Shown in pieces: positions 1 to 64,000 of a stretch of DNA of 64,000 bases. The notes under the pieces are model-generated. The model did not search any database. It was given only the letters and a program-made list of their open reading frames with translations, and had not been told where the DNA came from. Each line of letters opens with the position of its first letter. The stretch's first letter is position 1. The stretch is from Oceanidesulfovibrio marinus (GTDB taxonomy: Bacteria > Desulfobacterota > Desulfovibrionia > Desulfovibrionales > Desulfovibrionaceae). The DNA is taken from assembly GCF_013085545.1 (NCBI RefSeq), contig NZ_CP039543.1, positions 2,759,322 through 2,823,321 on the forward strand, written 5' to 3'. The position numbers were made by a program, and so were the translations under genes.

Positions 1-2
1 CA

Positions 3-503
3 CGCATGGACAAAGCCCTGGGCTCGATCACAGCCCAGGTGGAGCGAGGCCACCGCATGACCACGGATCTGAACATGCTGGCGCACATGCCTGACCGGAG
101 GCTGGAGCACACGCTGCCGGACGTGGACCTGGGACAAATCACGGCCCTGGCCTGCCGCTTTCTGGAGCGTTCCGCCCGGCGCTGCCAGGTGACGCTGGTG
201 CCGCCGCCGTGCGTGGGCGTCACCGTGCCGGCCGATCCGCAGCGCTGCATGGCCGCCTGCATGGTGCTGCTGGAGTGGCTGTACCTGCCGCTCGAACCCG
301 GCGGTGTTATCGCGCCGCAGCCCGTCGCGCTGGACCCGGCCCTGGATATCGACGCCATGGCGGACTTGGGGAGCATGCCCGAAGGCACGGCGCGGCTTCT
401 GGGAGCTGCCGGCCTGTCCCTGGAACCTTGCGGCGGCCGTCTGCGCCTCACCCTGAAGGGAGTTTCCAATGACCAACGCCATACGCGTGTTGCTTGTGGA
501 TGA
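3..503 (+). CDS. C-terminal part of a histidine-kinase-like protein (5' end outside window)
   Basis: The reading frame is open at the left edge, so only the last ~167 residues are visible. The segment has an alpha-helical stretch (ITAQVERGHRMTTDLNMLAH) like the second helix of a kinase dimerisation domain. A poorly conserved region follows where an ATPase domain would sit, but I see no clear N, G1 or G2 box, so it may be a degenerate or non-canonical kinase. Its last 35 bases overlap the start of the next gene, a receiver protein, which suggests translational coupling and a shared phosphorelay. The kinase call is inferred mainly from context. Confidence 0.5.
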   Translation, partial: RMDKALGSITAQVERGHRMTTDLNMLAHMPDRRLEHTLPDVDLGQITALACRFLERSARRCQVTLVPPPCVGVTVPADPQRCMAACMVLLEWLYLPLEPGGVIAPQPVALDPALDIDAMADLGSMPEGTARLLGAAGLSLEPCGGRLRLTLKGVSNDQRHTRVACG

Positions 504-861
504 CGAATCCGAGTTCGTGGAGACCCTGGCCGAACGACTGGAGATCCGCGGCTTCGAACCCGCCGTGGCCCTGAACGGGACCGCCGCCCTGGAGCGCCTG
601 GACGAGATCAGGCCCCAGGTCATGGTGCTGGACCTGAAAATGCCCGGCATGAGCGGTCTGGAGGTGCTGCGCGAGACCCTGCGCAAGATGCCGGAGCTAC
701 CGGTGATCATGCTCACGGGCCACGGCTCCGAGCAGGAGCGCGACGAGGCCTTGGCCAGCGGCGCCGCCACCTATCTGCAAAAGCCCATAGACATCGAGAC
801 CCTCTCGAAGTTGCTCACGGAAACAGCTTCGGCCGGCGCGGTGCCGGGCGAAGAGGCGTAA
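469..861 (+). CDS. Stand-alone response regulator receiver protein
   Basis: This 130-residue protein is a single CheY-like receiver domain with no output domain. The acidic pair is D11-D12, the phospho-acceptor is D55 in VLDLKMPG, the switch Thr is T83 and the conserved Lys is K105 in QKP. It should accept phosphate from a partner kinase and signal by protein contact. The ATG is preceded by AAGGGAG and lies inside the 3' end of the kinase-like gene. A second receiver gene follows 43 bp downstream. The family call is firm; partner and output are unknown. Confidence 0.9.
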   Translation: MTNAIRVLLVDDESEFVETLAERLEIRGFEPAVALNGTAALERLDEIRPQVMVLDLKMPGMSGLEVLRETLRKMPELPVIMLTGHGSEQERDEALASGAATYLQKPIDIETLSKLLTETASAGAVPGEEA

Positions 862-904
862 CCTACAAGCCGGCTGCGGCCGACATACCTGCGGAGGACA
901 ACCC

Positions 905-1357
905 ATGGCCAAGCAACTCACCATCCTGTTGGTTGATGACGAGCAGAGCTTCCTGGACAACCTGAACGAGCGCATGAAGCTGAAGGGCTTCAACACCGTG
1001 CTGGCCAGCAGCGGCGAACACGCTCTGGAGCTGGCCAAGGAGCACGCCATTGACGCCGCCATCGTGGACCTGAAGATGCCGGGCATGGACGGCCTGGTGT
1101 GCATCGCCAAGCTCAAGGAGATCCACCGGGGCCTGAAGACCGTGCTGTTGACCGGCTACGGCGACGCCAAGGTCAAGGAAGCCACGGAAGGGCTGGAGTC
1201 AGTATATTTCGAAAAGGGCGAGATGGGTCGCTTCTGGGACTTCATCAAGTCCCTGCCGGCCAAGATGGAAAGCACCATGGCCAGCGCCGGCTACGCCGAA
1301 GAAGGCGACGCCGAGGGCGCCATGAAGGCCTTCGATCAGGACCAGCAACAGCAGTAG
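905..1357 (+). CDS. Stand-alone response regulator receiver protein
   Basis: This 150-residue protein is a receiver domain with acidic pair D11-D12, phospho-acceptor D55, T83 and K104. K104 is followed by Gly instead of the usual Pro, and the following helix region is divergent. A Gln/Asp-rich C-terminal tail of about 35 residues ends in QDQQQQ. A purine-rich site (GCGGAGGA) precedes the ATG. It is probably co-transcribed with the upstream receiver and kinase-like gene, and may relay or compete for the same phosphoryl group. No output domain is present. Confidence 0.88.
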   Translation: MAKQLTILLVDDEQSFLDNLNERMKLKGFNTVLASSGEHALELAKEHAIDAAIVDLKMPGMDGLVCIAKLKEIHRGLKTVLLTGYGDAKVKEATEGLESVYFEKGEMGRFWDFIKSLPAKMESTMASAGYAEEGDAEGAMKAFDQDQQQQ

Positions 1358-1380
1358 TAGGTCTCCGACTACGCCCACCC

Positions 1381-1402
1381 GGAGGGGGCCCCGGCCCCCT
1401 CC
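1381..1402 (+). terminator. G/C-rich perfect hairpin after the second receiver gene
   Basis: A perfect inverted repeat (GGAGGGGGCC / GGCCCCCTCC) lies 23 bp after the stop of the receiver gene. It lacks a T-run, so it is at best a weak intrinsic terminator or a 3'-end stabilising hairpin. Confidence 0.45.
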
Positions 1403-1423
1403 GGCACAATCTCGGACGCACCC

Positions 1424-1828
1424 ATGCATCATGGCACAACTCCGGCGGTTCCCCCTCCCTGCGCGCTCATCATCGCCGAGCGAACACGGAATGTTCGTCA
1501 ACTGCTCCATCGCGAGCTCAGCCGTGACGGGTACACCACAGCGTGTTTCGCCAACGGTCCGGACCTGTGCCAGGAGCTGGAGACGAGCCACGCCCCGCGC
1601 GTCATCCTGCTGGACCCCGATCTCCCCGGCCTGGCGGACGACGGCGTGCTGAAACGACTGCGCCAGGCCGCGCAGGGCTCCATCCTGCTGGTGCACAGCT
1701 TCGGTGCCCAGACCTTTGCGCCGCTGGCCGACATGCCCCAGACCCCTGTGAAACGCACTGGCGACATCGAGGCGTTGCGCGCCGCCCTCAAGGACGCATT
1801 GAGCACGTCTGCGTCCAAAGCAACGTAG
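1424..1828 (+). CDS. Degenerate receiver-domain protein
   Basis: This 134-residue protein has a receiver-like fold pattern: CALIIAERTRNVRQLL as the first strand and helix, then ILLDPDLPG with D64 at the phospho-acceptor position. The acidic pair is replaced by E19-R20, the switch Thr by H91, and the conserved Lys (K110) is followed by Arg. It may therefore be a pseudo-receiver that binds partners without normal phosphorylation. It follows two canonical receivers in the same orientation, 66 bp after the second. No convincing Shine-Dalgarno is seen, so the start is uncertain. Confidence 0.65.
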   Translation: MHHGTTPAVPPPCALIIAERTRNVRQLLHRELSRDGYTTACFANGPDLCQELETSHAPRVILLDPDLPGLADDGVLKRLRQAAQGSILLVHSFGAQTFAPLADMPQTPVKRTGDIEALRAALKDALSTSASKAT

Positions 1829-2099
1829 CTTCTCCCTCCGCGGCTTCCTGCCGCCCCCGGCCAACACCACGACCTGGTACAGGCCGCCGTATTACATATT
1901 ACAATATCCACTTGATTCAGCAGCGGAAGCGTGTTTTCTCTATGGTTGCGGGCGTGACGCCGCGGCTCCATCGATGCACAGGGGCGACAGCGGCACGCAA
2001 ACGGAACCGGTTCAGCAGCAAAACGGCGCCACCCACTGGTGTATTGCGTCTGGCGCCCGCACAATACAATCCATTGACGACCATACCGTGGAGGATGGC

Positions 2100-4436
2100 A
2101 TGGCGCGCCTGCGTTCGACAACGCCTGTTCAGCTGTTCCGGATTCTCTGTCTGTGCTGCATCGCCCTCGCTCTGACCGGGGCTTCGCTCTCGTACGCGGC
2201 GTCCAAGAAGAAGAGCCCGCCTCCCGCGCCGGTGATCACGGACACCATGACCCCGGCCGAGGTGGACAAGGCCCTGGCGGATATGGACGACGAGCAGGCG
2301 CGCACCCTGCTCCACAAGCGTCTGACGGAGCAGGCCCGGGAGCGCGAGACGCAGTCGGCAACCAAAACGCGCACAAGCCTGCTCATGGATGCGAGCACCA
2401 GCGTCCGCGAACGGCTGCTCGCCCTCAAGGCCAGCCACGGCCGCATCCTCGACGAGCTGGGCCTCGCACTCCGCACCATGGCCAAAGGCGAGGGGACCGG
2501 CGCGCTCCTGTACGCCTGTCTGATCGCATTGCTCATCGTCTTCGTTGCCTGGGCGCTGGAAACAGCGTTCCGCCGCAGGGTCTCCGGGCTGCGGAACCGC
2601 ACCCGCGACGGGGACGAAGCCCCGCTCAAAAGCAGAACCCTGGCCGTCGATCTCTTCATTGCCGTGTCGGGCCTGCTGCTCTACGGCGCCGTGGTCCTCG
2701 CGCTGTTCTCCGCGTTTTTCGGCAAGGAGACCCCGGGCTACGTGGCGGCCGCGCACATCCTGCTGTTCTTCCTGGTCTACCGGCCGGTCCAGGTGGTCAC
2801 ACGGCTGCTCCTGCGGCCCAAAACGCCCGATCTGCGGCCCATCCCGGTAAGCAATACAGCCGCCGCCAACCTGAGCAACGTCATCGACACGATCATGCTG
2901 TTGTCCCTGGGCGGCAAGTTCATCCTCGACGCGTTCCAGGCCGTGGACACGCCGGAATCGGCCGTCATAGCCCTGCAGCTGGCCATTGCCTGCGTGCTGC
3001 TCCTGTTCATGTGCGTGGCCATCTTTTTCTATCGGGAGGACGTGGCCAAGGCCATTGCCGAACGGCCGGACTCGCAGGGGCTGTCCGCCAGGTACAGAAG
3101 CCAGTTCGCATCCCGCTGGCACATCTTCGCGCTCCTCTACATCAGCCTCGTGGCGGTTCTCTACGTGGCGGTTCTGCTCATCAACGGGCCGGACGGTCCG
3201 CAGGGCATGTTCCTCATGAGCCTCGGCGTCATCCCGTTCTACTCCTTCCTGGACTGGATCGCCCGGCGCATCCTGGACGGCGTGTTCGGCATCCTGGTGG
3301 CCAGGCCGCCCAAGCCTATCTCCATGGTCCGGGGGGACATGGAAGACGGCGGCGCAGGCCACTCGGTTCCTGCCGAAGGCGAGGGAGCGCAGGCCGAGAG
3401 CGAGGAACCCCCAGCCATATCGGTGGAGCAGCCCCGGCCGAGCTCCCACCCATACTACGATGCCACGCGGCGCATCACTCGGCTGTTGCTCATCGGCTTT
3501 GTGCTGCTCGTCCTGCTGTGGGCGTGGCACGTGCCGGTGCCGCGCGCCGGCCTGATCATCGAGTCCGGAATCAACATCCTCGTCATCCTGTTCCTGGCCG
3601 TGGGCCTGTGGTCGCTCATCAAACGCGCCATAGAGCGCAAGCTGCGCGACGGACCGGAGGAAGGCGCATCAAGCCCCCGACTGCGAACGCTGCTGCCGCT
3701 CTTCCAGAAGGTGCTCGGCGTGTTCTTCCTGGTCACGGCCGCGCTCATGGTCATCTCGCAGTTCGGGGTCAACATCGGCCCGCTGCTGGCCGGCGCCGGC
3801 GTGTTCGGCCTGGCCATCGGCCTGGGCAGCCAGACCCTGGTGAAGGACGTGGTGGCCGGCGTCTTCTTCCTCATGGACGACGCCTTCCGCGTGGGCGACT
3901 ACGTGCAGATGGGCAAGACCGAAGGCTACGTGGTCAAGATGTCCGTGCGGACCATCCTGCTGGAGCACTACCTGGGCTACGTGCTGATCATCCCCTACGG
4001 CGACATCAAAAACGTCGTCAACTTCTCGCGCAACCCCATCTCCATCAAGATCAAGTTCCCCATGCCGCTGGAGACGGACCCCAAGGTGTTCAAGAAGATC
4101 GTGCGCAAGATCAACGAGCAGCTGATGAACGACGAGGAGTTCAAGGACGATCTCGTGCAGCCCATCAAGTCCCAGGGCGTCAAAAAAATCCAGGACTCCA
4201 CCATGATCTTCGGCGTGAAGTTCATGGCCAAACCCGGCACGCAGTTCTCCATCCGCAAGGAAGTGTACGCCCGGCTCTATAAAGAGCTGAAAAAGGCCGG
4301 CCTGACTTTTGCCGCACCCGGCGTGACCGTCTATACGGCCAACCTGGCCGCCGAGGACGCCGAAGCAGCCAGGCAAGGCGCAGCAGCAGCCGCGGCGCAG
4401 CAGCGCAAAAAGGCCGAAGACGCAGACGAGGAGTAG
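2100..4436 (+). CDS. MscS-family mechanosensitive ion channel, large form
   Basis: A 778-residue inner-membrane protein predicted to open under hypo-osmotic tension. The ATG at 2100 is chosen because GGAGG lies six bases upstream; a longer in-frame reading from 1974 has no ribosome site. The N-terminus has a signal-like segment (LCCIALALTGASLSYAA), followed by about ten hydrophobic helices. The C-terminal third carries the MscS signature, with the pore helix AGAGVFGLAIGLGSQTLVKD and the beta domain around RVGDYVQMGKTEGYV. The last ~30 residues are Ala/Glu/Lys-rich. It is much longer than E. coli MscS (286 aa), resembling the larger MscS-like proteins. The 271 bp before it contain nothing else I can support. 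Confidence 0.9.
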   Translation: MARLRSTTPVQLFRILCLCCIALALTGASLSYAASKKKSPPPAPVITDTMTPAEVDKALADMDDEQARTLLHKRLTEQARERETQSATKTRTSLLMDASTSVRERLLALKASHGRILDELGLALRTMAKGEGTGALLYACLIALLIVFVAWALETAFRRRVSGLRNRTRDGDEAPLKSRTLAVDLFIAVSGLLLYGAVVLALFSAFFGKETPGYVAAAHILLFFLVYRPVQVVTRLLLRPKTPDLRPIPVSNTAAANLSNVIDTIMLLSLGGKFILDAFQAVDTPESAVIALQLAIACVLLLFMCVAIFFYREDVAKAIAERPDSQGLSARYRSQFASRWHIFALLYISLVAVLYVAVLLINGPDGPQGMFLMSLGVIPFYSFLDWIARRILDGVFGILVARPPKPISMVRGDMEDGGAGHSVPAEGEGAQAESEEPPAISVEQPRPSSHPYYDATRRITRLLLIGFVLLVLLWAWHVPVPRAGLIIESGINILVILFLAVGLWSLIKRAIERKLRDGPEEGASSPRLRTLLPLFQKVLGVFFLVTAALMVISQFGVNIGPLLAGAGVFGLAIGLGSQTLVKDVVAGVFFLMDDAFRVGDYVQMGKTEGYVVKMSVRTILLEHYLGYVLIIPYGDIKNVVNFSRNPISIKIKFPMPLETDPKVFKKIVRKINEQLMNDEEFKDDLVQPIKSQGVKKIQDSTMIFGVKFMAKPGTQFSIRKEVYARLYKELKKAGLTFAAPGVTVYTANLAAEDAEAARQGAAAAAAQQRKKAEDADEE

Positions 4437-4452
4437 GCACGGCCAAGCAGTC

Positions 4453-4586
4453 CGGGGGACTCTGTCCCCCATACCCCCTGCCAGGGGAATTCAATTCCCC
4501 TGGACCCCAGAACGAAGTCTTATGGATCCAGATATGAGTCCAGGGAGCTTAGCTCCCTGGTGGGAGCCCGAGGGCAAAGCCCTCGG
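4453..4586. repeat. Intergenic cluster of four G/C-rich palindromes
   Basis: Four inverted repeats lie in the 316-bp gap after the MscS gene: 4453-4469 (GGGGGACTCTGTCCCCC), 4481-4503 (CCAGGGGAATT...AATTCCCCTGG), 4540-4560 (CCAGGGAGCTT...AGCTCCCTGG) and 4568-4586 (CCGAGGGCAAAGCCCTCGG). The 25 bases at 4562-4586 recur exactly at 18766-18790. They resemble REP-like intergenic modules and could act as 3'-end hairpins or terminators for the MscS gene. Nothing else is recognisable in the gap. Confidence 0.75.
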
Positions 4587-4755
4587 TATGACACCTGTAC
4601 CGGCGCAGTTTGCAACCGGCGCAGGAATCTGTATTCTCGACCGCCGGCAGGGGCGTTATGGGTAGCGCTCATGTCCTGGCATTGTTCAGTCTGCAACAGA
4701 CGCCGCCCGGCGGCGAATCCCTGAGAATATATCGAACGAGGACGTTGACGTTGTG

Positions 4756-5601
4756 ATGAACGAGATGTCGCATGGTCCCGGCGATCGGTCGCGAGCGGAC
4801 GCAATCCAGGCGTTGGCCGGTGTCCGCGGCGTGCTGTTCGACCTGGACGGCGTGTTGTACCGCTGGGAGCAGGCGATTCCCGGCGCGTGTGAGTTCGTGA
4901 AGTTCCTCGCCGATGCGGGCATTCCCTATGCGGCGCTGAGCAACAACTCCCAGACCGGTCCGGAGAACCTGCGCGACCGGCTTGCCCGTCTGGGCATGCA
5001 TTTTCCGCTGGAGCGCATCATCACCTCGGCCACGGCCGCGGCGTCCTACGTGGCCAAGCTCTGGCCCGGCAGCCGGGTGCACGTGGTGGGCAGCAGCTAC
5101 ATGCACCAGGCCATGGCCAACGTGGACGTGCAGTGTGTGGGGCCGGATGCGGAGAAGGCGGACGTGGTCGCCCTGGGTATGAGCATGGACCTGACCATGG
5201 TGCAGCTTGCCGAGGCCGTGCGGATGTTGCGCGACGGCGCGGAGCTTGTGGCCACGAACCCGGACGCCATGCTTCCCGTGCCTGGCGGGTTCCAACCGGA
5301 GTGCGGCGCCGTGGCCGCCCTGCTGGAGATGGCCGGCGGTCGCACGGCCCGTTTCGTGGGCAAGCCCAATCCGGAGTTCTTCACGCAGGGTCTGGCCGCC
5401 ATCGGCCGGTCGGCCGGCGAGACCCTGATGATCGGGGACACACTGGAGGTGGACATCCTCGGCGCAACCCAGTCCGGGCTGTGCTCCGCCTTTGTGGCCA
5501 CGGGCAACCCCATCGAGGGCGAGCCGGACATCGAGCCAACGGTTTTTGTGGACGACCTTTTCGAGCTCAGGCGGCTCCTGCAGGCGGGCCGGACCGGCTA
5601 G
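4756..5601 (+). CDS. HAD-superfamily IIA hydrolase (NagD-like phosphatase)
   Basis: This 281-residue cytoplasmic phosphatase is predicted to hydrolyse a small phosphorylated metabolite. Motif I is VLFDLDGVLYRW (nucleophile plus acid/base Asp), motif II is LSNNSQ, and the C-terminal motif III/IV is GKPNPEFF...MIGDTLEVDILGA. The large cap between motifs II and III is typical of subclass IIA (NagD, phosphoglycolate and 4-nitrophenyl phosphatases). The start is ATG at 4756; a GTG immediately before it is equally possible. The substrate cannot be told from sequence. It lies upstream of a carbonic anhydrase with a 74-bp gap. Confidence 0.88.
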   Translation: MNEMSHGPGDRSRADAIQALAGVRGVLFDLDGVLYRWEQAIPGACEFVKFLADAGIPYAALSNNSQTGPENLRDRLARLGMHFPLERIITSATAAASYVAKLWPGSRVHVVGSSYMHQAMANVDVQCVGPDAEKADVVALGMSMDLTMVQLAEAVRMLRDGAELVATNPDAMLPVPGGFQPECGAVAALLEMAGGRTARFVGKPNPEFFTQGLAAIGRSAGETLMIGDTLEVDILGATQSGLCSAFVATGNPIEGEPDIEPTVFVDDLFELRRLLQAGRTG

Positions 5602-5675
5602 CCGCCTAGTCCCTGGCGAGTCCATCTGACCGCATACGAATTGCGCCGCCACGCAACCTGGGATAACGAGAGGCC

Positions 5676-6326
5676 ATGCAGAAAATCCGCGACTTCATCC
5701 TGGGCTTCAAGAGCTTCCAGGACCAGTACTTTTGCCGTGAGGGCTCGCCCTTTTCGGAGCTGCGCGAGGGCCAGTCACCGTCCACCCTGGTGGTGGCCTG
5801 CTGCGACTCGCGCACGGACCCGTCCCTGATCATGCAGTGCGAGCCGGGCGACATCTTCGTGGTCCGCAACATCGCCAACATCGTGCCCCCTTACGAGCCG
5901 GACGCCGGCTACCACGGTGTTTCCGCCGCGCTGGAGTACGCAGTGCTCTCGCTCAAGGTGGCGGACATCATCATCCTGGGCCACAGCTCCTGCGGCGGCA
6001 TCAAATCGCTGTTGGAGGACTCGGCCCGCGGCGGGGAGTTCGTGGGCAAGTGGACTTCCATCCTGGACCCGGCGCGCAGCCAGGTGATGGAGAGCTTCGA
6101 GTGCACGGACGAGCGGGCGGCCAAGGCGCTGGAGATGGCCGGCATTCTGACCTCCATGGGCAACCTCCTGACCTTCCCCTGGCTGGCGGAACGCGTGGCC
6201 GACGGCTCGCTGACCATCCACGGCTGGTACTTCGACATGGCGTGCGGCCAGCTCTTCAGCTACCTGCCACAGACGCGCAGCTTCGAGCCCCTGGCGCCCA
6301 GATGCCCGGCCAGGGACAAGGAGTAG
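5676..6326 (+). CDS. Beta-class carbonic anhydrase
   Basis: This 216-residue enzyme interconverts CO2 and bicarbonate in the cytoplasm. The zinc ligands fit the beta class: C42 with D44/R46 in CCDSR, and H103 and C106 in GHSSCGG. The active-site region FVVRNIANIVPPYEPD is also intact. Length is normal for the family. The ATG follows a short purine stretch (AACGAGAGGCC). It ends 43 bp before the convergent sigma-54 response regulator gene. In an anaerobe this enzyme would supply bicarbonate for carboxylations or help pH balance; that role is inference. Confidence 0.95.
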   Translation: MQKIRDFILGFKSFQDQYFCREGSPFSELREGQSPSTLVVACCDSRTDPSLIMQCEPGDIFVVRNIANIVPPYEPDAGYHGVSAALEYAVLSLKVADIIILGHSSCGGIKSLLEDSARGGEFVGKWTSILDPARSQVMESFECTDERAAKALEMAGILTSMGNLLTFPWLAERVADGSLTIHGWYFDMACGQLFSYLPQTRSFEPLAPRCPARDKE

Positions 6327-6368
6327 GCGCGGCCCGCGCACGTCACATCTGAAATCACCCCTGGCGAA

Positions 6369-7754
<1,386 letters not shown>

Positions 7755-7756
7755 GG

Positions 7757-10700
7757 TTATTGGCCTGTGTCGTTGTGCAGCAGATTAATGATGGCTTGCT
7801 CCAGCCCCTTGACCGTGAACGGCTTCAGCAGCAGCCCCAGGCCGAGCTCGCTCAGCCTGGCCTCCGTGACATGCTGGCTGTACCCCGTGCACAACAGAAT
7901 CGGGGTGTTGATGTTTCGGGCGCGGACGCATTCGGCAAAATCAAGGCCGCTCATGCCCGGCATGGTCTGGTCCGTGAGCACCAGGCCGTACCGCTCCGGG
8001 TCCTCGATCAGCGTGCCCAGCGCCTCCAGACCGTTGCCGGCCTCATCCACCTCGTAGCCGATGCGCTCCAGCGCCTGAAGTACGGAGCTTCTGTACTCGG
8101 CGTCGTCATCCACAAACAGGATACGTCCGTTGGCCATGGAAACCGCAGTGGAGACCCCCTCCAACGCCGTTTCCTCCAGCGCCTCCTCATGCAGAGGAAA
8201 GAACACCGTGAACACCGCGCCGTTGCCCGGCTCGCTTTGCACGCGTATGGCCCCGGCGTGCCTCCGGATGATGCCGTGGACCATGGACAGGCCGAGGCCG
8301 GTGCCCATCTCTTTGGGCTTGGTGGTGAAAAACGGCTCGAAGATGCGCTCGATGATGGCCGGCTCGATGCCCTGGCCGGTGTCCTGGACGCTGATGCGCG
8401 CATAGCTTCCGGCGGAAAGCTCGGGGTAGGAGACGAGGCAGTCCCGCGTATCCAGGCGCACCGGCGGATCGAGCTGCACGGAGATGACCCCGCCCTCCTC
8501 GCCGATGGCGTGCCTGGCGTTGACGCAGAGGTTCATCAGCATCTGCTGGAGCTGCGTGAGGTCCATGTTAACCGGCAGCCTGCACGGCTGGAGCCTTTCG
8601 ACGGACAGCTCGATGTTCTCCGGCAGCGATGTCTTGACGAGGTCGCAGAATGCGGTGATCGCATCGCCCAGATCAAAGGAGGTGCGCTCCTCCATTTCCG
8701 AGCGGCTGAAGGTCAGTATCTGCTTGACTACATCGCGTGCGCGCGTGCCGGCGTCCAGAATTCTGGACACGCGCCTGCCGGCTTTTTCTGCCAGGGCATC
8801 CATCTGCAGCAGCTCGGCGTTGGTGATGATGACACCGAGGATGTTATTGAAATCGTGGGCGATGCCGCCAGCCATGATGCCCAGGGCCTCCATCTTCTGG
8901 GCCTGCAGAAGCTGCCTCTCCAGGGTGCGCGTTTTGGTGACGTCCTCGGCGAACACGGCCAGCCGCGAGACCTCGCCGCCGCGGTCGCGCACCGGGTACA
9001 CCGAGATGTCGAAGACCAGGCCGTCGCGCTCGTCCTGGAACTTGACGACGCGGCCCTGCTCCCTTGCCCGCACCAGGCTCGCATTGCGGGAGGCGGCTAG
9101 CTTGGGCGGGAAAAGCGAGGTGAACTGCCGGCCCAACATATCGGCCGGCGCGTAGGAAAGGCGCTCCGCACCCACGTCGTTGACCGCCAGAATGCGGCCG
9201 CTCACGTCGAGCAGGAAGGAGCTGACCACCGGCGCGTTGAGCAGCGCCCGAAGGTTCGATTCCGATTCGAGAAGCTGGCGCGTACGGGTCACCACGCGGC
9301 GCTCCAGGTCGCGCCGTATCTTGCGCAGCTCTTCCTCCGCCTCCCTGCGCGAGCCGATGTCCTGCACCACGATAAGAAAGTAGCCGGGGGTCCCCTCCTC
9401 ATCGCGAATGTACTTGGCCGTTGCCGTGACGTACAGAACCGTTCCGCTTCGATGGATGTACCGGATATCGCCGTGGAACGTGACCGCGTTGCCGGCCAGC
9501 GCATCCTTATGGAACTTCTCGATGGCCCCATGGTCGTCCGGGTGCACGACCTCGGCCCAGCTCGTTTTCAGAAGCTCTTCCTTGGTGTAGCCCAGCAGCT
9601 GGCAATACGTCATGTTCACGTCCAGCCATTGCTCGACTGGCGTGACCGTTGCGATGCCCACCGGAGAGACGTCGTAGTACTCGCGAAAACGGCGGCGCTC
9701 CCTGTACAGACGCCGTTCCAGCAGCACCTTTTCCGTTATGTCGCGGCAGTACTGCACAGCGCCCCGTATTCCTCCGTCGGAGCCCATGAGCGGATACGAG
9801 AACACCTCAAGCCAGCCAGCTTCCACCCCCTGCCTGCGGAAAGGACGCACCACCTGCGCTGGCTTACCCGTCTCCAGCACTGTATCCACCGGGCAAGTGA
9901 AGAACGCTTCGGACTCCCCGTGCACGGCCTTGTGCTCTCTCCCCTGCAACGGCCCCAAGTGCCCGAACCATTCGCTGAAGGTCCTGTTGACGAGGAGGAC
10001 GCGCTTGCCGGCATCCACCACCTCCACGCCGTCCTGAATCGCATTAATAATGCCTGCGTAGAACCGTTCCTTCTCGATGACCTCTTTCTGCATGGCCACG
10101 TAGTCGGTTATATCGATGCTGTGTACGGCAACGCCGAGGACGTTGCCTGCCGCATCCTTCACAGGCTCCGCCCAGACTCGGAACATGGTGTTCTGCACCT
10201 TTTCGTCAAAGGTGCGCGGGCTGCCGAACTGGACCACGCCGTCGATGACCGCCTGCCGCAGGATGGCGGTTTCCCTGTCGTAGATATCCGCAGAGGATCG
10301 GCCCTCTACTTCGCTGATTGACAGGCCGGCATACTCGCCGGCGCTCCGGTTCGCCACGACGATGTGACCGTTGCGGTCGAAAAGAACCATCGGATTCGAA
10401 GTGGCGTCGATCAGCGCGCGCCAGGCAGGGATGTCCAGACCGGATGCAAGCTCCGGGGCGGTCGCCGGTTCCTGCCCGGCGTCCTGGCGTGCCACGGTCC
10501 GGGAATCCCCCTCCTCCGCCAGCCGCACCATGGCTACGACCACATGAGCGCCGGCGTGCGCCCTGAACGAGGCGGTGACGCTGGCAGCGACCTTCCGTCC
10601 CTCCCTGAGCACGAATCCCGAGTGCTCAACTTCGCCGCCACCCGGGGAAAGATGCGGGAGAACCTCTGCGAGAAGGGGCGCGTCACCTGCCTTTACTCTT

Positions 10701-10861
10701 TCTATAGGCAAACTGATTAAATCGACGCCTTGATAGGCCCCTGTTGCGCCAGCCGCGACGTTCGCCGCCAGAATCGTTCCGGTCTCAGGATCGACCACAT
10801 AGGCGGGTTCCGGCATCGCATCAAAGAAGTACCGGCCAGTATGATCAAAGGAAAAATTCAC
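7757..10861 (-). CDS. Multi-PAS hybrid sensor histidine kinase
   Basis: A 1034-residue soluble-looking kinase with no obvious membrane segments. Tandem PAS/PAC modules fill roughly residues 1-640. A HisKA domain follows (H-box GGIAHDFNNILG), then an ATPase domain with N box NLCVNARHAI, DTGQGI and FEPFFTTKP...GTGLGL. A C-terminal receiver (about the last 125 residues) has its phospho-acceptor in VLTDQTMPG. The start is GTG with GGGGA seven bases upstream. Multiple PAS domains suggest cytoplasmic redox, haem or ligand sensing. The sigma-54 response regulator follows 2 bp downstream and is the likely phosphate recipient. Confidence 0.94.
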   Translation of the reverse strand: MNFSFDHTGRYFFDAMPEPAYVVDPETGTILAANVAAGATGAYQGVDLISLPIERVKAGDAPLLAEVLPHLSPGGGEVEHSGFVLREGRKVAASVTASFRAHAGAHVVVAMVRLAEEGDSRTVARQDAGQEPATAPELASGLDIPAWRALIDATSNPMVLFDRNGHIVVANRSAGEYAGLSISEVEGRSSADIYDRETAILRQAVIDGVVQFGSPRTFDEKVQNTMFRVWAEPVKDAAGNVLGVAVHSIDITDYVAMQKEVIEKERFYAGIINAIQDGVEVVDAGKRVLLVNRTFSEWFGHLGPLQGREHKAVHGESEAFFTCPVDTVLETGKPAQVVRPFRRQGVEAGWLEVFSYPLMGSDGGIRGAVQYCRDITEKVLLERRLYRERRRFREYYDVSPVGIATVTPVEQWLDVNMTYCQLLGYTKEELLKTSWAEVVHPDDHGAIEKFHKDALAGNAVTFHGDIRYIHRSGTVLYVTATAKYIRDEEGTPGYFLIVVQDIGSRREAEEELRKIRRDLERRVVTRTRQLLESESNLRALLNAPVVSSFLLDVSGRILAVNDVGAERLSYAPADMLGRQFTSLFPPKLAASRNASLVRAREQGRVVKFQDERDGLVFDISVYPVRDRGGEVSRLAVFAEDVTKTRTLERQLLQAQKMEALGIMAGGIAHDFNNILGVIITNAELLQMDALAEKAGRRVSRILDAGTRARDVVKQILTFSRSEMEERTSFDLGDAITAFCDLVKTSLPENIELSVERLQPCRLPVNMDLTQLQQMLMNLCVNARHAIGEEGGVISVQLDPPVRLDTRDCLVSYPELSAGSYARISVQDTGQGIEPAIIERIFEPFFTTKPKEMGTGLGLSMVHGIIRRHAGAIRVQSEPGNGAVFTVFFPLHEEALEETALEGVSTAVSMANGRILFVDDDAEYRSSVLQALERIGYEVDEAGNGLEALGTLIEDPERYGLVLTDQTMPGMSGLDFAECVRARNINTPILLCTGYSQHVTEARLSELGLGLLLKPFTVKGLEQAIINLLHNDTGQ

Positions 10862-11015
10862 GCGAAGTCCCCGGCTTCATGCAGGGCTCGGTAGCATGTC
10901 GCCATGCAATCTGGTCAAATCGCAAATGAAGTATCAATTATCTTTTCCCCCCGTACGAATACCGTAAGCATCCTCGAAGAGGAATGACAAGCGTTTTCGC
11001 CAGATTGCCACACAA

Positions 11016-11030
11016 TCTCACAAAGTGAGA
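11016..11030. promoter_or_regulatory. Inverted repeat TCTCAC-AAA-GTGAGA, candidate operator
   Basis: A perfect 6-3-6 dyad 224 bp upstream of the sigma-54 promoter, at a distance typical of enhancer sites of NtrC-type activators. No second copy was found nearby, so assignment to any regulator is inference. Confidence 0.4.
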
Positions 11031-11065
11031 CTTGCGCATCATACCGTTATTCCAAATAATATATC

Positions 11066-11083
11066 CCGATCTCCCGTGATCGG
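11066..11083. promoter_or_regulatory. Inverted repeat CCGATC-N6-GATCGG, candidate operator
   Basis: A perfect 6-6-6 dyad about 170 bp upstream of the sigma-54 -12 element. It could be an enhancer site for the neighbouring sigma-54 activator. It differs in sequence from the 11016 dyad, so the two are not obviously the same site. Confidence 0.35.
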
Positions 11084-11253
11084 AAAAATCCCCGAACGTC
11101 CGAATGTCTCATCTTATGCGCCGATTTCCTCCCAAGACATCTGCAATGAATCTTTTTACTCATCATCTTAGCATGTTAATATAAACATAATTATTCTGGT
11201 GCATTACCGCGAGGTCACAATTATCCTCTTTAAATTAAACTAGTTACCAATAC

Positions 11254-11269
11254 TGGCATATCCATTGCT
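11254..11269 (+). promoter_or_regulatory. Sigma-54 promoter TGGCATATCCATTGCT
   Basis: It matches the -24/-12 consensus TGGCAY-R-N4-TTGCW at every defined position (GG at 11255-11256, GC at 11267-11268). Transcription would start near 11280, only about one base before the annotated ATG of the receiver gene, implying a leaderless message or a downstream start (GTG at 11299). A sigma-54 response regulator is encoded nearby. Confidence 0.8.
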
Positions 11270-11280
11270 CAGAGAGAGGA

Positions 11281-11706
11281 ATGCTGTGGCAAAAAGATGT
11301 GTCATCTTCGGCGATTCTTCTGATCGAGCCCGACCCCGAGTCGCGCTCCTACACGGCCAAGCTCCTTGTGGATGAGGGGTACGCGGTCCTCTACCCCCGC
11401 GGCATCGCTCTGACGCGGGAGGTCGACCTGCCCGAGCACTGCGACCTCATCCTTGTAGACGTCTTTCTGCCCAGGCGATGGGAGTTCGACATGATTCGCG
11501 ACGTCAAGGCCCGTAGACCCGGCGTCGGCATCATCGCCCTGTCTCAGAACCACGGCGCCTGTCGCGCGGAAAGCTCCCTGGCCATCGCCGCCGAGCTCGG
11601 CGCGGATGCCGGGCTGGTCAAACCGGTTCCCCCGGACACGCTGTTGCAGCGCGTGCGCGCGCTTGCGGCTTGTGCAAACGTATATGCCCACTGTCACACT
11701 GCATGA
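11281..11706 (+). CDS. Receiver-domain protein, first gene behind the sigma-54 promoter
   Basis: This 141-residue protein is a single receiver-like domain. One of the two N-terminal acidic residues is replaced (IEPD, residues 15-18). The phospho-acceptor is D60 (ILVD), the switch residue is S88 and K114-P115 are conserved. A purine stretch (GAGAGGA) abuts the ATG with no spacing, which is unusual; a GTG at 11299 is the only close alternative. A second receiver gene starts 38 bp after its stop, so the pair probably forms an operon. The output is unknown. Confidence 0.75.
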   Translation: MLWQKDVSSSAILLIEPDPESRSYTAKLLVDEGYAVLYPRGIALTREVDLPEHCDLILVDVFLPRRWEFDMIRDVKARRPGVGIIALSQNHGACRAESSLAIAAELGADAGLVKPVPPDTLLQRVRALAACANVYAHCHTA

Positions 11707-11744
11707 GACTCCCAACTTCCGAAACATGCCAGGAGATCTATCCC

Positions 11745-12113
11745 ATGAAAAAAATATTGATCGTCGAAGACCAACCGGAAGTGCGCGAGCTTGTGCAGGT
11801 CACGCTCAGCCTGGGCGGATTCGAGATTCTGGAGGCTGACAGCGGCTCCATCGGCGTGGCCCTGGCCAGGCACTCCCACCCGGACCTCATCCTCATGGAT
11901 GCGGTGATGCCTGGCGAGATCGACGGGTTCGAGGCCACACGCCGCCTGCGTCAGCTGCCGGAGCTTTCCGCCACCACCATCCTCATGCTCACGGCGCGCG
12001 GCCAGCAGCGCGACCTGGAAATGGGCCGCCAGGCAGGGGCCGACGGCTACATCACCAAGCCCTTCAGCCCTCTGGCGCTGATCAAAAAGGTGGACGAGGT
12101 GCTGGGCCAGTAG
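11745..12113 (+). CDS. CheY-like response regulator receiver protein
   Basis: This 122-residue canonical receiver has E8-D9, phospho-acceptor D52 (ILMDAVMPG), T83 and K105-P106 (TKPFSP). The ATG at 11745 is chosen because AGGAGA lies ten bases upstream; an in-frame start at 11670 would overlap the preceding gene and lacks a ribosome site. It is the second gene behind the sigma-54 promoter at 11254. It is likely phosphorylated by a separate kinase, possibly the PAS kinase encoded divergently. No output domain is present. Confidence 0.9.
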   Translation: MKKILIVEDQPEVRELVQVTLSLGGFEILEADSGSIGVALARHSHPDLILMDAVMPGEIDGFEATRRLRQLPELSATTILMLTARGQQRDLEMGRQAGADGYITKPFSPLALIKKVDEVLGQ

Positions 12114-12385
12114 CCCTGCTCCAATGCCTCCGGATTGCAACTCTTCATGAGCAACCCGCTGCATCGCGCGCCTGTACAGGGCTCCCCCTCCGGCCCGTGC
12201 CGCCCGCGATCGCAGCCACGGCGGATTCGGCGACGGCTCACGCTCCATGGTGACACAGCGGCGATCATGAGCCCAGGGCGGTGCTTTTGGCAGCATCTGA
12301 CGGCAGCGTGAGAAGGGTCTTGGCCGGAACCTGTCCACACAGCCGCCGTCAACAGATCGCCCCCCTAACGCCCCCCGCCAACGGC

Positions 12386-12420
12386 AGAAGGCGTCCCGAA
12401 CGAACACCGGGGCGCCTTCT
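12386..12420. terminator. Bidirectional terminator-like hairpin between convergent genes
   Basis: AGAAGGCGTCCCG pairs with CGGGGCGCCTTCT (one G-U) around a 9-base loop. It lies in the 458-bp gap (12114-12571) between the plus-strand receiver gene and the minus-strand GNAT gene, followed by only a modest T content (CTGTTC). I see no gene in the rest of that gap. Confidence 0.6.
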
Positions 12421-12571
12421 CTGTTCAGACACTATTCACTACCAGGGTGAAGCACGGGCAACGAAATCCATCTGCAAACTGGATTCCGCCAAAAACACGC
12501 AAAGCATCGTCTCGGAATAATTGTCTGTTCACACCATACAGGAACACAGGGTTCCGATTTCGGCAATAGCA

Positions 12572-13060
12572 TCACGCCAGCTGAACGCCGTAGATCACCT
12601 TGTCCTCGCCTGCATCGTAGAAATCGCGGACCACGGCGCGAACCGTGCACCCGCACCCCTCGTAAAACCGCCGCGTAGGCGCGTACTGCTCCCGCGAGGA
12701 CGTCTCCGCAAAAAGGATGCGCCCTCCCTGGGCCGCGGCGGCTTCGGCCACGGCGTGGAACAGCGCCTTGCCCAGCCCGTTGCCCTGGGCGGCCGGATGC
12801 ACGGCTATCCAGTAGAGATCGAACGAGCCCACGGTGCACGGCGCCGGCCCGTAGCACGCATAGCCCTCCAGCCCTCCATCCGGGCCATCCGCAAAAAGAA
12901 AGTAATAACCGCTGGCAAGCCCCTTGCTCAGCCGTTCGGTCACCAGCTCCTCGGCCACGCCGGCCTCGTCCCAGCTGAAGAAGCCTGTCGCCTCAACCAG
13001 GGCGCGTACTCGGGCGGCGTCCCTGGGCGTGGGCTCGGTGCGCATCGTCTGTACGCTCAT
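12572..13060 (-). CDS. GNAT N-acetyltransferase, last gene of the kamA-type operon
   Basis: A 162-residue single-domain acetyl-CoA-dependent transferase. The acetyl-CoA loop (motif A) is HPAAQGNGLGKAL, preceded by the strand FDLYWIAV; a C-terminal motif B region (RRFYEGCGC) is present. The ATG at 13060 overlaps the stop of the upstream fusion gene as ATGA, indicating translational coupling; the longer in-frame reading to 13243 is spurious. In methanogens beta-lysine is acetylated by AblB, a GNAT partner of lysine 2,3-aminomutase. This protein could play a similar role here, but it is shorter and the link is inference. Confidence 0.88.
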   Translation of the reverse strand: MSVQTMRTEPTPRDAARVRALVEATGFFSWDEAGVAEELVTERLSKGLASGYYFLFADGPDGGLEGYACYGPAPCTVGSFDLYWIAVHPAAQGNGLGKALFHAVAEAAAAQGGRILFAETSSREQYAPTRRFYEGCGCTVRAVVRDFYDAGEDKVIYGVQLA

Positions 13061-14811
13061 TCCGCACACTCCATGTTCCGTGTCCGTTCCCGCGTGCCCT
13101 CGCTCAGGCCGCGGAAAAACGCCAGGGCGTTGGGCCCCAGGCTGGACGTGCGGTAGCCGCCCTCCTGCACCACCAGGGTGGGCAGGCACAGGCGGCCGAG
13201 CATCCGGCCGTTTTTCTCGAAGTCCGTTGGCGTGAGCCGCCACGTGCCCGTGGGGTCGCCTTTGGCCGTGTCCAGACCCAGCGCTATTACCAGAAACCGC
13301 GGGCCGAACCGTGCCAGCCGCTTGAGCGCCTTGGCCAGCACTGTGCGGTACGCCTCGCCGTCCACGCCGTCCGGCAGGGGCAGGTTCATGTTGAACCCGC
13401 GTCCCTGGCCCTCGCCGCGCTCCGAGGCGAAGCCGGAGAAGTACGGGTAGGCGCCGTTGGGATGGCCATGGATGGAGATGGTGAGCACGTCGGCGCGCTC
13501 GTAGAAGATGTCCTGCGTGCCGTTGCCATGGTGGTAGTCCACGTCCAGCACGGCCACCTTGCCGAACTCGGACAGATGGTTGGCGGCCACGGCCGTGGAG
13601 TTGAGATAGCAGAACCCGCCGAATGCGCGGCGCTCCGCATGATGCCCTGGTGGACGGACCAGCGCGTATGCCAGACGCTGGCCGTCCAGCAGGGAGTCCG
13701 CCGCCGTGAGAGCGCAGTTGACGGCCCCGCGCGCCGCGAGGAATGCGTTGCGGCTCAGCGGCGTAAAAGTATCGATGACGTAGTAGCCGGCCCGGCGGGG
13801 CAGCTCCCGCGGCGGCCTAGCCTGGTTGCGGATGGGGAAGACGTACGGATAGACCGCCTCCTTCTCCCCCAGCCTAGCGCATACGGCGCGGAAGTAGCCG
13901 ACCATGCCGGGGTCGTGCACCGCCGTGACGTGGCGCAGGGGGTAGCCCTGCACGCGGAGGCGCTCGAACAACCCGGAAGGCTCGATCTTCTTGAGGATCG
14001 CGTCGATGCGCGCCGGCGACTCCACATATCCGCGCTCACGTACGTGGTGGATCTCGTGGCGATCGTTCACCGTGAGCGCGATCTGCGGGGACACCTGGGC
14101 CGCCGGAGGCGGAGCAGGCGTGGCGTAGCGCGGCTCGGCCAACCGAACCGGATCGTCGCGGAAGGAGTCCGCCACCATGTCCACATACCCTTCCGGGCAC
14201 CGGCCGCCGTACTTGCGCTCCAGAATGGCCCGAACCACCTGCTGCGCGTCCTTGCGGCCCAGCGGTTTCTTGGCCGTGTAGGGGTCGAACAACAGATGCG
14301 GCGGGCACGGCGCCGGCTCATCGATGAGCGGCGTCTCGTACTTCGTGTTGGCCACGATGCGCACGCCGAACCGCTCGTAGAAGCGCAGCCTGGCGCGGTT
14401 CTCCTTGCGCAGGGAAGCGTCCATGCAGAATTCGGGATCGGCCGGCAGAGACTCGAAGAACAGGCCGATGCCGCCCAGGAAGCGCGCCTCCTCGCGAACG
14501 CGATCATACAGCGCCGCGCCCACGCCGCGGCCGGCCGAGCCGGGCTGGGCCGCCACATAGTCCAGCCAGCAGAACCCCACGTCCGGCACGTGCAGCATGA
14601 GCGCGAAGCCCGCGAGCTTGTCCGCCGACTCCGCCACGAAAAGCACGGCCCGGAAGCGGTGGTGCAGCGGATCGCGCAGCATGGCCGGTATCTGCCGGAT
14701 CTCTTTTTCCTCCACGCCGGGGAAGCGCTCCCGCAGCAACGCCTGGACCTGCTCGACGGTCCGGGCGTCGCGCGGCAACACGCCGTCGAACACTCGTCGA
14801 ATACGGAACAT
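13057..14811 (-). CDS. Fusion of a GNAT acetyltransferase and an acetylpolyamine amidohydrolase (HDAC family)
   Basis: This 584-residue protein joins opposing activities. Residues ~1-160 are a GNAT domain (motif A QPGSAGRGVGAAL, 89-101). Residues ~245-570 are a class II HDAC-like acetylpolyamine amidohydrolase with H390-H391 (PPGHH), zinc ligands D425 and H427 (DVDYHHGNGTQ) and D514 (GLD), and the catalytic Tyr553 (EGGY). All catalytic positions are intact. The start ATG at 14811 shares one base with the upstream ligase stop; the longer reading to 15630 is out of context. The likely substrate is an acetylated amino group on a small amine, and the operon suggests a lysine-derived product. Specificity is inferred. 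Confidence 0.9.
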   Translation of the reverse strand: MFRIRRVFDGVLPRDARTVEQVQALLRERFPGVEEKEIRQIPAMLRDPLHHRFRAVLFVAESADKLAGFALMLHVPDVGFCWLDYVAAQPGSAGRGVGAALYDRVREEARFLGGIGLFFESLPADPEFCMDASLRKENRARLRFYERFGVRIVANTKYETPLIDEPAPCPPHLLFDPYTAKKPLGRKDAQQVVRAILERKYGGRCPEGYVDMVADSFRDDPVRLAEPRYATPAPPPAAQVSPQIALTVNDRHEIHHVRERGYVESPARIDAILKKIEPSGLFERLRVQGYPLRHVTAVHDPGMVGYFRAVCARLGEKEAVYPYVFPIRNQARPPRELPRRAGYYVIDTFTPLSRNAFLAARGAVNCALTAADSLLDGQRLAYALVRPPGHHAERRAFGGFCYLNSTAVAANHLSEFGKVAVLDVDYHHGNGTQDIFYERADVLTISIHGHPNGAYPYFSGFASERGEGQGRGFNMNLPLPDGVDGEAYRTVLAKALKRLARFGPRFLVIALGLDTAKGDPTGTWRLTPTDFEKNGRMLGRLCLPTLVVQEGGYRTSSLGPNALAFFRGLSEGTRERTRNMECAE

Positions 14812-15848
14812 CAGGCGGCCTTCCTTGTGGGCGTGTTGTGGAACGGAGCCCCGCGGCGACGTAACGCGGCTTCCACGATCATGCCTACGCCGCGGCCCAG
14901 GCCAATGCCGGAGCGTTCGAGCTGCACGGCGAACCCGGCCTCCGGACTGATGCACGGGTTGCTGTTCACGTCGATCACGTTGGGCACGCCGGCGCTGTCC
15001 ACGCGCATATCCACGCGCGCATACCCGGCGAGCCGGAGAAAACGCCAGCACATCAGCGACGACGCCTCCATCCGCTGCAGGAGCACCCCTTCCTCCGCTG
15101 AAAACTCCCAGTTGCGCGGCGTGGCCAGCGCCTGGGCCGAGGCCTCGTCCCACTTGGCCGCGTAGTCCACCAGCCTGGGAGCGTCTTTCCCACCCTCGAA
15201 GCAGATCTCGTACGTGGGCAGGAGCCGCGGTCCGTCCGCCTCTTCCACCACGCCTACGCAGAACTCCCGGCCGGAGACAAACGCCTCGGCAAACCATGCG
15301 CCGCCGAGCTCCCGCCGTTTTTGCGCCAGGGAGCGTTGCACTGCCACGCGGTCCGCAAACTCGATGATCGAGCCCTGGTCCAGGCCGTGGGAGCCATGCT
15401 CCCATACCGACTTCACCACATACGGCCCAGGCAGAAAGCTCGCCCCGGCCATGTGTTCGGGCTCGCCGCCCATCTCTTCCACCCACGGCGGCGTGGGAAC
15501 CCCGGCGCTGCGCAGCAACCGCTTGACCGCCAGCTTGTTGCCGGCAAGGAGCATGGCGTGGGAGCCCGCTCCCGTGAAGGGAATGCCCGCCTGCTCCAGG
15601 GCCGAGGGCAGCAGGTACGCACCCTCGCACGTGCCTCCAATCGTCTCCACCAGGTTGAAGACCACTTCCGTGCTGGTGCGGCGCAGCGCGTCCACGGTGT
15701 GCCGTACGGCGCGGCGCACCGGCGTCATGGTCACATCGTGGCCCTGCCCGCCCAGCACGGCGGCCACGGTCTCAGCCTGGACGATGGTATCCATATCGTC
15801 GGGCGTGGGGCTGGGTCCCACGTCCGAATGGATCACGGCTATGCGCAT
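14811..15848 (-). CDS. ATP-grasp ligase, D-alanine-D-alanine-ligase-like (second of two)
   Basis: A 345-residue ATP-grasp enzyme expected to form a peptide-type bond through an acyl phosphate. N-terminal IAVIHSDVG and VVFNLVETIGG, then TGAGSHAMLLAGNKLAVKRLL, match the Ddl N-terminal and central regions. ATP/Mg binding appears in GPYVVKSVWEHGSHG and VIDVNSNPCISPEAGF. The N-terminal substrate signature of true D-Ala-D-Ala ligases is not obvious and no mur genes are nearby, so a non-cell-wall substrate is likely. It starts 8 bp after the first ligase (AGGGGG just upstream) and its stop overlaps the next start by one base. Substrate unknown. Confidence 0.88.
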   Translation of the reverse strand: MRIAVIHSDVGPSPTPDDMDTIVQAETVAAVLGGQGHDVTMTPVRRAVRHTVDALRRTSTEVVFNLVETIGGTCEGAYLLPSALEQAGIPFTGAGSHAMLLAGNKLAVKRLLRSAGVPTPPWVEEMGGEPEHMAGASFLPGPYVVKSVWEHGSHGLDQGSIIEFADRVAVQRSLAQKRRELGGAWFAEAFVSGREFCVGVVEEADGPRLLPTYEICFEGGKDAPRLVDYAAKWDEASAQALATPRNWEFSAEEGVLLQRMEASSLMCWRFLRLAGYARVDMRVDSAGVPNVIDVNSNPCISPEAGFAVQLERSGIGLGRGVGMIVEAALRRRGAPFHNTPTRKAA

Positions 15849-15856
15849 CTCGCCCC

Positions 15857-16870
15857 CTATGCCGCAATGCGGCGGCCCGGCTGGCGCGCAGCGGCGATTC
15901 GGTCCGTTGCCGAGCGCATGATCCGCGAGAGCAGATCGAGAAAGCTGATGCCGTTCAGCGAGCAGAGAATGGGCAGATCCGAGTGCTCCGGATGCATGCC
16001 AGGCAGCGGATTGATCTCCATGAACTGGTAGCGGCCGTGGGCGTCCTGGCGCAGGTCCACCCGTCCGGCGTCGCGAACGCCCAAGGCGCGGTAGGCGGCC
16101 AGGGCCACCTGCACGGGCTCCTCGCTCTCAGCCCCGGTCACGGCCCGATACTCCACAAGCTGCTCGCACTCTTCCTTGTTGCGGTAGGTGTAGCAGGCCG
16201 GGTCGGCGTCCTTGTTCAGCACGATGTCCATGACGCCGGCCACGCGAGCGTTCTCGCCCGTGCCGGTGATGCCCACCGTGACCTCCCGGCCGGGCAGAAA
16301 CGCCTCCACCAGAACGGGCTGCTCGTGCTCGGCGATGAGCGCAGCAGCGCGCTCCACAAGCGCATTCCTGTCGTGCACCAGGCACGAGGAGGCCACGCCC
16401 TTGCCTGTGCCTTCGGCCACAGGCTTCACGAACAACGGGAACGCCGGCAGGTCCACCCGCTCGGCCTGGTCCACGCTCTCCAGCACCACGAAGTCCGGGG
16501 TGGGCACGCCCTGGTCCCGGACCACGCGCTTGGCCACGCCCTTGTGCAGGGTCACGGCCAGGGTCAACGGATCGGAGAAGACGTAGGGAATGCGGTAGTG
16601 GTCCAGCAGGGCCGGCACCAGGGACTCGCGACCATAGCCGTAGAGCCCCTCGCAGATGTTGAACACCAGGTCCCAGCTCGCATCGGAGGCCAGGGCGCTT
16701 ACGAGATCATAGGCGCTGCCCACGCGCACCGTGCTGTAGCCCAGCATGCGCAGGCCGCGCTCGATGGCGTCGATGGTGTCCACGCGGTCGAACTCCGCGG
16801 TCTGATGCTCGTTGAAGCCGCGCGCGAGATAGTCATCCCGCAGATCGTATGTCAGGGCGATGGTGGTCAT
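15857..16870 (-). CDS. ATP-grasp ligase, D-alanine-D-alanine-ligase-like (first of two)
   Basis: A 337-residue ATP-grasp enzyme. The N-terminus (ALTYDLRDDYLARGFNEHQT) is distinctive and not that of cell-wall Ddl. VFNICEGLYGYGRES, VKPVAEGTGKGVASS (ATP-binding strand and loop) and MEINPLPGMHPEHSDLP (metal and C-terminal Ddl signature) are clear. The ATG at 16870 shares one base with the TAA of the aminomutase gene (TAATG), so translation is coupled. Two different ligases in one operon suggest sequential addition of two residues, or two amide bonds, to a product of the aminomutase. That role is inference. Confidence 0.88.
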   Translation of the reverse strand: MTTIALTYDLRDDYLARGFNEHQTAEFDRVDTIDAIERGLRMLGYSTVRVGSAYDLVSALASDASWDLVFNICEGLYGYGRESLVPALLDHYRIPYVFSDPLTLAVTLHKGVAKRVVRDQGVPTPDFVVLESVDQAERVDLPAFPLFVKPVAEGTGKGVASSCLVHDRNALVERAAALIAEHEQPVLVEAFLPGREVTVGITGTGENARVAGVMDIVLNKDADPACYTYRNKEECEQLVEYRAVTGAESEEPVQVALAAYRALGVRDAGRVDLRQDAHGRYQFMEINPLPGMHPEHSDLPILCSLNGISFLDLLSRIMRSATDRIAAARQPGRRIAA

Positions 16871-18186
16871 TAGTGCGCCCCCACAACCGGAGCCGCATGG
16901 GAAGCGGCCGGGCATCCTGCCGGACATGTCGCGAACGAGGTTGCATCCGCAGCGGCGGGCACCGGTTCGGGCGCATAGTCCGGATAGTGGTAGACGCGGC
17001 CCTCGTAGTTCACCAGGGCCAGGCCCTGCTCGTCGCGGCCCAGCATGGTGTTGGCGTAGATGGGCACCTTGCCGCCTCCGCCGGGCGCGTCGATCACGTA
17101 GGTGGGCACGGCGTAGCCCGAGGTGTGGCCGCGCAGCGCGCTCATCAGCTCCACGCCCTTGGCCACGCTGGTGCGGAAATGCGCCGAGCCATGGATGGGG
17201 TCGCACTGGTAGAGGTAGTACGGCCGCACGCGCACCTTGAGCAGGCCGTGGAACAACGCTGCCAGGGTCTCCGGCGCGTCGTTGATGCCGGCCAGGAGCA
17301 CGGTCTGGCTGCCCAAAGGCAAGCCGGCGTCGGCCAGGCGCTCGAAGGCCTGGTTCGTCTCCGGGGTCAGCTCCCTGGGGTGCATCATGTGGCAGCTCAT
17401 GAACAGCGGGTTGTGTTTCCGGAGCATGCGCACGAGGTCGCGCGTGACGCGCTGCGGCAGCACGGCCGGCACCTTGGTGCCCAGGCGCACGATCTCCACA
17501 TGGCTGATGGCGCGCAGCCTGCCCAGCAGGTAGTCGATGGCCTCGTCCGGCATGGTCAGGGGATCGCCGCCGGAAACCACCACGTCGCGCACCGTGGGCG
17601 TGGCCGCGATGTAGTCGAGGCAGGCGTCCCAGCGCTTGCGCACGGAGCCGGCGTTGCCACGTCCCACCAGGCGGGAGCGTGTGCAGTAGCGGCAGTACGT
17701 GGAGCAGAAGTCTGTGGACAAAAAGAGCACGCGGTCCGGATAGCGGTGCACCAGACCGGGAGTCGGGCTGTGGCCCTCCTCGCCCAGGGGGTCGTCGGCC
17801 TCGCCAGGGCCCAGCACCGCCTCCTGCATGGTGGGCGATACGGCGCGGCGGATGGCGCACGACGGATCAGCCCCGTTCACAAGGCTCAGGTAGTACGGCG
17901 TGATGGCCAGAGGGAACTCGCCGCCCTGGGCCAGCGTTTCCTGCGGCGTGGGATTGATGTGTCGGAAGAGCTCGGCCTGGGAGGTCACGCGGTGCGCGAT
18001 CTGCCAGTGCCAGTCGTTCCACTCGGCGCGCGTGACGCCCGGATAGAACTCTTTGCGGAAGGCGTCGCGCTCCTCCCCCATGGCAAAGCCAGTGCGTTTG
18101 GATTTGGGCGCTGATGCCCGGACAGTTTGTGCGGCCTTTCGGCTACTGGGAGGCTCGAGCGCCTCGATCTCGTTGTCACGCGTCAT
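16870..18186 (-). CDS. Lysine 2,3-aminomutase family radical SAM enzyme
   Basis: A 438-residue radical SAM, PLP-dependent mutase. Cluster Cys are C161, C165 and C168 (DFCSTYCRYC). The PLP Lys is K373 in DAPGGGGK, with VVVSGGDPL and TVLLAGIND also conserved. The two Asp that bind the epsilon-amino group of lysine in the clostridial enzyme are retained as D329 (YQCD) and D366 (VIDAP); glutamate mutases lack these, so lysine to beta-lysine is the best prediction. The C-terminus has a CPAGCP motif and a ~40-residue tail. The start overlaps the upstream small gene as ATGA. It is longer than EpmB, and no elongation factor P gene is nearby. Confidence 0.92.
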   Translation of the reverse strand: MTRDNEIEALEPPSSRKAAQTVRASAPKSKRTGFAMGEERDAFRKEFYPGVTRAEWNDWHWQIAHRVTSQAELFRHINPTPQETLAQGGEFPLAITPYYLSLVNGADPSCAIRRAVSPTMQEAVLGPGEADDPLGEEGHSPTPGLVHRYPDRVLFLSTDFCSTYCRYCTRSRLVGRGNAGSVRKRWDACLDYIAATPTVRDVVVSGGDPLTMPDEAIDYLLGRLRAISHVEIVRLGTKVPAVLPQRVTRDLVRMLRKHNPLFMSCHMMHPRELTPETNQAFERLADAGLPLGSQTVLLAGINDAPETLAALFHGLLKVRVRPYYLYQCDPIHGSAHFRTSVAKGVELMSALRGHTSGYAVPTYVIDAPGGGGKVPIYANTMLGRDEQGLALVNYEGRVYHYPDYAPEPVPAAADATSFATCPAGCPAASHAAPVVGAH

Positions 18187-18515
18187 TTTCGTTCAACGGT
18201 CTCCTGGTCAGGGAAAGGTTTGGGCTTGCTTTCCGGCCCCGCACCGGAAAAGAGCTCGAATCGATGAACATGGAGGCGGACACCGCCCCCGGATGCGTCA
18301 TCCTTCGAGGATTGCTGCAGCCAGCCCAGAACATGCACCAGCGACCCCCGGCCGCCGGACAAGGCGGCATGGACCAACCGTTTGCCCTTGGCATCCATAT
18401 GGATGCGCACGTCGCGCTCCCCCGCACAGGCGAGCACGACGTCGGCCACGGAACCATCCTTCTTGGTGGATACCGGGCAGACAATGCCCGTGAAGATTCG
18501 CAGCGGTGCGTGCAT
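18183..18515 (-). CDS. Small protein of unknown function, first gene of the aminomutase operon
   Basis: This 110-residue protein is not recognised. The ATG at 18515 has GAGGAGG about ten bases upstream, and its stop overlaps the aminomutase ATG as ATGA. That coupling, plus the poor ribosome site of the aminomutase gene (AGGAGA 14 bases away), is the main evidence that it is real. The visible sequence suggests short beta strands (PLRIFTGIVCPV, VADVVLACAG, RDVRIHMDAKG) and a charged, Pro-rich C-terminal tail. It has no signal peptide or membrane segment. It could be an accessory or carrier subunit for the pathway, but this is only context. Confidence 0.65.
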   Translation of the reverse strand: MHAPLRIFTGIVCPVSTKKDGSVADVVLACAGERDVRIHMDAKGKRLVHAALSGGRGSLVHVLGWLQQSSKDDASGGGVRLHVHRFELFSGAGPESKPKPFPDQETVERK

Positions 18516-18704
18516 GTTCTTGCGGCCTCCTCGATGCTGCGCCATGAGCAAACACCGGTCCGAAATGCACTGCACTTATTTTATTGGAGATTCCTGGATA
18601 GACCGGCGCAAACAGGAACCCGACGTTCCGAAATCGATAAAAAAGACGGAAGCGCAGGGTCCTGCTTTTCTTGTATGCCTCTGGCGGCCAGGGGAACCGA
18701 CTAC

Positions 18705-18790
18705 TGAGGGGCGCTGCCCCTCAAACACCCCGCCAGGGGCCAATGGCCCCTTGACCCTTTTCTGGGGGAGCCCGAGGGCAAAGCCCTCGG
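18705..18790. repeat. G/C-rich palindrome module, second copy
   Basis: Three hairpins in tandem: 18705-18723 (TGAGGGGC...GCCCCTCA), 18735-18751 (AGGGGCC-AAT-GGCCCCT) and 18772-18790 (CCGAGGGCAAAGCCCTCGG). The 25 bases at 18766-18790 are identical to 4562-4586, and the hairpin order parallels that copy. It lies 16 bp after the stop of the minus-strand sigma-54 activator, so it may end that transcript. The rest of the gap to 18515 shows only an AT-rich patch (TTATTTTATTGG) that might belong to the operon promoter. Confidence 0.75.
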
Positions 18791-18806
18791 ACCATTCCCG
18801 GACCAG

Positions 18807-20312
<1,506 letters not shown>

Positions 20313-20615
20313 CGGTTCCTCCTGGAATCATGGACCGAGGAACACATTGCGGAGGCGCGCGGAGCGCATCCCTCATGACGAAGGCTGTATGCATCCCGGC
20401 CGGGGTTCCGGCAAGCATTTTCTGTGAACGATTCCACGAGACTTGTTGCCGGCGAACGCAGGCCGCGAAACGCAGCCGACAGAGGGAACCGCGCCGGAGG
20501 AGCCGGGTCACGTCTTGGCCTGCACGAGCCAAGACTGATCAGAAATGGTTCCGGATGGAACAGGGAAACGAAATGCGCGGCGTAGGGACAACGCCCAGGG
20601 AAATGCGGGGCGTGC
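20313..20615. other. Intergenic region with no recognised gene
   Basis: 303 bp between two minus-strand genes. It holds the AGGAGG of the sigma-54 activator gene and a small hairpin (GTTCC-GGAT-GGAAC, 20548-20561). No promoter hexamers or coding signal are convincing. Confidence 0.5.
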
Positions 20616-21158
20616 CTACTGACGGCCCTGGCCGCATGTGTCCAGAATTCTGGACACAGTGGAAGAGGTGGAGAAGCCCTGGAGCAGCGGCAGGCTCACC
20701 ACCAAGCCGCCATCCGACTGCACTATGTCCGCGCCCACGATTGTGTCCACGGGCCAGTCCCCGCCCTTGACCAGCACCTGCGGCCGCAGCAGCTTGATGA
20801 GCTCGTACGGCGTGTCCTCGTCAAAGCCGGTCACGTAGTCCACGCTGGCAAGATGGGCCAGCACGTAGGCCCGTGCGGCAAAGGGCATCACCGGCCGGCC
20901 CGGTCCCTTGCCCAGCCGCTGCACAGACGCGTCCGTGTTCAGCCCGACCACAAGGATGTCCCCCAGAAAGCGCGCCCTGGCCAGGAGGTCCACATGGCCG
21001 GGGTGGAGCAGATCGAAGCAGCCGTTGGTAAAGACAACGCTGGCGCCGGCCTTCTTGTGCGCGGCCACACGCTCCGCCACGGCGGCGCGTTCCAGCACGC
21101 CGGGATGTGGCGGAACCTCCAAATTACCAAGTTGGGGGGCGTTTACATGGTCGGCCAT
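20616..21158 (-). CDS. RfaE-domain-II nucleotidyltransferase (D-beta-D-heptose 1-phosphate adenylyltransferase)
   Basis: This 180-residue protein matches the C-terminal half of HldE, which activates heptose 1-phosphate with ATP to ADP-heptose for lipopolysaccharide inner core. The nucleotidyltransferase signature is [17 protein letters not shown], followed by [20 protein letters not shown] and [13 protein letters not shown]. The kinase half of HldE is absent, so it is the split-gene form (rfaE2 or hldE-C). It lies 63 bp downstream of a YkgJ-type gene in the same direction. The ribosome site at the chosen ATG is weak. Its 3' end contains a perfect 22-bp palindrome. Confidence 0.92.
20637..20658. 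repeat. Perfect 22-bp palindrome inside the 3' end of the nucleotidyltransferase gene
   Basis: The half-site is TGTGTCCAGAA; its reverse complement follows directly with no spacer. It encodes part of the C-terminal RILDT segment. It could fold as a cruciform or RNA hairpin near the stop, or reflect codon usage only. Confidence 0.5.
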
Positions 21159-21221
21159 GCCGTGTTCATGCCCTATCCGGGAGGATATGGGAAGAGGAGC
21201 CCCGAACCGGAGCGGCTGCGG

Positions 21222-21989
21222 CTACTTTTTGCGCTGCAGCCGGTCGTGATCGCCGTAAAGGATGAGCGCGGCCCAGTCGTGGCCGAAGCCCAGGGCGGTT
21301 TCCTCGTCAGCGAGCACGGTCTGCGGGTCAAACTCGCCCTCCACGTGCTCGAACACGCCCATCTCGCCCACGAACTTCTGGAACTTGTCCGGCTGATACA
21401 GCGCCAGCAGCAGCATGGTGGCCTGCTTGGCCGTGATCGCCAGGCCCTGGGACTTCTGCTGGGCCATGAGCTTCATGGTCCGGTCGTTCATCACGTTGTA
21501 CGGCTCCAGACCCTGGTCGGCCATCCAGGTCTCGGGCGTCCACTCCTTGGGCTCGGTAAAGCCCTGGCAGTGGTCCTCGCGCACCACGAAGAAGCGTTCG
21601 CCCACGCCGCCTCGGACAACGCGCGTGGCCCGGCCTACAGGGTACGTGCGGCAGGCCGCCGGCCGGTCCAGGTAGACGCTGCAGCCTTCTTCGGTGACGA
21701 AGGGGCAGGGCCGCCGCGCCGTATCGTCGCGCATGCGCAGGTGCACGCGGGGATAGCCAGTGTCCGGGTAGGTGGAGATGTCAGTGCGCGTCGTAAGAAA
21801 GGTCTCGCTGTCCTCGCCCAGGGCGCGCCGCAGCCGCAACGCGTCGTAGGGGGTCAGGGAGAGATTGAGATCGGCGCAGCAGGCGTTGAAGCACTCGATG
21901 CTGGGGTGGCATTGAAAGCAGAACTGCTCGCCGTGCTTGAGCTCGGGCAGGCTGTCCAGAAACGCCTGGGTTTCGTCGCGTTCAGACAT
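21222..21989 (-). CDS. YkgJ-family cysteine-cluster protein
   Basis: A 255-residue protein with the zinc- or iron-binding cysteine pattern of the YkgJ family: FCFQCHPSIECFNACC near the N-terminus, then RPCPFVTEEGCSVYLDRPAACRTYP and a later DHCQGF. The family is common in sulfate reducers; biochemical function is not established. The ATG has AAGGAG five bases upstream. A hydrophobic stretch is seen in AKQATMLLLALYQ. It is followed by the heptose nucleotidyltransferase gene. A second YkgJ-type protein is encoded at 60207-60992. Confidence 0.85.
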   Translation of the reverse strand: MSERDETQAFLDSLPELKHGEQFCFQCHPSIECFNACCADLNLSLTPYDALRLRRALGEDSETFLTTRTDISTYPDTGYPRVHLRMRDDTARRPCPFVTEEGCSVYLDRPAACRTYPVGRATRVVRGGVGERFFVVREDHCQGFTEPKEWTPETWMADQGLEPYNVMNDRTMKLMAQQKSQGLAITAKQATMLLLALYQPDKFQKFVGEMGVFEHVEGEFDPQTVLADEETALGFGHDWAALILYGDHDRLQRKK

Positions 21990-22080
21990 GAAGACTCCTT
22001 GGTGTGAATTCGCCGGTGAGCCTAGATGAATTTATCCCGCCCGGCAAACGCTTGCGCAAGCCTCCCCCGATGGATTGCCC

Positions 22081-22095
22081 AGGGGCTCTGCCCCT
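22081..22095. repeat. G/C-rich hairpin related to the 4453 and 18705 modules
   Basis: AGGGGC-TCT-GCCCCT in the 150-bp gap before the YkgJ gene. It resembles single hairpins of the multi-hairpin modules (GCCCAGGGGC...GCCCCTC) and may be a solitary remnant. Confidence 0.5.
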
Positions 22096-22118
22096 CTCGC
22101 AACGCCTTATCCAGAATT

Positions 22119-22136
22119 AAAAAACACGCTTGCGTG
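22119..22136 (-). terminator. Intrinsic terminator of the RND efflux operon
   Basis: On the minus strand a CACG-CAAG-CGTG hairpin is followed by TTTTTTAATTC, starting three bases after the stop of the RND permease gene. Confidence 0.7.
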
Positions 22137-22139
22137 ACC

Positions 22140-25100
22140 TCACGTCTGCATGGGCTTTTGCCCCCGCGTGACGAAGTAGCCCACCGGCACCACCAGCAGA
22201 GTAAACGCCGTGGACGCCACCAGGCCGAAGATGAGCGCCCAGGCCAGGCCGGAGAAGATGGGGTCCAGAGTGATGGGCCACGCGCCCAGCGCCGTTGTCA
22301 GCGCGGTGAGCACGATGGGCCGGAAGCGTACGGCCCCGCTCTCCAGAATGGCCTCCTTCACGTCCATGCCCTGTGCGCGGCTCTCCTCGATAAACTCCAG
22401 AAGCACCAGCGAGTTGCGGATGACTATGCCGCCCAGGGCGATCATCCCGATCATGGATGTGGCCGTGAAGAAGATGTTGGTGGTGTAGCCGCCTATATGC
22501 GAGGTGAACAGGATGTTCATCAGCCAGAACCCGGGCATGATGCCGAGCAGGGTGAGCGGTATGGCCGTCATCAACAGAAGCGGCATGGAGAAGGAGTTGG
22601 TCTGCAGAACCAGCAGGATGTAGATGGACAGCAGCGCCGCGCCAAAGGCGATGCCCAGGTCGCGGAACACGCGCAGGGTGATCTTCCACTCGCCCTCGCT
22701 GGCCCAGTCCACCTTGACGCCGGGCGGCAGCGGCTCGTCCTTCAGGCGGGCGTCCAGGTCCAGAACAGCCTCGCCCGGCGCGCGGCCGGCCATCTCCGCG
22801 AATATCCAGACCACGCGGTTGAGGTCCTTATGGTAGATGGGCTGGTCCTCGGCCAGCCGCTCGAAGTCGCCCAGCTCGCCCAGCTCGATCATGGCGCCGG
22901 ACTCCGTGCGCACCGGTATCTGCGTCAGGCTCGCCGGGGAGACGCGCAGCTCCCGCGGCAGGATCACCCGGATGAACAGGGGCTGGCGCTCGTCCGGCAG
23001 GTGGATGGTGGCCGGATCGGCTCCACCCACGGCGATGCGCAGGGTCTCGGTAATGGCCTCTGTGGACACGCCATGCAGCGAGGCTTTCTGCTTGTCCACC
23101 ACGAAGTTGATCCGCGTGAATGGCTCCTGGAAGCTGGCGTCGATGTCCGTGACGCCGGGCTCCTGCTCCATCTTGGCCATAAGCTCCTGCGAAGCCGCGA
23201 TGAGGTCGCTGTACGGGGTTCCGGGCCGGCCGGAGACCTCGGCCGTAAGCGTGGCCACCACGGGCGGGCCGGGCGGCGACTCCACGATCTTCAGCGTCGC
23301 GCCCTGCTCTTTGGCGATTGTCTCCAGATCATGGCGCAGCCGCAGCACAATGGAGTGCGACTGCATCACTCGCTCGTCCTTGCCGGCCAGGTTGATGCGG
23401 ATGTCCGCCTGGTGCGGGCTCTCCCGCAGATAGTACTGGCGCACCAGTCCGTTGAAGTCGATGGGCGAGGGGTCGCCCGCATAGGTCACGTAGGTGGTCA
23501 CCTCGGGCACGGTGCGCAGGTAGTCCTCGAAGGCGCGCACAGCGCGGTCCGTCTCCTCCAGGCTGGAGCCCTCGGGCATGTCGATGACCAGTTGCAGCTC
23601 GTTTTTGTTGTCGTACGGCAGCATTTTGAGTGGCACGTAGCGCAAGCCGGCCAGGGCAAGTGACCCGACCAGCAGCCCCAGCACAACCACGAGCAGCCCG
23701 AACCGCATGCCCCGCGAGGAAAGGAACGGCCCCAGTATCCTTCTGTAATTCTTGCGCACCCACACCGGCGTGGTGTCCTCGGACTGCGACGCCTCGTCCG
23801 CCGACGGCGCCTCGCCCTTCTCCACCCGGCCTTTGATGAGGTGGTAGGAGAGCCACGGCACCACGGTGAGCGCGGCCACAGTGGAGAAGGTCACGGCCAG
23901 GGGCACGTTGGCCGCCATGGGCGCCATATATGGGCCCATCATGCCTGTGATGAAGAACATGGGCGCAAAGCTGACGATGATGGCCAGCGTGGACAGAAGC
24001 ACCGGGGGCAGCACCTCGCGCACCGCCGTGAGTGTCGCGTTGAACGGGTCCTCCCGCCGCATCAGGATGTGGCGCTGGATGTTGTCCACGTTCATGATGG
24101 GGTCGTCCACCACCAGACCCATGGAAAGAATGAGCGCAAAGAGCGTGACCCGGTTGATGGTGAAGCCGAGCAGCATGGATACGAACAGCGCCAGGGCGAA
24201 GCTGACCGGCACGCTCACGGCCACCACCAGCGCCTCCCGCCTGCCCAGGGTGATGGCCAGCAGCACCACCACCGTGACGATGGCGAAGAAGAGCGAGGCG
24301 AGCAGCTCGTTGACCTTGGCCTGGGCGGTCTTGCCGTAGTCGCGGGTTATCTCCACGCGCACGCCGTCCGGCAGCAGCGGTATGAGCTCCTCGGCGCGAT
24401 CTGTCAGCCGCCGGGCTACGTCCACGGCGTTGGTGCCCTTCTTTTTGGCGATGGCCAGGGTCACGGCCGGGTAGTCCAGTCTGGCCGGCAGCGCCGTGGC
24501 GTCCTTGTTCACGCCGGGAAGGATGCCCAGCCTGGCGCGCTCCTGGGCGTGGTAGTTGGAGAAGCCCAGGCGCGAGTAGGCCGCGGGCTCCTGCGGTCCG
24601 TCGCGTATCTCGGCCACGTCCGAGAGCGAGACCGGCTTGTCCTCGAACACGCCCACCACCAGGCTGCCCAGCTCGGCCGGGTCCATCAGGAAGGAGTCCG
24701 AGGTGACGGAAAAGGTCTTATCGTCCAGAGTCGCCGTGCCGGCTGTTACAGAGGCGTCGGCCCCGCCAAGCGCCTTCATCACGTCCTGCGCCGAGATGTT
24801 GAAGCCTGCCAGACGCTCGGGCGAGAGCTCCACCCGGACCTCGCGCGACCGGCCGCCCACGAGCTGCAGCCGGCTGATGTCCTCCTCCTCGGCCAGGCGG
24901 TTGTAGAACTCCTCGGCGATGCGCCTGAGGGCGTAGTCGTCATACGAGTCGGAGTAGAATGTCAGCAGCAGGATGGGGACGTCGTTGACCTCGCGCGGCT
25001 TGACCACCCAGCCGGTGACGATGTCCGGCACAAGGTCCTGGTTGGTGGTGATTGCGTTGTGCAGCTTGATCAGCGAGCGCTCGCGGTCCTCGCCCACATA

Positions 25101-25412
25101 GAAGCGCACTGTGGCCATGGCCATGTCGCGCCTGGCGTTGGCGTAGACATACTCCACGCCGTCGATCTGCCAGAGGATGCGCTCCAGCGGCGCGGTGACG
25201 AGCTTCTCCACCTCCTCAGCCGAGGCGCCCGGCACCTGGACGATGACGTCGGCCATGGGCACCACAATCTGCGGCTCTTCCTCGCGCGGGGTAATCATCA
25301 CCGCCGTGGCGCCCAGCCCCAGGGCGAACACCAGCAGCAGGATGGCCTGCTTGCCGCGCAGAAAGGTGGCGACAATGGCTTCGATAACGCCGCGGCGCTT
25401 TGGCTCAGCCAT
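22140..25412 (-). CDS. RND multidrug/metal efflux permease (AcrB/HAE1 type)
   Basis: This 1090-residue inner-membrane transporter exports substrates by proton antiport. It shows the duplicated RND layout: an N-terminal helix (AILLLVFALGLGATAVMI), a large periplasmic loop, helices 2-6 with proton-relay Asp pair in GLVVDDPIMNVDNI, then a second half with helices from LLVVVLGLLVGSLALAG and GLAWALIFGLVASTAFTLL. The start at 25412 is chosen because AGGAGG lies six bases upstream; this ATG overlaps the adaptor stop by eight bases. The partner adaptor is upstream; no TolC-like outer membrane gene is in the window. Substrates cannot be inferred. Confidence 0.94.
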   Translation of the reverse strand: MAEPKRRGVIEAIVATFLRGKQAILLLVFALGLGATAVMITPREEEPQIVVPMADVIVQVPGASAEEVEKLVTAPLERILWQIDGVEYVYANARRDMAMATVRFYVGEDRERSLIKLHNAITTNQDLVPDIVTGWVVKPREVNDVPILLLTFYSDSYDDYALRRIAEEFYNRLAEEEDISRLQLVGGRSREVRVELSPERLAGFNISAQDVMKALGGADASVTAGTATLDDKTFSVTSDSFLMDPAELGSLVVGVFEDKPVSLSDVAEIRDGPQEPAAYSRLGFSNYHAQERARLGILPGVNKDATALPARLDYPAVTLAIAKKKGTNAVDVARRLTDRAEELIPLLPDGVRVEITRDYGKTAQAKVNELLASLFFAIVTVVVLLAITLGRREALVVAVSVPVSFALALFVSMLLGFTINRVTLFALILSMGLVVDDPIMNVDNIQRHILMRREDPFNATLTAVREVLPPVLLSTLAIIVSFAPMFFITGMMGPYMAPMAANVPLAVTFSTVAALTVVPWLSYHLIKGRVEKGEAPSADEASQSEDTTPVWVRKNYRRILGPFLSSRGMRFGLLVVVLGLLVGSLALAGLRYVPLKMLPYDNKNELQLVIDMPEGSSLEETDRAVRAFEDYLRTVPEVTTYVTYAGDPSPIDFNGLVRQYYLRESPHQADIRINLAGKDERVMQSHSIVLRLRHDLETIAKEQGATLKIVESPPGPPVVATLTAEVSGRPGTPYSDLIAASQELMAKMEQEPGVTDIDASFQEPFTRINFVVDKQKASLHGVSTEAITETLRIAVGGADPATIHLPDERQPLFIRVILPRELRVSPASLTQIPVRTESGAMIELGELGDFERLAEDQPIYHKDLNRVVWIFAEMAGRAPGEAVLDLDARLKDEPLPPGVKVDWASEGEWKITLRVFRDLGIAFGAALLSIYILLVLQTNSFSMPLLLMTAIPLTLLGIMPGFWLMNILFTSHIGGYTTNIFFTATSMIGMIALGGIVIRNSLVLLEFIEESRAQGMDVKEAILESGAVRFRPIVLTALTTALGAWPITLDPIFSGLAWALIFGLVASTAFTLLVVPVGYFVTRGQKPMQT

Positions 25413-26610
25413 CGGCGCCCTCCTCGGCAGGGCTACCGCTATCTGGTCCGGCAACGGACACGGGCAGGGCCAGGGTCTCGTTGCCGTGCAAGCCGGAGAG
25501 CACCTCCACGGCCGTGGCGTTGGCCTGGCCCGTGGTCACGAAGATGGTGCGCCAGCCTTCCTGGTTCGGGTCGTGGATAACCACGGTTTCCAGCTGGCCC
25601 ACGCGGCGCAGCGCCTGCGGCGGCACCAGCACGGCCTCGCGCTTGATCATGGGGATGAGCAGCCGGCCGAACATGCCGGGGTAGATGCCCGGCTGGTCCG
25701 GCATGGTGACTTTCACGAGAAAGGTCCGGGTCTGGGGATCGGCCGAGGGCACCACCTCGTCCACCACGCCGGTGATGGTGAGGTCCAGGGCCGGGATGTG
25801 CAGCGGAAACTCCTTGCCCGGACGGACCTTGCCGATGAGGCTCTCGCGCACCAGCGCCTCCAGCCGGATGTTAGTGCCCGTGCGCATGACCAACAGCGGC
25901 TTGCCCGGCACGGCCAGGTCGCCGGGGTCGGCGTCGCGCTCCGTGACCACGCCGCCCTCGTACGCCTTGATGGTGGCGTAGGAGAGCGCAATGTTCGCCT
26001 CCTGCACGGCCTCGGTCGCGCGCTCCACAGATGCCTGCGCCGCGGTGTGGCCCTTGCGGGCCTCCTCCAGGCCGGCCTTGGCGCGCAGGTACTCGGCCTC
26101 GGCCTGGTCCAGCTCGCTCTCGGCCACGGCCTTTTCTTCAAATAGGGACTTGATGCGCCGGTACTGGGAGCTGGCGCGGTCAAAGGACGCCATGGCCGCC
26201 TGCACGGCCTGGGCCGCCTGATCCACCCCGGCCTGGGCCGACTCCATCGAACGCTTGGCCTGCTCCAGACGGGACTGGAGCTGCCGGTCGTCCAGCACCA
26301 CCAGAACCTCGTCCTTGGTCACGCTGTCGCCGGGGTTCACGCGGACTTCCTTGATAATTGCCGTGACCTGCGCCTCCACCTGGGTCTCGGTGCGCGGCCG
26401 CACGGTGCCCACGGCCTCGTACCAATCCACGATCTCGGTCCGTTCCGCCGTGGCCGTGGGCGGGGCCTCGGGATAGCGCTTCTCCACCTGCATGGTCAGC
26501 GCCGTGTCGGGCCCTACGGGTTTCTTCTCCAGAAACCCGCCGGACCAGAGAATCAGCAGGACGAGCCCAAAAACGCCGGCAAGGGGGCCGGCGGCTTTTT
26601 TCATGCGCAT
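25405..26610 (-). CDS. RND periplasmic adaptor (membrane fusion protein)
   Basis: A 401-residue periplasmic adaptor linking the RND permease to an outer-membrane channel. It has an N-terminal membrane anchor (LAGVFGLVLLILWSGGFL). A first lipoyl half is around EAQVTAIIKEVRVNPGDSV, followed by a long coiled-coil hairpin (roughly residues 105-205, rich in Ala/Gln/Glu). The second lipoyl and beta-barrel region includes LSYATIKAYEGGVV, and the C-terminal barrel is near MFGRLLIPM. AAGGAG lies eight bases before the ATG. It is the first gene of a two-gene operon and diverges from a ferredoxin-type gene across a 280-bp region. Confidence 0.93.
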   Translation of the reverse strand: MRMKKAAGPLAGVFGLVLLILWSGGFLEKKPVGPDTALTMQVEKRYPEAPPTATAERTEIVDWYEAVGTVRPRTETQVEAQVTAIIKEVRVNPGDSVTKDEVLVVLDDRQLQSRLEQAKRSMESAQAGVDQAAQAVQAAMASFDRASSQYRRIKSLFEEKAVAESELDQAEAEYLRAKAGLEEARKGHTAAQASVERATEAVQEANIALSYATIKAYEGGVVTERDADPGDLAVPGKPLLVMRTGTNIRLEALVRESLIGKVRPGKEFPLHIPALDLTITGVVDEVVPSADPQTRTFLVKVTMPDQPGIYPGMFGRLLIPMIKREAVLVPPQALRRVGQLETVVIHDPNQEGWRTIFVTTGQANATAVEVLSGLHGNETLALPVSVAGPDSGSPAEEGADG

Positions 26611-26788
26611 TGCAACGTCTCCTTCACGGGGTCGCGGGATGAATCATGAACACCATGTAACATAGGGGTGAATTGAAAGGAAACATGCGAGGCGGGGTTT
26701 CCGGCGCATCCTGTCCGGATACGCCGCCTTCTCCTGATCCATGGCGGATATTCCCGTGGCGAAACTTTTTTCAAAAAAACCGCGTCAT

Positions 26789-26802
26789 TTGATCTGGATC
26801 AA
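26789..26802 (+). promoter_or_regulatory. FNR-type site TTGATCTGGATCAA
   Basis: A perfect match to the FNR consensus TTGAT-N4-ATCAA; the arms extend one base further (TTTGAT/ATCAAA). Its centre is 32 bp before the middle of a -10-like element (TAGACA, 26825-26830), the geometry of a class II FNR/CRP-activated promoter with a start near 26837. The downstream gene is the ferredoxin-domain protein. The divergent RND adaptor starts 180 bp away on the other side and could also respond. Confidence 0.75.
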
Positions 26803-26890
26803 AGCACGGCGCGGTCCACTGCGCTAGACAGGAGCCATACAACGACTACTTTTTCAACGAACCACCATGCCATATAGGAGGAATCACTCC

Positions 26891-27712
26891 ATGACCACTA
26901 CCATCACCCGACCCATCATCGAGATCAACGAAGAGCTCTGCGACGGCTGCGGCCAGTGCATCATCGGTTGCGCCGAGGGCGCACTCGCCATCGTGGACGG
27001 CAAGGCCCGTCTCGTGGGCGAGGTGCTCTGCGACGGCCTGGGAGCCTGCCTGGGCGAGTGTCCACAGGATGCGCTCAAGCTCGTGGAGCGCGAAGCCCCG
27101 CCCTTTGACGAAGACGCCGTGGAAAAGCGGCTGGCCGAAATGAAGAATGCCGAGAAGGCCCCCATGGGCTGCGGCTGCCCCGGCAGCCAGGCAGGACGCA
27201 TCGAACGCCCCGCCCCTGCCGGCGGATGCCCTGGCGCGGCCGCAGGCGCTGTGCAGAAGACCGGCGCCGGCCAGGTGCCCGGAACCTTCGAGTCCGCCCT
27301 GGAGCATTGGCCCGTCAAGCTGCGCCTCATGAACCCGCAGAACCCGCCCTTCCCGCAAGGCTCCAGGCTGCTGCTGGCCGCGGACTGCGCCCCGGTGGCC
27401 CACCCGGCCCTGCACGGCGAGCTGTTGCCCGGCAAGGCCGTGGCCATCGCCTGCCCCAAGTTCGAGGACCCGCAAGCCACTCTGGAGAAGCTCACGGCCA
27501 TGTTCCAGGCCACGCAGCCCAGCGAGGTTACCGTGGTGCGCATGGAGGTGCCCTGCTGCACCGGCCTGTCCACCATCGCACACAAGGCGGCCGAGCTCTC
27601 GGGAACCGGCGTGGCGATCACCGACATGGTGCTCACCCGCGACGGTCGGCTGATCCCGGCCAATGAGCACCAGCCCATGGCCCGTCCCGGCCTCGGCGCT
27701 CGGCCCATGTAG
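26891..27712 (+). CDS. Iron-sulfur protein with N-terminal ferredoxin domain
   Basis: This 273-residue protein begins with a two-cluster ferredoxin-like domain. Its first motif is complete (CDGCGQCIIGC), while the second (CDGLGACLGECP) lacks the usual second Cys. A Cys/Gly/Pro-rich linker follows (GCGCPGSQAG, GGCPGAA), then a ~130-residue C-terminal domain with DCAP, ACPKF and a PCCTGL motif that may bind metal or another cluster. AGGAGG nine bases before the ATG sets the start. No signal peptide is seen. It probably acts in cytoplasmic electron transfer under low-oxygen control via the FNR-type site upstream; its partner is unknown. An intrinsic terminator follows. Confidence 0.85.
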   Translation: MTTTITRPIIEINEELCDGCGQCIIGCAEGALAIVDGKARLVGEVLCDGLGACLGECPQDALKLVEREAPPFDEDAVEKRLAEMKNAEKAPMGCGCPGSQAGRIERPAPAGGCPGAAAGAVQKTGAGQVPGTFESALEHWPVKLRLMNPQNPPFPQGSRLLLAADCAPVAHPALHGELLPGKAVAIACPKFEDPQATLEKLTAMFQATQPSEVTVVRMEVPCCTGLSTIAHKAAELSGTGVAITDMVLTRDGRLIPANEHQPMARPGLGARPM

Positions 27713-27737
27713 GCAATCGTCTATCTAGAAAACAAGC

Positions 27738-27770
27738 AAGGCGCATTGAAAATGATTCGATGCGCCTTTT
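27738..27770 (+). terminator. Intrinsic terminator after the ferredoxin-domain gene
   Basis: AAGGCGCAT pairs with ATGCGCCTT around a 13-base loop and runs into TTTTCC, 26 bp after the stop. Confidence 0.85.
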
Positions 27771-27865
27771 CCTATTTCTGCAAAGAATTCTCTTCCTTTT
27801 TTATATCCATTGGCTTACAAATCTCCTACCCGTTTTCTCCCTTTTTAACCCAGGTGGTTTATCGA

Positions 27866-28078
27866 ATGGCCAAATGCGAATGTCTCCAGACGTGTATCTT
27901 TTTCAATGACCGCATGGCGAACATGCCGGCCATGGCAGGCATGATGAAAAAGAAATACTGCCAGTCGGACAACAGCGGTTGCGCCCGTTACATGGTCCTG
28001 AAGGCCAAGGGCCGCGGCGCTGTGCCCGGGGATCTCTCGCCGTCGCAGGTGGACAAGGCGCGCGATATCATCGGCTAA
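27866..28078 (+). CDS. Small cysteine-rich conserved protein of unknown function
   Basis: A 70-residue protein starting MAKCECLQTCIFFNDRMAN, with five Cys (CEC, TC, YC, GC) in the first ~40 residues and a Met-rich middle (MANMPAMAGMM). The spacing suggests a small metal or Fe-S centre. I recall similar short CECLxxCxFFND proteins in other delta-proteobacterial anaerobes, but no function is known to me. The ATG at 27866 is preceded by CAGGTGG about eight bases away; a longer reading from 27746 runs through the upstream terminator and is rejected. It sits between an iron-sulfur gene and exonuclease III. Confidence 0.8.
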   Translation: MAKCECLQTCIFFNDRMANMPAMAGMMKKKYCQSDNSGCARYMVLKAKGRGAVPGDLSPSQVDKARDIIG

Positions 28079-28162
28079 CGCGTTCCGCACTCCTCAGCTC
28101 CAGAACCGCATTTTGGGTAATCCGGGGTGGCGCACACAGGCCCCAATCTGTACAACGGGGCC

Positions 28163-28942
28163 ATGGCACTCTGGAAATTCTACTCATGGAATGTGAACGG
28201 CTATCGCGCCGTCTGGAAGAAGGGCTTTGGCGAATGGCTCACGTCCTCTGACGCGGACGTGGTCTTTCTGCAGGAGATCAAGGCGCATCCCGAGCAGCTG
28301 GATGACGAGGCGCGCCATCCCCACGGCTACACAGGAATCTGGAACCCGGCCCAGGTCAAAAAGGGGTACTCGGGCGTTGCCGCGCTGCACCGCAGGCAGC
28401 CGCTCTCCGTATCCACCGGCCTGCCGGACGCGCGGTTCCAGGGCGAGGGACGCCTCGTGCTTCTGGAGTACCCCGCCTTCTACGCCGCCGGGGTCTACTT
28501 CCCCAACGGCCAGAGGGACGAGGAACGCCTGAAGTTCAAGCTGGACTACTACGACGTATTCCTGGAGTACGCGGAAACCCTGCGCATGGACAAGCCGGTG
28601 ATCCTGTGCGGCGACGTGAACACGGCGCATACGCCTGAGGATCTGACCCACCCGGACCGCAACGCGAAGACGTCGGGCTTCCTGCCCGAGGAGCGCGCGT
28701 GGCTGGACAAGTTCACCGCCCACGGCTGGGTGGACTGCTTCCGCATGTTCCACGAGGGGCCGGGCAACTACACGTGGTGGGCGCCGTGGCGCAACGCGCG
28801 GCAGAACAACGTGGGGTGGCGCATCGACTACTTCTTCGTGACCGAGGAGCTGGCCGGCCGCGTGAAGGACTGCTGGCACGCCACGGACGTGATGGGCTCG
28901 GACCACTGCCCGGTGGGCCTGTCCATCGAAGTGGACGACTAG
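28163..28942 (+). CDS. xth: Exodeoxyribonuclease III / AP endonuclease
   Basis: A 259-residue Mg-dependent AP endonuclease and 3'-exonuclease of base excision repair. Catalytic motifs of the EEP superfamily are intact: SWNVNGYR (Asn), VVFLQEIKA (Glu), ILCGDVNTAHTPEDL (Asp/Asn) and GSDHCPVGL (Asp/His). RIDYFF precedes the last motif as in ExoA/XthA. The ATG at 28163 is chosen because family members begin within a few residues of the SWNVNG strand; an in-frame GTG at 28127 adds 12 unlikely residues. The ribosome site is weak (ACGGGG). Confidence 0.93.
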   Translation: MALWKFYSWNVNGYRAVWKKGFGEWLTSSDADVVFLQEIKAHPEQLDDEARHPHGYTGIWNPAQVKKGYSGVAALHRRQPLSVSTGLPDARFQGEGRLVLLEYPAFYAAGVYFPNGQRDEERLKFKLDYYDVFLEYAETLRMDKPVILCGDVNTAHTPEDLTHPDRNAKTSGFLPEERAWLDKFTAHGWVDCFRMFHEGPGNYTWWAPWRNARQNNVGWRIDYFFVTEELAGRVKDCWHATDVMGSDHCPVGLSIEVDD

Positions 28943-29132
28943 ATCATCGCGAGGGGCGAAGCTTTCACCGGCATGCCGGATGCGCATGCTGGCGCTTGCT
29001 GACGGTGGAGTGTTCTCGTGCGCTGAGACAATCTGTGATTATCTCGGACAAGCGCATGCGAACATCGAGATCTGTTCAGGATCAGGATGCTCTGAAAGGA
29101 TCGAAAAGGCGCATCGGTATCTGCGTTATCCT

Positions 29133-29849
29133 CTAGACAACGATATCGACGCGCATCTGGTCCATGCTGGCGGTGCTTCCTTCCTGTGGCGCTGTTGGGG
29201 CGGCGCTGGCGCCGGTCTCTTCCGGCTGCGCCTCCACGGCGCCGCCGTTCTGCGGCGCACTCTCTGCGGTCGGGGCCTCGGCCTTCTGCTGCCGGTCCGC
29301 CTGACCAGGTTCGTCCTCGGCCGGGATCTGCTCAACCGCTGTCTCGTCGTCTTGCTCCACGGGAGCGGTCTCCGCAGCAGCCGTATCGTCGGATTGCCCC
29401 GTAGCCTTTTCTTCGAGCTTTTTCTCGCTCTGCTCTTCGGACTCCTTGCGTTCCTCTTCCATGCGCTCCGCCTCTTTGTCGCGCACTTCCTTTTCGGCCA
29501 GCTCTTCTGTCGCCTTGGCCGCCTTAGCCCCGGCCAAGTTCTTCCCGGCGTAGCCTTCAGCGCTTTCGGCTTCCAGCCTGTACAGCTCGACAATGCCGGT
29601 CAGCTTATCCTGGAACTGATTTTGGACCCGAAGGTTTGAGAGGATGCCCAGTACATATTTGGACGGCTCTTTGTTGGCCGTGACGAAATTGTTTTCCAGC
29701 AGGTTCCGCGGCCGTGGAGGAGCCGCAACCGTAACGGCCTGCGTTGTCTTCCGGGACTCCACAGCTTCGCCTGAATCCTGCGCTGTGTTCGCTGCGTCCG
29801 CGCCAAGCAGCGTGTTCAGGTTGAACCCTGTTCCGCCTTCTATCTTCAT
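29133..29849 (-). CDS. Hypothetical acidic, coiled-coil-rich protein
   Basis: A 238-residue protein I do not recognise. Residues ~1-100 are mixed, with NNFVTANKEPSKYVLGILSN. Residues ~105-145 form a strongly charged Glu/Lys/Arg helix likely to be a coiled coil (EELAEKEVRDKEAERMEEER). The last ~90 residues are a disordered, Ala/Glu/Gln/Pro-rich acidic tail. It has no signal peptide or membrane segment. The ATG at 29849 has AGGCGG six bases upstream; a GTG six bases earlier is the alternative. It shows normal high GC for the region and stands alone, convergent to exonuclease III. Confidence 0.7.
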   Translation of the reverse strand: MKIEGGTGFNLNTLLGADAANTAQDSGEAVESRKTTQAVTVAAPPRPRNLLENNFVTANKEPSKYVLGILSNLRVQNQFQDKLTGIVELYRLEAESAEGYAGKNLAGAKAAKATEELAEKEVRDKEAERMEEERKESEEQSEKKLEEKATGQSDDTAAAETAPVEQDDETAVEQIPAEDEPGQADRQQKAEAPTAESAPQNGGAVEAQPEETGASAAPTAPQEGSTASMDQMRVDIVV

Positions 29850-30046
29850 GACCACCGCCTATGGTTGGTGCATTCATGCCGCCGTTACTATCCGTATCTA
29901 TCGGCATTGTGCGCCAAAACCTTAGGGGTATTCATGCAGGCAAGAACAGCGAAACCCGCTATGCATGGCGATTCGGACTGATGCCGCCACGCATGGTGCA
30001 TGCCGTCTCGTGGAGCGGCGCGCGATGGTCACGGGCTATGGGTGGT

Positions 30047-30292
30047 CTACTCTGCAGGAGTGCCGTCGTCCCCATGCAGGGCGTCATGGCTCCTGCGCAG
30101 GCCCCCGGACAACGTACGCAGTGCTGCTGCAAGGGGTTCCGGCAACGTCCCGTCCATATCGAGCGCGGCAATCCGCGCCGTGAGCTCTGCCTCGTCCATG
30201 CCAACCTCGCCAAGCTCCAGCCCCTCCACCTCTTCTGCCGCCTTCCGCAACGAGCGCGATTTCGCGCCGTACCTCGAACCCTTGGTATTCAT
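30047..30292 (-). CDS. Small hypothetical protein
   Basis: An 81-residue, highly charged protein (MNTKGSRYGAKSRSLRKAAE...) that I do not recognise. It has a basic N-terminus followed by a Glu/Leu-rich helix and no membrane segment. The ATG at 30292 is preceded by GGAGGGGGAGAA. It sits in the space between the acidic coiled-coil gene and the fumarate reductase promoter. It could be coding by chance, but the ribosome site and amino-acid composition favour a real gene. Confidence 0.5.
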   Translation of the reverse strand: MNTKGSRYGAKSRSLRKAAEEVEGLELGEVGMDEAELTARIAALDMDGTLPEPLAAALRTLSGGLRRSHDALHGDDGTPAE

Positions 30293-30558
30293 TGCGGTTC
30301 TCCCCCTCCGTGCGCATCGCACGTTCTGGCCAGTGTGCCAACCTGATGGACATGACATTCAGTTTAGTTTACATCCTTGCCGACAATCCTTTCAAATTCA
30401 TGTTGATTATGTTGATAAATTACTCCGCACAACGCACCGGCAGCGTCCAAAAAATTAGACGTCAGGTTACGAGTGTGCTCTTTCCTTGTGCTTTGATTCA
30501 ACGCTACCACGGAACGCCACATATATCATGTCGAAACTGATGCACTGGAGGTAGCCTG

Positions 30559-31227
30559 ATGGCCTACACAGCAATGGACAGCGCCATGCCCGCCAAGGTG
30601 TCGAGCAGAACCGCCGCCTACATGGACTGGGCGCAGATGCTCACCGGCGCGATTCTCATCCTGTTCATGTGGTCGCACATGATCCTCGTCTCAAGCGTGA
30701 TCATCGGTCCCGGAGCGATGAACGCCCTCGCCGTATTCTTCGAAAGCACCGGTCTGGCACAGGTCGGCGGCCCGATCATCGGTGTGCTGTTCCTGTTCCA
30801 CTTCGTGCTCGCGGCGCGCAAGGTGCCCTTCCGCCTCGACCAGCAAAAAGTCTTCCTCAAGCATTCTCGCATGCTGCACCACGGCGACACCTGGCTCTGG
30901 GTCATCCAGGCCGTCTCAGCCATGATCATCCTCATCATGGGCGCCGCGCACATGTGGGTCGTGCTCACGGACCTGCCCATCACCGCGGCCAAAAGCGCCG
31001 CGCGCATGCAGCACTGGCCGTGGCTGATCTTCTACCTCTGCCTGCTGCCGCTGGTGGAGCTGCACGTCTCCATCGGCTTCTACCGCATTGGCGTGAAGTG
31101 GGGCTTCATCAAGCGCTCCTCCCGCACCGGCGGCAAGAAGCTGGAGCGCGGACTGCTCATCGTCTTCCTGGTCATCGGCTTCCTTACCATAATCCGCTTC
31201 CTCACCCTCACGGCCGCCGCGAGCTGA
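30559..31227 (+). CDS. frdC: Fumarate reductase cytochrome b subunit
   Basis: A 222-residue membrane anchor with five transmembrane helices. It passes electrons between menaquinol and the FrdAB catalytic part through two haems b. Candidate axial His lie in four helices: H40 (MWSHMI), H81 (LFHFVL), H131 (AAHMWV) and H169 (ELHVSIG), matching the pattern of the dihaem Wolinella succinogenes enzyme (H44, H93, H143, H182). GGAGGT lies seven bases before the ATG. It is the first gene of frdCAB and is separated from frdA by a 125-bp dispersed repeat. The 266 bp upstream are AT-rich, without a clear promoter. Confidence 0.93.
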   Translation: MAYTAMDSAMPAKVSSRTAAYMDWAQMLTGAILILFMWSHMILVSSVIIGPGAMNALAVFFESTGLAQVGGPIIGVLFLFHFVLAARKVPFRLDQQKVFLKHSRMLHHGDTWLWVIQAVSAMIILIMGAAHMWVVLTDLPITAAKSAARMQHWPWLIFYLCLLPLVELHVSIGFYRIGVKWGFIKRSSRTGGKKLERGLLIVFLVIGFLTIIRFLTLTAAAS

Positions 31228-31249
31228 CGGGCTGTCAAAATGCTTTTCG

Positions 31250-31374
31250 GCAGACTGTTCAAAGACCGCGCTGGCAGGGCGCAAGAAACGTTCAAGGCCG
31301 ATGCGTACATGAAGGCACGTGAGGGTTTGAACTTTACTTGCAACACAGCCAGCAGGGGAATTTCAACAGGCTGC
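31250..31374 (+). repeat. Dispersed ~125-bp imperfect palindromic repeat, copy A
   Basis: The ends are inverted (GCAGACTGTTCAAA and TTTCAACAGGCTGC). The core GGGCGCAAGAAACGTTCAAGG, then CCGATGCGTACA and GAGGGTTTGAAC, aligns with copies at 36218 (reversed), 41629 and 58275. It fills the gap between frdC and frdA, 23 bp after the frdC stop. Secondary structure could affect frdC/frdA expression ratios. Confidence 0.85.
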
Positions 31375-31387
31375 TAAGGAGACACCC

Positions 31388-33226
31388 ATGCTGACTTTCT
31401 ACACCGATCTGTTGTGCATCGGCGCAGGCCTGGCTGGAGAACGCTGCGCCGTGGAAGCCGCCGGGGCCGGATTCGAGGTGGTCTGCCTCTCCCTGGTGCC
31501 TGCCCGCCGCTCCCACTCCTGCTGCGCCCAGGGCGGCATGCAGGCAGCCCTCGGCAACTGCGCCATGGGCGAGGGCGACTGCCCGGACATCCACTTCCAG
31601 GACACTGTCAAAGGCTCGGACTGGGGCGCGGACCAGGAGGTAGCCTGGCTCTTTGCCGAGGCCGCGCCCGTGGAAATGCGCCGCCTGGCCCACTGGGGCG
31701 TGCCGTGGAACCGCGTGGAGCCCGGCGTGCACACCTACTATAAAGGCGGCAAGCCCTTCGAGAAGGAAGAGCTGGAGGAAAATCGCGGCCTGATCCACGC
31801 CCGCGCCTTCGGCGGCACGGCCAAGTGGCGCACCTGCTACGCCTCGGACGGCACCGGCCACTCCGTGCTCTACACCATGGACAACCGCGCGGCCCAGCTG
31901 GGCGTGCAGGTGCACGACCGCACCGAGGTCATCAGCCTGATCCACGACGACGGCAACTGCCTGGGCGCCGTGGCCCGCTCTTTGCGCACCGGCGAGCTGG
32001 TGGTCTACATGGCCCGCGCCACACTCATCGCCTCCGGCGGTTTCGGCCGCATCTACAGAAACTCCACCAACGCCGTGATCAACGACGGCGGCGCGCACAT
32101 CGCTGCCCTGGACACCGGCGTGGTGCCGCTCGGCAACATGGAGGCGGTCCAGTTCCACCCCACCGGCATCGTGCCCACCGACATCCTGGTGACCGAAGGC
32201 TGCCGCGGCGACGGCGGCACCCTGCTGGACAAGGACCTGCACCGCTTCATGCCCGACTACGAGCCGGAGAAGGCCGAGCTCGCCTCCCGCGACGTGGTCT
32301 CCCGCCGCATGACCGAACACATGCGCAAGGGCAAGGGCGTGCCCAGCCCGTACGGCGACCACCTCTGGCTGGATATCCGCCACCTGGGCGAAAAGCACAT
32401 CCGCACCAAGCTCCGCGAGGTAGACGAGATCTGCCAGTACTTCCTGGGCATCGACCCGGTGAAGTCGCTCATCCCGGTGCGGCCCACGCAGCATTACTCC
32501 ATGGGCGGCATCCGCACCAACAAGGACGGCGCGGCCTACGGCCTGAGCGGTCTGTTCTCGGCCGGCGAGTCCGCCTGCTGGGACATGCACGGCTTCAACC
32601 GCCTGGGCGGCAACTCCCTGGCCGAGACCGTGGTGGCCGGCGGCATCGTAGGTAAGAAGATCGTGGAGTTCCTCAAGGGCAGCGAGGTCAGCTTCCCCAC
32701 CGGCATCGTCCGCGAGCAGGTGACGAAAGACAGGGAACGCATCGACGCCCTCATCAAGGGCGAGCACGGCCATGAGAACGTCTACGACGTGCGCGAGGCC
32801 ATGTTCGACGTGCTGGAGTACGCCGCCGGCATCTACCGCAACGGCGACGATCTGGAGCGCGGCGTGGGCGAGTTGCAGGAGATCCACGAGCGCGCCAACA
32901 GGATAGGCCTGAAGACCAACGGCCTGGGCGCCAACCCGGAGCTGGCCCTGGCCCTCAAGATGCCCGGCATGGTCCGCCTGGCCCTGTGCGTGACCTACGG
33001 CGCGCTGATGCGCACCGAGAGCCGCGGCTCCCACACCCGCGAAGACTACCCGGAGCGCAACGACCGCGATTGGCTCTCCCGCACCCTGGCCACGTGGAAA
33101 GAAGGCGCGTCCCTGCCCAACCTGACCTATGAGGACGCCTCCCCTGTCTACACCTTACCTCCTGGCGATCGCGGCTACGGAGGCGGCAAGATCATCCCCC
33201 GTGATGCAGCGAAAGAGGACAAGTAG
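31388..33226 (+). CDS. frdA: Fumarate reductase flavoprotein subunit
   Basis: This 612-residue FAD subunit reduces fumarate to succinate (or runs in reverse). The N-terminal dinucleotide fold is LLCIGAGLAGERC. The covalent FAD His is H43 in RSHSCCAQGG, the same position as in Wolinella. Substrate-site motifs are AVQFHPTGIVPTDILVTEG, RPTQHYSMGGIRT and NRLGGNSLAE. The pair of Cys just after His43 replaces the usual Ala-Ala, a small oddity. AAGGAG lies seven bases before the ATG. In sulfate reducers it lets fumarate serve as electron acceptor. Confidence 0.96.
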   Translation: MLTFYTDLLCIGAGLAGERCAVEAAGAGFEVVCLSLVPARRSHSCCAQGGMQAALGNCAMGEGDCPDIHFQDTVKGSDWGADQEVAWLFAEAAPVEMRRLAHWGVPWNRVEPGVHTYYKGGKPFEKEELEENRGLIHARAFGGTAKWRTCYASDGTGHSVLYTMDNRAAQLGVQVHDRTEVISLIHDDGNCLGAVARSLRTGELVVYMARATLIASGGFGRIYRNSTNAVINDGGAHIAALDTGVVPLGNMEAVQFHPTGIVPTDILVTEGCRGDGGTLLDKDLHRFMPDYEPEKAELASRDVVSRRMTEHMRKGKGVPSPYGDHLWLDIRHLGEKHIRTKLREVDEICQYFLGIDPVKSLIPVRPTQHYSMGGIRTNKDGAAYGLSGLFSAGESACWDMHGFNRLGGNSLAETVVAGGIVGKKIVEFLKGSEVSFPTGIVREQVTKDRERIDALIKGEHGHENVYDVREAMFDVLEYAAGIYRNGDDLERGVGELQEIHERANRIGLKTNGLGANPELALALKMPGMVRLALCVTYGALMRTESRGSHTREDYPERNDRDWLSRTLATWKEGASLPNLTYEDASPVYTLPPGDRGYGGGKIIPRDAAKEDK

Positions 33227-33228
33227 CC

Positions 33229-33981
33229 ATGGCCAGAACGCTCACATTCCACATCTTCCGCTACAATCCGCAGGACGCTGACGACGCGCCCCACATGGAC
33301 ACCTTTGTCCTGGACGAGACCGAGTCCATGACCCTGTTCATCGCGCTGAACCGTATCCGCGAGGAGCAGGACGCCTCCCTGCAGTTCGACTTCTGCTGCC
33401 GGGCCGGCGTGTGCGGCTCCTGCGCCATGGTCGTCAACGGCCGGCCCACCCTGGCCTGCCATACCAAAACCGCAGATTACCCCGCGGAGATCACCCTCTT
33501 GCCGCTGCCGTTCTTCAAGCTGGTGGGCGACCTTTCCGTGGACACGGGCACCTGGTTCCGCGAGATGTACCAGCGCGTGGAATCGTGGATTCACACGGAC
33601 ATCGAGTTCGATTCCAACGAGCAGGAAGCTCGGATGGAGAACGACGTGGCCAATGCGATCTACGAGCTGGACCGCTGCATCGAGTGCGGCTGCTGCGTTG
33701 CCGCGTGCGGCACGGCCCGCATGCGCCAGGACTTCCTGGGCGCCGTGGCCCTGAACCGTATCGCCCGTTTCATTGTCGACCCCCGCGACAAGCGCTCGGA
33801 CGCCGAGTACTTCCACATCATCGGCAACGACCAGGGCATTTTCGGCTGCATGGGCCTGCTCGCCTGTGAAGACGTCTGCCCCAAGGAGCTGCCCCTGCAA
33901 GATCAGCTCGGTTACCTACGGCGCAAGGCGGCGCTTACCGCCATTGGACGCAAGGGTCCCAAGAACCCTCAACTCCCGTAG
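33229..33981 (+). CDS. frdB: Fumarate reductase iron-sulfur subunit
   Basis: This 250-residue protein wires FAD to the haems through three Fe-S clusters. The [2Fe-2S] site is FDFCCRAGVCGSCAM with a later ACHT. The second and third clusters are in RCIECGCCVAACGTA and GCMGLLACEDVCPKEL. It begins two bases after the frdA stop, and its 3' neighbour (fumarase) begins nine bases after its stop, so the whole set is one operon. Ribosome-site quality is poor, consistent with coupling to frdA. Confidence 0.95.
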   Translation: MARTLTFHIFRYNPQDADDAPHMDTFVLDETESMTLFIALNRIREEQDASLQFDFCCRAGVCGSCAMVVNGRPTLACHTKTADYPAEITLLPLPFFKLVGDLSVDTGTWFREMYQRVESWIHTDIEFDSNEQEARMENDVANAIYELDRCIECGCCVAACGTARMRQDFLGAVALNRIARFIVDPRDKRSDAEYFHIIGNDQGIFGCMGLLACEDVCPKELPLQDQLGYLRRKAALTAIGRKGPKNPQLP

Positions 33982-33990
33982 GAGATACGG

Positions 33991-34827
33991 ATGCGCACAA
34001 TCGAGCGTGACACGGTTGTCGATGCCGTGGCCAAGCTATGCATCGACGCCAACAGGTACCTCCCAGCCGATGTTCGCCGCGCCTTCGAAGCGGCCCAGGC
34101 CAAAGAGGACAACCCCGTGGCCAAGGAAGTGTTCCGCCAGCTTCTGGAGAACGCCGACCTTGCCGAAAAATCAGGCCTGCCGCTCTGCCAGGACACCGGC
34201 CTCGCCGTCCTCTTTGTCGAGGTGGGCGAGGAGGTCGCGGTGAACGGTGGCCTGCGCGACGCCATCAATGAGGGCGTGCGCAAGGGCTACGCCGACGGCT
34301 TTTTGCGCAAGTCGTCCTGCGACCCCATGACCCGCGCCAACAGGGGCGACAACACCCCGGCCATCATCCACTTCGACGTGGTGCCCGGCGACACCCTGAA
34401 GATTTCCTTCATGGCCAAAGGCGGCGGCAGCGAGAACATGTCCCGCGTGACCATGCTCGCTCCTTCCCAGGGCTACGAGGGCATCAAGGACTTCATCCTG
34501 GACCGCGTGGCCGAGGCCGGCCCCAACCCCTGCCCGCCCATCCTCATCGGCGTCGGCATCGGCGGCACCTTCGAGAACGCGGCCATTCTTTCCAAGAAGG
34601 CCCTGCTGCGCGAGCTGGACGACACCCATCCCGATCCGGAGACCGCGGCCAAGGAGAAGGAGCTGCTTCAGCTCGTCAACGATCTCGGTATCGGCCCCAT
34701 GGGCCTGGGCGGCAAGACCACCTGCCTGGCGGTGAAGATCGCCATGGCTCCGGTCCACATCGCCAGCCTGCCCCTTGCCGTGAACATCCAGTGCCACTCC
34801 GCGCGGCACAAGGAGGTCACTCTCTGA
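33991..34827 (+). CDS. Class I fumarate hydratase, alpha subunit
   Basis: A 278-residue protein matching the N-terminal half of [4Fe-4S] class I fumarases (FumA/TtdA type), which interconvert malate and fumarate. Cluster Cys candidates are in GLPLCQDTGLAV, KSSCDPMT and GKTTCLAVKI. GRANRGDNTPAI-type substrate residues (TRANRGDNTPAII) are present. The ATG has GGAGAT six bases upstream. It is co-transcribed with frdCAB, so malate dehydration feeds fumarate directly to fumarate reductase. Its stop overlaps the beta-subunit start by one base (TGATG). Confidence 0.95.
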   Translation: MRTIERDTVVDAVAKLCIDANRYLPADVRRAFEAAQAKEDNPVAKEVFRQLLENADLAEKSGLPLCQDTGLAVLFVEVGEEVAVNGGLRDAINEGVRKGYADGFLRKSSCDPMTRANRGDNTPAIIHFDVVPGDTLKISFMAKGGGSENMSRVTMLAPSQGYEGIKDFILDRVAEAGPNPCPPILIGVGIGGTFENAAILSKKALLRELDDTHPDPETAAKEKELLQLVNDLGIGPMGLGGKTTCLAVKIAMAPVHIASLPLAVNIQCHSARHKEVTL

Positions 34828-35366
34828 TGGCCGAGTACCACCTCACCACCCCGCTTACCGACGAGGACATCGCCCCGCTCAAGAGCGGCGACGTTGTCTT
34901 TCTTTCCGGCACCATCTACACCGCGCGCGACGCGGCGCACAAACGCCTGGTCGACACCCTGGACCGCGGCGAGGAGCTGCCCTTCGACCTCAAAGGCGCC
35001 GTGGTCTACTATGTAGGCCCCACGCCGCCCCCGCCCGGTCGCCCCATCGGCTCGGCCGGCCCCACCACCAGCTACCGCATGGACGCCTACGCCCCGCGGC
35101 TGTACTCCCTGGGTCTCAAGGCTTCCATCGGCAAGGGCCGCCGCAACGACGAGGTCAAGCAGGCGCTCAAGGACTACACGGCCGTGTACTTCGGGGGCAC
35201 AGGCGGCGCCGGCGCCCTCCTGTCGCAGAAGATCAAGGCGGCCGAGATCGTGGCCTACGAAGAGCTCGGCCCCGAGGCCATCCGCAAGCTCACCGTGGAG
35301 GAGTTCCCCGTGACCGTCATCAATGACAGCCACGGCGGCGAGCTATACGTCACCGCAAAACGCTGA
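34827..35366 (+). CDS. Class I fumarate hydratase, beta subunit
   Basis: A 179-residue protein matching the C-terminal half of class I fumarases (TtdB-like swivelling domain). LKSGDVVFLSGTIYTARDAAHKR, YVGPTPPPPGRPIGSAGPTTS and KGRRNDEV are characteristic. The ATG at 34827 overlaps the alpha stop, with AGGAGG eleven bases before it; the longer frame from 34791 is discarded. It is the last gene of the frdCAB-fumarase operon, followed by a strong terminator. Confidence 0.95.
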   Translation: MAEYHLTTPLTDEDIAPLKSGDVVFLSGTIYTARDAAHKRLVDTLDRGEELPFDLKGAVVYYVGPTPPPPGRPIGSAGPTTSYRMDAYAPRLYSLGLKASIGKGRRNDEVKQALKDYTAVYFGGTGGAGALLSQKIKAAEIVAYEELGPEAIRKLTVEEFPVTVINDSHGGELYVTAKR

Positions 35367-35371
35367 CAACG

Positions 35372-35401
35372 AGCCCCCGCCCAGTGCGGGGGCTTTTTTT
35401 T
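35372..35401 (+). terminator. Intrinsic terminator of the frd-fumarase operon
   Basis: AGCCCCCGC pairs with GCGGGGGCT around CCAGT and runs into eight T. The following gene's ribosome site (GGAGA) lies directly behind the T-run. Confidence 0.93.
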
Positions 35402-35414
35402 GGAGAAATTCGCC

Positions 35415-36218
35415 ATGGATATCGCGATCTATCAGGTGGACGCCTTCACCAGCAGTATTTTCGGCGGCAACCCGGCTGCGGTCTGTCCCCTGGAATCCTG
35501 GCTGGACAAATCCATGATGCTGGCCATTGCGGCAGAGAACAACCTCTCCGAGACCGCCTTCTTTGCGCCCCAAGGCAAGGACTTCGCCATCCGCTGGTTC
35601 ACGCCCACAACGGAAGTGGAGCTGTGCGGCCACGCCACCCTGGCCTCGGCCCACGTCCTCATCTCGCAAATGGGGTACAGCGATCCCGTGATCCGCTTCC
35701 ACTCGGCCAGCGGCCCCCTGTCCGTGGAGTACACCGACGACGGCCTGCTCGCCCTGGACTTCCCGGCGTGGGAGCCCGGACCCATCACCGATGGTGACGG
35801 CGACGTCTCGACCATGGTCGCGGCCTTGGGCGGCGTACAGCCCGTGGAGGTCCTTGCCGCGCGGGACTATCTTGTGGTTCTGGAGAATGAGGAGCAGGTG
35901 CGGGCCGTTGCGCCGGACATGCAGGCCCTGACGCCGCTCAAGCCCGTCATCGTTACGGCTCCGGGCAAGGATAGAGCCGTGGATTTTGTCTCCCGAGTCT
36001 TTGCGCCCAGCCACGGCGTGGCGGAAGACCCGGTCACCGGCTCGGCGCACACGCAGCTCACCCCGTACTGGGCAAAACGCCTTGGCAAAAGCACCATGCG
36101 CGCGCGTCAGGTCTCGGCCCGCGGGGGCGAGCTCCTCTGCACCCTGAACGGCGACCGCGTAAGCATGGCCGGCGACGCCGTGCTCTACATGAGCGGAACC
36201 ATCACCATACCAGGGTAG
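35415..36218 (+). CDS. PhzF-family isomerase/epimerase-like protein
   Basis: A 267-residue protein of the PhzF family (diaminopimelate-epimerase fold, two similar halves). The N-terminal signature YQVDAFTSSIFGGNPAAVC, the catalytic-Glu segment NNLSETAFF and the C-terminal GVAEDPVTGSAHTQL are clear. Most family members have unknown substrates. The ATG at 35415 has GGAGAAA eight bases upstream; its promoter must lie within or upstream of the frd operon terminator, so it may depend on read-through. Its TAG stop merges with the start of a dispersed repeat. Confidence 0.92.
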   Translation: MDIAIYQVDAFTSSIFGGNPAAVCPLESWLDKSMMLAIAAENNLSETAFFAPQGKDFAIRWFTPTTEVELCGHATLASAHVLISQMGYSDPVIRFHSASGPLSVEYTDDGLLALDFPAWEPGPITDGDGDVSTMVAALGGVQPVEVLAARDYLVVLENEEQVRAVAPDMQALTPLKPVIVTAPGKDRAVDFVSRVFAPSHGVAEDPVTGSAHTQLTPYWAKRLGKSTMRARQVSARGGELLCTLNGDRVSMAGDAVLYMSGTITIPG

Positions 36219-36344
36219 CAGGCTGTTGAAATTCCCACGCCGGCAGCGTTGCTTCGAAACATTCAAACCCTTTCGTATCGTTGTATACGCATCGGCCTTG
36301 AACTTTTCTTGCGCCTTGCCCTCGTGCTTTTGAACAGCCTGTCA
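36216..36344 (-). repeat. Dispersed imperfect palindromic repeat, copy B (reversed)
   Basis: Reverse-oriented copy: starts TAGCAGGCTGTTGAAATTCC (TAG is the stop of the PhzF-like gene) and ends TTTTGAACAGCCTGTC. The core, read on the minus strand, includes AAGGCGCAAGAAAAGTTCAAGG, split as AAGGCGCAAGAAAA and GTTCAAGGCC. It ends 5 bp before the stop of the convergent secreted-protein gene and may terminate both. Confidence 0.85.
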
Positions 36345-36348
36345 GTAC

Positions 36349-38115
36349 CTACAGCAGCACAACCTGCAGCACCTGAATGCGGATGACGCGTTTGCCGCCA
36401 TCCGTCTCCACCCGCATCACCTCGGCCGAGATGCGGCTGTCCCGGCGGGTCAGCTCGCCCAGCCGCGCCTCGTCGTCCGGCGGCATGGAGGCCACCATGT
36501 AGGTCGCGCTCATCGCGCTGCCATGAGTGGTGAACAAAAGGCCCCCGGGCCCCCGGACAAAGCGGCCGGAAAGGTCGAGCACGTCGCCCTGGCGCACCTG
36601 GGAGGCGGGCTTAATCGCGGGCTGGCTGGAGTCTCTGGCCCGCATCGGCTCCGGCGTCAATGCCGGCTCGGCCGGAATCGCCTGACGCTGCATCTGTGCG
36701 GGCGTCTCCGAGGCTTCTGTAACGCTGGAGGTCTTTTCCCCGGTCACGATGGCGATGACGCCGCCCACCGTGGGCTGTTCGGACACGTAACGGTTCACCA
36801 CCGGGTCATCCACCCACTCGTAGCCGCCGCCCTTCTTCTCTGACCAGTACACGCGGTTCTCGTAGCCGCCGTCCGCGCGCTGCATCACGGCCACCACTTC
36901 GGGCGCGCCGTCGCCGTTCAGATCGCGCAGGCTCATGCCGCTCACCGTCACCGGAATGCCCGGCCCGTGCAGCGTGGCCAGCAGCCTGGGCCCGGTGTAG
37001 AAGGCGAAGTCCACAGGGCCGCGCTGGCCGCTGCCGCCCTGCAAGGCAAGGAAGCAGACCCGCTCGTCCTGGCCGGGCACGAAAGCCTCGGTGGAGTGTA
37101 TGGGCGAGAGCCGCATGTGGGGGAACTGCCCGGCGTACACCGCGCTGGGCAGGTAGCGGCAGTCCGTGTCCGAAAGGTCCAGTCCTGCAGCGCTGTCGAT
37201 CAGGTCCGTGCCTGCGCCGACAGACGCCGTCTCGTTGCCAAGCGCGGCGGTCGCAGTGGGCGCAGTGACGTTGCCCTCTCCGGTCTGGTTGGCCTGCCCC
37301 TCAGGCCCGGCCGTGCCGTTGAGGGCGTAGCCCGTTTCCAGAGCCGAGGACGGCTCCCCAGACGTCTGGTTTGCGGATGGCGCCGCGCCTTCCGTACCGT
37401 TGACGCCTTGCTCTCCGGACTCCGGCCCCGCCACCGTCGCAGTCTGGTTGACGGCCCCGCCCTGGGTTTCCATCTGCAGCTCGCGCAGCGCCTTGGCCAC
37501 GGGGTCCTCGCCAACCGTCTCGTTCTGGGCGTCGGAGGCATTCTCCTGCTCGCGGGCCATGCGCTCCTGATACTCGTCCTCGGGCTCCGGGATGATAATC
37601 GGCGCTTCGGAGGCTGCCGGCCACTCGTCCTGGTTCATGGCAGTCTGATTCGCCGTGCCATTGGTGACGCCAGTCTCGATGATCCCGATGGTCCCGTTGG
37701 CGTCCGCCGCCACGGGCAGAAGCTCAAACTCCTGCTCGCCGCCGATGCGGCCGGTGATGCCGGCATCGCCGCACACGCCCAGCCACGCCGGCTGTCCGGC
37801 GGCCTCGGGCAGCTCGCCGGCGTCCACAACCATGGACACCTCTCCACCCCTGGCCATGCCGCTCAGCTGCTGTGGCGGGCCGTCGTTGGGCGCGAAGCCG
37901 GCAATAAAAAAGATATCCTCGCGGCCGGGCCGGACCTCGTTCACCACCAGCGGGCCGCGGGCGAGCAGCCTGCCGCTAGAGGCCGTGACCACCGCGTCGA
38001 ACCGGTTGCCCTCTTGCAGCAGTGTTCCGCACGGCGCGGCCCATGCGTTGGCCGATCCGCAGCACGCGACACCCAAAATTAATGCGATGAGCCTGGAAAC
38101 TATTCGTGATTTCAT
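36349..38115 (-). CDS. Secreted protein with a sequon-dense linker, function unknown
   Basis: A 588-residue exported protein with a signal peptide (LIALILGVACCGSANAWA). Residues ~28-138 form an N-terminal domain with Cys pairs. Residues 139-320 are low-complexity and contain 12 N-X-T/S sequons (N140, 152, 156, 192, 198, 223, 239, 249, 266, 276, 282, 294), whereas Asn elsewhere are not in sequons. The C-terminal part has an FG-GAP-like strand (SLRDLNGDGAPEVVAVMQ), a Pro-rich stretch and a final domain. N-glycosylation in the periplasm by a PglB-type enzyme, known in Desulfovibrio, is plausible but no transferase gene is in the window. GAGGAAG precedes the ATG. Confidence 0.8.
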   Translation of the reverse strand: MKSRIVSRLIALILGVACCGSANAWAAPCGTLLQEGNRFDAVVTASSGRLLARGPLVVNEVRPGREDIFFIAGFAPNDGPPQQLSGMARGGEVSMVVDAGELPEAAGQPAWLGVCGDAGITGRIGGEQEFELLPVAADANGTIGIIETGVTNGTANQTAMNQDEWPAASEAPIIIPEPEDEYQERMAREQENASDAQNETVGEDPVAKALRELQMETQGGAVNQTATVAGPESGEQGVNGTEGAAPSANQTSGEPSSALETGYALNGTAGPEGQANQTGEGNVTAPTATAALGNETASVGAGTDLIDSAAGLDLSDTDCRYLPSAVYAGQFPHMRLSPIHSTEAFVPGQDERVCFLALQGGSGQRGPVDFAFYTGPRLLATLHGPGIPVTVSGMSLRDLNGDGAPEVVAVMQRADGGYENRVYWSEKKGGGYEWVDDPVVNRYVSEQPTVGGVIAIVTGEKTSSVTEASETPAQMQRQAIPAEPALTPEPMRARDSSQPAIKPASQVRQGDVLDLSGRFVRGPGGLLFTTHGSAMSATYMVASMPPDDEARLGELTRRDSRISAEVMRVETDGGKRVIRIQVLQVVLL

Positions 38116-38390
38116 GCACTTCCTCTATGGATGCTTCAGTTCCGGCCACACGCCGTCCGGGGCTTTGCGCTGCCGCTCCATGGCCGGTTGGCGCCCATAC
38201 TACCCCAAACGTCCCGCATCCCCAACCGCATGTTCGGCGGCTCCTGTGGCCCGTTTTCCCACGTGCTCGCACCCTTGCCAATACGCCGACACCACGCGGC
38301 GTCACCGCCTGTCGAGCCCACGCTGCCAAGGCGGGCAAGGGCCGCGTCCGGGGTATCGCCGTGCAACATATGGGAGGGAACTGGACGCGG

Positions 38391-38428
38391 CAAAAGAAAA
38401 GGCCCAGCACCCCCGCAGGGTCTGGGCC
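38391..38428 (-). terminator. Intrinsic terminator of cheV
   Basis: On the minus strand GGCCCAG pairs with CTGGGCC around a 14-base loop and runs into TTTTCTTTT. It lies 100 bp after the cheV stop. The rest of the 412-bp gap (38116-38527) shows no gene. Confidence 0.85.
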
Positions 38429-38527
38429 AGAGTTGTTGTGCCGAAGCCGGCGGATGTCTTCGGTGAGCAGGCAGGCAAAGTGTGTATTGCGTCACGCTCA
38501 GCGGCCGGCGGGTCGACCCGTCTCGTA

Positions 38528-39493
38528 TCAGTCCGCCGCGGCTTTGGTCTTTTCCTCGATAAGCGCTTTGGCGCGCTTGGCCAGCTGCGTTACCTCGGGC
38601 TTGGAGATCTGGTCGTCCGCGCCCACGGCGTCGCCCTTGTGGCGCAGCTTGTCCGTGATGAGCGAGGAGAAGAGGATGACCGGAAGATCGCGCAGCACGC
38701 CGTCTTCCTTGATGCGCTTGGTGAGGTTGTGGCCGTCCATGGAGGGCATCTCGATATCCGAGACCACCACGTGGACGTACTCGGTGATGGGCGACTCCTC
38801 TTCCACGGCCTTGGTCTTCAGAGCTTCCAGCGCTTCCCAGGCATCGCGGCCGTTGTTGTAGCTGGTGACCACGAAACCGGCCTTTTCCAGCAGATCCTTG
38901 AGCATCTCGCGGATGAGCGTGGAGTCGTCCGCCACCACGGCGTGGTAGGTGGCGTCGGAGGTCCAGTCCACGGCCTCGTCCAGCCGCATGGCCAGGCCGG
39001 GGTTCAGGTCGGAGACGATCTTCTCCAGGTCGAGGATGAAGACGATGCGGTTCTCCAGCTTGACCACGCCGGTGATGGAATTGTTGGACATGGAGGCCAC
39101 ATAGGCGTTGGGCGGCTCCACCTCTTCCCAGCTGATGCGATGGATGCGCGTGACGCCGGAGACGAGGAAGGCCGTGGTCACGTTGTTGAACTCGGTGACG
39201 ATGACCTTGGCTTCGCCGTCCTGGCGCCTGTCCTTGCCCAGCCACATGGCCAGGTCCACCAGGGGGATGATGTTGGAGCGCTGGTTGAACGCGCCCAGCA
39301 CGGAGGGATGGTTGACCTCCGGCATTTCGGTGATCTTGGGCTGGCGGATGATCTCCAGCACCTTGGCGACGTTCACGCCATAGTAGCCGCGGTACGGCTG
39401 CTCCTGGCCGGGAGCGGTCTCCTCCTCCAGGTAGAATTCAACGATTTCGAGCTCGTTGGTTCCGGATTCGAGCAAAATATTTGTTTGAGCCAC
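38528..39493 (-). CDS. cheV: Chemotaxis protein CheV (CheW-receiver fusion)
   Basis: A 321-residue adaptor coupling chemoreceptors to CheA. Residues ~10-165 are a CheW domain (YYGVNVAKVLEIIRQPKITEMP, GAFNQRSNIIPLVDL). Residues ~185-315 are a receiver with acidic pair in VVADDSTL, phospho-acceptor in VVSDIEMPSMDG, SS in place of the switch Thr and KPEV. It is likely a phosphate sink or adaptation factor. It stands 15 bp downstream of ispH in the same direction, so the two may share a transcript. Confidence 0.95.
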   Translation of the reverse strand: MAQTNILLESGTNELEIVEFYLEEETAPGQEQPYRGYYGVNVAKVLEIIRQPKITEMPEVNHPSVLGAFNQRSNIIPLVDLAMWLGKDRRQDGEAKVIVTEFNNVTTAFLVSGVTRIHRISWEEVEPPNAYVASMSNNSITGVVKLENRIVFILDLEKIVSDLNPGLAMRLDEAVDWTSDATYHAVVADDSTLIREMLKDLLEKAGFVVTSYNNGRDAWEALEALKTKAVEEESPITEYVHVVVSDIEMPSMDGHNLTKRIKEDGVLRDLPVILFSSLITDKLRHKGDAVGADDQISKPEVTQLAKRAKALIEEKTKAAAD

Positions 39494-39508
39494 GGGGCCT
39501 CCCGGGTG

Positions 39509-40399
39509 CTACAAGGTTCCGAGCCGATGTTCGACGGCGTCTATTATTTCTTTCGGCGTGGACGCGCCTGCTGTCAAGCCGATTCGCTGTTTGCCGGCCA
39601 AAGCGTCCAGGTCCAGCTCGTCGGCGATCTCCACATGCTGGCACGGGATGCCCCGCCCTCGGGCCACGTCCACCAGCCGGCGCGTGTTGCCGCTGGTGTA
39701 TCCGCCCACAACCACCATGGCGTCCACCTGGTGGGCGATGGACCTCGCTTCGTCCTGCCGCTGCCGGGTCGCGTTGCAGATGGTCTCATGCACGGGCAGC
39801 TCGGGGTCCAGCCGTCTGCGCAAGAGCTCCACGATGGACTCGAAGACGTCCCGGTCCTGGGTGGTCTGCGCCGCAAGGAAAAACTTGTCACCCTTGTCGA
39901 TCTCTGTTTTGAGCAGCGCTTCCAGCGCAGCGATGGAGCCGAACACGTGGGCTCCGGCGTTCGCATAGCTGACCAGCCCCTTAACCTCCGGGTGATCCTC
40001 CTCGCCGAACAGCAACAGCTTGCGGCCAGCGCTGGCCAGCTCCTCGATGAGCAGCTGCGCCTTCTTCACCTTGGGGCAGGTGGCGTCGATAATGGAAACG
40101 CCCCTTTCGCGCAGGCCCCTCTCAATCTCGCGGGGCACGCCGTGCGCCCGGATAACCACCGTCGCACCGGCCGGGATGGCGTCCGGATCGTTCTCCTGGT
40201 GCACGCCCAGTTTCTCGTAGTGCTCCAGAACCTGGGGGTTGTGGATAATGGGGCCCAGGGTGAACAGCGGCAATCTGCCCTCCCGCGTTTCAGCGTCCAG
40301 CTTACGCAACGCCAGACCGACGCCCATGCAGAAGCCGGCGGTCTTGGCCCGTACGATGCGTGTGGTTTCGTTCTCCGCGCTCACGTCGATGCTCTTCAC
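39509..40399 (-). CDS. ispH: 4-hydroxy-3-methylbut-2-enyl diphosphate reductase
   Basis: This 296-residue [4Fe-4S] enzyme makes IPP and DMAPP, the last step of the MEP isoprenoid pathway. Cluster ligands are C24 (GFCMGVG), C108 (DATCPKV) and C208 (TICNATRQRQ). IRAHGVPRE and the AAQTTQD loop are also conserved. The N-terminus has about 12 extra residues relative to E. coli. The start appears to be GTG with a weak purine stretch upstream. It lies 48 bp downstream of a tRNA-dihydrouridine synthase gene. Confidence 0.95.
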   Translation of the reverse strand: MKSIDVSAENETTRIVRAKTAGFCMGVGLALRKLDAETREGRLPLFTLGPIIHNPQVLEHYEKLGVHQENDPDAIPAGATVVIRAHGVPREIERGLRERGVSIIDATCPKVKKAQLLIEELASAGRKLLLFGEEDHPEVKGLVSYANAGAHVFGSIAALEALLKTEIDKGDKFFLAAQTTQDRDVFESIVELLRRRLDPELPVHETICNATRQRQDEARSIAHQVDAMVVVGGYTSGNTRRLVDVARGRGIPCQHVEIADELDLDALAGKQRIGLTAGASTPKEIIDAVEHRLGTL

Positions 40400-40447
40400 T
40401 CTCTATTCGGCCAATACGCCGTCCATGTTTACGGCGGAGCCGGCTGT

Positions 40448-41437
40448 TTACTCGGCGGCCGGCTCGGCTATGGCGGCGGCCACCTCTTCAATGCACTCCC
40501 AAGTCTTGCATGCAATCAACCGTTTGCGCAAGGCGGAGGCGTCATCCAGGTTACGAACGTAACGCGGCACAAAGGTGCGCATCTTGAGCAGAGAGCGGTG
40601 CTGGTCCCCGTGGGCGCGGCAAAGCTCGGCATGCCGCCGTACCAGGGCGGCCAGGGTTGCGCGGTCCGGGCGCTCGCTCATCCTTCCGAGATACTTGGCA
40701 AAGACGAGAGGATCGCGCAATGCGCCGCGGGCGTACATGACGCTTGCAGCGCCGGTTTCGGCAATGCAGCGACGGCCGTCCTCCGCACTGAACAAATCGC
40801 CGCTGGCAATGACCGGAATGGAGACGGCCTCCACCACCCGGCGGGTGACCTCCCAGCGGGAATGGCCGCCGTAGCCCTGCTTGGCAAAGCGGGGATGGAT
40901 GGTGATCCAGGCCGCGCCGGCGTCCTCCAGCAGGCGCGCAGTCTCCACGGCCGTGTCGTCGGCCCCGTGATATCCCATGCGGAACTTCACGCCCATGCGG
41001 CCCTCGCCGGCCTCGCGCACCATGGCGCGGATGATGGCCGCGAGCCTGGCGCGGTCTTCCGCCGTGCGGATCATGCCGGCTCCGGCCCCGGTCTTGACCA
41101 CCTTGGGCACCGGGCAGCCGGCGTTGAGATCGAACCACGTGTAGCCGCGGCCCGCAAGCTCTGCCACGGCGCGGACCAGGAAGGACTCCTCGGCCCCGAA
41201 AAGCTGAACCACCAGGGGTGCGTCTTCGGCCAGGGTATCGAGCAGTGGCTGCGTGCCCGGGCTTTTGTAGGCCAGGCCCTTGGCGCTGACCATCTCGGTG
41301 CAGGCCACGGCGGCGCCCTGCTCGCGGCAGAGCAGCCGGAACGCCAAGTCGGAGTACCCGGCCAGGGGCGCAAGCCATGGCGCGTCCCCCCCTATGGGCA
41401 GGCCGGTGGAAAGGTGCTGTGATGCGGAAGACGACAC
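40448..41437 (-). CDS. tRNA-dihydrouridine synthase
   Basis: A 329-residue FMN enzyme reducing uridine in the tRNA D-loop. Core motifs: APLAGYSDLAFR (FMN binding), catalytic Cys in DLNAGCPVPKVVKTGAGAGM, FRMGYHG and IPVIASGDLFSAEDG (FMN phosphate). The length and GCP motif fit the DusB-like group, but the subfamily is not certain. Start is GTG with AGAGGA eight bases upstream. Followed by ispH and cheV on the same strand. Confidence 0.92.
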   Translation of the reverse strand: MSSSASQHLSTGLPIGGDAPWLAPLAGYSDLAFRLLCREQGAAVACTEMVSAKGLAYKSPGTQPLLDTLAEDAPLVVQLFGAEESFLVRAVAELAGRGYTWFDLNAGCPVPKVVKTGAGAGMIRTAEDRARLAAIIRAMVREAGEGRMGVKFRMGYHGADDTAVETARLLEDAGAAWITIHPRFAKQGYGGHSRWEVTRRVVEAVSIPVIASGDLFSAEDGRRCIAETGAASVMYARGALRDPLVFAKYLGRMSERPDRATLAALVRRHAELCRAHGDQHRSLLKMRTFVPRYVRNLDDASALRKRLIACKTWECIEEVAAAIAEPAAE

Positions 41438-41575
41438 GGCAACGTCCTCTACTCGCAGCCCTGGCGGGCCAGGAGGTTCAGGAAGCTGTTATTACCGGGA
41501 GCAGACAATACTTCTATTTTCGCTCTCCAGTTATAAGAACGGCCACGCCTCGGGCGGGCTTCGCGGCGAATGCCG

Positions 41576-41608
41576 CAGGAGCACCAAGTGAACAACTTCG
41601 TGCTCCTG
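41576..41608. terminator. Long hairpin between the dpp operon and the Dus gene
   Basis: CAGGAGCAC pairs with GTGCTCCTG; inside, AAGT pairs with ACTT after one mismatch. No T-run on either strand. It lies in a 314-bp gap (41438-41751) that otherwise contains repeat copy C. It could be a 3'-end stabiliser or Rho-assisted terminator. Confidence 0.4.
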
Positions 41609-41628
41609 GTAATAAAAATATTCTCATG

Positions 41629-41754
41629 GCAGGCTGTTCAAAAATCGTGCTGCCAAGGCGCGTGAAAAGTTCAAGGCTGACGCGTACAAAAAATACGCGA
41701 GAGTCTGAACTGTATACGACAACTTCGCCGGCCGGAGATTTCGACAGCCTGCTA
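41629..41754 (+). repeat. Dispersed imperfect palindromic repeat, copy C
   Basis: Starts GCAGGCTGTTCAAAAATC and ends GATTTCGACAGCCTGCTA, where CTA is the complement of the TAG stop of dppF. Core CAAGGCGCGTGAAAAGTTCA and GACGCGTACAAAAAATACGC align with copies A, B and D. It lies immediately behind the peptide-transporter operon. Confidence 0.85.
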
Positions 41755-42789
41755 GATCGGCGAGTCCTCTGGAATGCGGCCTTCCTCCACGCCGTGGCAG
41801 GCCACGAGTGCGCCGTCGTCCTGCTCGATGGCCATGGGCACCTCTTCCATACAGCGAGCGTTGGCGTAGGGACAGCGGCCGTGGAACACACAGCCCGAGG
41901 GCAGGCGTATGGGCGTGGGCACGTCCCCTTCCAGCTTCACATGGCCGCGAGGCGAGCCGCCCAGCGTGGGGATGGCCGAGAGCAGCGCCCGCGTGTAGGG
42001 ATGCCGCGGCCGTTGGAAAATGGCCGAGGCCTTGGCGAGCTCGCACAGGGTTCCCAGGTACATCACTGCCACGCGGGAGGAAATGTGCTCCACCACGGAG
42101 AGGTCGTGGCTGATGAAGAGATACGTCAGGCCGCGCTCTTCCTGCAGGTCGAGCATCAGGTTGAGGATCTGCGCCTGGATGGAGACGTCGAGGGCGGAGA
42201 TGGGCTCGTCCGCGATGATGAACTCCGGGTCCACCACCAGGGCGCGGGCCAGGGAGATACGCTGCCGCTGGCCGCCGGAGAACTCGTGCGGGTAGTTGCT
42301 GGCCCAGGCCGGATCGATGCCCACCTGCTCCATCACGGCGGCCACGCGCTCCTCCACCTCGACGCGGCTGATGGAGCCGTTCCTGGAGCCGTGGAAGAGC
42401 ACGGGTTCCTCCAGAATCTCCTTCACCTTCATGCGCGGGTTGAGCGAGGCGTACGGGTCCTGGAAGACCATCTGCATGCGCGTGCGGTAAGGCAGCATCT
42501 TGGACGGGGAGAGGTGGTCGATGCGTTCGCCGCGGTAGTAGATCTCGCCGAATGTAGGCGGGAACAGGCCGATGACGGTGCGCGCCAGGGTGGACTTGCC
42601 GCAGCCGGACTCACCCACCACGGAGAGGGTCTCGCCTTCCTGGATGTCGAAGGAAACGTTGTTGACCGCCTTGACCTCGGTGCGGGTGCGGATGACGCGG
42701 CCGCCCTTGAAAGCGAGCTGGTCCAGCAGGCCGCCCGAGATATCGAAACGCTTGGAGACCCCTTTGAGGCTGACTATGGGCGTGCTCAT
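41752..42789 (-). CDS. Oligopeptide/dipeptide ABC transporter ATP-binding protein (DppF/OppF type)
   Basis: A 345-residue ATPase. Walker A is GESGCGKST, signature SGGQRQRISLARAL, Walker B EFIIADEPISALD, and the C-terminal oligo_HPY-type extension includes CVFHGRCPYAN, which in this family can carry an Fe-S cluster. Its ATG overlaps the stop of the partner ATPase as ATGA. It is the last gene of the SBP-permease-permease-ATPase-ATPase operon; the stop is merged with repeat copy C. Confidence 0.95.
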   Translation of the reverse strand: MSTPIVSLKGVSKRFDISGGLLDQLAFKGGRVIRTRTEVKAVNNVSFDIQEGETLSVVGESGCGKSTLARTVIGLFPPTFGEIYYRGERIDHLSPSKMLPYRTRMQMVFQDPYASLNPRMKVKEILEEPVLFHGSRNGSISRVEVEERVAAVMEQVGIDPAWASNYPHEFSGGQRQRISLARALVVDPEFIIADEPISALDVSIQAQILNLMLDLQEERGLTYLFISHDLSVVEHISSRVAVMYLGTLCELAKASAIFQRPRHPYTRALLSAIPTLGGSPRGHVKLEGDVPTPIRLPSGCVFHGRCPYANARCMEEVPMAIEQDDGALVACHGVEEGRIPEDSPI

Positions 42790-43829
42790 TCCGGGGCTCC
42801 TCGGTCGCGCATGAGCTCTCGTTCGTCAGGCCGCGGGTCCTTGCAGGGTTGCTCCATGTGGCAGGCGAAGTAGCCGCCGTGCGGGGCCGGGGAGAGCAGC
42901 GGAATGGAGGCGCCGCAGACCTCGGAGCAGTCGCTGCAACGCGGGTGGAAGGCGCAGCCTTCAGGCATGTTCTTGATGCTGGGCATGAGTCCTGGAATCT
43001 GGCTGAGGCGCGAACGCCGGGCTCCGCCCACGCCGGGCAGCGCGGCGAGCAGGCCCCTGGTGTATGGGTGCGCCGGCTCGCTGACGATGCGCTCGGTCTC
43101 GCCGGTCTCCACGATGCGGCCGGCATACATCACGGCGATGCGCTTGGTGACTTGGCTGACCACGGCGAGGTCGTGGGTGATGAGGATGAGGCTCATGTGG
43201 AACTTCTCGCAGAGGTCCAGCAGCAGCTCCATGATCTCGGCCTGGATGGTTACGTCCAGCGCGGTTGTGGGCTCGTCGGCGATAATCAGGGCCGGGTCGG
43301 ACAAGAGCGCGATGGCGATGACGATGCGCTGGCGCATGCCGCCGGAGAACTCGTGCGGGTACTGGGCCAGCCGCTTTTCCGGCGAGGGGATGTAGACCTG
43401 CCGGAGCTTCTCCAGAGCGATGGCCTCGGCTTCCTTCTTGGAGATGTTGCGATGGGCCTGCAGCGTCTCCACCATCTGGGTGCCTATGGTGAGCACCGGG
43501 TTGAGCGTCATCATGGGGTCCTGGAAGATCATGGAGATGCGGTTGCCCCGGATGCCACGCATGGCCGAGTCGGACAGCTTGGTCAGGTCGTTGCCCTCGA
43601 AGAGCACCTGGCCTTCCCTGATGAAGCCCGGCTTGGAGATGAGGTTGATGATGGAGAAGCCGGTGACGGACTTGCCGGCGCCGGATTCGCCCACCAGGCC
43701 GAGCCTGTCGCCGCGTCCCAGGGAGAAGGAGACGTCGCGCACGGCGTCGAACTCCAGGCCGCGGAAGGCGAAGGAGACGGTGAGGTTCTTGACCTCGAGC
43801 AGGGGTGTGTTCTGCGTCGCTGCGGTCAC
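42786..43829 (-). CDS. Oligopeptide/dipeptide ABC transporter ATP-binding protein (DppD/OppD type)
   Basis: A 347-residue ATPase partner. Walker A is GESGAGKSV, signature SGGMRQRIVIAIAL, Walker B ALIIADEPTTALD; the C-terminus has CAFHPRCSDCSEVC. The GTG start at 43829 is chosen because a longer frame would run through the upstream permease; it begins 7 bp after that gene's stop. It energises peptide import with the two permeases and the other ATPase. Confidence 0.94.
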   Translation of the reverse strand: MTAATQNTPLLEVKNLTVSFAFRGLEFDAVRDVSFSLGRGDRLGLVGESGAGKSVTGFSIINLISKPGFIREGQVLFEGNDLTKLSDSAMRGIRGNRISMIFQDPMMTLNPVLTIGTQMVETLQAHRNISKKEAEAIALEKLRQVYIPSPEKRLAQYPHEFSGGMRQRIVIAIALLSDPALIIADEPTTALDVTIQAEIMELLLDLCEKFHMSLILITHDLAVVSQVTKRIAVMYAGRIVETGETERIVSEPAHPYTRGLLAALPGVGGARRSRLSQIPGLMPSIKNMPEGCAFHPRCSDCSEVCGASIPLLSPAPHGGYFACHMEQPCKDPRPDERELMRDRGAPE

Positions 43830-43836
43830 GGCACAA

Positions 43837-44754
43837 TCATCCCTTGTACAGCTTGGGGTTGAGGAAATCGCGCAGCCAGTCGCCCAGGAGGTTGATGGCC
43901 AGAATGAGCGCGACGAGGACGATGCCCGGGAACAGCGTGATCCACCAGGAGCCGGAGAAGATGTACTCGAACCCAGCCTTGATGAGCGAGCCCAGGGACG
44001 GCTTGGTGGCCGGCATGCCCAGGCCGATGAAGGAGAGCGCCGCCTCGGACATGATGGCGTTGGCCACCTGCACGGTGGAGATGACGAGCACGGGCGTGAG
44101 CGTGTTGGGCAGAATATGCCGGCGCACGATGCGACCGGCCGGCAGACCGATGACCCGCGCGGCCTCCACGTACTCCTTCTTCTTCTCGCCCAGCACAGAG
44201 GCGCGCACGGTGCGCGCATACTGCGGCCACTCGGCCAGGCCGATGACGAAGATCAGGAACGGGATGGCGATGTCCGCATAGCGGCCCACCCCGAACACGG
44301 CCTGGAATATGGCCCCGAAAAATATGGCCACCATGTACGTGGAGAATGAGAGCTGCACATCGGCGATGCGCATGAGCAAGGCATCGAGGCGGCCGCCGGA
44401 GTAGCCGGCCACCAGCCCCACAAGGATGCCCAGAAACGCCTGCAGGGCCACGGCGCCCAGGCCGATAATCAGCGAGACGCGCGTACCGTACAGGATGGTG
44501 GAGAGCATGTCCCGGCCCTGGTCGTCCGTGCCCAGGAGGAAGCGGTTCTCCCCGCCGTCCATCCAAGCGGGCGGCAGCTCCGAGTCCATGACGTCGATGG
44601 TCGCGGTGTCGTACGGGTCGTGCGGCGCGCTGATAGGCGCAGAGAACCCGGCCACGGCCAGGACGAAAAATATGGCGAAGGACCCGATGGCCACGGGATC
44701 GCGCAGAAAGGAGAACAGGAAGTACGAGTCCTTGAAGCGTCGCAAGAGTTCCAT
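43837..44754 (-). CDS. Peptide ABC transporter permease (DppC type)
   Basis: A 305-residue inner-membrane permease with about six helices. The N-terminal segment PVAIGSFAIFFVLAVAGF and the linked loop GTDDQGRDMLSTILYGTRVSL are typical of DppC/OppC. The EAA loop that contacts the ATPase is YVEAARVIGLPAGRIVRRHILP. It lies 9 bp downstream of the DppB-type gene. Confidence 0.95.
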   Translation of the reverse strand: MELLRRFKDSYFLFSFLRDPVAIGSFAIFFVLAVAGFSAPISAPHDPYDTATIDVMDSELPPAWMDGGENRFLLGTDDQGRDMLSTILYGTRVSLIIGLGAVALQAFLGILVGLVAGYSGGRLDALLMRIADVQLSFSTYMVAIFFGAIFQAVFGVGRYADIAIPFLIFVIGLAEWPQYARTVRASVLGEKKKEYVEAARVIGLPAGRIVRRHILPNTLTPVLVISTVQVANAIMSEAALSFIGLGMPATKPSLGSLIKAGFEYIFSGSWWITLFPGIVLVALILAINLLGDWLRDFLNPKLYKG

Positions 44755-44763
44755 AGCGCGCTC

Positions 44764-45741
44764 CTACTTCCTGCCCGCCACGCGGACCATAGGGTTCACG
44801 AGGCCGTAGACAAGGTCCACCACGGTGTTCACGATCACAAAAATTACTCCCACAAAGACGAGGTAGGCCACCAGCAGCGAGGTGTCCGAGCGCTCCACCG
44901 CTTCCAGGAACATGAAGCCCATGCCCTGCCACTGGAAGACCGTTTCCGTGAGGATGGTGAAGGCGATCATGATGCCGAGCTGCACGCCGCCCACAGTGAT
45001 GACCGGCAGGAGCGTGTTCTTGAAGGCGTGCAGGTAGAGCACCCGGCGGGGGGACAAGCCCTTGGCCCGGGCGAACTTGATGTACTCGGTCTCCAGCACT
45101 TCCTTCATCTCCGCGCGGATAAGGCGGATGAAGAGCGGCAGCATGATGGACGAGAGCGCGATGGACGGCAGGATGATGTGCAGCAGACCGTCTCTGGTGG
45201 CCAGCCCGGACTCCCAGAATCCGAACAGCTGGATGGTCTCGCCGCGTCCGTATGACGGCAGCCACTGGAGCTCGACCGCGAAGACGTAGATGAGGAGGAT
45301 GGCTGTGAGGAAAACCGGAATGGACACCCCCACAATGGATAAGCCCATCAGTATTCGTGAGAGCCAGTGGTTTGGCCGTACTGCGCAGAAAATTCCTATG
45401 GGCACCGAAAAGACAATGACGATGATGGAGCTGACCAGGACCAGTTCCAGCGTGGCCGGGGCCTTGGAGACGATCACGTCCATGGCCGGCTTCTTGAAGA
45501 AGAACGAGCGCCCCACGTCGCCGTGGATGGCGTTGCCCATGAAGCGGACCCACTGAACCATGAAAGGATCATTGAGCCCGAGCTGGTCGCGGATTTCAGC
45601 GCGCTCCTCGGCGGAGACGGAGATGCCCACCAGATCTCGCACCGGGTCGCCGATGGCGAACTTGATGGAGAAGCCGATAAAGCTGATGACCACCATGACC
45701 ACGAGGGCCTGGAGAATACGGCGGACGGCGAAAGCGAACAT
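44764..45741 (-). CDS. Peptide ABC transporter permease (DppB type)
   Basis: A 325-residue inner-membrane permease. The start is ATG at 45741 (MFAFAVRRILQAL), matching the family N-terminus; a TTG 54 bases upstream extends into the intercistronic hairpin and is rejected. The EAA loop is YIKFARAKGLSPRRVLYLHAF. A 112-bp gap with a perfect hairpin separates it from the binding-protein gene, the usual way to keep permease levels below those of the binding protein. Confidence 0.94.
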   Translation of the reverse strand: MFAFAVRRILQALVVMVVISFIGFSIKFAIGDPVRDLVGISVSAEERAEIRDQLGLNDPFMVQWVRFMGNAIHGDVGRSFFFKKPAMDVIVSKAPATLELVLVSSIIVIVFSVPIGIFCAVRPNHWLSRILMGLSIVGVSIPVFLTAILLIYVFAVELQWLPSYGRGETIQLFGFWESGLATRDGLLHIILPSIALSSIMLPLFIRLIRAEMKEVLETEYIKFARAKGLSPRRVLYLHAFKNTLLPVITVGGVQLGIMIAFTILTETVFQWQGMGFMFLEAVERSDTSLLVAYLVFVGVIFVIVNTVVDLVYGLVNPMVRVAGRK

Positions 45742-45796
45742 GGCTGGTAGTGCTGGTCCTTGTTCAGAAATGGAGTTCGGTGCGTTGCGAAGCAAA

Positions 45797-45826
45797 CCGG
45801 GGGACTCGGTCGTCCGAGTCCCCCGG
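45797..45826 (-). terminator. Intercistronic hairpin between binding protein and permease genes
   Basis: A perfect 13-bp stem (CCGGGGGACTCGG / CCGAGTCCCCCGG) with a TCGT loop and no T-run. It probably stabilises or partly terminates the upstream binding-protein message. Confidence 0.75.
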
Positions 45827-45853
45827 CGATTAACTATACGTCAGGAGCAAACG

Positions 45854-47404
45854 TTACTTGATGACGAGGTCCCCGAAGTAGGGGAAGTTCATAACGTTCA
45901 CGATGGGTTCGATCTCCAGGTTCGGCTTGCCGGCCCAGGAGAGGTCCTGCCAGTGCAGGGGCACGTAGGCGGCTTCGTCATAGACGATCTTCTCGGCCTT
46001 CTGCAGCATCGCGGAGCGCTTGGCGCGATCCGTCTCGGACTGGGAGTCGAGGATGATCTGATCGACGTCGGCGTTGCAGTAGTTGCCGGAGTTGTACTGG
46101 CCGTAGCCGGTTTCCTTGTTGGGGCACATCAGCAGGAACTCGAAGAAGTTCGCGGAATCCTCGGTGTCGGCGTGCCAGCCGATCATCTGGATGTCGGCCA
46201 CCTGAGCGTCGAACTGATCCCAGTACTGGGCCTTGGGCATGGTCTTCAGATCAACCGTGATGCCGATCTTGGCCATCATGGAAACAAACGCTTCGGAGAC
46301 CTTCTCGTCGTTCACGTAGCGGTTGTTCGGGGCGATCATGGTGACGGTGAAACCGTCGGGATACTGGGACTCGGCCATGAGTTGCTTGGCCTTTTCCAGG
46401 TCGTAGCGGGGGGTCAGATCGGGGTTGTAGCCCTGGTAGCCCTTGGGGCTCTGCTGGCCGGCGGCCGTGGCGAAGCCCTTCATGATCTTCTGCACGATGC
46501 CGGGGTTGTTGGTGGCCCACACGATGGCTTCACGGACCTTGGGGTCCTTGAACTCCTCGCGGCGCTTCTGGTTGAGCTGGAAGGTGATGATGCGGGAACC
46601 GGTCATGGTCACCAGCTTCACGTTGTCGCTCTCACGCAGGCGGTCCAGATCCTGGGGCGGCACGGGCATGATGAAGTCCACATCGCCGGAAAGGAGTGCT
46701 GCCGTACGGGTAGCGTCTTCCTTGATGGGGGTCAGGATGATCTCGTCCACGTTGCCCGGGGACTTGGTGTCCCAATAGCCGTCGAACTCCTTGAACACGG
46801 TCTTCACGCCCTGCTCGCGCTCGGCCACCACGTACTTGCCTGTGCCGGACTCGTTGGCGTTGGCAAAGGAGGGGCCGGTCTTGACGATGGCGTCCTTGGG
46901 CTCGCCGCTCTCATCCGTTCCCGAGTAGAACGCGCTGTCCATGGGGAAGATGTAGGTGGCCATGTTCAGAAGCAGCGGATAGGGCTTCTTGGTGACGATG
47001 TCGATGGTGTAGTCGTCGATAATCTTGGGCTCGGCAAAGGGCTCGAACAGGCCCTTGAAGTCGGCGCTCTTTTTCAGGCGGGCCAGGGTCCAGGCCACAT
47101 CCTTGGCCGTGAACTCGTTGCCGGAGTGGAACTTGACGCCCTTGCGCAGGTAGAAACGCACGGTGAGGTCGTCGGTGCGCTCCCACTTCTCGGCCAGACG
47201 CGGCTCGAACTTCATGTCCTTGGTCCAGCGGATCAGCGGATCGAAGACAAGGTGGGAGTACTGGAGCATGCCGCCGGAGAGCTGGACCTGGGGATCCAGG
47301 GAAACCGGGTCGGCATCCATGGCTAGCTTGAGCGTTTTGGCGTGCGCAAAGCCGGCAGTCATGACGAGCGCTGCGGCGAGCACGGCGACGAAGAGTCGTT
47401 TCAT
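45854..47404 (-). CDS. Peptide ABC transporter substrate-binding protein
   Basis: This 516-residue periplasmic protein (SBP family 5, DppA/OppA type) has a Sec signal peptide (LFVAVLAAALVMTAGFAHA) without a lipobox Cys. The family signature region is seen in RPLRWTKDMKFEPRLAEKW-like sequence (DPLIRWTKDMKFEPRLAEKW) and FYLRKGVKFHSGNEFTAKDV. The ATG at 47404 has GGAGG five bases upstream; an ATG 12 bases earlier is rejected. It is the first gene of the dpp-type operon. The exact peptide or nickel/opine specificity is unknown. Confidence 0.95.
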   Translation of the reverse strand: MKRLFVAVLAAALVMTAGFAHAKTLKLAMDADPVSLDPQVQLSGGMLQYSHLVFDPLIRWTKDMKFEPRLAEKWERTDDLTVRFYLRKGVKFHSGNEFTAKDVAWTLARLKKSADFKGLFEPFAEPKIIDDYTIDIVTKKPYPLLLNMATYIFPMDSAFYSGTDESGEPKDAIVKTGPSFANANESGTGKYVVAEREQGVKTVFKEFDGYWDTKSPGNVDEIILTPIKEDATRTAALLSGDVDFIMPVPPQDLDRLRESDNVKLVTMTGSRIITFQLNQKRREEFKDPKVREAIVWATNNPGIVQKIMKGFATAAGQQSPKGYQGYNPDLTPRYDLEKAKQLMAESQYPDGFTVTMIAPNNRYVNDEKVSEAFVSMMAKIGITVDLKTMPKAQYWDQFDAQVADIQMIGWHADTEDSANFFEFLLMCPNKETGYGQYNSGNYCNADVDQIILDSQSETDRAKRSAMLQKAEKIVYDEAAYVPLHWQDLSWAGKPNLEIEPIVNVMNFPYFGDLVIK

Positions 47405-48002
47405 CAATGCCTCCAAGTGGTGTTGGTTGACCGCGAGAAGCTTCTCTATCCCTCGCGGAATCTATGCAATCAAAACGGCTCGAAGTCCCGGACCGACATA
47501 AGCGGCAAACACACGCCTTTATGCCCGGGTACAAAAATTGTCCAACCCACAATGCTTAGCTGACAATGGGAAATGAGGCAAGAGTGTTACAGCTTGGAGT
47601 CAATTCCTAGGCGATGACGGGGAGTTATGAGGGCGCATCAGAGGCGGAAAATGTTACAAAAGTGAACGAGTGGACGCTGGCTGTGCGATTGACGGCTCAA
47701 AACATGCCCTTCTACGTATCTTCAAAGACACTATAACCACGTGCTTGATTAAACGGTGCCGAAAGGAACACAATATGTTCAGGCCGCATAACGCACTGAC
47801 TCCAGACCGTCCGACCCAAGGCCCAGCTTTTTCTGAAGGGAATGAACACGTTACCTCCATCGTGACATGTTGAGCCTCAACAATGTGGATGGTAACAACA
47901 AATTCGGGCCAGTGTTAATAGAAGCATGGAAAAACTAAACATGCTACATCAAATCGACTAAACGCTTTGTGGCGTTGGTTGTTAGGAAGTGGAGTTAACC
48001 AT
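47405..48002. other. AT-rich intergenic region with no convincing gene
   Basis: 598 bp with markedly lower GC than the window average. It holds the promoter of the binding-protein gene; a weak TTGGAC-16-CATAAA pair lies around 47510-47540 on the minus strand. Overlapping short frames near 47654-47873 on both strands lack ribosome sites and are not called. Confidence 0.5.
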
Positions 48003-48323
48003 ATGGAATGGAAGCCCGCCACGGAGGCAGAACTCTGGAATATCATCAATGAATCCTATGACAGAATGACTCCAGAGCAACGAAAAATATGGGAGATGAT
48101 AAAAATCCCTCCACAAAAATGGCGTCAAGAGCCCTATGGGAATAAAGGTGGTGGCTTCTGGGTTGTTGCAATAGTGGGCAGTATTGCCATCTGGTTTAAT
48201 GACATCGAAGATGGCTTCAATCAATCCACATTCTCATGCTTTGGTAGCATCGATGAATATTCCTGCAACCAAGATGAACTTGAGCTGCAGGTACAGAATA
48301 TAATAAATCAAATTCGAGACTGA
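48003..48323 (+). CDS. Small AT-rich hypothetical protein, probably horizontally acquired
   Basis: A 106-residue acidic protein (MEWKPATEAELWNIINESYD...) of about 43 % GC in a ~65 % GC genome. It has a Trp/Gly-rich middle (NKGGGFWVVAIVGSIAIWFNDIEDGFN) and a CNQDELELQ motif near the end. I have seen similar small proteins scattered in many bacteria; an immunity-protein role is a guess. TGGAG lies eight bases before the ATG at 48003. No toxin, integrase or att site is recognisable next to it. Confidence 0.7.
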   Translation: MEWKPATEAELWNIINESYDRMTPEQRKIWEMIKIPPQKWRQEPYGNKGGGFWVVAIVGSIAIWFNDIEDGFNQSTFSCFGSIDEYSCNQDELELQVQNIINQIRD

Positions 48324-48474
48324 TGTAATTCAGCAGACTATCTTGGTGGACCGTATTCAATCGCTTGACACGCTGTACCAGCAGGCATTCTCCATTACGA
48401 GGAAACAACTATTCATGGTTCGAGATTAGCTGAGAGACAACTCCCGGCTGATCTTGAGAATACAATTGTTGTTG

Positions 48475-49077
48475 TCATCGCTCCTTCCCCAACAAGAATA
48501 TCCCGTAAAACGCACGCCAGTTGGCGAAAAATCGCAGGGCGTGGCCCTGCTCCTGCCGGTAGTCCGTGTCGATGGCCACCTGCTTTTCCACCGTAAAGCC
48601 CTGCTCGCGGCAGAACCGCCGGAAATCCTTGAGCGCTATCACCCGGATGTTCGGCGTGTCATACCACTCATGCGGCAGCTCCCGCGTGACCGGCGCCCTG
48701 CCCTGGAACAGGATCTGCGCGCGGATGCGCCAGTGGCTGAAGTTGGGGAAGCTCACGATGCAGCGCTTGCCCACCCGCAGCATCTCGCGGATGACCTCCT
48801 CCGGTTGGTAGACCTGCTGCAACGTCTGGCTCAGGATGACCACGTCGAAAAAGCCGCTGGGGTAGTCGCGCACCTCGTTGATGAGGTCGCCCTGCACCAC
48901 GCTGAGCCCGCGGCCGATGGCTTTGGAGACCTTTTCCTCGTCCATCTCGATGCCCCGGCCCACCACGTGCTTTTCGCGCACCAGATGCTCCAGCAAGGAG
49001 CCCGTGCCGCAGCCGAGGTCCAGCACCTTGGAGCCGGCCTGCACCCACGAGGCAATGACCTGCAAATCGAAGCGCAT
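48475..49077 (-). CDS. metW: Methionine biosynthesis protein MetW (SAM-dependent methyltransferase fold)
   Basis: A 200-residue protein with a class I methyltransferase fold: motif I KVLDLGCGTGSLLEHL, then GIEMDEEKV and FDVVILSQTLQQV. C-terminal signatures SFPNFSHWRIRAQI and TRELPHEWYDTPNI identify MetW. It is needed with MetX for homoserine acylation in several bacteria. The ATG overlaps the metX stop (TGATG) and AGGAGG lies ten bases upstream; the in-frame GTG nine bases earlier is too close to that site. Confidence 0.95.
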   Translation of the reverse strand: MRFDLQVIASWVQAGSKVLDLGCGTGSLLEHLVREKHVVGRGIEMDEEKVSKAIGRGLSVVQGDLINEVRDYPSGFFDVVILSQTLQQVYQPEEVIREMLRVGKRCIVSFPNFSHWRIRAQILFQGRAPVTRELPHEWYDTPNIRVIALKDFRRFCREQGFTVEKQVAIDTDYRQEQGHALRFFANWRAFYGIFLLGKER

Positions 49078-50294
49078 CAGCCCCACGCCTCCTTGGGCGC
49101 GGTCTCGGCCCGTTTGCGCTCCGTTGCCAGCGCGTGCTCCAGAAAGCTCTCCACCAGATCGAACAACCGCTCGTTGCGCAGCAGGAAGGCGTCGTGGCCG
49201 AACTCGGCCTCCACCTCGGAGAAGCTCACCTCCAGCCCGGCCTTTTTCATGGCCTGCACCAGCAGGCGCGAGCGCGACGTGGGGTAAAGCCAGTCCGTGG
49301 AAAAGGACACCACCAGAAAACGGCAGCGGGCCTTGGTCATGGCCTCGGTCAGCGAACCGCCGCCGTGCTGCTGGGCCAGGTCGAAGTAGTCGGCCGCCTT
49401 GGTGATGTAGATGAAGGAGTTGGCGTCGAACCGCTCCACGAACTTGCCGCCCTGGTAGCGCAGATAGCTCTCCACCTGGAAGTCCGGAAACTCCAGGTCG
49501 AAGCCGAACTTGTAGGCCTCCTTCTCGTACAGCTTGCGGCCGAACTTGACGCGCATGGCCTCGTCCGAAAGATAGGTCACGTGGCCGATCATCCGCGCCA
49601 CGGCCAGGCCCATGGAGGGCTTCTCACTGTCGTAGTAGGCGCCGCGGTTCCAGTTCACGTCGGCCATGATGCACTGGCGCGCGACCTCGTGGAAGGCGAT
49701 ATTCAGCGCGGTATGGCGCGGCGTGGTGGCCAGGGGTACGGCTGCGGCGATCATGTCCGGATAGCGCACGGCCCACTCCAGCACCTGCATGCCGCCCATG
49801 GAGCCGCCCACGGCGGCCAGCAGCCGCTCGATGCCCAGGTGCTCCACAAGCAGCTTCTGGGCCCGGACCATGTCGCCGATGGTGACCACCGGAAACTCCA
49901 GCCCGTACGCCTTGCCCGTGGCCGGGTTGACCGAGCTGGGCCCGGTGGAACCGGAGCAACTGCCCAGCACGTTGGCGCAGAGCACGAAGTAGCGCGAAGT
50001 GTCGATGGGCTTGCCCGGTCCCACCATGATATCCCACCAGCCCGGCTTGGGGTCGGTCTCCGAGTAGTAGCCGGCCACGTGGGCGTCGCCGGTCAGGGCG
50101 TGGCAGATAAGCACGGCGTTGTCGCGCGCCGGAGAAAGCTCGCCGTACGTCTCGTAGGCGATGGTCACAGGAGAAAGATGCGCCCCGCCCTCCAGCTCGA
50201 AGGGGCCGGCATCGTCCGGCAGGGTGAAGCTCTTGCGCTCCACAATGCCGACGGATTCGGCGCGGTTGGAAAGTCCGTCGATGTACTCGCTCAT
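49077..50294 (-). CDS. metX: Homoserine O-acetyltransferase (MetX)
   Basis: A 405-residue alpha/beta-hydrolase-fold enzyme that activates homoserine for methionine synthesis. Nucleophile elbow GGSMGGMQVLEW, catalytic Asp in SFSTDWLYP and His in FGHDAFLL; NVLGSCSGSTGPSSVNP is a MetX signature. The ATG at 50294 has no good ribosome site; start sites at 50321 and 50366 are alternatives. It is followed by metW with overlapping stop and start. No SAM riboswitch was recognised upstream. Confidence 0.93.
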   Translation of the reverse strand: MSEYIDGLSNRAESVGIVERKSFTLPDDAGPFELEGGAHLSPVTIAYETYGELSPARDNAVLICHALTGDAHVAGYYSETDPKPGWWDIMVGPGKPIDTSRYFVLCANVLGSCSGSTGPSSVNPATGKAYGLEFPVVTIGDMVRAQKLLVEHLGIERLLAAVGGSMGGMQVLEWAVRYPDMIAAAVPLATTPRHTALNIAFHEVARQCIMADVNWNRGAYYDSEKPSMGLAVARMIGHVTYLSDEAMRVKFGRKLYEKEAYKFGFDLEFPDFQVESYLRYQGGKFVERFDANSFIYITKAADYFDLAQQHGGGSLTEAMTKARCRFLVVSFSTDWLYPTSRSRLLVQAMKKAGLEVSFSEVEAEFGHDAFLLRNERLFDLVESFLEHALATERKRAETAPKEAWG

Positions 50295-50426
50295 GGGTTC
50301 ATCATGTAGCCCCACAACCATCTGGACGCAATACCCCGCGGCAACGGCCGGCTTCGGCAGCAGCACCGCGCCGGGCTGCCGGAAATTATTTTGAGAAAAA
50401 ATGCGTCCCCGGCCTGGACAGGGTGA

Positions 50427-50441
50427 TGAGAATGGTTATCA
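50427..50441. promoter_or_regulatory. Fur-box-like site TGAGAATGGTTATCA
   Basis: Matches 12 of 14 defined positions of the 7-1-7 Fur consensus (TGATAAT-N-ATTATCA). It lies 133 bp before metX on one side and before a 215-bp non-coding stretch that ends in a plus-strand terminator (50658-50696) on the other. Which transcript it controls is not clear. Confidence 0.5.
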
Positions 50442-50607
50442 TTTGAGTACGGCAGAGGACACTCCACACAACCACGCGGGCAACGTGTAAACGGAGGGTA
50501 GACCGAAATAATGGATTCGAACGCTCATAACGGCGCATTGTGGCGCACGGGAGAATTCGAATAGGTACGCATGACAGTTCTGAGACGCTCCACCGTCAGA
50601 ATCAGCT

Positions 50608-50696
50608 GGCTGTTCCAGCCCGCGTACCCGCCCTTCGAAGAAGTTTTTCCTCCCTCTAGCAACGCCGGGATCCCTGCCCCGGCGTTGCTCTTTTTT
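50608..50696 (+). terminator. Orphan plus-strand terminator with upstream hairpin
   Basis: A perfect 12-bp stem (AGCAACGCCGGG / CCCGGCGTTGCT, 50658-50689) is followed by CTTTTTT. A smaller hairpin (GGCTG-TTC-CAGCC, 50608-50620) lies upstream. No protein gene precedes it on this strand, so it may end a small RNA or a leader transcript. The same pair of hairpins recurs at 52229-52294. Confidence 0.8.
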
Positions 50697-50826
50697 GTGG
50701 GTCCGGCCGCTCGCAAACCCGCCCCCTGCGCAAGCAATTGATTGACAATTTCTACGGCGCCGATCATTTTTTCCAAAACAGGAAAGAGACGTCACACTAT
50801 GATCCATCCCCTTCTTTGCGTTTCTC

Positions 50827-50854
50827 CCCCTCCCTGCTAACGGGAGGGGCTTTT
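50827..50854 (+). terminator. Second plus-strand terminator in the metX-MFS gap
   Basis: CCCCTCCC pairs with GGGAGGGG around TGCTAAC, followed by CTTTTCC. No gene lies between it and the preceding terminator. Confidence 0.65.
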
Positions 50855-50879
50855 CCGGCAAGCGGGCCGCCATCGAACC

Positions 50880-50897
50880 TGTAATGGAATCATTACA
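50880..50897. promoter_or_regulatory. Inverted repeat TGTAATG-GAAT-CATTACA upstream of the MFS gene
   Basis: A perfect 7-4-7 dyad, a candidate operator, 134 bp before the MFS start. Farther down, a CCGCGGG-N7-CCCGCGG hairpin (50983-51003) sits 17 bp before the AGGAGG of the MFS gene and could affect its translation. Confidence 0.45.
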
Positions 50898-51030
50898 CCG
50901 GGTTCGCTCTGTGTTGCGCCCTGTCTTTCTCATCCCCTCCTGAGCCGTCAGGCGTGTTCGGAATCTACCCCGAGCTGATTGACCGCGGGCTCTTTACCCG
51001 CGGCGCAAGCGATTGTTCCCAGGAGGGAAT

Positions 51031-52173
51031 ATGCAACGCGTTCTTCCGCTGGCGGGGCTGTGTCTCGCCGTGTTCCTTGCCATGATCGGTATGGGCATGG
51101 CCGGAGTGGCCCTGCCCCAGAAATATATCGAGCTGTCCGGCAGCATGCGCTCCGCCGGATGGTTGTCCTCGTTCTTCGCCATCTCCTACATGGCCTGCCA
51201 GTACCCGGCCGGGCGGATGGCGGACACCTTCGGCTACCGCCGCGTCCTGGCCTGCGGCTTTCTTCTGATGGCCGCCGCTGCATGGGTATTCAGCGAGGCC
51301 GACACGACAATGGCCCTCTACGCCGGCAGGTTTCTCCAGGGAGCCGGGGAAGCGCCGGTCTGGGCGTCGGCTCCCGCCCTGCTCGGAAGCCTGTATCCGG
51401 ACAACCGCGGCCGGGCCATGGGCTTCTACAACGCCGCGTTCCACCTGGGCCTGATGCTCGGGCCCATTGCCGGAGCGTTGCAGGCCGCGCACATTGCGGG
51501 CAGCCCCTTTGCCGCCTTTGCATGGCTCTGCCTTGCTGCAGTGGTCCTGGTCCTGGTGACGGTGCGGACGGCGGCCTCACCCAGATTGGAGTCAGGCAAG
51601 ACGCACGATACACCGGCAGCAGTGCGATCGCTGTGGCCTCTGGCGTGCTGCCTGCCTCTTTCCGGCGCCGTCTACGGCCTCATCACCAGCAGCATCCCGG
51701 TCTATCTCACCGCGGCGCGGGGGTTCTCGCAAAGCCGACTGGGCGTGTTCCTGTTCTGTCTCTTCTCGGGCATCGCGGCGGCGCAGTGTCTGGCGGGAAG
51801 GCTCTCCGACCGCTACGGCCGCAGGCCGTTCATGGTCGGCGGGTTGCTGGGCATAGCTGCGGGACTGGTCGGGCTGCTGTCCGGCTCCCAACCGTTGCTG
51901 CCTGCCAGCACCATTCTGCTCGGGCTGTCGATGGGCGCGTTTGCCGTGTCGTCCATGGCCCTGGTCAACGAGACCGTGGCTGAGGGCCGCCAGGCAACCG
52001 TCTCGGGCTACTACTATCTGGTATGGGGAAGCGGCTACTTCGCCGGGCCGCTGCTGGCCAACAGCGTGGGTCTCGAATCGGGAAGCCTGGTTCTTGCAGC
52101 CGGACTCCTCGCCGCCGCGGCAATTCTCTTCCACCCGTCCGCGAAGCCGGGAACCGTGCGGCAACGGCTGTAG
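51031..52173 (+). CDS. Major facilitator superfamily transporter
   Basis: A 380-residue integral membrane transporter with about 12 helices. The loop 2-3 motif is GRMADTFGYRRVL, repeated in the second half as GRLSDRYGRRPFM; helix 5 has the antiporter-like GFYNAAFHLGLMLGPIAGA. The short N-terminus and start MQRVLPLAG are set by AGGAGG five bases before the ATG at 51031. It is probably a drug/proton-type exporter; substrate unknown. It is flanked on both sides by near-identical terminator modules. Confidence 0.93.
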   Translation: MQRVLPLAGLCLAVFLAMIGMGMAGVALPQKYIELSGSMRSAGWLSSFFAISYMACQYPAGRMADTFGYRRVLACGFLLMAAAAWVFSEADTTMALYAGRFLQGAGEAPVWASAPALLGSLYPDNRGRAMGFYNAAFHLGLMLGPIAGALQAAHIAGSPFAAFAWLCLAAVVLVLVTVRTAASPRLESGKTHDTPAAVRSLWPLACCLPLSGAVYGLITSSIPVYLTAARGFSQSRLGVFLFCLFSGIAAAQCLAGRLSDRYGRRPFMVGGLLGIAAGLVGLLSGSQPLLPASTILLGLSMGAFAVSSMALVNETVAEGRQATVSGYYYLVWGSGYFAGPLLANSVGLESGSLVLAAGLLAAAAILFHPSAKPGTVRQRL

Positions 52174-52228
52174 GCAGATTCGAAACAGGGGGCGTCACCA
52201 GCGGATGCCCCCACCAAGGGAAACCGCC

Positions 52229-52294
52229 GGCTGCTCCAGCCCGCACTCCTGATAAAAAAGCAACGCCGGGACAGAAACCCCGGCGTTGCTCTTT
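52229..52294. terminator. Bidirectional terminator between MFS gene and convergent hypothetical gene
   Basis: The stem AGCAACGCCGGG / CCCGGCGTTGCT (52259-52290) is identical to that at 50658. It has CTTTT on the plus strand and a run of T on the minus strand (AAAAAAG before the stem). The preceding GGCTG-CTC-CAGCC hairpin (52229-52241) is also shared with the upstream copy. Confidence 0.9.
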
Positions 52295-52305
52295 TGTGTA
52301 TTGGG

Positions 52306-53703
52306 CTACTGCACGTGATGGACGATGAGCCGGAGCTCACTCTCGTGCGGACGCTCCATGAATATCCTGCCTGTCGTGGCGTTGTACCCCACGGGCTTGC
52401 CCGTCTCCGGGCTCCGGAGCTCGGCCGGCAGGTCCGCCAGAAACGCCTCGGTCTGTGAGGGCGGCACCGCGTTGTGCACCAGCTCCAGGTGCAGCCGGGC
52501 CATCAGGTTCTCGAGCACGTGGGAGGTATAGCAGCGCTCGGCGATCTCGCAGTACGGGGTGGACAGCCCCAACATCAACAGCTTGCCCTTGGGATTGCGC
52601 AGCCAATGCAGGCCTGGTTGCGCCCCTTCCATATACGTTCTGAACTCCGATGCGCATAGGCGCCGGCTTGCCGGATCTTCGACCTGCATGGACAGCTGCG
52701 GCGCATAGACCCGGTACACGTTATTGAGCGTCTGGTTCTGCAGGTACAAAGGCTGGATAAACGGCAGCGTCCACGCCGGAATGCCCGCCTCCTCAATAGG
52801 CAGCCGCTCCCTCAAGCTATACAGCGTCGGTTCGTCCTCCTTCTCCTCCAGGGAGTGAAGGATCGCGGTCAGGTCCAACCTGGTCTGGAACTGCAGGGAG
52901 TACTCGTCCGCCTCGGGCGGCACCACCATCCCTCGCGCCGTATGGTACAAAGCTTCGTCCTCGAACTCGTGCGGGTACGCGTTCAGAAGCAACGACAGAA
53001 AATCGAGGTTCTGCCAGACCATCAATGCGGCAGCGGCTTTCTCCATCACCCCGATTCTGCCGGCGGCCGCCATGCGCCAGAACGCATGGTCCCGGGCGAG
53101 CGCATCTACAGCCCGAGACACGGGCGCGCCCTCCAGAACGTCGCGGGCAATCTGCGCCAGAAAGAGCCTGTGCACTTCGTAGACCTGGCCGAGGGGGAGT
53201 GGGAACGGGGGGCATAAGCCCTGGAATGTAAGCGCCAGCACCGGGCCGGCGTCCATGGCCGAATACGAGGTCAGTTGCACGTAGCGCTCGACCAGCTCGG
53301 CATTGTCGCGCAGCAGCTCGGGAACCCCATCCAGGCCTTCGTACTCGCTCAGCCGGGAGGGCATGTCCGGTGGGCCCCCTTTGAACTCCAGGGGCTTCGC
53401 GTCAAAGCACTCGTTCCAGCTCGGGCATTCTCCCCAGGCCGAGCGGTCCCGCAGTGAGTGAACGGCCACGAGCCCGGCCCCATAGGGAGCTTGCCCGGCA
53501 GGCACCGCAAAGCCCATGAGCGCATAAAAGCCGTTCTCCTCAGTCGGTATGGCGCTCGGCTCCAGCCTGTACGCCAATACCTGCTGAACCTCGGGCAGCT
53601 GCTGCTCGTCGAACTGGCTGAAAAGCACGAGGATGAAGTACAGCCCCCACACCAACAGGCCCGTGGTCCAGATTATCCTGTAAAGGGCTTTGCCCACCGT
53701 CAT
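52306..53703 (-). CDS. Membrane-anchored protein of unknown function
   Basis: A 465-residue protein with one N-terminal membrane helix (IIWTTGLLVWGLYFILVLF) and a large, presumably periplasmic, domain that I do not recognise. The domain is mostly helical and rich in Glu, Leu and aromatic residues; it has a few Cys (ECPSWNECF, GLCPPF, YCEIAERCY) that could form disulfides. The ATG has GGGAG eight bases upstream. It follows the DUF6125-like gene after a 15-bp gap in the same direction, so the two may be co-transcribed. Confidence 0.75.
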   Translation of the reverse strand: MTVGKALYRIIWTTGLLVWGLYFILVLFSQFDEQQLPEVQQVLAYRLEPSAIPTEENGFYALMGFAVPAGQAPYGAGLVAVHSLRDRSAWGECPSWNECFDAKPLEFKGGPPDMPSRLSEYEGLDGVPELLRDNAELVERYVQLTSYSAMDAGPVLALTFQGLCPPFPLPLGQVYEVHRLFLAQIARDVLEGAPVSRAVDALARDHAFWRMAAAGRIGVMEKAAAALMVWQNLDFLSLLLNAYPHEFEDEALYHTARGMVVPPEADEYSLQFQTRLDLTAILHSLEEKEDEPTLYSLRERLPIEEAGIPAWTLPFIQPLYLQNQTLNNVYRVYAPQLSMQVEDPASRRLCASEFRTYMEGAQPGLHWLRNPKGKLLMLGLSTPYCEIAERCYTSHVLENLMARLHLELVHNAVPPSQTEAFLADLPAELRSPETGKPVGYNATTGRIFMERPHESELRLIVHHVQ

Positions 53704-53718
53704 GCCTGGGCTCCCGGA

Positions 53719-54447
53719 TCAGGCCACAGTGAAGCGCCAGGCGCAGACCCAGTCCTCGGGGTGCGTATCCGGCGGGCAGGCCACGCACTCGGTCTGGATG
53801 CGCGGATCGATGGCGTGGGCAAAGGTGCGGTACTCCACCATGCCGCCGGACTTGCAGGGGTACTCGGCCAAACCCTTTCTGGTGCGCGCGGTCTGCACCC
53901 GGCACGATTTCATGCGGAAGACAAAGGAGTGCTCGCGGTCCTCCACGATCTCCCAGGGATTGACCCGGGCGTAGATGCGGTGGGCGAGCGCCGTCTGCAG
54001 CGCGGGCAGGCCGCCGAACTCGGGCAGTTCCAGCAGGCTTTTGATGCGCAGCGCCTCGTACGGCGAGAACTTGGTCCAGCAGGTGTCGTTCACGCGCTTG
54101 GCGTCGTGCATGGAGATGCGGTTCTCGATGGCCTGGAACCACACGCCGTCCGCGGCCAGCCAGTTGGTGGCCATGCCGTCGCGCAGGGTCTGCAGCGTGT
54201 CCACGTCCAGGTCCACCAGCCCTTGCGGCAGGCCGTCCTCGGTAACGCCCATGCCCAGAATCTTGGACAGCCGGCCGAGCAGGATGGCCTGCAGCCTGTC
54301 GCCGGCCTCCATCTCGGCGTGGTGGGCGTCGGCCGTGCCCAGCTGGCGCTCGGCCTCGGCGTACCACAGGCCATAATGAATCGCCGTGCGGCGGAGGATT
54401 TCCAGAATCTCGCGAACCAGCTCCGTCTGTTGCTCTGAATGGGCCAT
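53719..54447 (-). CDS. Conserved protein, probably DUF6125 family
   Basis: A 242-residue cytoplasmic protein. The C-terminal half has a distinctive Cys/Arg pattern (FRMKSCRVQTARTRKGLAEY, CKSGGMVEY, TECVACPPDTHPEDWVCAW), which I recall from the DUF6125 family found in anaerobes; no function is established. The N-terminus begins with two helices (TELVREILEILRRTAIHYGLWY). GGAGCAAGATTCC precedes the ATG. It sits between a membrane protein and an AT-rich hypothetical gene. Confidence 0.75.
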   Translation of the reverse strand: MAHSEQQTELVREILEILRRTAIHYGLWYAEAERQLGTADAHHAEMEAGDRLQAILLGRLSKILGMGVTEDGLPQGLVDLDVDTLQTLRDGMATNWLAADGVWFQAIENRISMHDAKRVNDTCWTKFSPYEALRIKSLLELPEFGGLPALQTALAHRIYARVNPWEIVEDREHSFVFRMKSCRVQTARTRKGLAEYPCKSGGMVEYRTFAHAIDPRIQTECVACPPDTHPEDWVCAWRFTVA

Positions 54448-54466
54448 GGAATCTTGCTCCGTTTAT

Positions 54467-54919
54467 CTAACATTCACGCTCAATATCAGCATCCTGCCAA
54501 ACTTTCATAAAAGCCCTGTTGAATCGAAGATCTTCCGCATACAATTCCCACACTTCTCCATCTGTTAGTTCCATCTCAACAAATGCGGTGTTCTCTTCAT
54601 TCCGACATGCAACCATCTCCGAAAGCGGTGTGCCTGGTCTAAAAACTTTGATGATGCAAGTATCGACGCTTGATGCCGCTAAAACCGTGCGTAGTGTATG
54701 ATAATCCAGAAGCATTACGTCCTTTTCACATCTGGCTATGAAATCCATCATGCAACATCCGACAGTCTCCTCCACATATCCAGATGCTTCCAGCTCAACA
54801 ACCATGAACAGATACCCCTTATCCCAAAAGGGCTTCGCACCTTCCAGAAATGTCTCAGGTCGAATATCGGCAACTTGCCTCATTTGTATTTTGATTCTGC
54901 CTGAATTGGACGATGACAC
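54467..54919 (-). CDS. AT-rich hypothetical protein
   Basis: A 150-residue acidic protein that I do not recognise. Its base composition (roughly 45 % GC) is well below that of its neighbours, suggesting recent transfer. The predicted fold mixes strands and helices (KGYLFMVVELEASGYVEET, VGCCMMDFIARCEKDVMLL, VSSVDTCIIKVF-type segments). It has four Cys and no signal peptide. The stop lies 19 bp before the DUF6125-like gene, so it may have been inserted ahead of it. The start is uncertain. Confidence 0.65.
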   Translation of the reverse strand: MSSSNSGRIKIQMRQVADIRPETFLEGAKPFWDKGYLFMVVELEASGYVEETVGCCMMDFIARCEKDVMLLDYHTLRTVLAASSVDTCIIKVFRPGTPLSEMVACRNEENTAFVEMELTDGEVWELYAEDLRFNRAFMKVWQDADIEREC

Positions 54920-55052
54920 GCCTATCTCCCGGTTTTTGAAAAACTGTTCACGGAATCCCCCTGTTCCTTATTGGGAATTTTGTCTAAGGTGTGCCCCACC
55001 TGTTAGCCCATTGACAAGCAATATCACCCAATCTCTTGCAAGGAGTTGATTC

Positions 55053-56765
55053 ATGGCCGATCGAGTCGTCATCATCGGCGCCGTCGCTCTTGGCCCAAAG
55101 GCCGCGTCCCGTTACAAACGGCTCGTTCCTTCGGCCGAGGTGACCATGGTGGACATGTCCCCGTCCATCTCCTACGGCGGCTGCGGTATCCCCTTCTATG
55201 TTTCCGGCGACGTCTCCACTGCGGATGAGCTGAAGACCACAAGCTTTCACGTCGTGCGCACCCCGGCCTTTTTCGAGACGGCCAAGGGCGTGCACGTGCG
55301 GCCCTCCACCCGCGCCGTGTCCCTCGACCGGCAGAAGAAGGAAGTCCTGGTGGAAGACCTCAATACCGGCGCGCAGGACACCCTGCCCTATGACAAGCTC
55401 GTCATCGCCACGGGCTCCAGCCCGCGCAAGCTGCCCATTCCGGGCACCGACCTCGAAGGCGTGCACGCCGTGTCCGGCCTGGACGAGGCCGTGGAGATTC
55501 GCGAGAAGATCCAGAGCGGCTCCGTCAGCAAGGCCGTCATCGTGGGCTCCGGCTTCATCGGCCTGGAAATGGCCGAGGCCCTGTCCGACATGTGGGGCAT
55601 CGACACCACCGTGGTGGAGATCACCGACCAGCTCCTGCCCGGCCTGGTGAGCCCGCATCTGGCCGAGATGGCCCGCCGGGACATGGAAGAGAACGACATC
55701 ACCTTCCACTTCGGCGAGAAGGTCACGGCCATGGAAGGCGAGGACGGCCGCGTGACAAAGGTGGTCACGGACAAGCGCACCCTGGATGCGGACCTGGTGA
55801 TCCTGTCCGTGGGCGTGGCGCCCAACGACGGCCTGGCGCGCGACGCCGGCCTGGACGTGCACGAGCGCGGCGGCATCATCGTGGATGACGAGCTGCGCAC
55901 CTCGGACCCGGACATCTACGCCGGCGGCGACTGCGTGGTGGTCAAGAACCTCATCACAGGCCAGCCCGTGTTCCTGCCCATGGGCTCCATGGCCAACCGC
56001 CAGGGCCGGATCATCGCCGACAACCTGACGGGCCGGCACAAGAAGTTCCCGGGCGTGCTGGGCAGCTGGGCCGTCAAGCTCTTCGAAATCGCCGTCTCCG
56101 GCGTGGGCCTGACCATGGCCTCGGCAACGCGCGCCGGGTTCGACCCCGTCAACGTGCACATCTCCCAGCTGGACCGCGCCCACTTCTATCCGGAAAAAGG
56201 CCTCATGTACCTGGACCTGGTGGTGGACAAGAAGAGCAGCAAGGTCCTGGGCATACAGGGCCTGTCCATCATGCGCGACGCCCTGGTCGGCCGGATCAAC
56301 GCCGTGGCGGCCGCCCTGCCCTTCGGCATCACGGTGGACGACCTGCAGGTCATGGAGTTCGCCTACTCCCCGCCCTTCTCCGCGGCCATGGACATCGTCA
56401 ACTCCGCGGGCAACGTGGCGGCCAACGTCCTGGACGGCATCAACCGCGGCCTTCCGCCCGAGGAGTTCGCCGAGCGCTGGGCTGACCGCGAGTCCGGCGA
56501 CATCTGCTTCCTGGACGTGCGGGCCGACGCCGACTCCGGCCCCCTGGCCAAGCGCCTCGATGCGCCGTACTGGAAGGCCATTCCCCAGGACGAGCTGCCC
56601 GCGCGCATGGACGAGGTGCCCCGCGGCAAGAAGCTGGTGCTGGTGTGCAACACCGGCGCGCGCTCCTACGAGGCGCAGGTGATGCTGGATGCCGCAGGCA
56701 TCAAGGATTCCGAGAACCTCCAGGGCGGCATGGCCTCGGCGCGCATGCTGGGCACCGCCCCCTAG
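55053..56765 (+). CDS. CoA-disulfide reductase-type flavoprotein with C-terminal rhodanese domain
   Basis: A 570-residue FAD/NAD(P)H oxidoreductase. The FAD-binding strand is RVVIIGAVALG, the redox Cys is C44 in YGGCGIPFY, NAD binding is KAVIVGSGFIGLEMAEAL, and the second FAD motif is PDIYAGGDCV. The last ~105 residues are a rhodanese domain with catalytic C532 (LVCNTGARS). Related CoADR-rhodanese fusions reduce CoA-disulfides, persulfides or polysulfide, which would fit sulfur metabolism in a sulfate reducer; the exact substrate is inferred. AAGGAG lies seven bases before the ATG. Its stop merges with repeat copy E, followed by a terminator. Confidence 0.92.
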   Translation: MADRVVIIGAVALGPKAASRYKRLVPSAEVTMVDMSPSISYGGCGIPFYVSGDVSTADELKTTSFHVVRTPAFFETAKGVHVRPSTRAVSLDRQKKEVLVEDLNTGAQDTLPYDKLVIATGSSPRKLPIPGTDLEGVHAVSGLDEAVEIREKIQSGSVSKAVIVGSGFIGLEMAEALSDMWGIDTTVVEITDQLLPGLVSPHLAEMARRDMEENDITFHFGEKVTAMEGEDGRVTKVVTDKRTLDADLVILSVGVAPNDGLARDAGLDVHERGGIIVDDELRTSDPDIYAGGDCVVVKNLITGQPVFLPMGSMANRQGRIIADNLTGRHKKFPGVLGSWAVKLFEIAVSGVGLTMASATRAGFDPVNVHISQLDRAHFYPEKGLMYLDLVVDKKSSKVLGIQGLSIMRDALVGRINAVAAALPFGITVDDLQVMEFAYSPPFSAAMDIVNSAGNVAANVLDGINRGLPPEEFAERWADRESGDICFLDVRADADSGPLAKRLDAPYWKAIPQDELPARMDEVPRGKKLVLVCNTGARSYEAQVMLDAAGIKDSENLQGGMASARMLGTAP

Positions 56766-56818
56766 CAGACTGTTGAAAATCTCCCGCTGGCTGCGTTGCG
56801 TAAGGAGATTTTTTCATA
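56763..56818 (-). repeat. Dispersed palindromic repeat, truncated copy E (reversed)
   Basis: Begins TAGCAGACTGTTGAAAATCT, where TAG is the stop of the CoADR gene; then CTGGCTGCGTTGCG and GGAGATTTTTTC. It aligns with the first ~50 bp of copy B. The rest of the element is missing. Confidence 0.7.
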
Positions 56819-56831
56819 CCATCAACGTCAC

Positions 56832-56867
56832 AAGGCCCGCATCGGCGTACCGGTGCGGGCCTTTTCT
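56832..56867 (+). terminator. Intrinsic terminator of the CoADR-rhodanese gene
   Basis: AAGGCCCGCA pairs with TGCGGGCCTT around a 12-base loop and runs into TTCTT. Confidence 0.88.
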
Positions 56868-56966
56868 TATGTGGACGCACGGCCGGACGCTGGACGCAGC
56901 AGTGCGACCGCACGGCAGCGTGCGCTCAGGTTCGCCTGCAGAAGTGGAAAAGAAAGACCGGCGTGG

Positions 56967-57185
56967 CTATTTCATGCGGTAGGTAATGCGCCCACGGGAG
57001 AGATCGTACGGCGAGAGCTCCACCCGCACGCGGTCGCCCGGAAGAATGCGGATATAGAACTTGCGCATCTTTCCGGAGATATGCGCCAGGACCTCGTGGC
57101 CGTTTTCCAGTTCGACGCGGAACATGGCGTTCGGCAGCGCCTCCTGGACTATTCCGTCGACCTCAATGGATTCTTCCTTGGCCAT
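56967..57185 (-). CDS. infA: Translation initiation factor IF-1
   Basis: A 72-residue OB-fold protein that binds the 30S A site during initiation. [35 protein letters not shown] and [21 protein letters not shown] are diagnostic. AAGGAG lies nine bases before the ATG (AAGGAGTTCTTGAATG on the minus strand). It stands alone, not in a ribosomal-protein operon. Confidence 0.97.
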
Positions 57186-57292
57186 TCAAGAACTCCTTAA
57201 CAAGGGGTGCTTAAATTCGTCAGCTGGTTCTTTTTTTCACGAGACCTGATGATTGTCAACTGAGTCAGCGAGTTATGGACGTCTTGATGACG

Positions 57293-57319
57293 AAAAAACT
57301 TACGTACGCTTTGCGTACG
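57293..57319 (-). terminator. Terminator overlapping the 3' end of lgt
   Basis: On the minus strand CGTACGC-AAA-GCGTACG (the last sense codons of lgt) is followed by TAAG and TTTTTT, so the stop codon lies inside the terminator. Confidence 0.8.
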
Positions 57320-58103
57320 ATACCAGGATGAATCCAAGGCCCAAGAGGATCATGGGCGCGGAAAGAAGCTGGCCCATGGTCAGCCAGTCCCAGGCAAGGA
57401 AACCGAGCTGCGCGTCCGGCTGCCGCGTGAACTCCACCAGGGAGCGGAACACGCCGTAGCCCAACAGGAACAGCCCGGTAGTCGAGCCGCGGGGCCGTGG
57501 CCTGGACGAGAACCACCACAGCAGCGCGAAGAGCGCGATGCCTTCGAGCCCGGCCTCGTACAGCTGGGAGGGATGGCGCGGTACGCCCCCGGCCGCTGGG
57601 TCCGGAAAGACCATGGCCCAGGGCACATCCGTGGGGCGGCCCCAGAGCTCGCCGTTGATGAAGTTGCCGAGCCGGCCGAAAAGCAGGCCGGGCGGCGCGA
57701 GCACCACCGTGAAGTCCGTCACCGCCAGCAACGGCTTGTGTTTGATCCGGGCGAAGATGATAAAGGCCAGGGCAACGCCGATAGCCCCGCCGTGGAAGGA
57801 CATGCCGCCGTGCCAGATCTTGAAGATTTCCAGAGGCCGGGCGATGAACGTTGGGAAATCGTAGAACAGGGCGTAGCCCAGGCGCGCGCCCAGAAGCAGA
57901 CCCACGATGCAGTAGGTGATGAGGTCGTCCACCTCGGCCGGGGTCCAGGCGCCCTGCGGAGAGTCGGCCCTGCTGCGGGTGGCGCGCCAACGGCCCAGGA
58001 ACCACGCTGTCAGGAAGCCGATGACGTACATCAGGCCGTACCAGCGGATGGCCAGCGGACCGAGCTCAATGGCGACGGGATCGAACTGCGGGTAGGGAAT
58101 CAT
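57300..58103 (-). CDS. lgt: Prolipoprotein diacylglyceryl transferase
   Basis: A 267-residue inner-membrane enzyme that attaches diacylglycerol to the lipobox Cys of prelipoproteins. Seven hydrophobic segments are visible. [12 protein letters not shown] and the Lgt signature [17 protein letters not shown] are intact. The ATG at 58103 ([16 protein letters not shown]) matches the family N-terminus; a longer frame to 58160 adds 19 atypical residues. The ribosome site is weak (GGA). Confidence 0.96.
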
Positions 58104-58274
58104 TTTTTTCCAATACGTATTCAAAAAAAGAACGCCGGAGCGTCGTATCGCGTCCGACATCCATGCTTCCTACCGGAAAGGACAGGGCCGGGAAAGCCCT
58201 GGGCTTCTGCTTTTGCGTGAAAAATGCATGAAGATGCAGTGAGCGCTTCCAGACGGATGACACCGTGCACTCTG

Positions 58275-58394
58275 GCAGGCTGCAGAGAAGGCTTGAGAGC
58301 AAGGCGCAAGAAAAACTCAAGGACGACGCACACTTCCTCATACGCGAGGATTTGAATCTTTCGAAGAAACGAAGCTAGCGGGCTTTGTCAGCTA
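58275..58394 (+). repeat. Dispersed imperfect palindromic repeat, copy D
   Basis: Starts GCAGGCTGCAGAGAAGGC, with core AGCAAGGCGCAAGAAAAACTC, split as AGCAAGGCGCAAG and AAAAACTCAAGG, and ends GGGCTTTGTCAGCTA. The TCA at 58388-58390 is the complement of the TGA stop of the minus-strand HEAT-like gene. More diverged than copies A-C. Confidence 0.75.
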
Positions 58395-59098
58395 CCTGAA
58401 AGCGCGGCAAGCGCCTCTTTAGCCAGCGCACCGACGGTGGTCGTCTCCATGCGCCTTCCGCGATAGAGCTCCACGTCTGTCTCGTTGTCCTGCAACGCCT
58501 CCAACCCGGGCAGCGGGTCCACATCCCCAGGCAGGTGGCCAGCCATGGAAGAGAGCACCCAGGCGGCCAGGCCGGGAATCTGCTCGTCCTCGCAATCCTC
58601 CAGGCCGACGCACACGGCCGACGCTCCTTTGGTCAGAATGGCCGGGCGCTCCTGGGCCAGCCGCCCCAGCCCCCAGTACACCCCGCGCCGCAGCGGCGGG
58701 TGGTCGATAAAGTTGCCGCAGGTAATGGAGTCGTCCATGTAGCTCACGAGAATGGAAGAGTACTCCTGGGCCATGGTGGCGTTGACCGCCATGATCTCGC
58801 CCATGGACTCCGGCGCGCCCCAGGCAATGTTGCCGGACTCTTCGTTGAGGTTCCACATCAGCCGGCGCATGACGATGCGCGCGTCCTCCGCCTTGTTCTG
58901 GAACATGCGGTCCACGGTAAGGCCCAGGGCCGTGACCGCCCGCCAGCGAACCTCGTCCATCCGCAGCAGCGTGGAGAACAGCGGGCCGATGAGCTGACGC
59001 GGGGTGTACGCCTCGAACGCATCGAGATTGGCTTCCCACTCATCGGCGGCAAGCAGGGCCTGCACCTTGGTCTTGAGTCTGCGAAAGTCCTTTTCCAT
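58388..59098 (-). CDS. HEAT-repeat-like protein, possibly DVU0298 family
   Basis: A 236-residue all-helical cytoplasmic protein resembling short HEAT or Armadillo-type repeats (EVRWRAVTALGLTVDRMFQN, RRGVYWGLGRLAQERPAIL). I associate the sequence with the DVU0298 family of Desulfovibrio, whose function is unknown to me. The ATG at 59098 lacks a clear ribosome site. The last codon and stop lie in repeat copy D. Confidence 0.75.
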   Translation of the reverse strand: MEKDFRRLKTKVQALLAADEWEANLDAFEAYTPRQLIGPLFSTLLRMDEVRWRAVTALGLTVDRMFQNKAEDARIVMRRLMWNLNEESGNIAWGAPESMGEIMAVNATMAQEYSSILVSYMDDSITCGNFIDHPPLRRGVYWGLGRLAQERPAILTKGASAVCVGLEDCEDEQIPGLAAWVLSSMAGHLPGDVDPLPGLEALQDNETDVELYRGRRMETTTVGALAKEALAALSGS

Positions 59099-59153
59099 GA
59101 TTGCACCATACGTCGCCGCACGCGGACCGGCAAGAGGGCGTCTCGGCGGAGAC

Positions 59154-59188
59154 AAAAAAAGGCGGACCGGCAATGAAGCCGATCCGCC
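59154..59188 (-). terminator. Intrinsic terminator of the YkgJ-TPR operon
   Basis: On the minus strand GGCGGATCGGC pairs with GCCGGTCCGCC around TTCATT and runs into TTTTTTT, 46 bp after the TPR-gene stop. Confidence 0.9.
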
Positions 59189-59233
59189 CGATATATGTCC
59201 TCTACGACAGCCCGCGAAGGACTTTGATCAGCC

Positions 59234-59857
59234 TCAGCGGTACTGGGCTATCTCGTCCAGCAGCCCCTGGGGCACATCGAAGCCGGTTTCAATGGCCTTG
59301 TCGACGTACTCCACGGCCTTGGCCGTCTCGCCCTTTTCCAGATGGGCCAGGGCCAGGTTGTTCCAGGCCGGGCCGAACATGGGCTCGATCTCCAGGGCGC
59401 GCTTGCAGACCTCGATGGCGCGCTCCGGGTCCCCTTCCATAAGATAGGCGCTGCCCAGAGTGGCCAGGGCCTGCACAAAGTTGGGGTCGATCTTCACGGC
59501 CTTTTCCAGGGCGCGCGCCGCCTTGTCCACCTCGCCCATCTGCAGCAGCACGAAGCCCACGTTGCCGTGGGGCGTGGCGAACATGGGCCGCACCTGGATG
59601 GCCAGCTTGTTGTAGTTGAGGCAGCCTTCCAGGTCGCCCTGGTGCATGGCGATGCCGCCAAGCTGGACGTACGCCTCGACCATGGTCGGGGAGTTCTCCA
59701 CCGCCTCGCGGAAGCAGGACTCGGCCTCGAAGAAGTCACCCTTGGAAAGATAGGCGACGCCCAGGTTGTAGTGCGTGTTGCCGCACTCGGAGTTGTCCTT
59801 CAGCTTTTCCTTACACTCGGCGATGAATTCATCAACATTGGTGGCATTAGTCTGCAT
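59234..59857 (-). CDS. Tetratricopeptide-repeat protein
   Basis: A 207-residue protein with five TPR units: e.g. THYNLGVAYLSKGDFFEAES, AYVQLGGIAMHQGDLEGCL, PHGNVGFVLLQMGEVDKAA, ALATLGSAYLMEGDPERAI and AWNNLALAHLEKGETAKAV. It has no signal peptide and probably scaffolds protein interactions. The ATG at 59857 overlaps the previous gene by 11 bases, with GGAAGG eight bases upstream. Third gene of a YkgJ-small protein-TPR operon. Confidence 0.9.
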   Translation of the reverse strand: MQTNATNVDEFIAECKEKLKDNSECGNTHYNLGVAYLSKGDFFEAESCFREAVENSPTMVEAYVQLGGIAMHQGDLEGCLNYNKLAIQVRPMFATPHGNVGFVLLQMGEVDKAARALEKAVKIDPNFVQALATLGSAYLMEGDPERAIEVCKRALEIEPMFGPAWNNLALAHLEKGETAKAVEYVDKAIETGFDVPQGLLDEIAQYR

Positions 59858-60203
59858 TCTGCACGCCTTCCTTTTCCATGAGTTTTTTGTACCAGGCACT
59901 GAACTCCATCATGCCCTCATAACGGTCTTCCTGACGCATCACGCCCATGGCCAGCTCCATGGCGCCGGAGGCAAAAGCCTGGGTGTAGCCCTGGTGCGCC
60001 TCGCGGGAGCGCAAAAAGTCCGAAACGAGCTGCTGGATGGTCCGGTTGGTCGGGTCCTTGCGTATCTCGATGGGGTCCTTCGGCATGGCAAAGGGGTCCC
60101 ACTTGTCGTATCCGATGCGGTCCACGAACTTCTTGCGGCGCGGGTTCATCTTCTCGTAGATGGCCCGCTTCTGCGCTTCGTGCTCCGGGGTGTACTGGCT
60201 CAC
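59847..60203 (-). CDS. Small conserved protein of unknown function
   Basis: A 118-residue charged protein (MSQYTPEHEAQKRAIYEKMN...) that I do not recognise. RRKKFVDRIGYDKWDPFAMP and a C-terminal helix with many Met (GAMELAMGVMRQ) are visible. It begins three bases after the YkgJ gene stop and overlaps the TPR gene, so it is in the middle of a three-gene operon and likely works with one of them. Confidence 0.82.
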   Translation of the reverse strand: MSQYTPEHEAQKRAIYEKMNPRRKKFVDRIGYDKWDPFAMPKDPIEIRKDPTNRTIQQLVSDFLRSREAHQGYTQAFASGAMELAMGVMRQEDRYEGMMEFSAWYKKLMEKEGVQNAD

Positions 60204-60206
60204 AGG

Positions 60207-60992
60207 CTAGTCCTCCTCGTCCGACGGGGGGCGCAGATCGCCGATGCCGCCCGGCGCGGCGTGGCGCTCCCGCTCCGGTCCCTTGATCTCCCAGGTGTGG
60301 CCGCCACCGCAGCTGCCGCAGTCGGACGCCTCTTCCTCCGATGCCTCGCCTTCGATAACGCCCAGATACTCGTCGTCGTACTTGTTCATCAGGGCCATGG
60401 ATACGGGCACCAGAATCTCGTCCAGGCCCGTGTGGCTGGTGTTGAACGAGGAAACAAGCTCGCGGCTCAGGTTGTAGAGCCGCTCGTGGATCTGCTCCAT
60501 GTTCACCGTGGGGTACGGCTTGCCCGGCGCGAAACCGGAGCGGCCGCAGGTGCGGGCCTCGCCGCCGTATGCCGAGGGAATGCCGTACAGCCGGCAGGTG
60601 ACCGGCCTGTTCTCGTACATCGCGCAGCGCTGCTCATCGTCCAGCATAGGACAGCGCACGCGCATGGCGGCCACTTCCTTGAGGATATCGCCGGCCTTCA
60701 CGCCATCCTGGGACGCTTTGAAGACCTTGCGCTTGATCTTGTAGGCCTCGCGGTCGGCCTTGTCCGCGCGCACCAGCACTTCGGCGCGCTCCGCACCGGA
60801 GAACTGCTCGTTGAACTTCTGGTTCAGATAGATGGCTTCCACCAGGGAGAGATCGAACAGCGCGTAGCAGCAGTCGTCGCAGCCCTTGGAGCACTGCACT
60901 TCTTCGGGATGAGCCTCTCTGACCTTTTCGAAGATGGCGTCAATCTCGGCGACGAAGGTTTCGTACTTATCAAATATCTCTTTGAAATCCAT
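60207..60992 (-). CDS. YkgJ-family cysteine-cluster protein
   Basis: A 261-residue protein with the YkgJ/CxxxxCC motif: VQCSKGCDDCCYALFDLSLVE, then RCPMLDDEQRCAMYENRPVTC, RLYGIP and TCGRSGF. A Cys-containing, Gly-rich C-terminal tail (SDCGSCGGGHTWEI) follows an acidic patch. The ATG at 60992 has AGGAGA four bases upstream; a frame from 61124 is spurious. Probably metal- or cluster-binding; function not established. Confidence 0.85.
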   Translation of the reverse strand: MDFKEIFDKYETFVAEIDAIFEKVREAHPEEVQCSKGCDDCCYALFDLSLVEAIYLNQKFNEQFSGAERAEVLVRADKADREAYKIKRKVFKASQDGVKAGDILKEVAAMRVRCPMLDDEQRCAMYENRPVTCRLYGIPSAYGGEARTCGRSGFAPGKPYPTVNMEQIHERLYNLSRELVSSFNTSHTGLDEILVPVSMALMNKYDDEYLGVIEGEASEEEASDCGSCGGGHTWEIKGPERERHAAPGGIGDLRPPSDEED

Positions 60993-61268
60993 GAACTCTC
61001 CTAGATATGTGGAATACGCCGGCTTCCCTGTCTCGGCGCCGCGAAGAATGCCCTGCAACCTGTGCGCCCTCGAGTCGCCCATGGGGAAACCCCAAGACAC
61101 CGCCACGCCACGGGCACACAACATGGCAGATAAGCATGATTGCGCCGCTGTCGACAGCTCTGGCGGAAAAAAAACGGACGGGCGACTGACGCCGGAAGGA
61201 GCCCCCGGCGGGGGAGCCGACGCATGATGCGGATCGGGTGAACGGCTCAGGCGTAAGCCGTGTGGATA

Positions 61269-61457
61269 TTACTTTTCCTCGACGACGATCGCATCCTGCT
61301 CGCAGACCTCGACGCACGATTCGCAGCCGAGACACTCATCCATGTTGGTCGCCACGGCCTTGCCGTCCTTGAGCTCGTAGACCTCCACCGGACAGACGTC
61401 CACGCACTCGCCGTCCCCCACGCATTTGTCGATGTCGACAATGATTTTGTACCCCAT
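61269..61457 (-). CDS. 7Fe ferredoxin of the Desulfovibrio africanus FdIII type
   Basis: A 62-residue ferredoxin. The second motif CLGCESCVEVC binds a normal [4Fe-4S] cluster. In the first motif (CVGDGECVDVCP) the second Cys is replaced by Asp15, exactly as in D. africanus ferredoxin III (Asp14 without the Met), which holds a [3Fe-4S] cluster that can take up a fourth metal. Electron carrier of the cytoplasm. GAGGAGAG lies five bases before the ATG. Downstream, a T8 run at 61168-61175 may belong to its terminator. Confidence 0.95.
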   Translation of the reverse strand: MGYKIIVDIDKCVGDGECVDVCPVEVYELKDGKAVATNMDECLGCESCVEVCEQDAIVVEEK

Positions 61458-61629
61458 CGAAACTCTCCTCAAAAATTGTGACGCAGCCCCCACACGGCGC
61501 ATGCCGCACGCAACGCCTCCCCCTTGGGAAAACAATAGGCGTGCATAGCGTTCGGCCTTGTATGTGTCAAGAAAACCCGGCAGAGGCCGCGGCCTGCTGC
61601 GCCTTGCTGCTTCCGGCTGCGAGCCCGCG

Positions 61630-63009
<1,380 letters not shown>

Positions 63010-63413
63010 GGATGATCCTTGGAAAAATCGGCCGCACAAGGGCCGGTAACTGGTGTGCATGCTGTCCATTGGTGAGGGCGCATCATAAAAATGTTGGCCG
63101 GCCTGTCAACAATCTTCCCGGCGGAATCCCTGCGCGGCGCGCACCGCCAGCCCCTCCGGCCCGAATCGGCGCGGCTGCCACGGCTTCATAAAAAATTCGT
63201 AACCGTCCGTTTCCCTTGCACCCGGCTCAACTGTCCGGGCCTCCCTTCCCACAGAAAACTCGCGGTACGAACAGGCGATCCTGCCGACAACGTGCGTGTC
63301 CTGTGCCTGTGGACCACACGCTACAGCCGTGCTACCATCCTTGAAAACGTGACTGTTTCGTACGGTCGGGGGAGTCTCCGGCCTGCGGCATCTACCCTAT
63401 TTCCGGAGAATTT
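63010..63413. other. Divergent intergenic region between the protease and CopZ-like genes
   Basis: 404 bp with no convincing gene. No consensus CueR/CopY operator or clear sigma-70 hexamers are seen; TTGAAA near 63340 is the only promoter-like element on the plus strand. Confidence 0.45.
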
Positions 63414-63623
63414 ATGAGCTCCTCGCAGACAATCCGCGTCAAAGGCATGCGCTGCCAGCATTGCAGCCAGTCCGTCACCCAGGCCCTCGAAGCCATTCCC
63501 AACGTCCATGACGTGCAGGTGGACCTCTCCTCCGGCGATGTGACCTTCGAGACTTCCGGCCCGGTGGACAAGGACACGGTCCGTTCGGCCATCGAGGCCA
63601 TCGGCTTCGACGTCGAAGAGTAG
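63414..63623 (+). CDS. CopZ-like heavy-metal-associated domain protein
   Basis: A 69-residue HMA-fold metallochaperone with the MxCxxC site GMRCQHC (C14, C17), likely for Cu(I) or a similar soft metal. GGAG lies five bases before the ATG. No copper ATPase is in the window; it is convergent with the homocysteine methyltransferase gene, with a 5-bp gap. Confidence 0.92.
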   Translation: MSSSQTIRVKGMRCQHCSQSVTQALEAIPNVHDVQVDLSSGDVTFETSGPVDKDTVRSAIEAIGFDVEE

Positions 63624-63628
63624 CGAGC

Positions 63629-64000
63629 CTACCCGCCGTAGTCCCTTGCCAGCGCCTCTTGCAGCGCGGCGATATGCGGCGGCCGGATGCCGCAGCACCC
63701 CCCCACGGCGCGCACCCCCAGCCGGACCCAGTCCATGGCCCTCGCGGCAAAGGCCTCGGGCTCCAGGGTGTCGTCGAACCGCCAGTTGGGCATCTCGAAG
63801 ATGCCGTGGTGGGGGTACGCAAAGATCGGCCCGTCCCACGCACGCCTGATCGCGGCGACGGCGTCCGCCACCAGCTCCATCTGGCTGTGCATCACGCCCA
63901 CGGCCTGCGGCGCACGGCCCTGGTCCAGTACCTCGGCCACGCCCTCCTCAAAGGGTGCTTGCGAGCCGTAGAAGCGCAGCCCGCCGCGGGTGTCGCGCTC
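63629..64000 (-). CDS. Homocysteine S-methyltransferase family protein (C-terminal part)
   Basis: The visible 123 C-terminal residues end in GVRAVGGCCGIRPPHIAALQ, where the Cys pair is part of the zinc site of homocysteine/betaine methyltransferases; the third Cys would lie outside the window. NWRFDDTLEPEAFAARAMDW and the preceding HSQMELVADAV fit the barrel. The gene continues beyond 64000. Methyl donor (S-methylmethionine, betaine or other) cannot be told. Confidence 0.9.
   Translation of the reverse strand, partial: ERDTRGGLRFYGSQAPFEEGVAEVLDQGRAPQAVGVMHSQMELVADAVAAIRRAWDGPIFAYPHHGIFEMPNWRFDDTLEPEAFAARAMDWVRLGVRAVGGCCGIRPPHIAALQEALARDYGG

Follow-up and report, generated by a model that had tools for sequence, protein, structure and literature searches.

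A disordered linker in a 588-amino-acid exported protein of Oceanidesulfovibrio marinus carries more N-glycosylation sequons than chance would give. We think that this linker is probably a multi-site acceptor for PglB, and that it would be one case of a genome-level selection for sequons in the disordered segments of exported proteins. The gene lies within the window, by which we mean the whole stretch of 64,000 nucleotides that was analysed, and its features are as follows:

36349..38115, minus strand: sequon-packed gene for the 588-aa exported protein (open reading frame; orthologue in the congener G001, 54-61% identity over two aligned parts)
38038..38115, minus strand: Sec-type signal peptide, residues ~1-26 (by inspection; the G001 orthologue has an equivalent)
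37711..38037, minus strand: N-terminal folded domain, residues 27-135, with a Cys pair and 0 sequons (a similar domain is in the distant G015 homologue)
37228..37698, minus strand: disordered linker, residues 140-296, with 12/13 Asn in N-X-T/S (from the sequence, shuffles, and a low-confidence model)
37477..37626, minus strand: conserved island inside the linker (WPAA-EAPIIIPEPED ... EDPVA-ALREL), residues 164-213 (alignment with the G001 orthologue)
36352..37179, minus strand: C-terminal region, residues 313-588, conserved in the genus (63% identity), with 0 sequons
36814..36927, minus strand: FG-GAP/VCBS-like calcium-loop motif (DLNGDGAPEVV), residues 397-434 (PF13517, below the cut-off)

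The protein begins with MKSRIVSRLIALILGVACCGSANAWAA, which we judged by inspection to be a Sec-type signal peptide (read by eye, it has a KSR n-region, LIALILGVACCG as the h-region, and ANAWAA). The calcium-loop motif scored 19.6 bits against PF13517, as compared to the Pfam cut-off of 26.9, and the protein has no match in NCBIfam. In a single-sequence AlphaFold model of low confidence (mean pLDDT 39.8), most of the linker has no predicted secondary structure, and residues 213-302 have none. So far as can be judged from its sequence, the protein appears to be periplasmic and to have several domains and a disordered spacer. The adjoining genes give no hint of glycosylation: they encode a CheV-like CheW+REC protein (38528-39493) and, on the other side and on the opposite strand, a PhzF-like protein (35400-36218).

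The sequon Asn are residues 140, 152, 156, 192, 198, 223, 239, 249, 266, 276, 282, and 294, and except for N192, which is in N-X-S, all are in N-X-T (11 of the 12). N161 is the sole linker Asn that is not in a sequon, and none of the seven Asn beyond the linker (23, 37, 59, 77, 400, 420, and 441) is in one. A preliminary description of this DNA had reported these same counts, the signal peptide, and the extent of the linker, and we agree on all three (residues 140-296 are window positions 37228-37698). It had also proposed that the sequons are selected, and they do not arise by chance: if the linker is shuffled with its composition kept, there are 1.9+-1.2 sequons, and the maximum in 100,000 shuffles was 8, as compared to the 12 observed. 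Just two of the sites have an acidic residue at -2, namely N140 (D138) and N282 (E280), which are the ones that had been singled out as fitting the strict rule. The idea of a mucin-like stalk fared less well: Pro, Thr, and Ser together account for 35 of the 157 linker residues, which is not the dominance expected of a mucin, the signal is centred on Asn, and we did not see a surface anchor in the protein. "Mucin-like" seems to fit as an analogy only, as the signature would be Asn-linked and the protein carries no sign of a cell-surface location.

Are the sequons conserved? A search of 59 relatives with the full protein identified a close orthologue only in G001, and a search of genome contigs with it found no relative. 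The linker of the G001 orthologue is shorter (the segment that matches residues 213-292 is mostly absent) and, except for the conserved island, it is poorly alignable. Nevertheless, it has five sequons on six Asn, which was reached by just 9 of 100,000 shuffles. Because this linker has diverged and is still dense in sequons, the sequons appear to be kept as a property rather than as fixed sites. A profile search with the C-terminal region found a distant homologue with a similar layout in G015, another member of the family, and its Q/P-rich linker has no sequons at all, so glycosylation would not be intrinsic to the core function of the protein. (The distant homologue is at L176:1-1950, and a gene for an MlaE-like permease is directly next to it.) The preliminary description had suggested that sequon counts in orthologues be compared, and its expectation holds in part: the density of sequons is maintained in G001, but the sites mostly differ, and the distant homologue lacks them. 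Given the sequons in G001 and their absence in G015, the trait appears to be genus-level and to have been added to a spacer that existed without it.

The same signature is visible across the genome. Our sample comprised 58 stretches (~1.16 Mb) plus the window, for 1.22 Mb or 26% of the genome. Genes were identified with a codon model, exported and cytoplasmic proteins were separated by a rule based on a hydrophobic segment at the N-terminus, and hydrophobic-poor segments of at least 31 residues were considered to be disordered; these are all heuristics. We left out the chemoreceptors because they have a conserved cytoplasmic motif, EEMNATV, that mimics sequons, and we recomputed the key numbers; this lowered the counts for G015 and left the signal in the source genome (G000) intact. 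With this sample, N-X-T is specifically over-represented in the disordered segments of exported proteins: there were 46, as compared to 13.9+-3.5 if shuffled and 12 if reversed, again without chemoreceptors. In these segments, Thr is found 47 times at N+2 as compared to 9-18 times at each other offset from -5 to +5, and we saw no enrichment of Ser at N+2 (with the chemoreceptors still included). Relative to disordered segments in the cytoplasm, the odds ratio for N-X-T was 6.3 (p=1e-11). Neither the cytoplasmic disordered segments (20 N-X-T vs 24.9+-4.4) nor the folded parts of exported proteins (81 N-X-T vs 77 T-X-N) have any excess. An acidic residue (D/E) at -2 is not favoured (4 of ~61 sites in exported disordered segments); the most common residues at that position are A, G, Q, and S, and X is mostly A, G, or Q. 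A DNA pattern for paired N-X-T codons, which was not frame-aware, was no more frequent than its backward control (22 vs 25). A DNA pattern scan also turned up runs of three or four consecutive N-X-T codons at G000:C1:3433852-3433895 and 1902973-1903004.

Some of the exported proteins are densely packed. In the genome sample, seven non-cytoplasmic proteins and 0/525 cytoplasmic proteins have a disordered segment with three or more sequons. The seven are the 588-aa protein, PglB itself, a ChaN-like protein, an OmpA/MotB-like coiled-coil protein, a multihaem cytochrome, an AMIN-domain protein, and a protein with one TM that has no Pfam match. In the ChaN-like haem-binding protein (L024:1822-3270), five of six Asn are in N-X-T, and the stretch is within the domain match. 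In the multihaem cytochrome (L026:9755-11371), the N-terminus past the signal sequence is TDNATGAPAQQNASNATMQRNFS, with four sequons on four Asn. If the cluster proteins are removed, there is still an excess (24 vs 10.8+-3.1 shuffled and 7 reversed; odds ratio 3.6 vs the cytoplasm, p=7e-5). Our best reading is that the 588-aa protein is the heaviest candidate substrate of PglB that we have seen.

As the preliminary description had recommended, we looked for pglB in the genome, and it does encode a PglB-type OST with every catalytic residue that we checked. This is one of two STT3-family genes (L009 8951-11311, which is G000:C1:~171950-174310), and the protein matches both STT3 and STT3-PglB_core from Pfam above their cut-offs. 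When aligned to PglB from C. lari, it has the WWDWG motif, and D61, D150/D152, E369, R381, R425, and WWD 512-514 are invariant across four PglBs from the Desulfovibrionaceae. We take the catalytic roles of those residues from what is established for the C. lari enzyme. A query of genome contigs with PglB found six distant relatives. The C-terminal tail of PglB, ...EANGTAANATQPTNGTESGENTTQPANTTQ, has five N-X-T sequons on five Asn, which was reached by 3/50,000 shuffles; the PglB of G001 has no such tail and 0 sequons, and no sequon tail is present at the end of the PglBs of 28 more distant relatives. There is no cluster of glycan-synthesis (pgl) genes around pglB, which stands alone. Bac_transf (PF02397) is found at six places in the genome, none of which we could assign to a pathway for the lipid-linked oligosaccharide.

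In other genomes the pattern is weaker. G001 encodes PglB and, beyond the orthologue of the 588-aa gene, which is its one cluster, has no bulk excess of sequons (5 vs 3.9, in a 0.44 Mb sample). G015, which has a single STT3 match above the family cut-off, has 15 N-X-S/T as compared to 5.8+-2.3 (above all 500 shuffles, without chemoreceptors), but this excess is insignificant relative to its own cytoplasmic rate of N-X-T. There was no excess in G072 (which has PglB) or in G025 (which has no match to STT3), both with smaller samples. So far, and with small comparison samples, we have seen the trait in strong form in the source genome alone.

Could the sequons be an unmodified by-product of a linker that is rich in T, N, G, and Q, or of repeat slippage? 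The linker is indeed of low complexity and rich in A, E, G, and T, and such linkers evolve rapidly. But shuffles with the same composition never give 12 sequons, Thr is enriched at offset +2 and not at -2, +1, or +3, and disordered segments in the cytoplasm, without any excess, do not behave this way. Furthermore, a tandem DNA repeat is not the cause of the packing, because the codons for Asn, X, and Thr differ among the linker sequons and the sole array that TRF identifies is a weak 28-bp one at the linker's edge. The by-product explanation is strongly disfavoured already, and we give it a slim chance.

The other alternatives accept that the sites are used and invoke a different enzyme than the PglB at 172-174 kb. 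A second STT3-like protein (L008:8003-10096, G000:C1:~1.163-1.165 Mb) belongs to the STT3 family (85.7 bits), and G001, which has no bulk excess, has the PglB orthologue and not this protein. On the other hand, the second protein has a degenerate version of the WWD motif (NWDIA), it matches the PglB core only marginally (25.0 bits vs a cut-off of 23), G001 keeps five sequons in the orthologue without the second gene, and G015 has its N-X-S/T excess with a single STT3 above the cut-off. We consider it unlikely, though less so than a by-product, that this protein acts on the sites. (The second gene adjoins glycosyltransferases and is near transposases, in a stretch with lower GC3.) A cytoplasmic enzyme of the NGT/HMW1C type, which would glycosylate N-X-T before export, uses the same N-X-S/T sequon. 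The excess, however, avoids the disordered segments of cytoplasmic proteins, which such an enzyme could reach, and we found no match to HMw1_D2 in the genome, although the control genomes for that search gave none either. This strikes us as the least credible of the three.

PglB is our preferred enzyme, and what is known about it in related bacteria fits. The PglBs of Desulfovibrio act on minimal N-X-T sites and accept residues at -2 that are not acidic (PMC4894442). The preliminary description had mentioned this laxity at -2, and the lack of an acidic preference in our sample is consistent with it. The known systems (DgPglB, DdPglB, and DvPglB, with HmcA of D. gigas as the acceptor) also share the conserved OST active site and the periplasmic location of acceptors (PMC4894442). 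HmcA carries its native glycan at TANGT (PMC4894442), and this one site, N261, is the known native site in Desulfovibrio, whereas here there are up to twelve in one disordered linker, clusters in several proteins, and a sequon tail on PglB itself. The pgl system of Campylobacter jejuni resembles ours in its OST family, its acceptor logic, and its preference for flexible, exposed sequons, on which PglB is reported to be ~15-fold better (PMC8518210). But C. jejuni PglB predominantly requires D/E at -2, which just 2 of the 12 linker sites have, and its pgl genes form a cluster at one locus (PMC6025236), unlike the solitary pglB here.

Mucin domains and the O-glycosylated low-complexity regions of bacterial periplasmic proteins are rich in Ser and Thr and are loaded with glycans at multiple sites. 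The multi-site loading of a disordered linker would be similar here, but the signature is Asn-X-Thr and points to the STT3/PglB family. We found no description in the literature of sequon-packed linkers in Desulfovibrio.

We propose that the 588-aa protein would first be exported by Sec, and that PglB would then move a lipid-linked glycan onto the Asn of the N-X-T sites. The acceptor would be the flexible spacer, 160 residues long, that joins the N-terminal domain to the C-terminal part with its FG-GAP-like motif. Across the genome, selection may have placed sequons in the linkers, tails, and loop insertions that exported proteins contain, and PglB could glycosylate its own five-sequon tail. 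That the same pattern is found in other exported proteins, including PglB, suggests a deliberate sugar-coating of disordered exported segments. Both the occupancy of the sites and the role of the glycans are our inference: a likely benefit is that a glycan coat would keep disordered periplasmic segments extended, soluble, and resistant to proteases. We see the chances as evenly balanced for a broader claim, that sequons were selected en masse into exported disorder in this lineage, including the tail of the OST (auto-glycosylation), to give an Asn-linked counterpart of mucins and a proteome-wide glycan shield. Such a shield would have arisen recently, as the congener has the pattern in a much weaker form.

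The native targets of the Desulfovibrio type of PglB, which is relaxed in its specificity and has been studied for glycoengineering, are almost unknown. The source genome provides candidate substrates that are predicted to be heavily modified and that have many minimal N-X-T sites, and possibly an OST that glycosylates itself. The enrichment of Thr at N+2, which is confined to exported disordered segments, is a signature that may allow the acceptor rules for an OST to be deduced from a genome. It would also become testable why bacteria N-glycosylate their proteins, with the protection of disordered periplasmic segments as the proposed answer.
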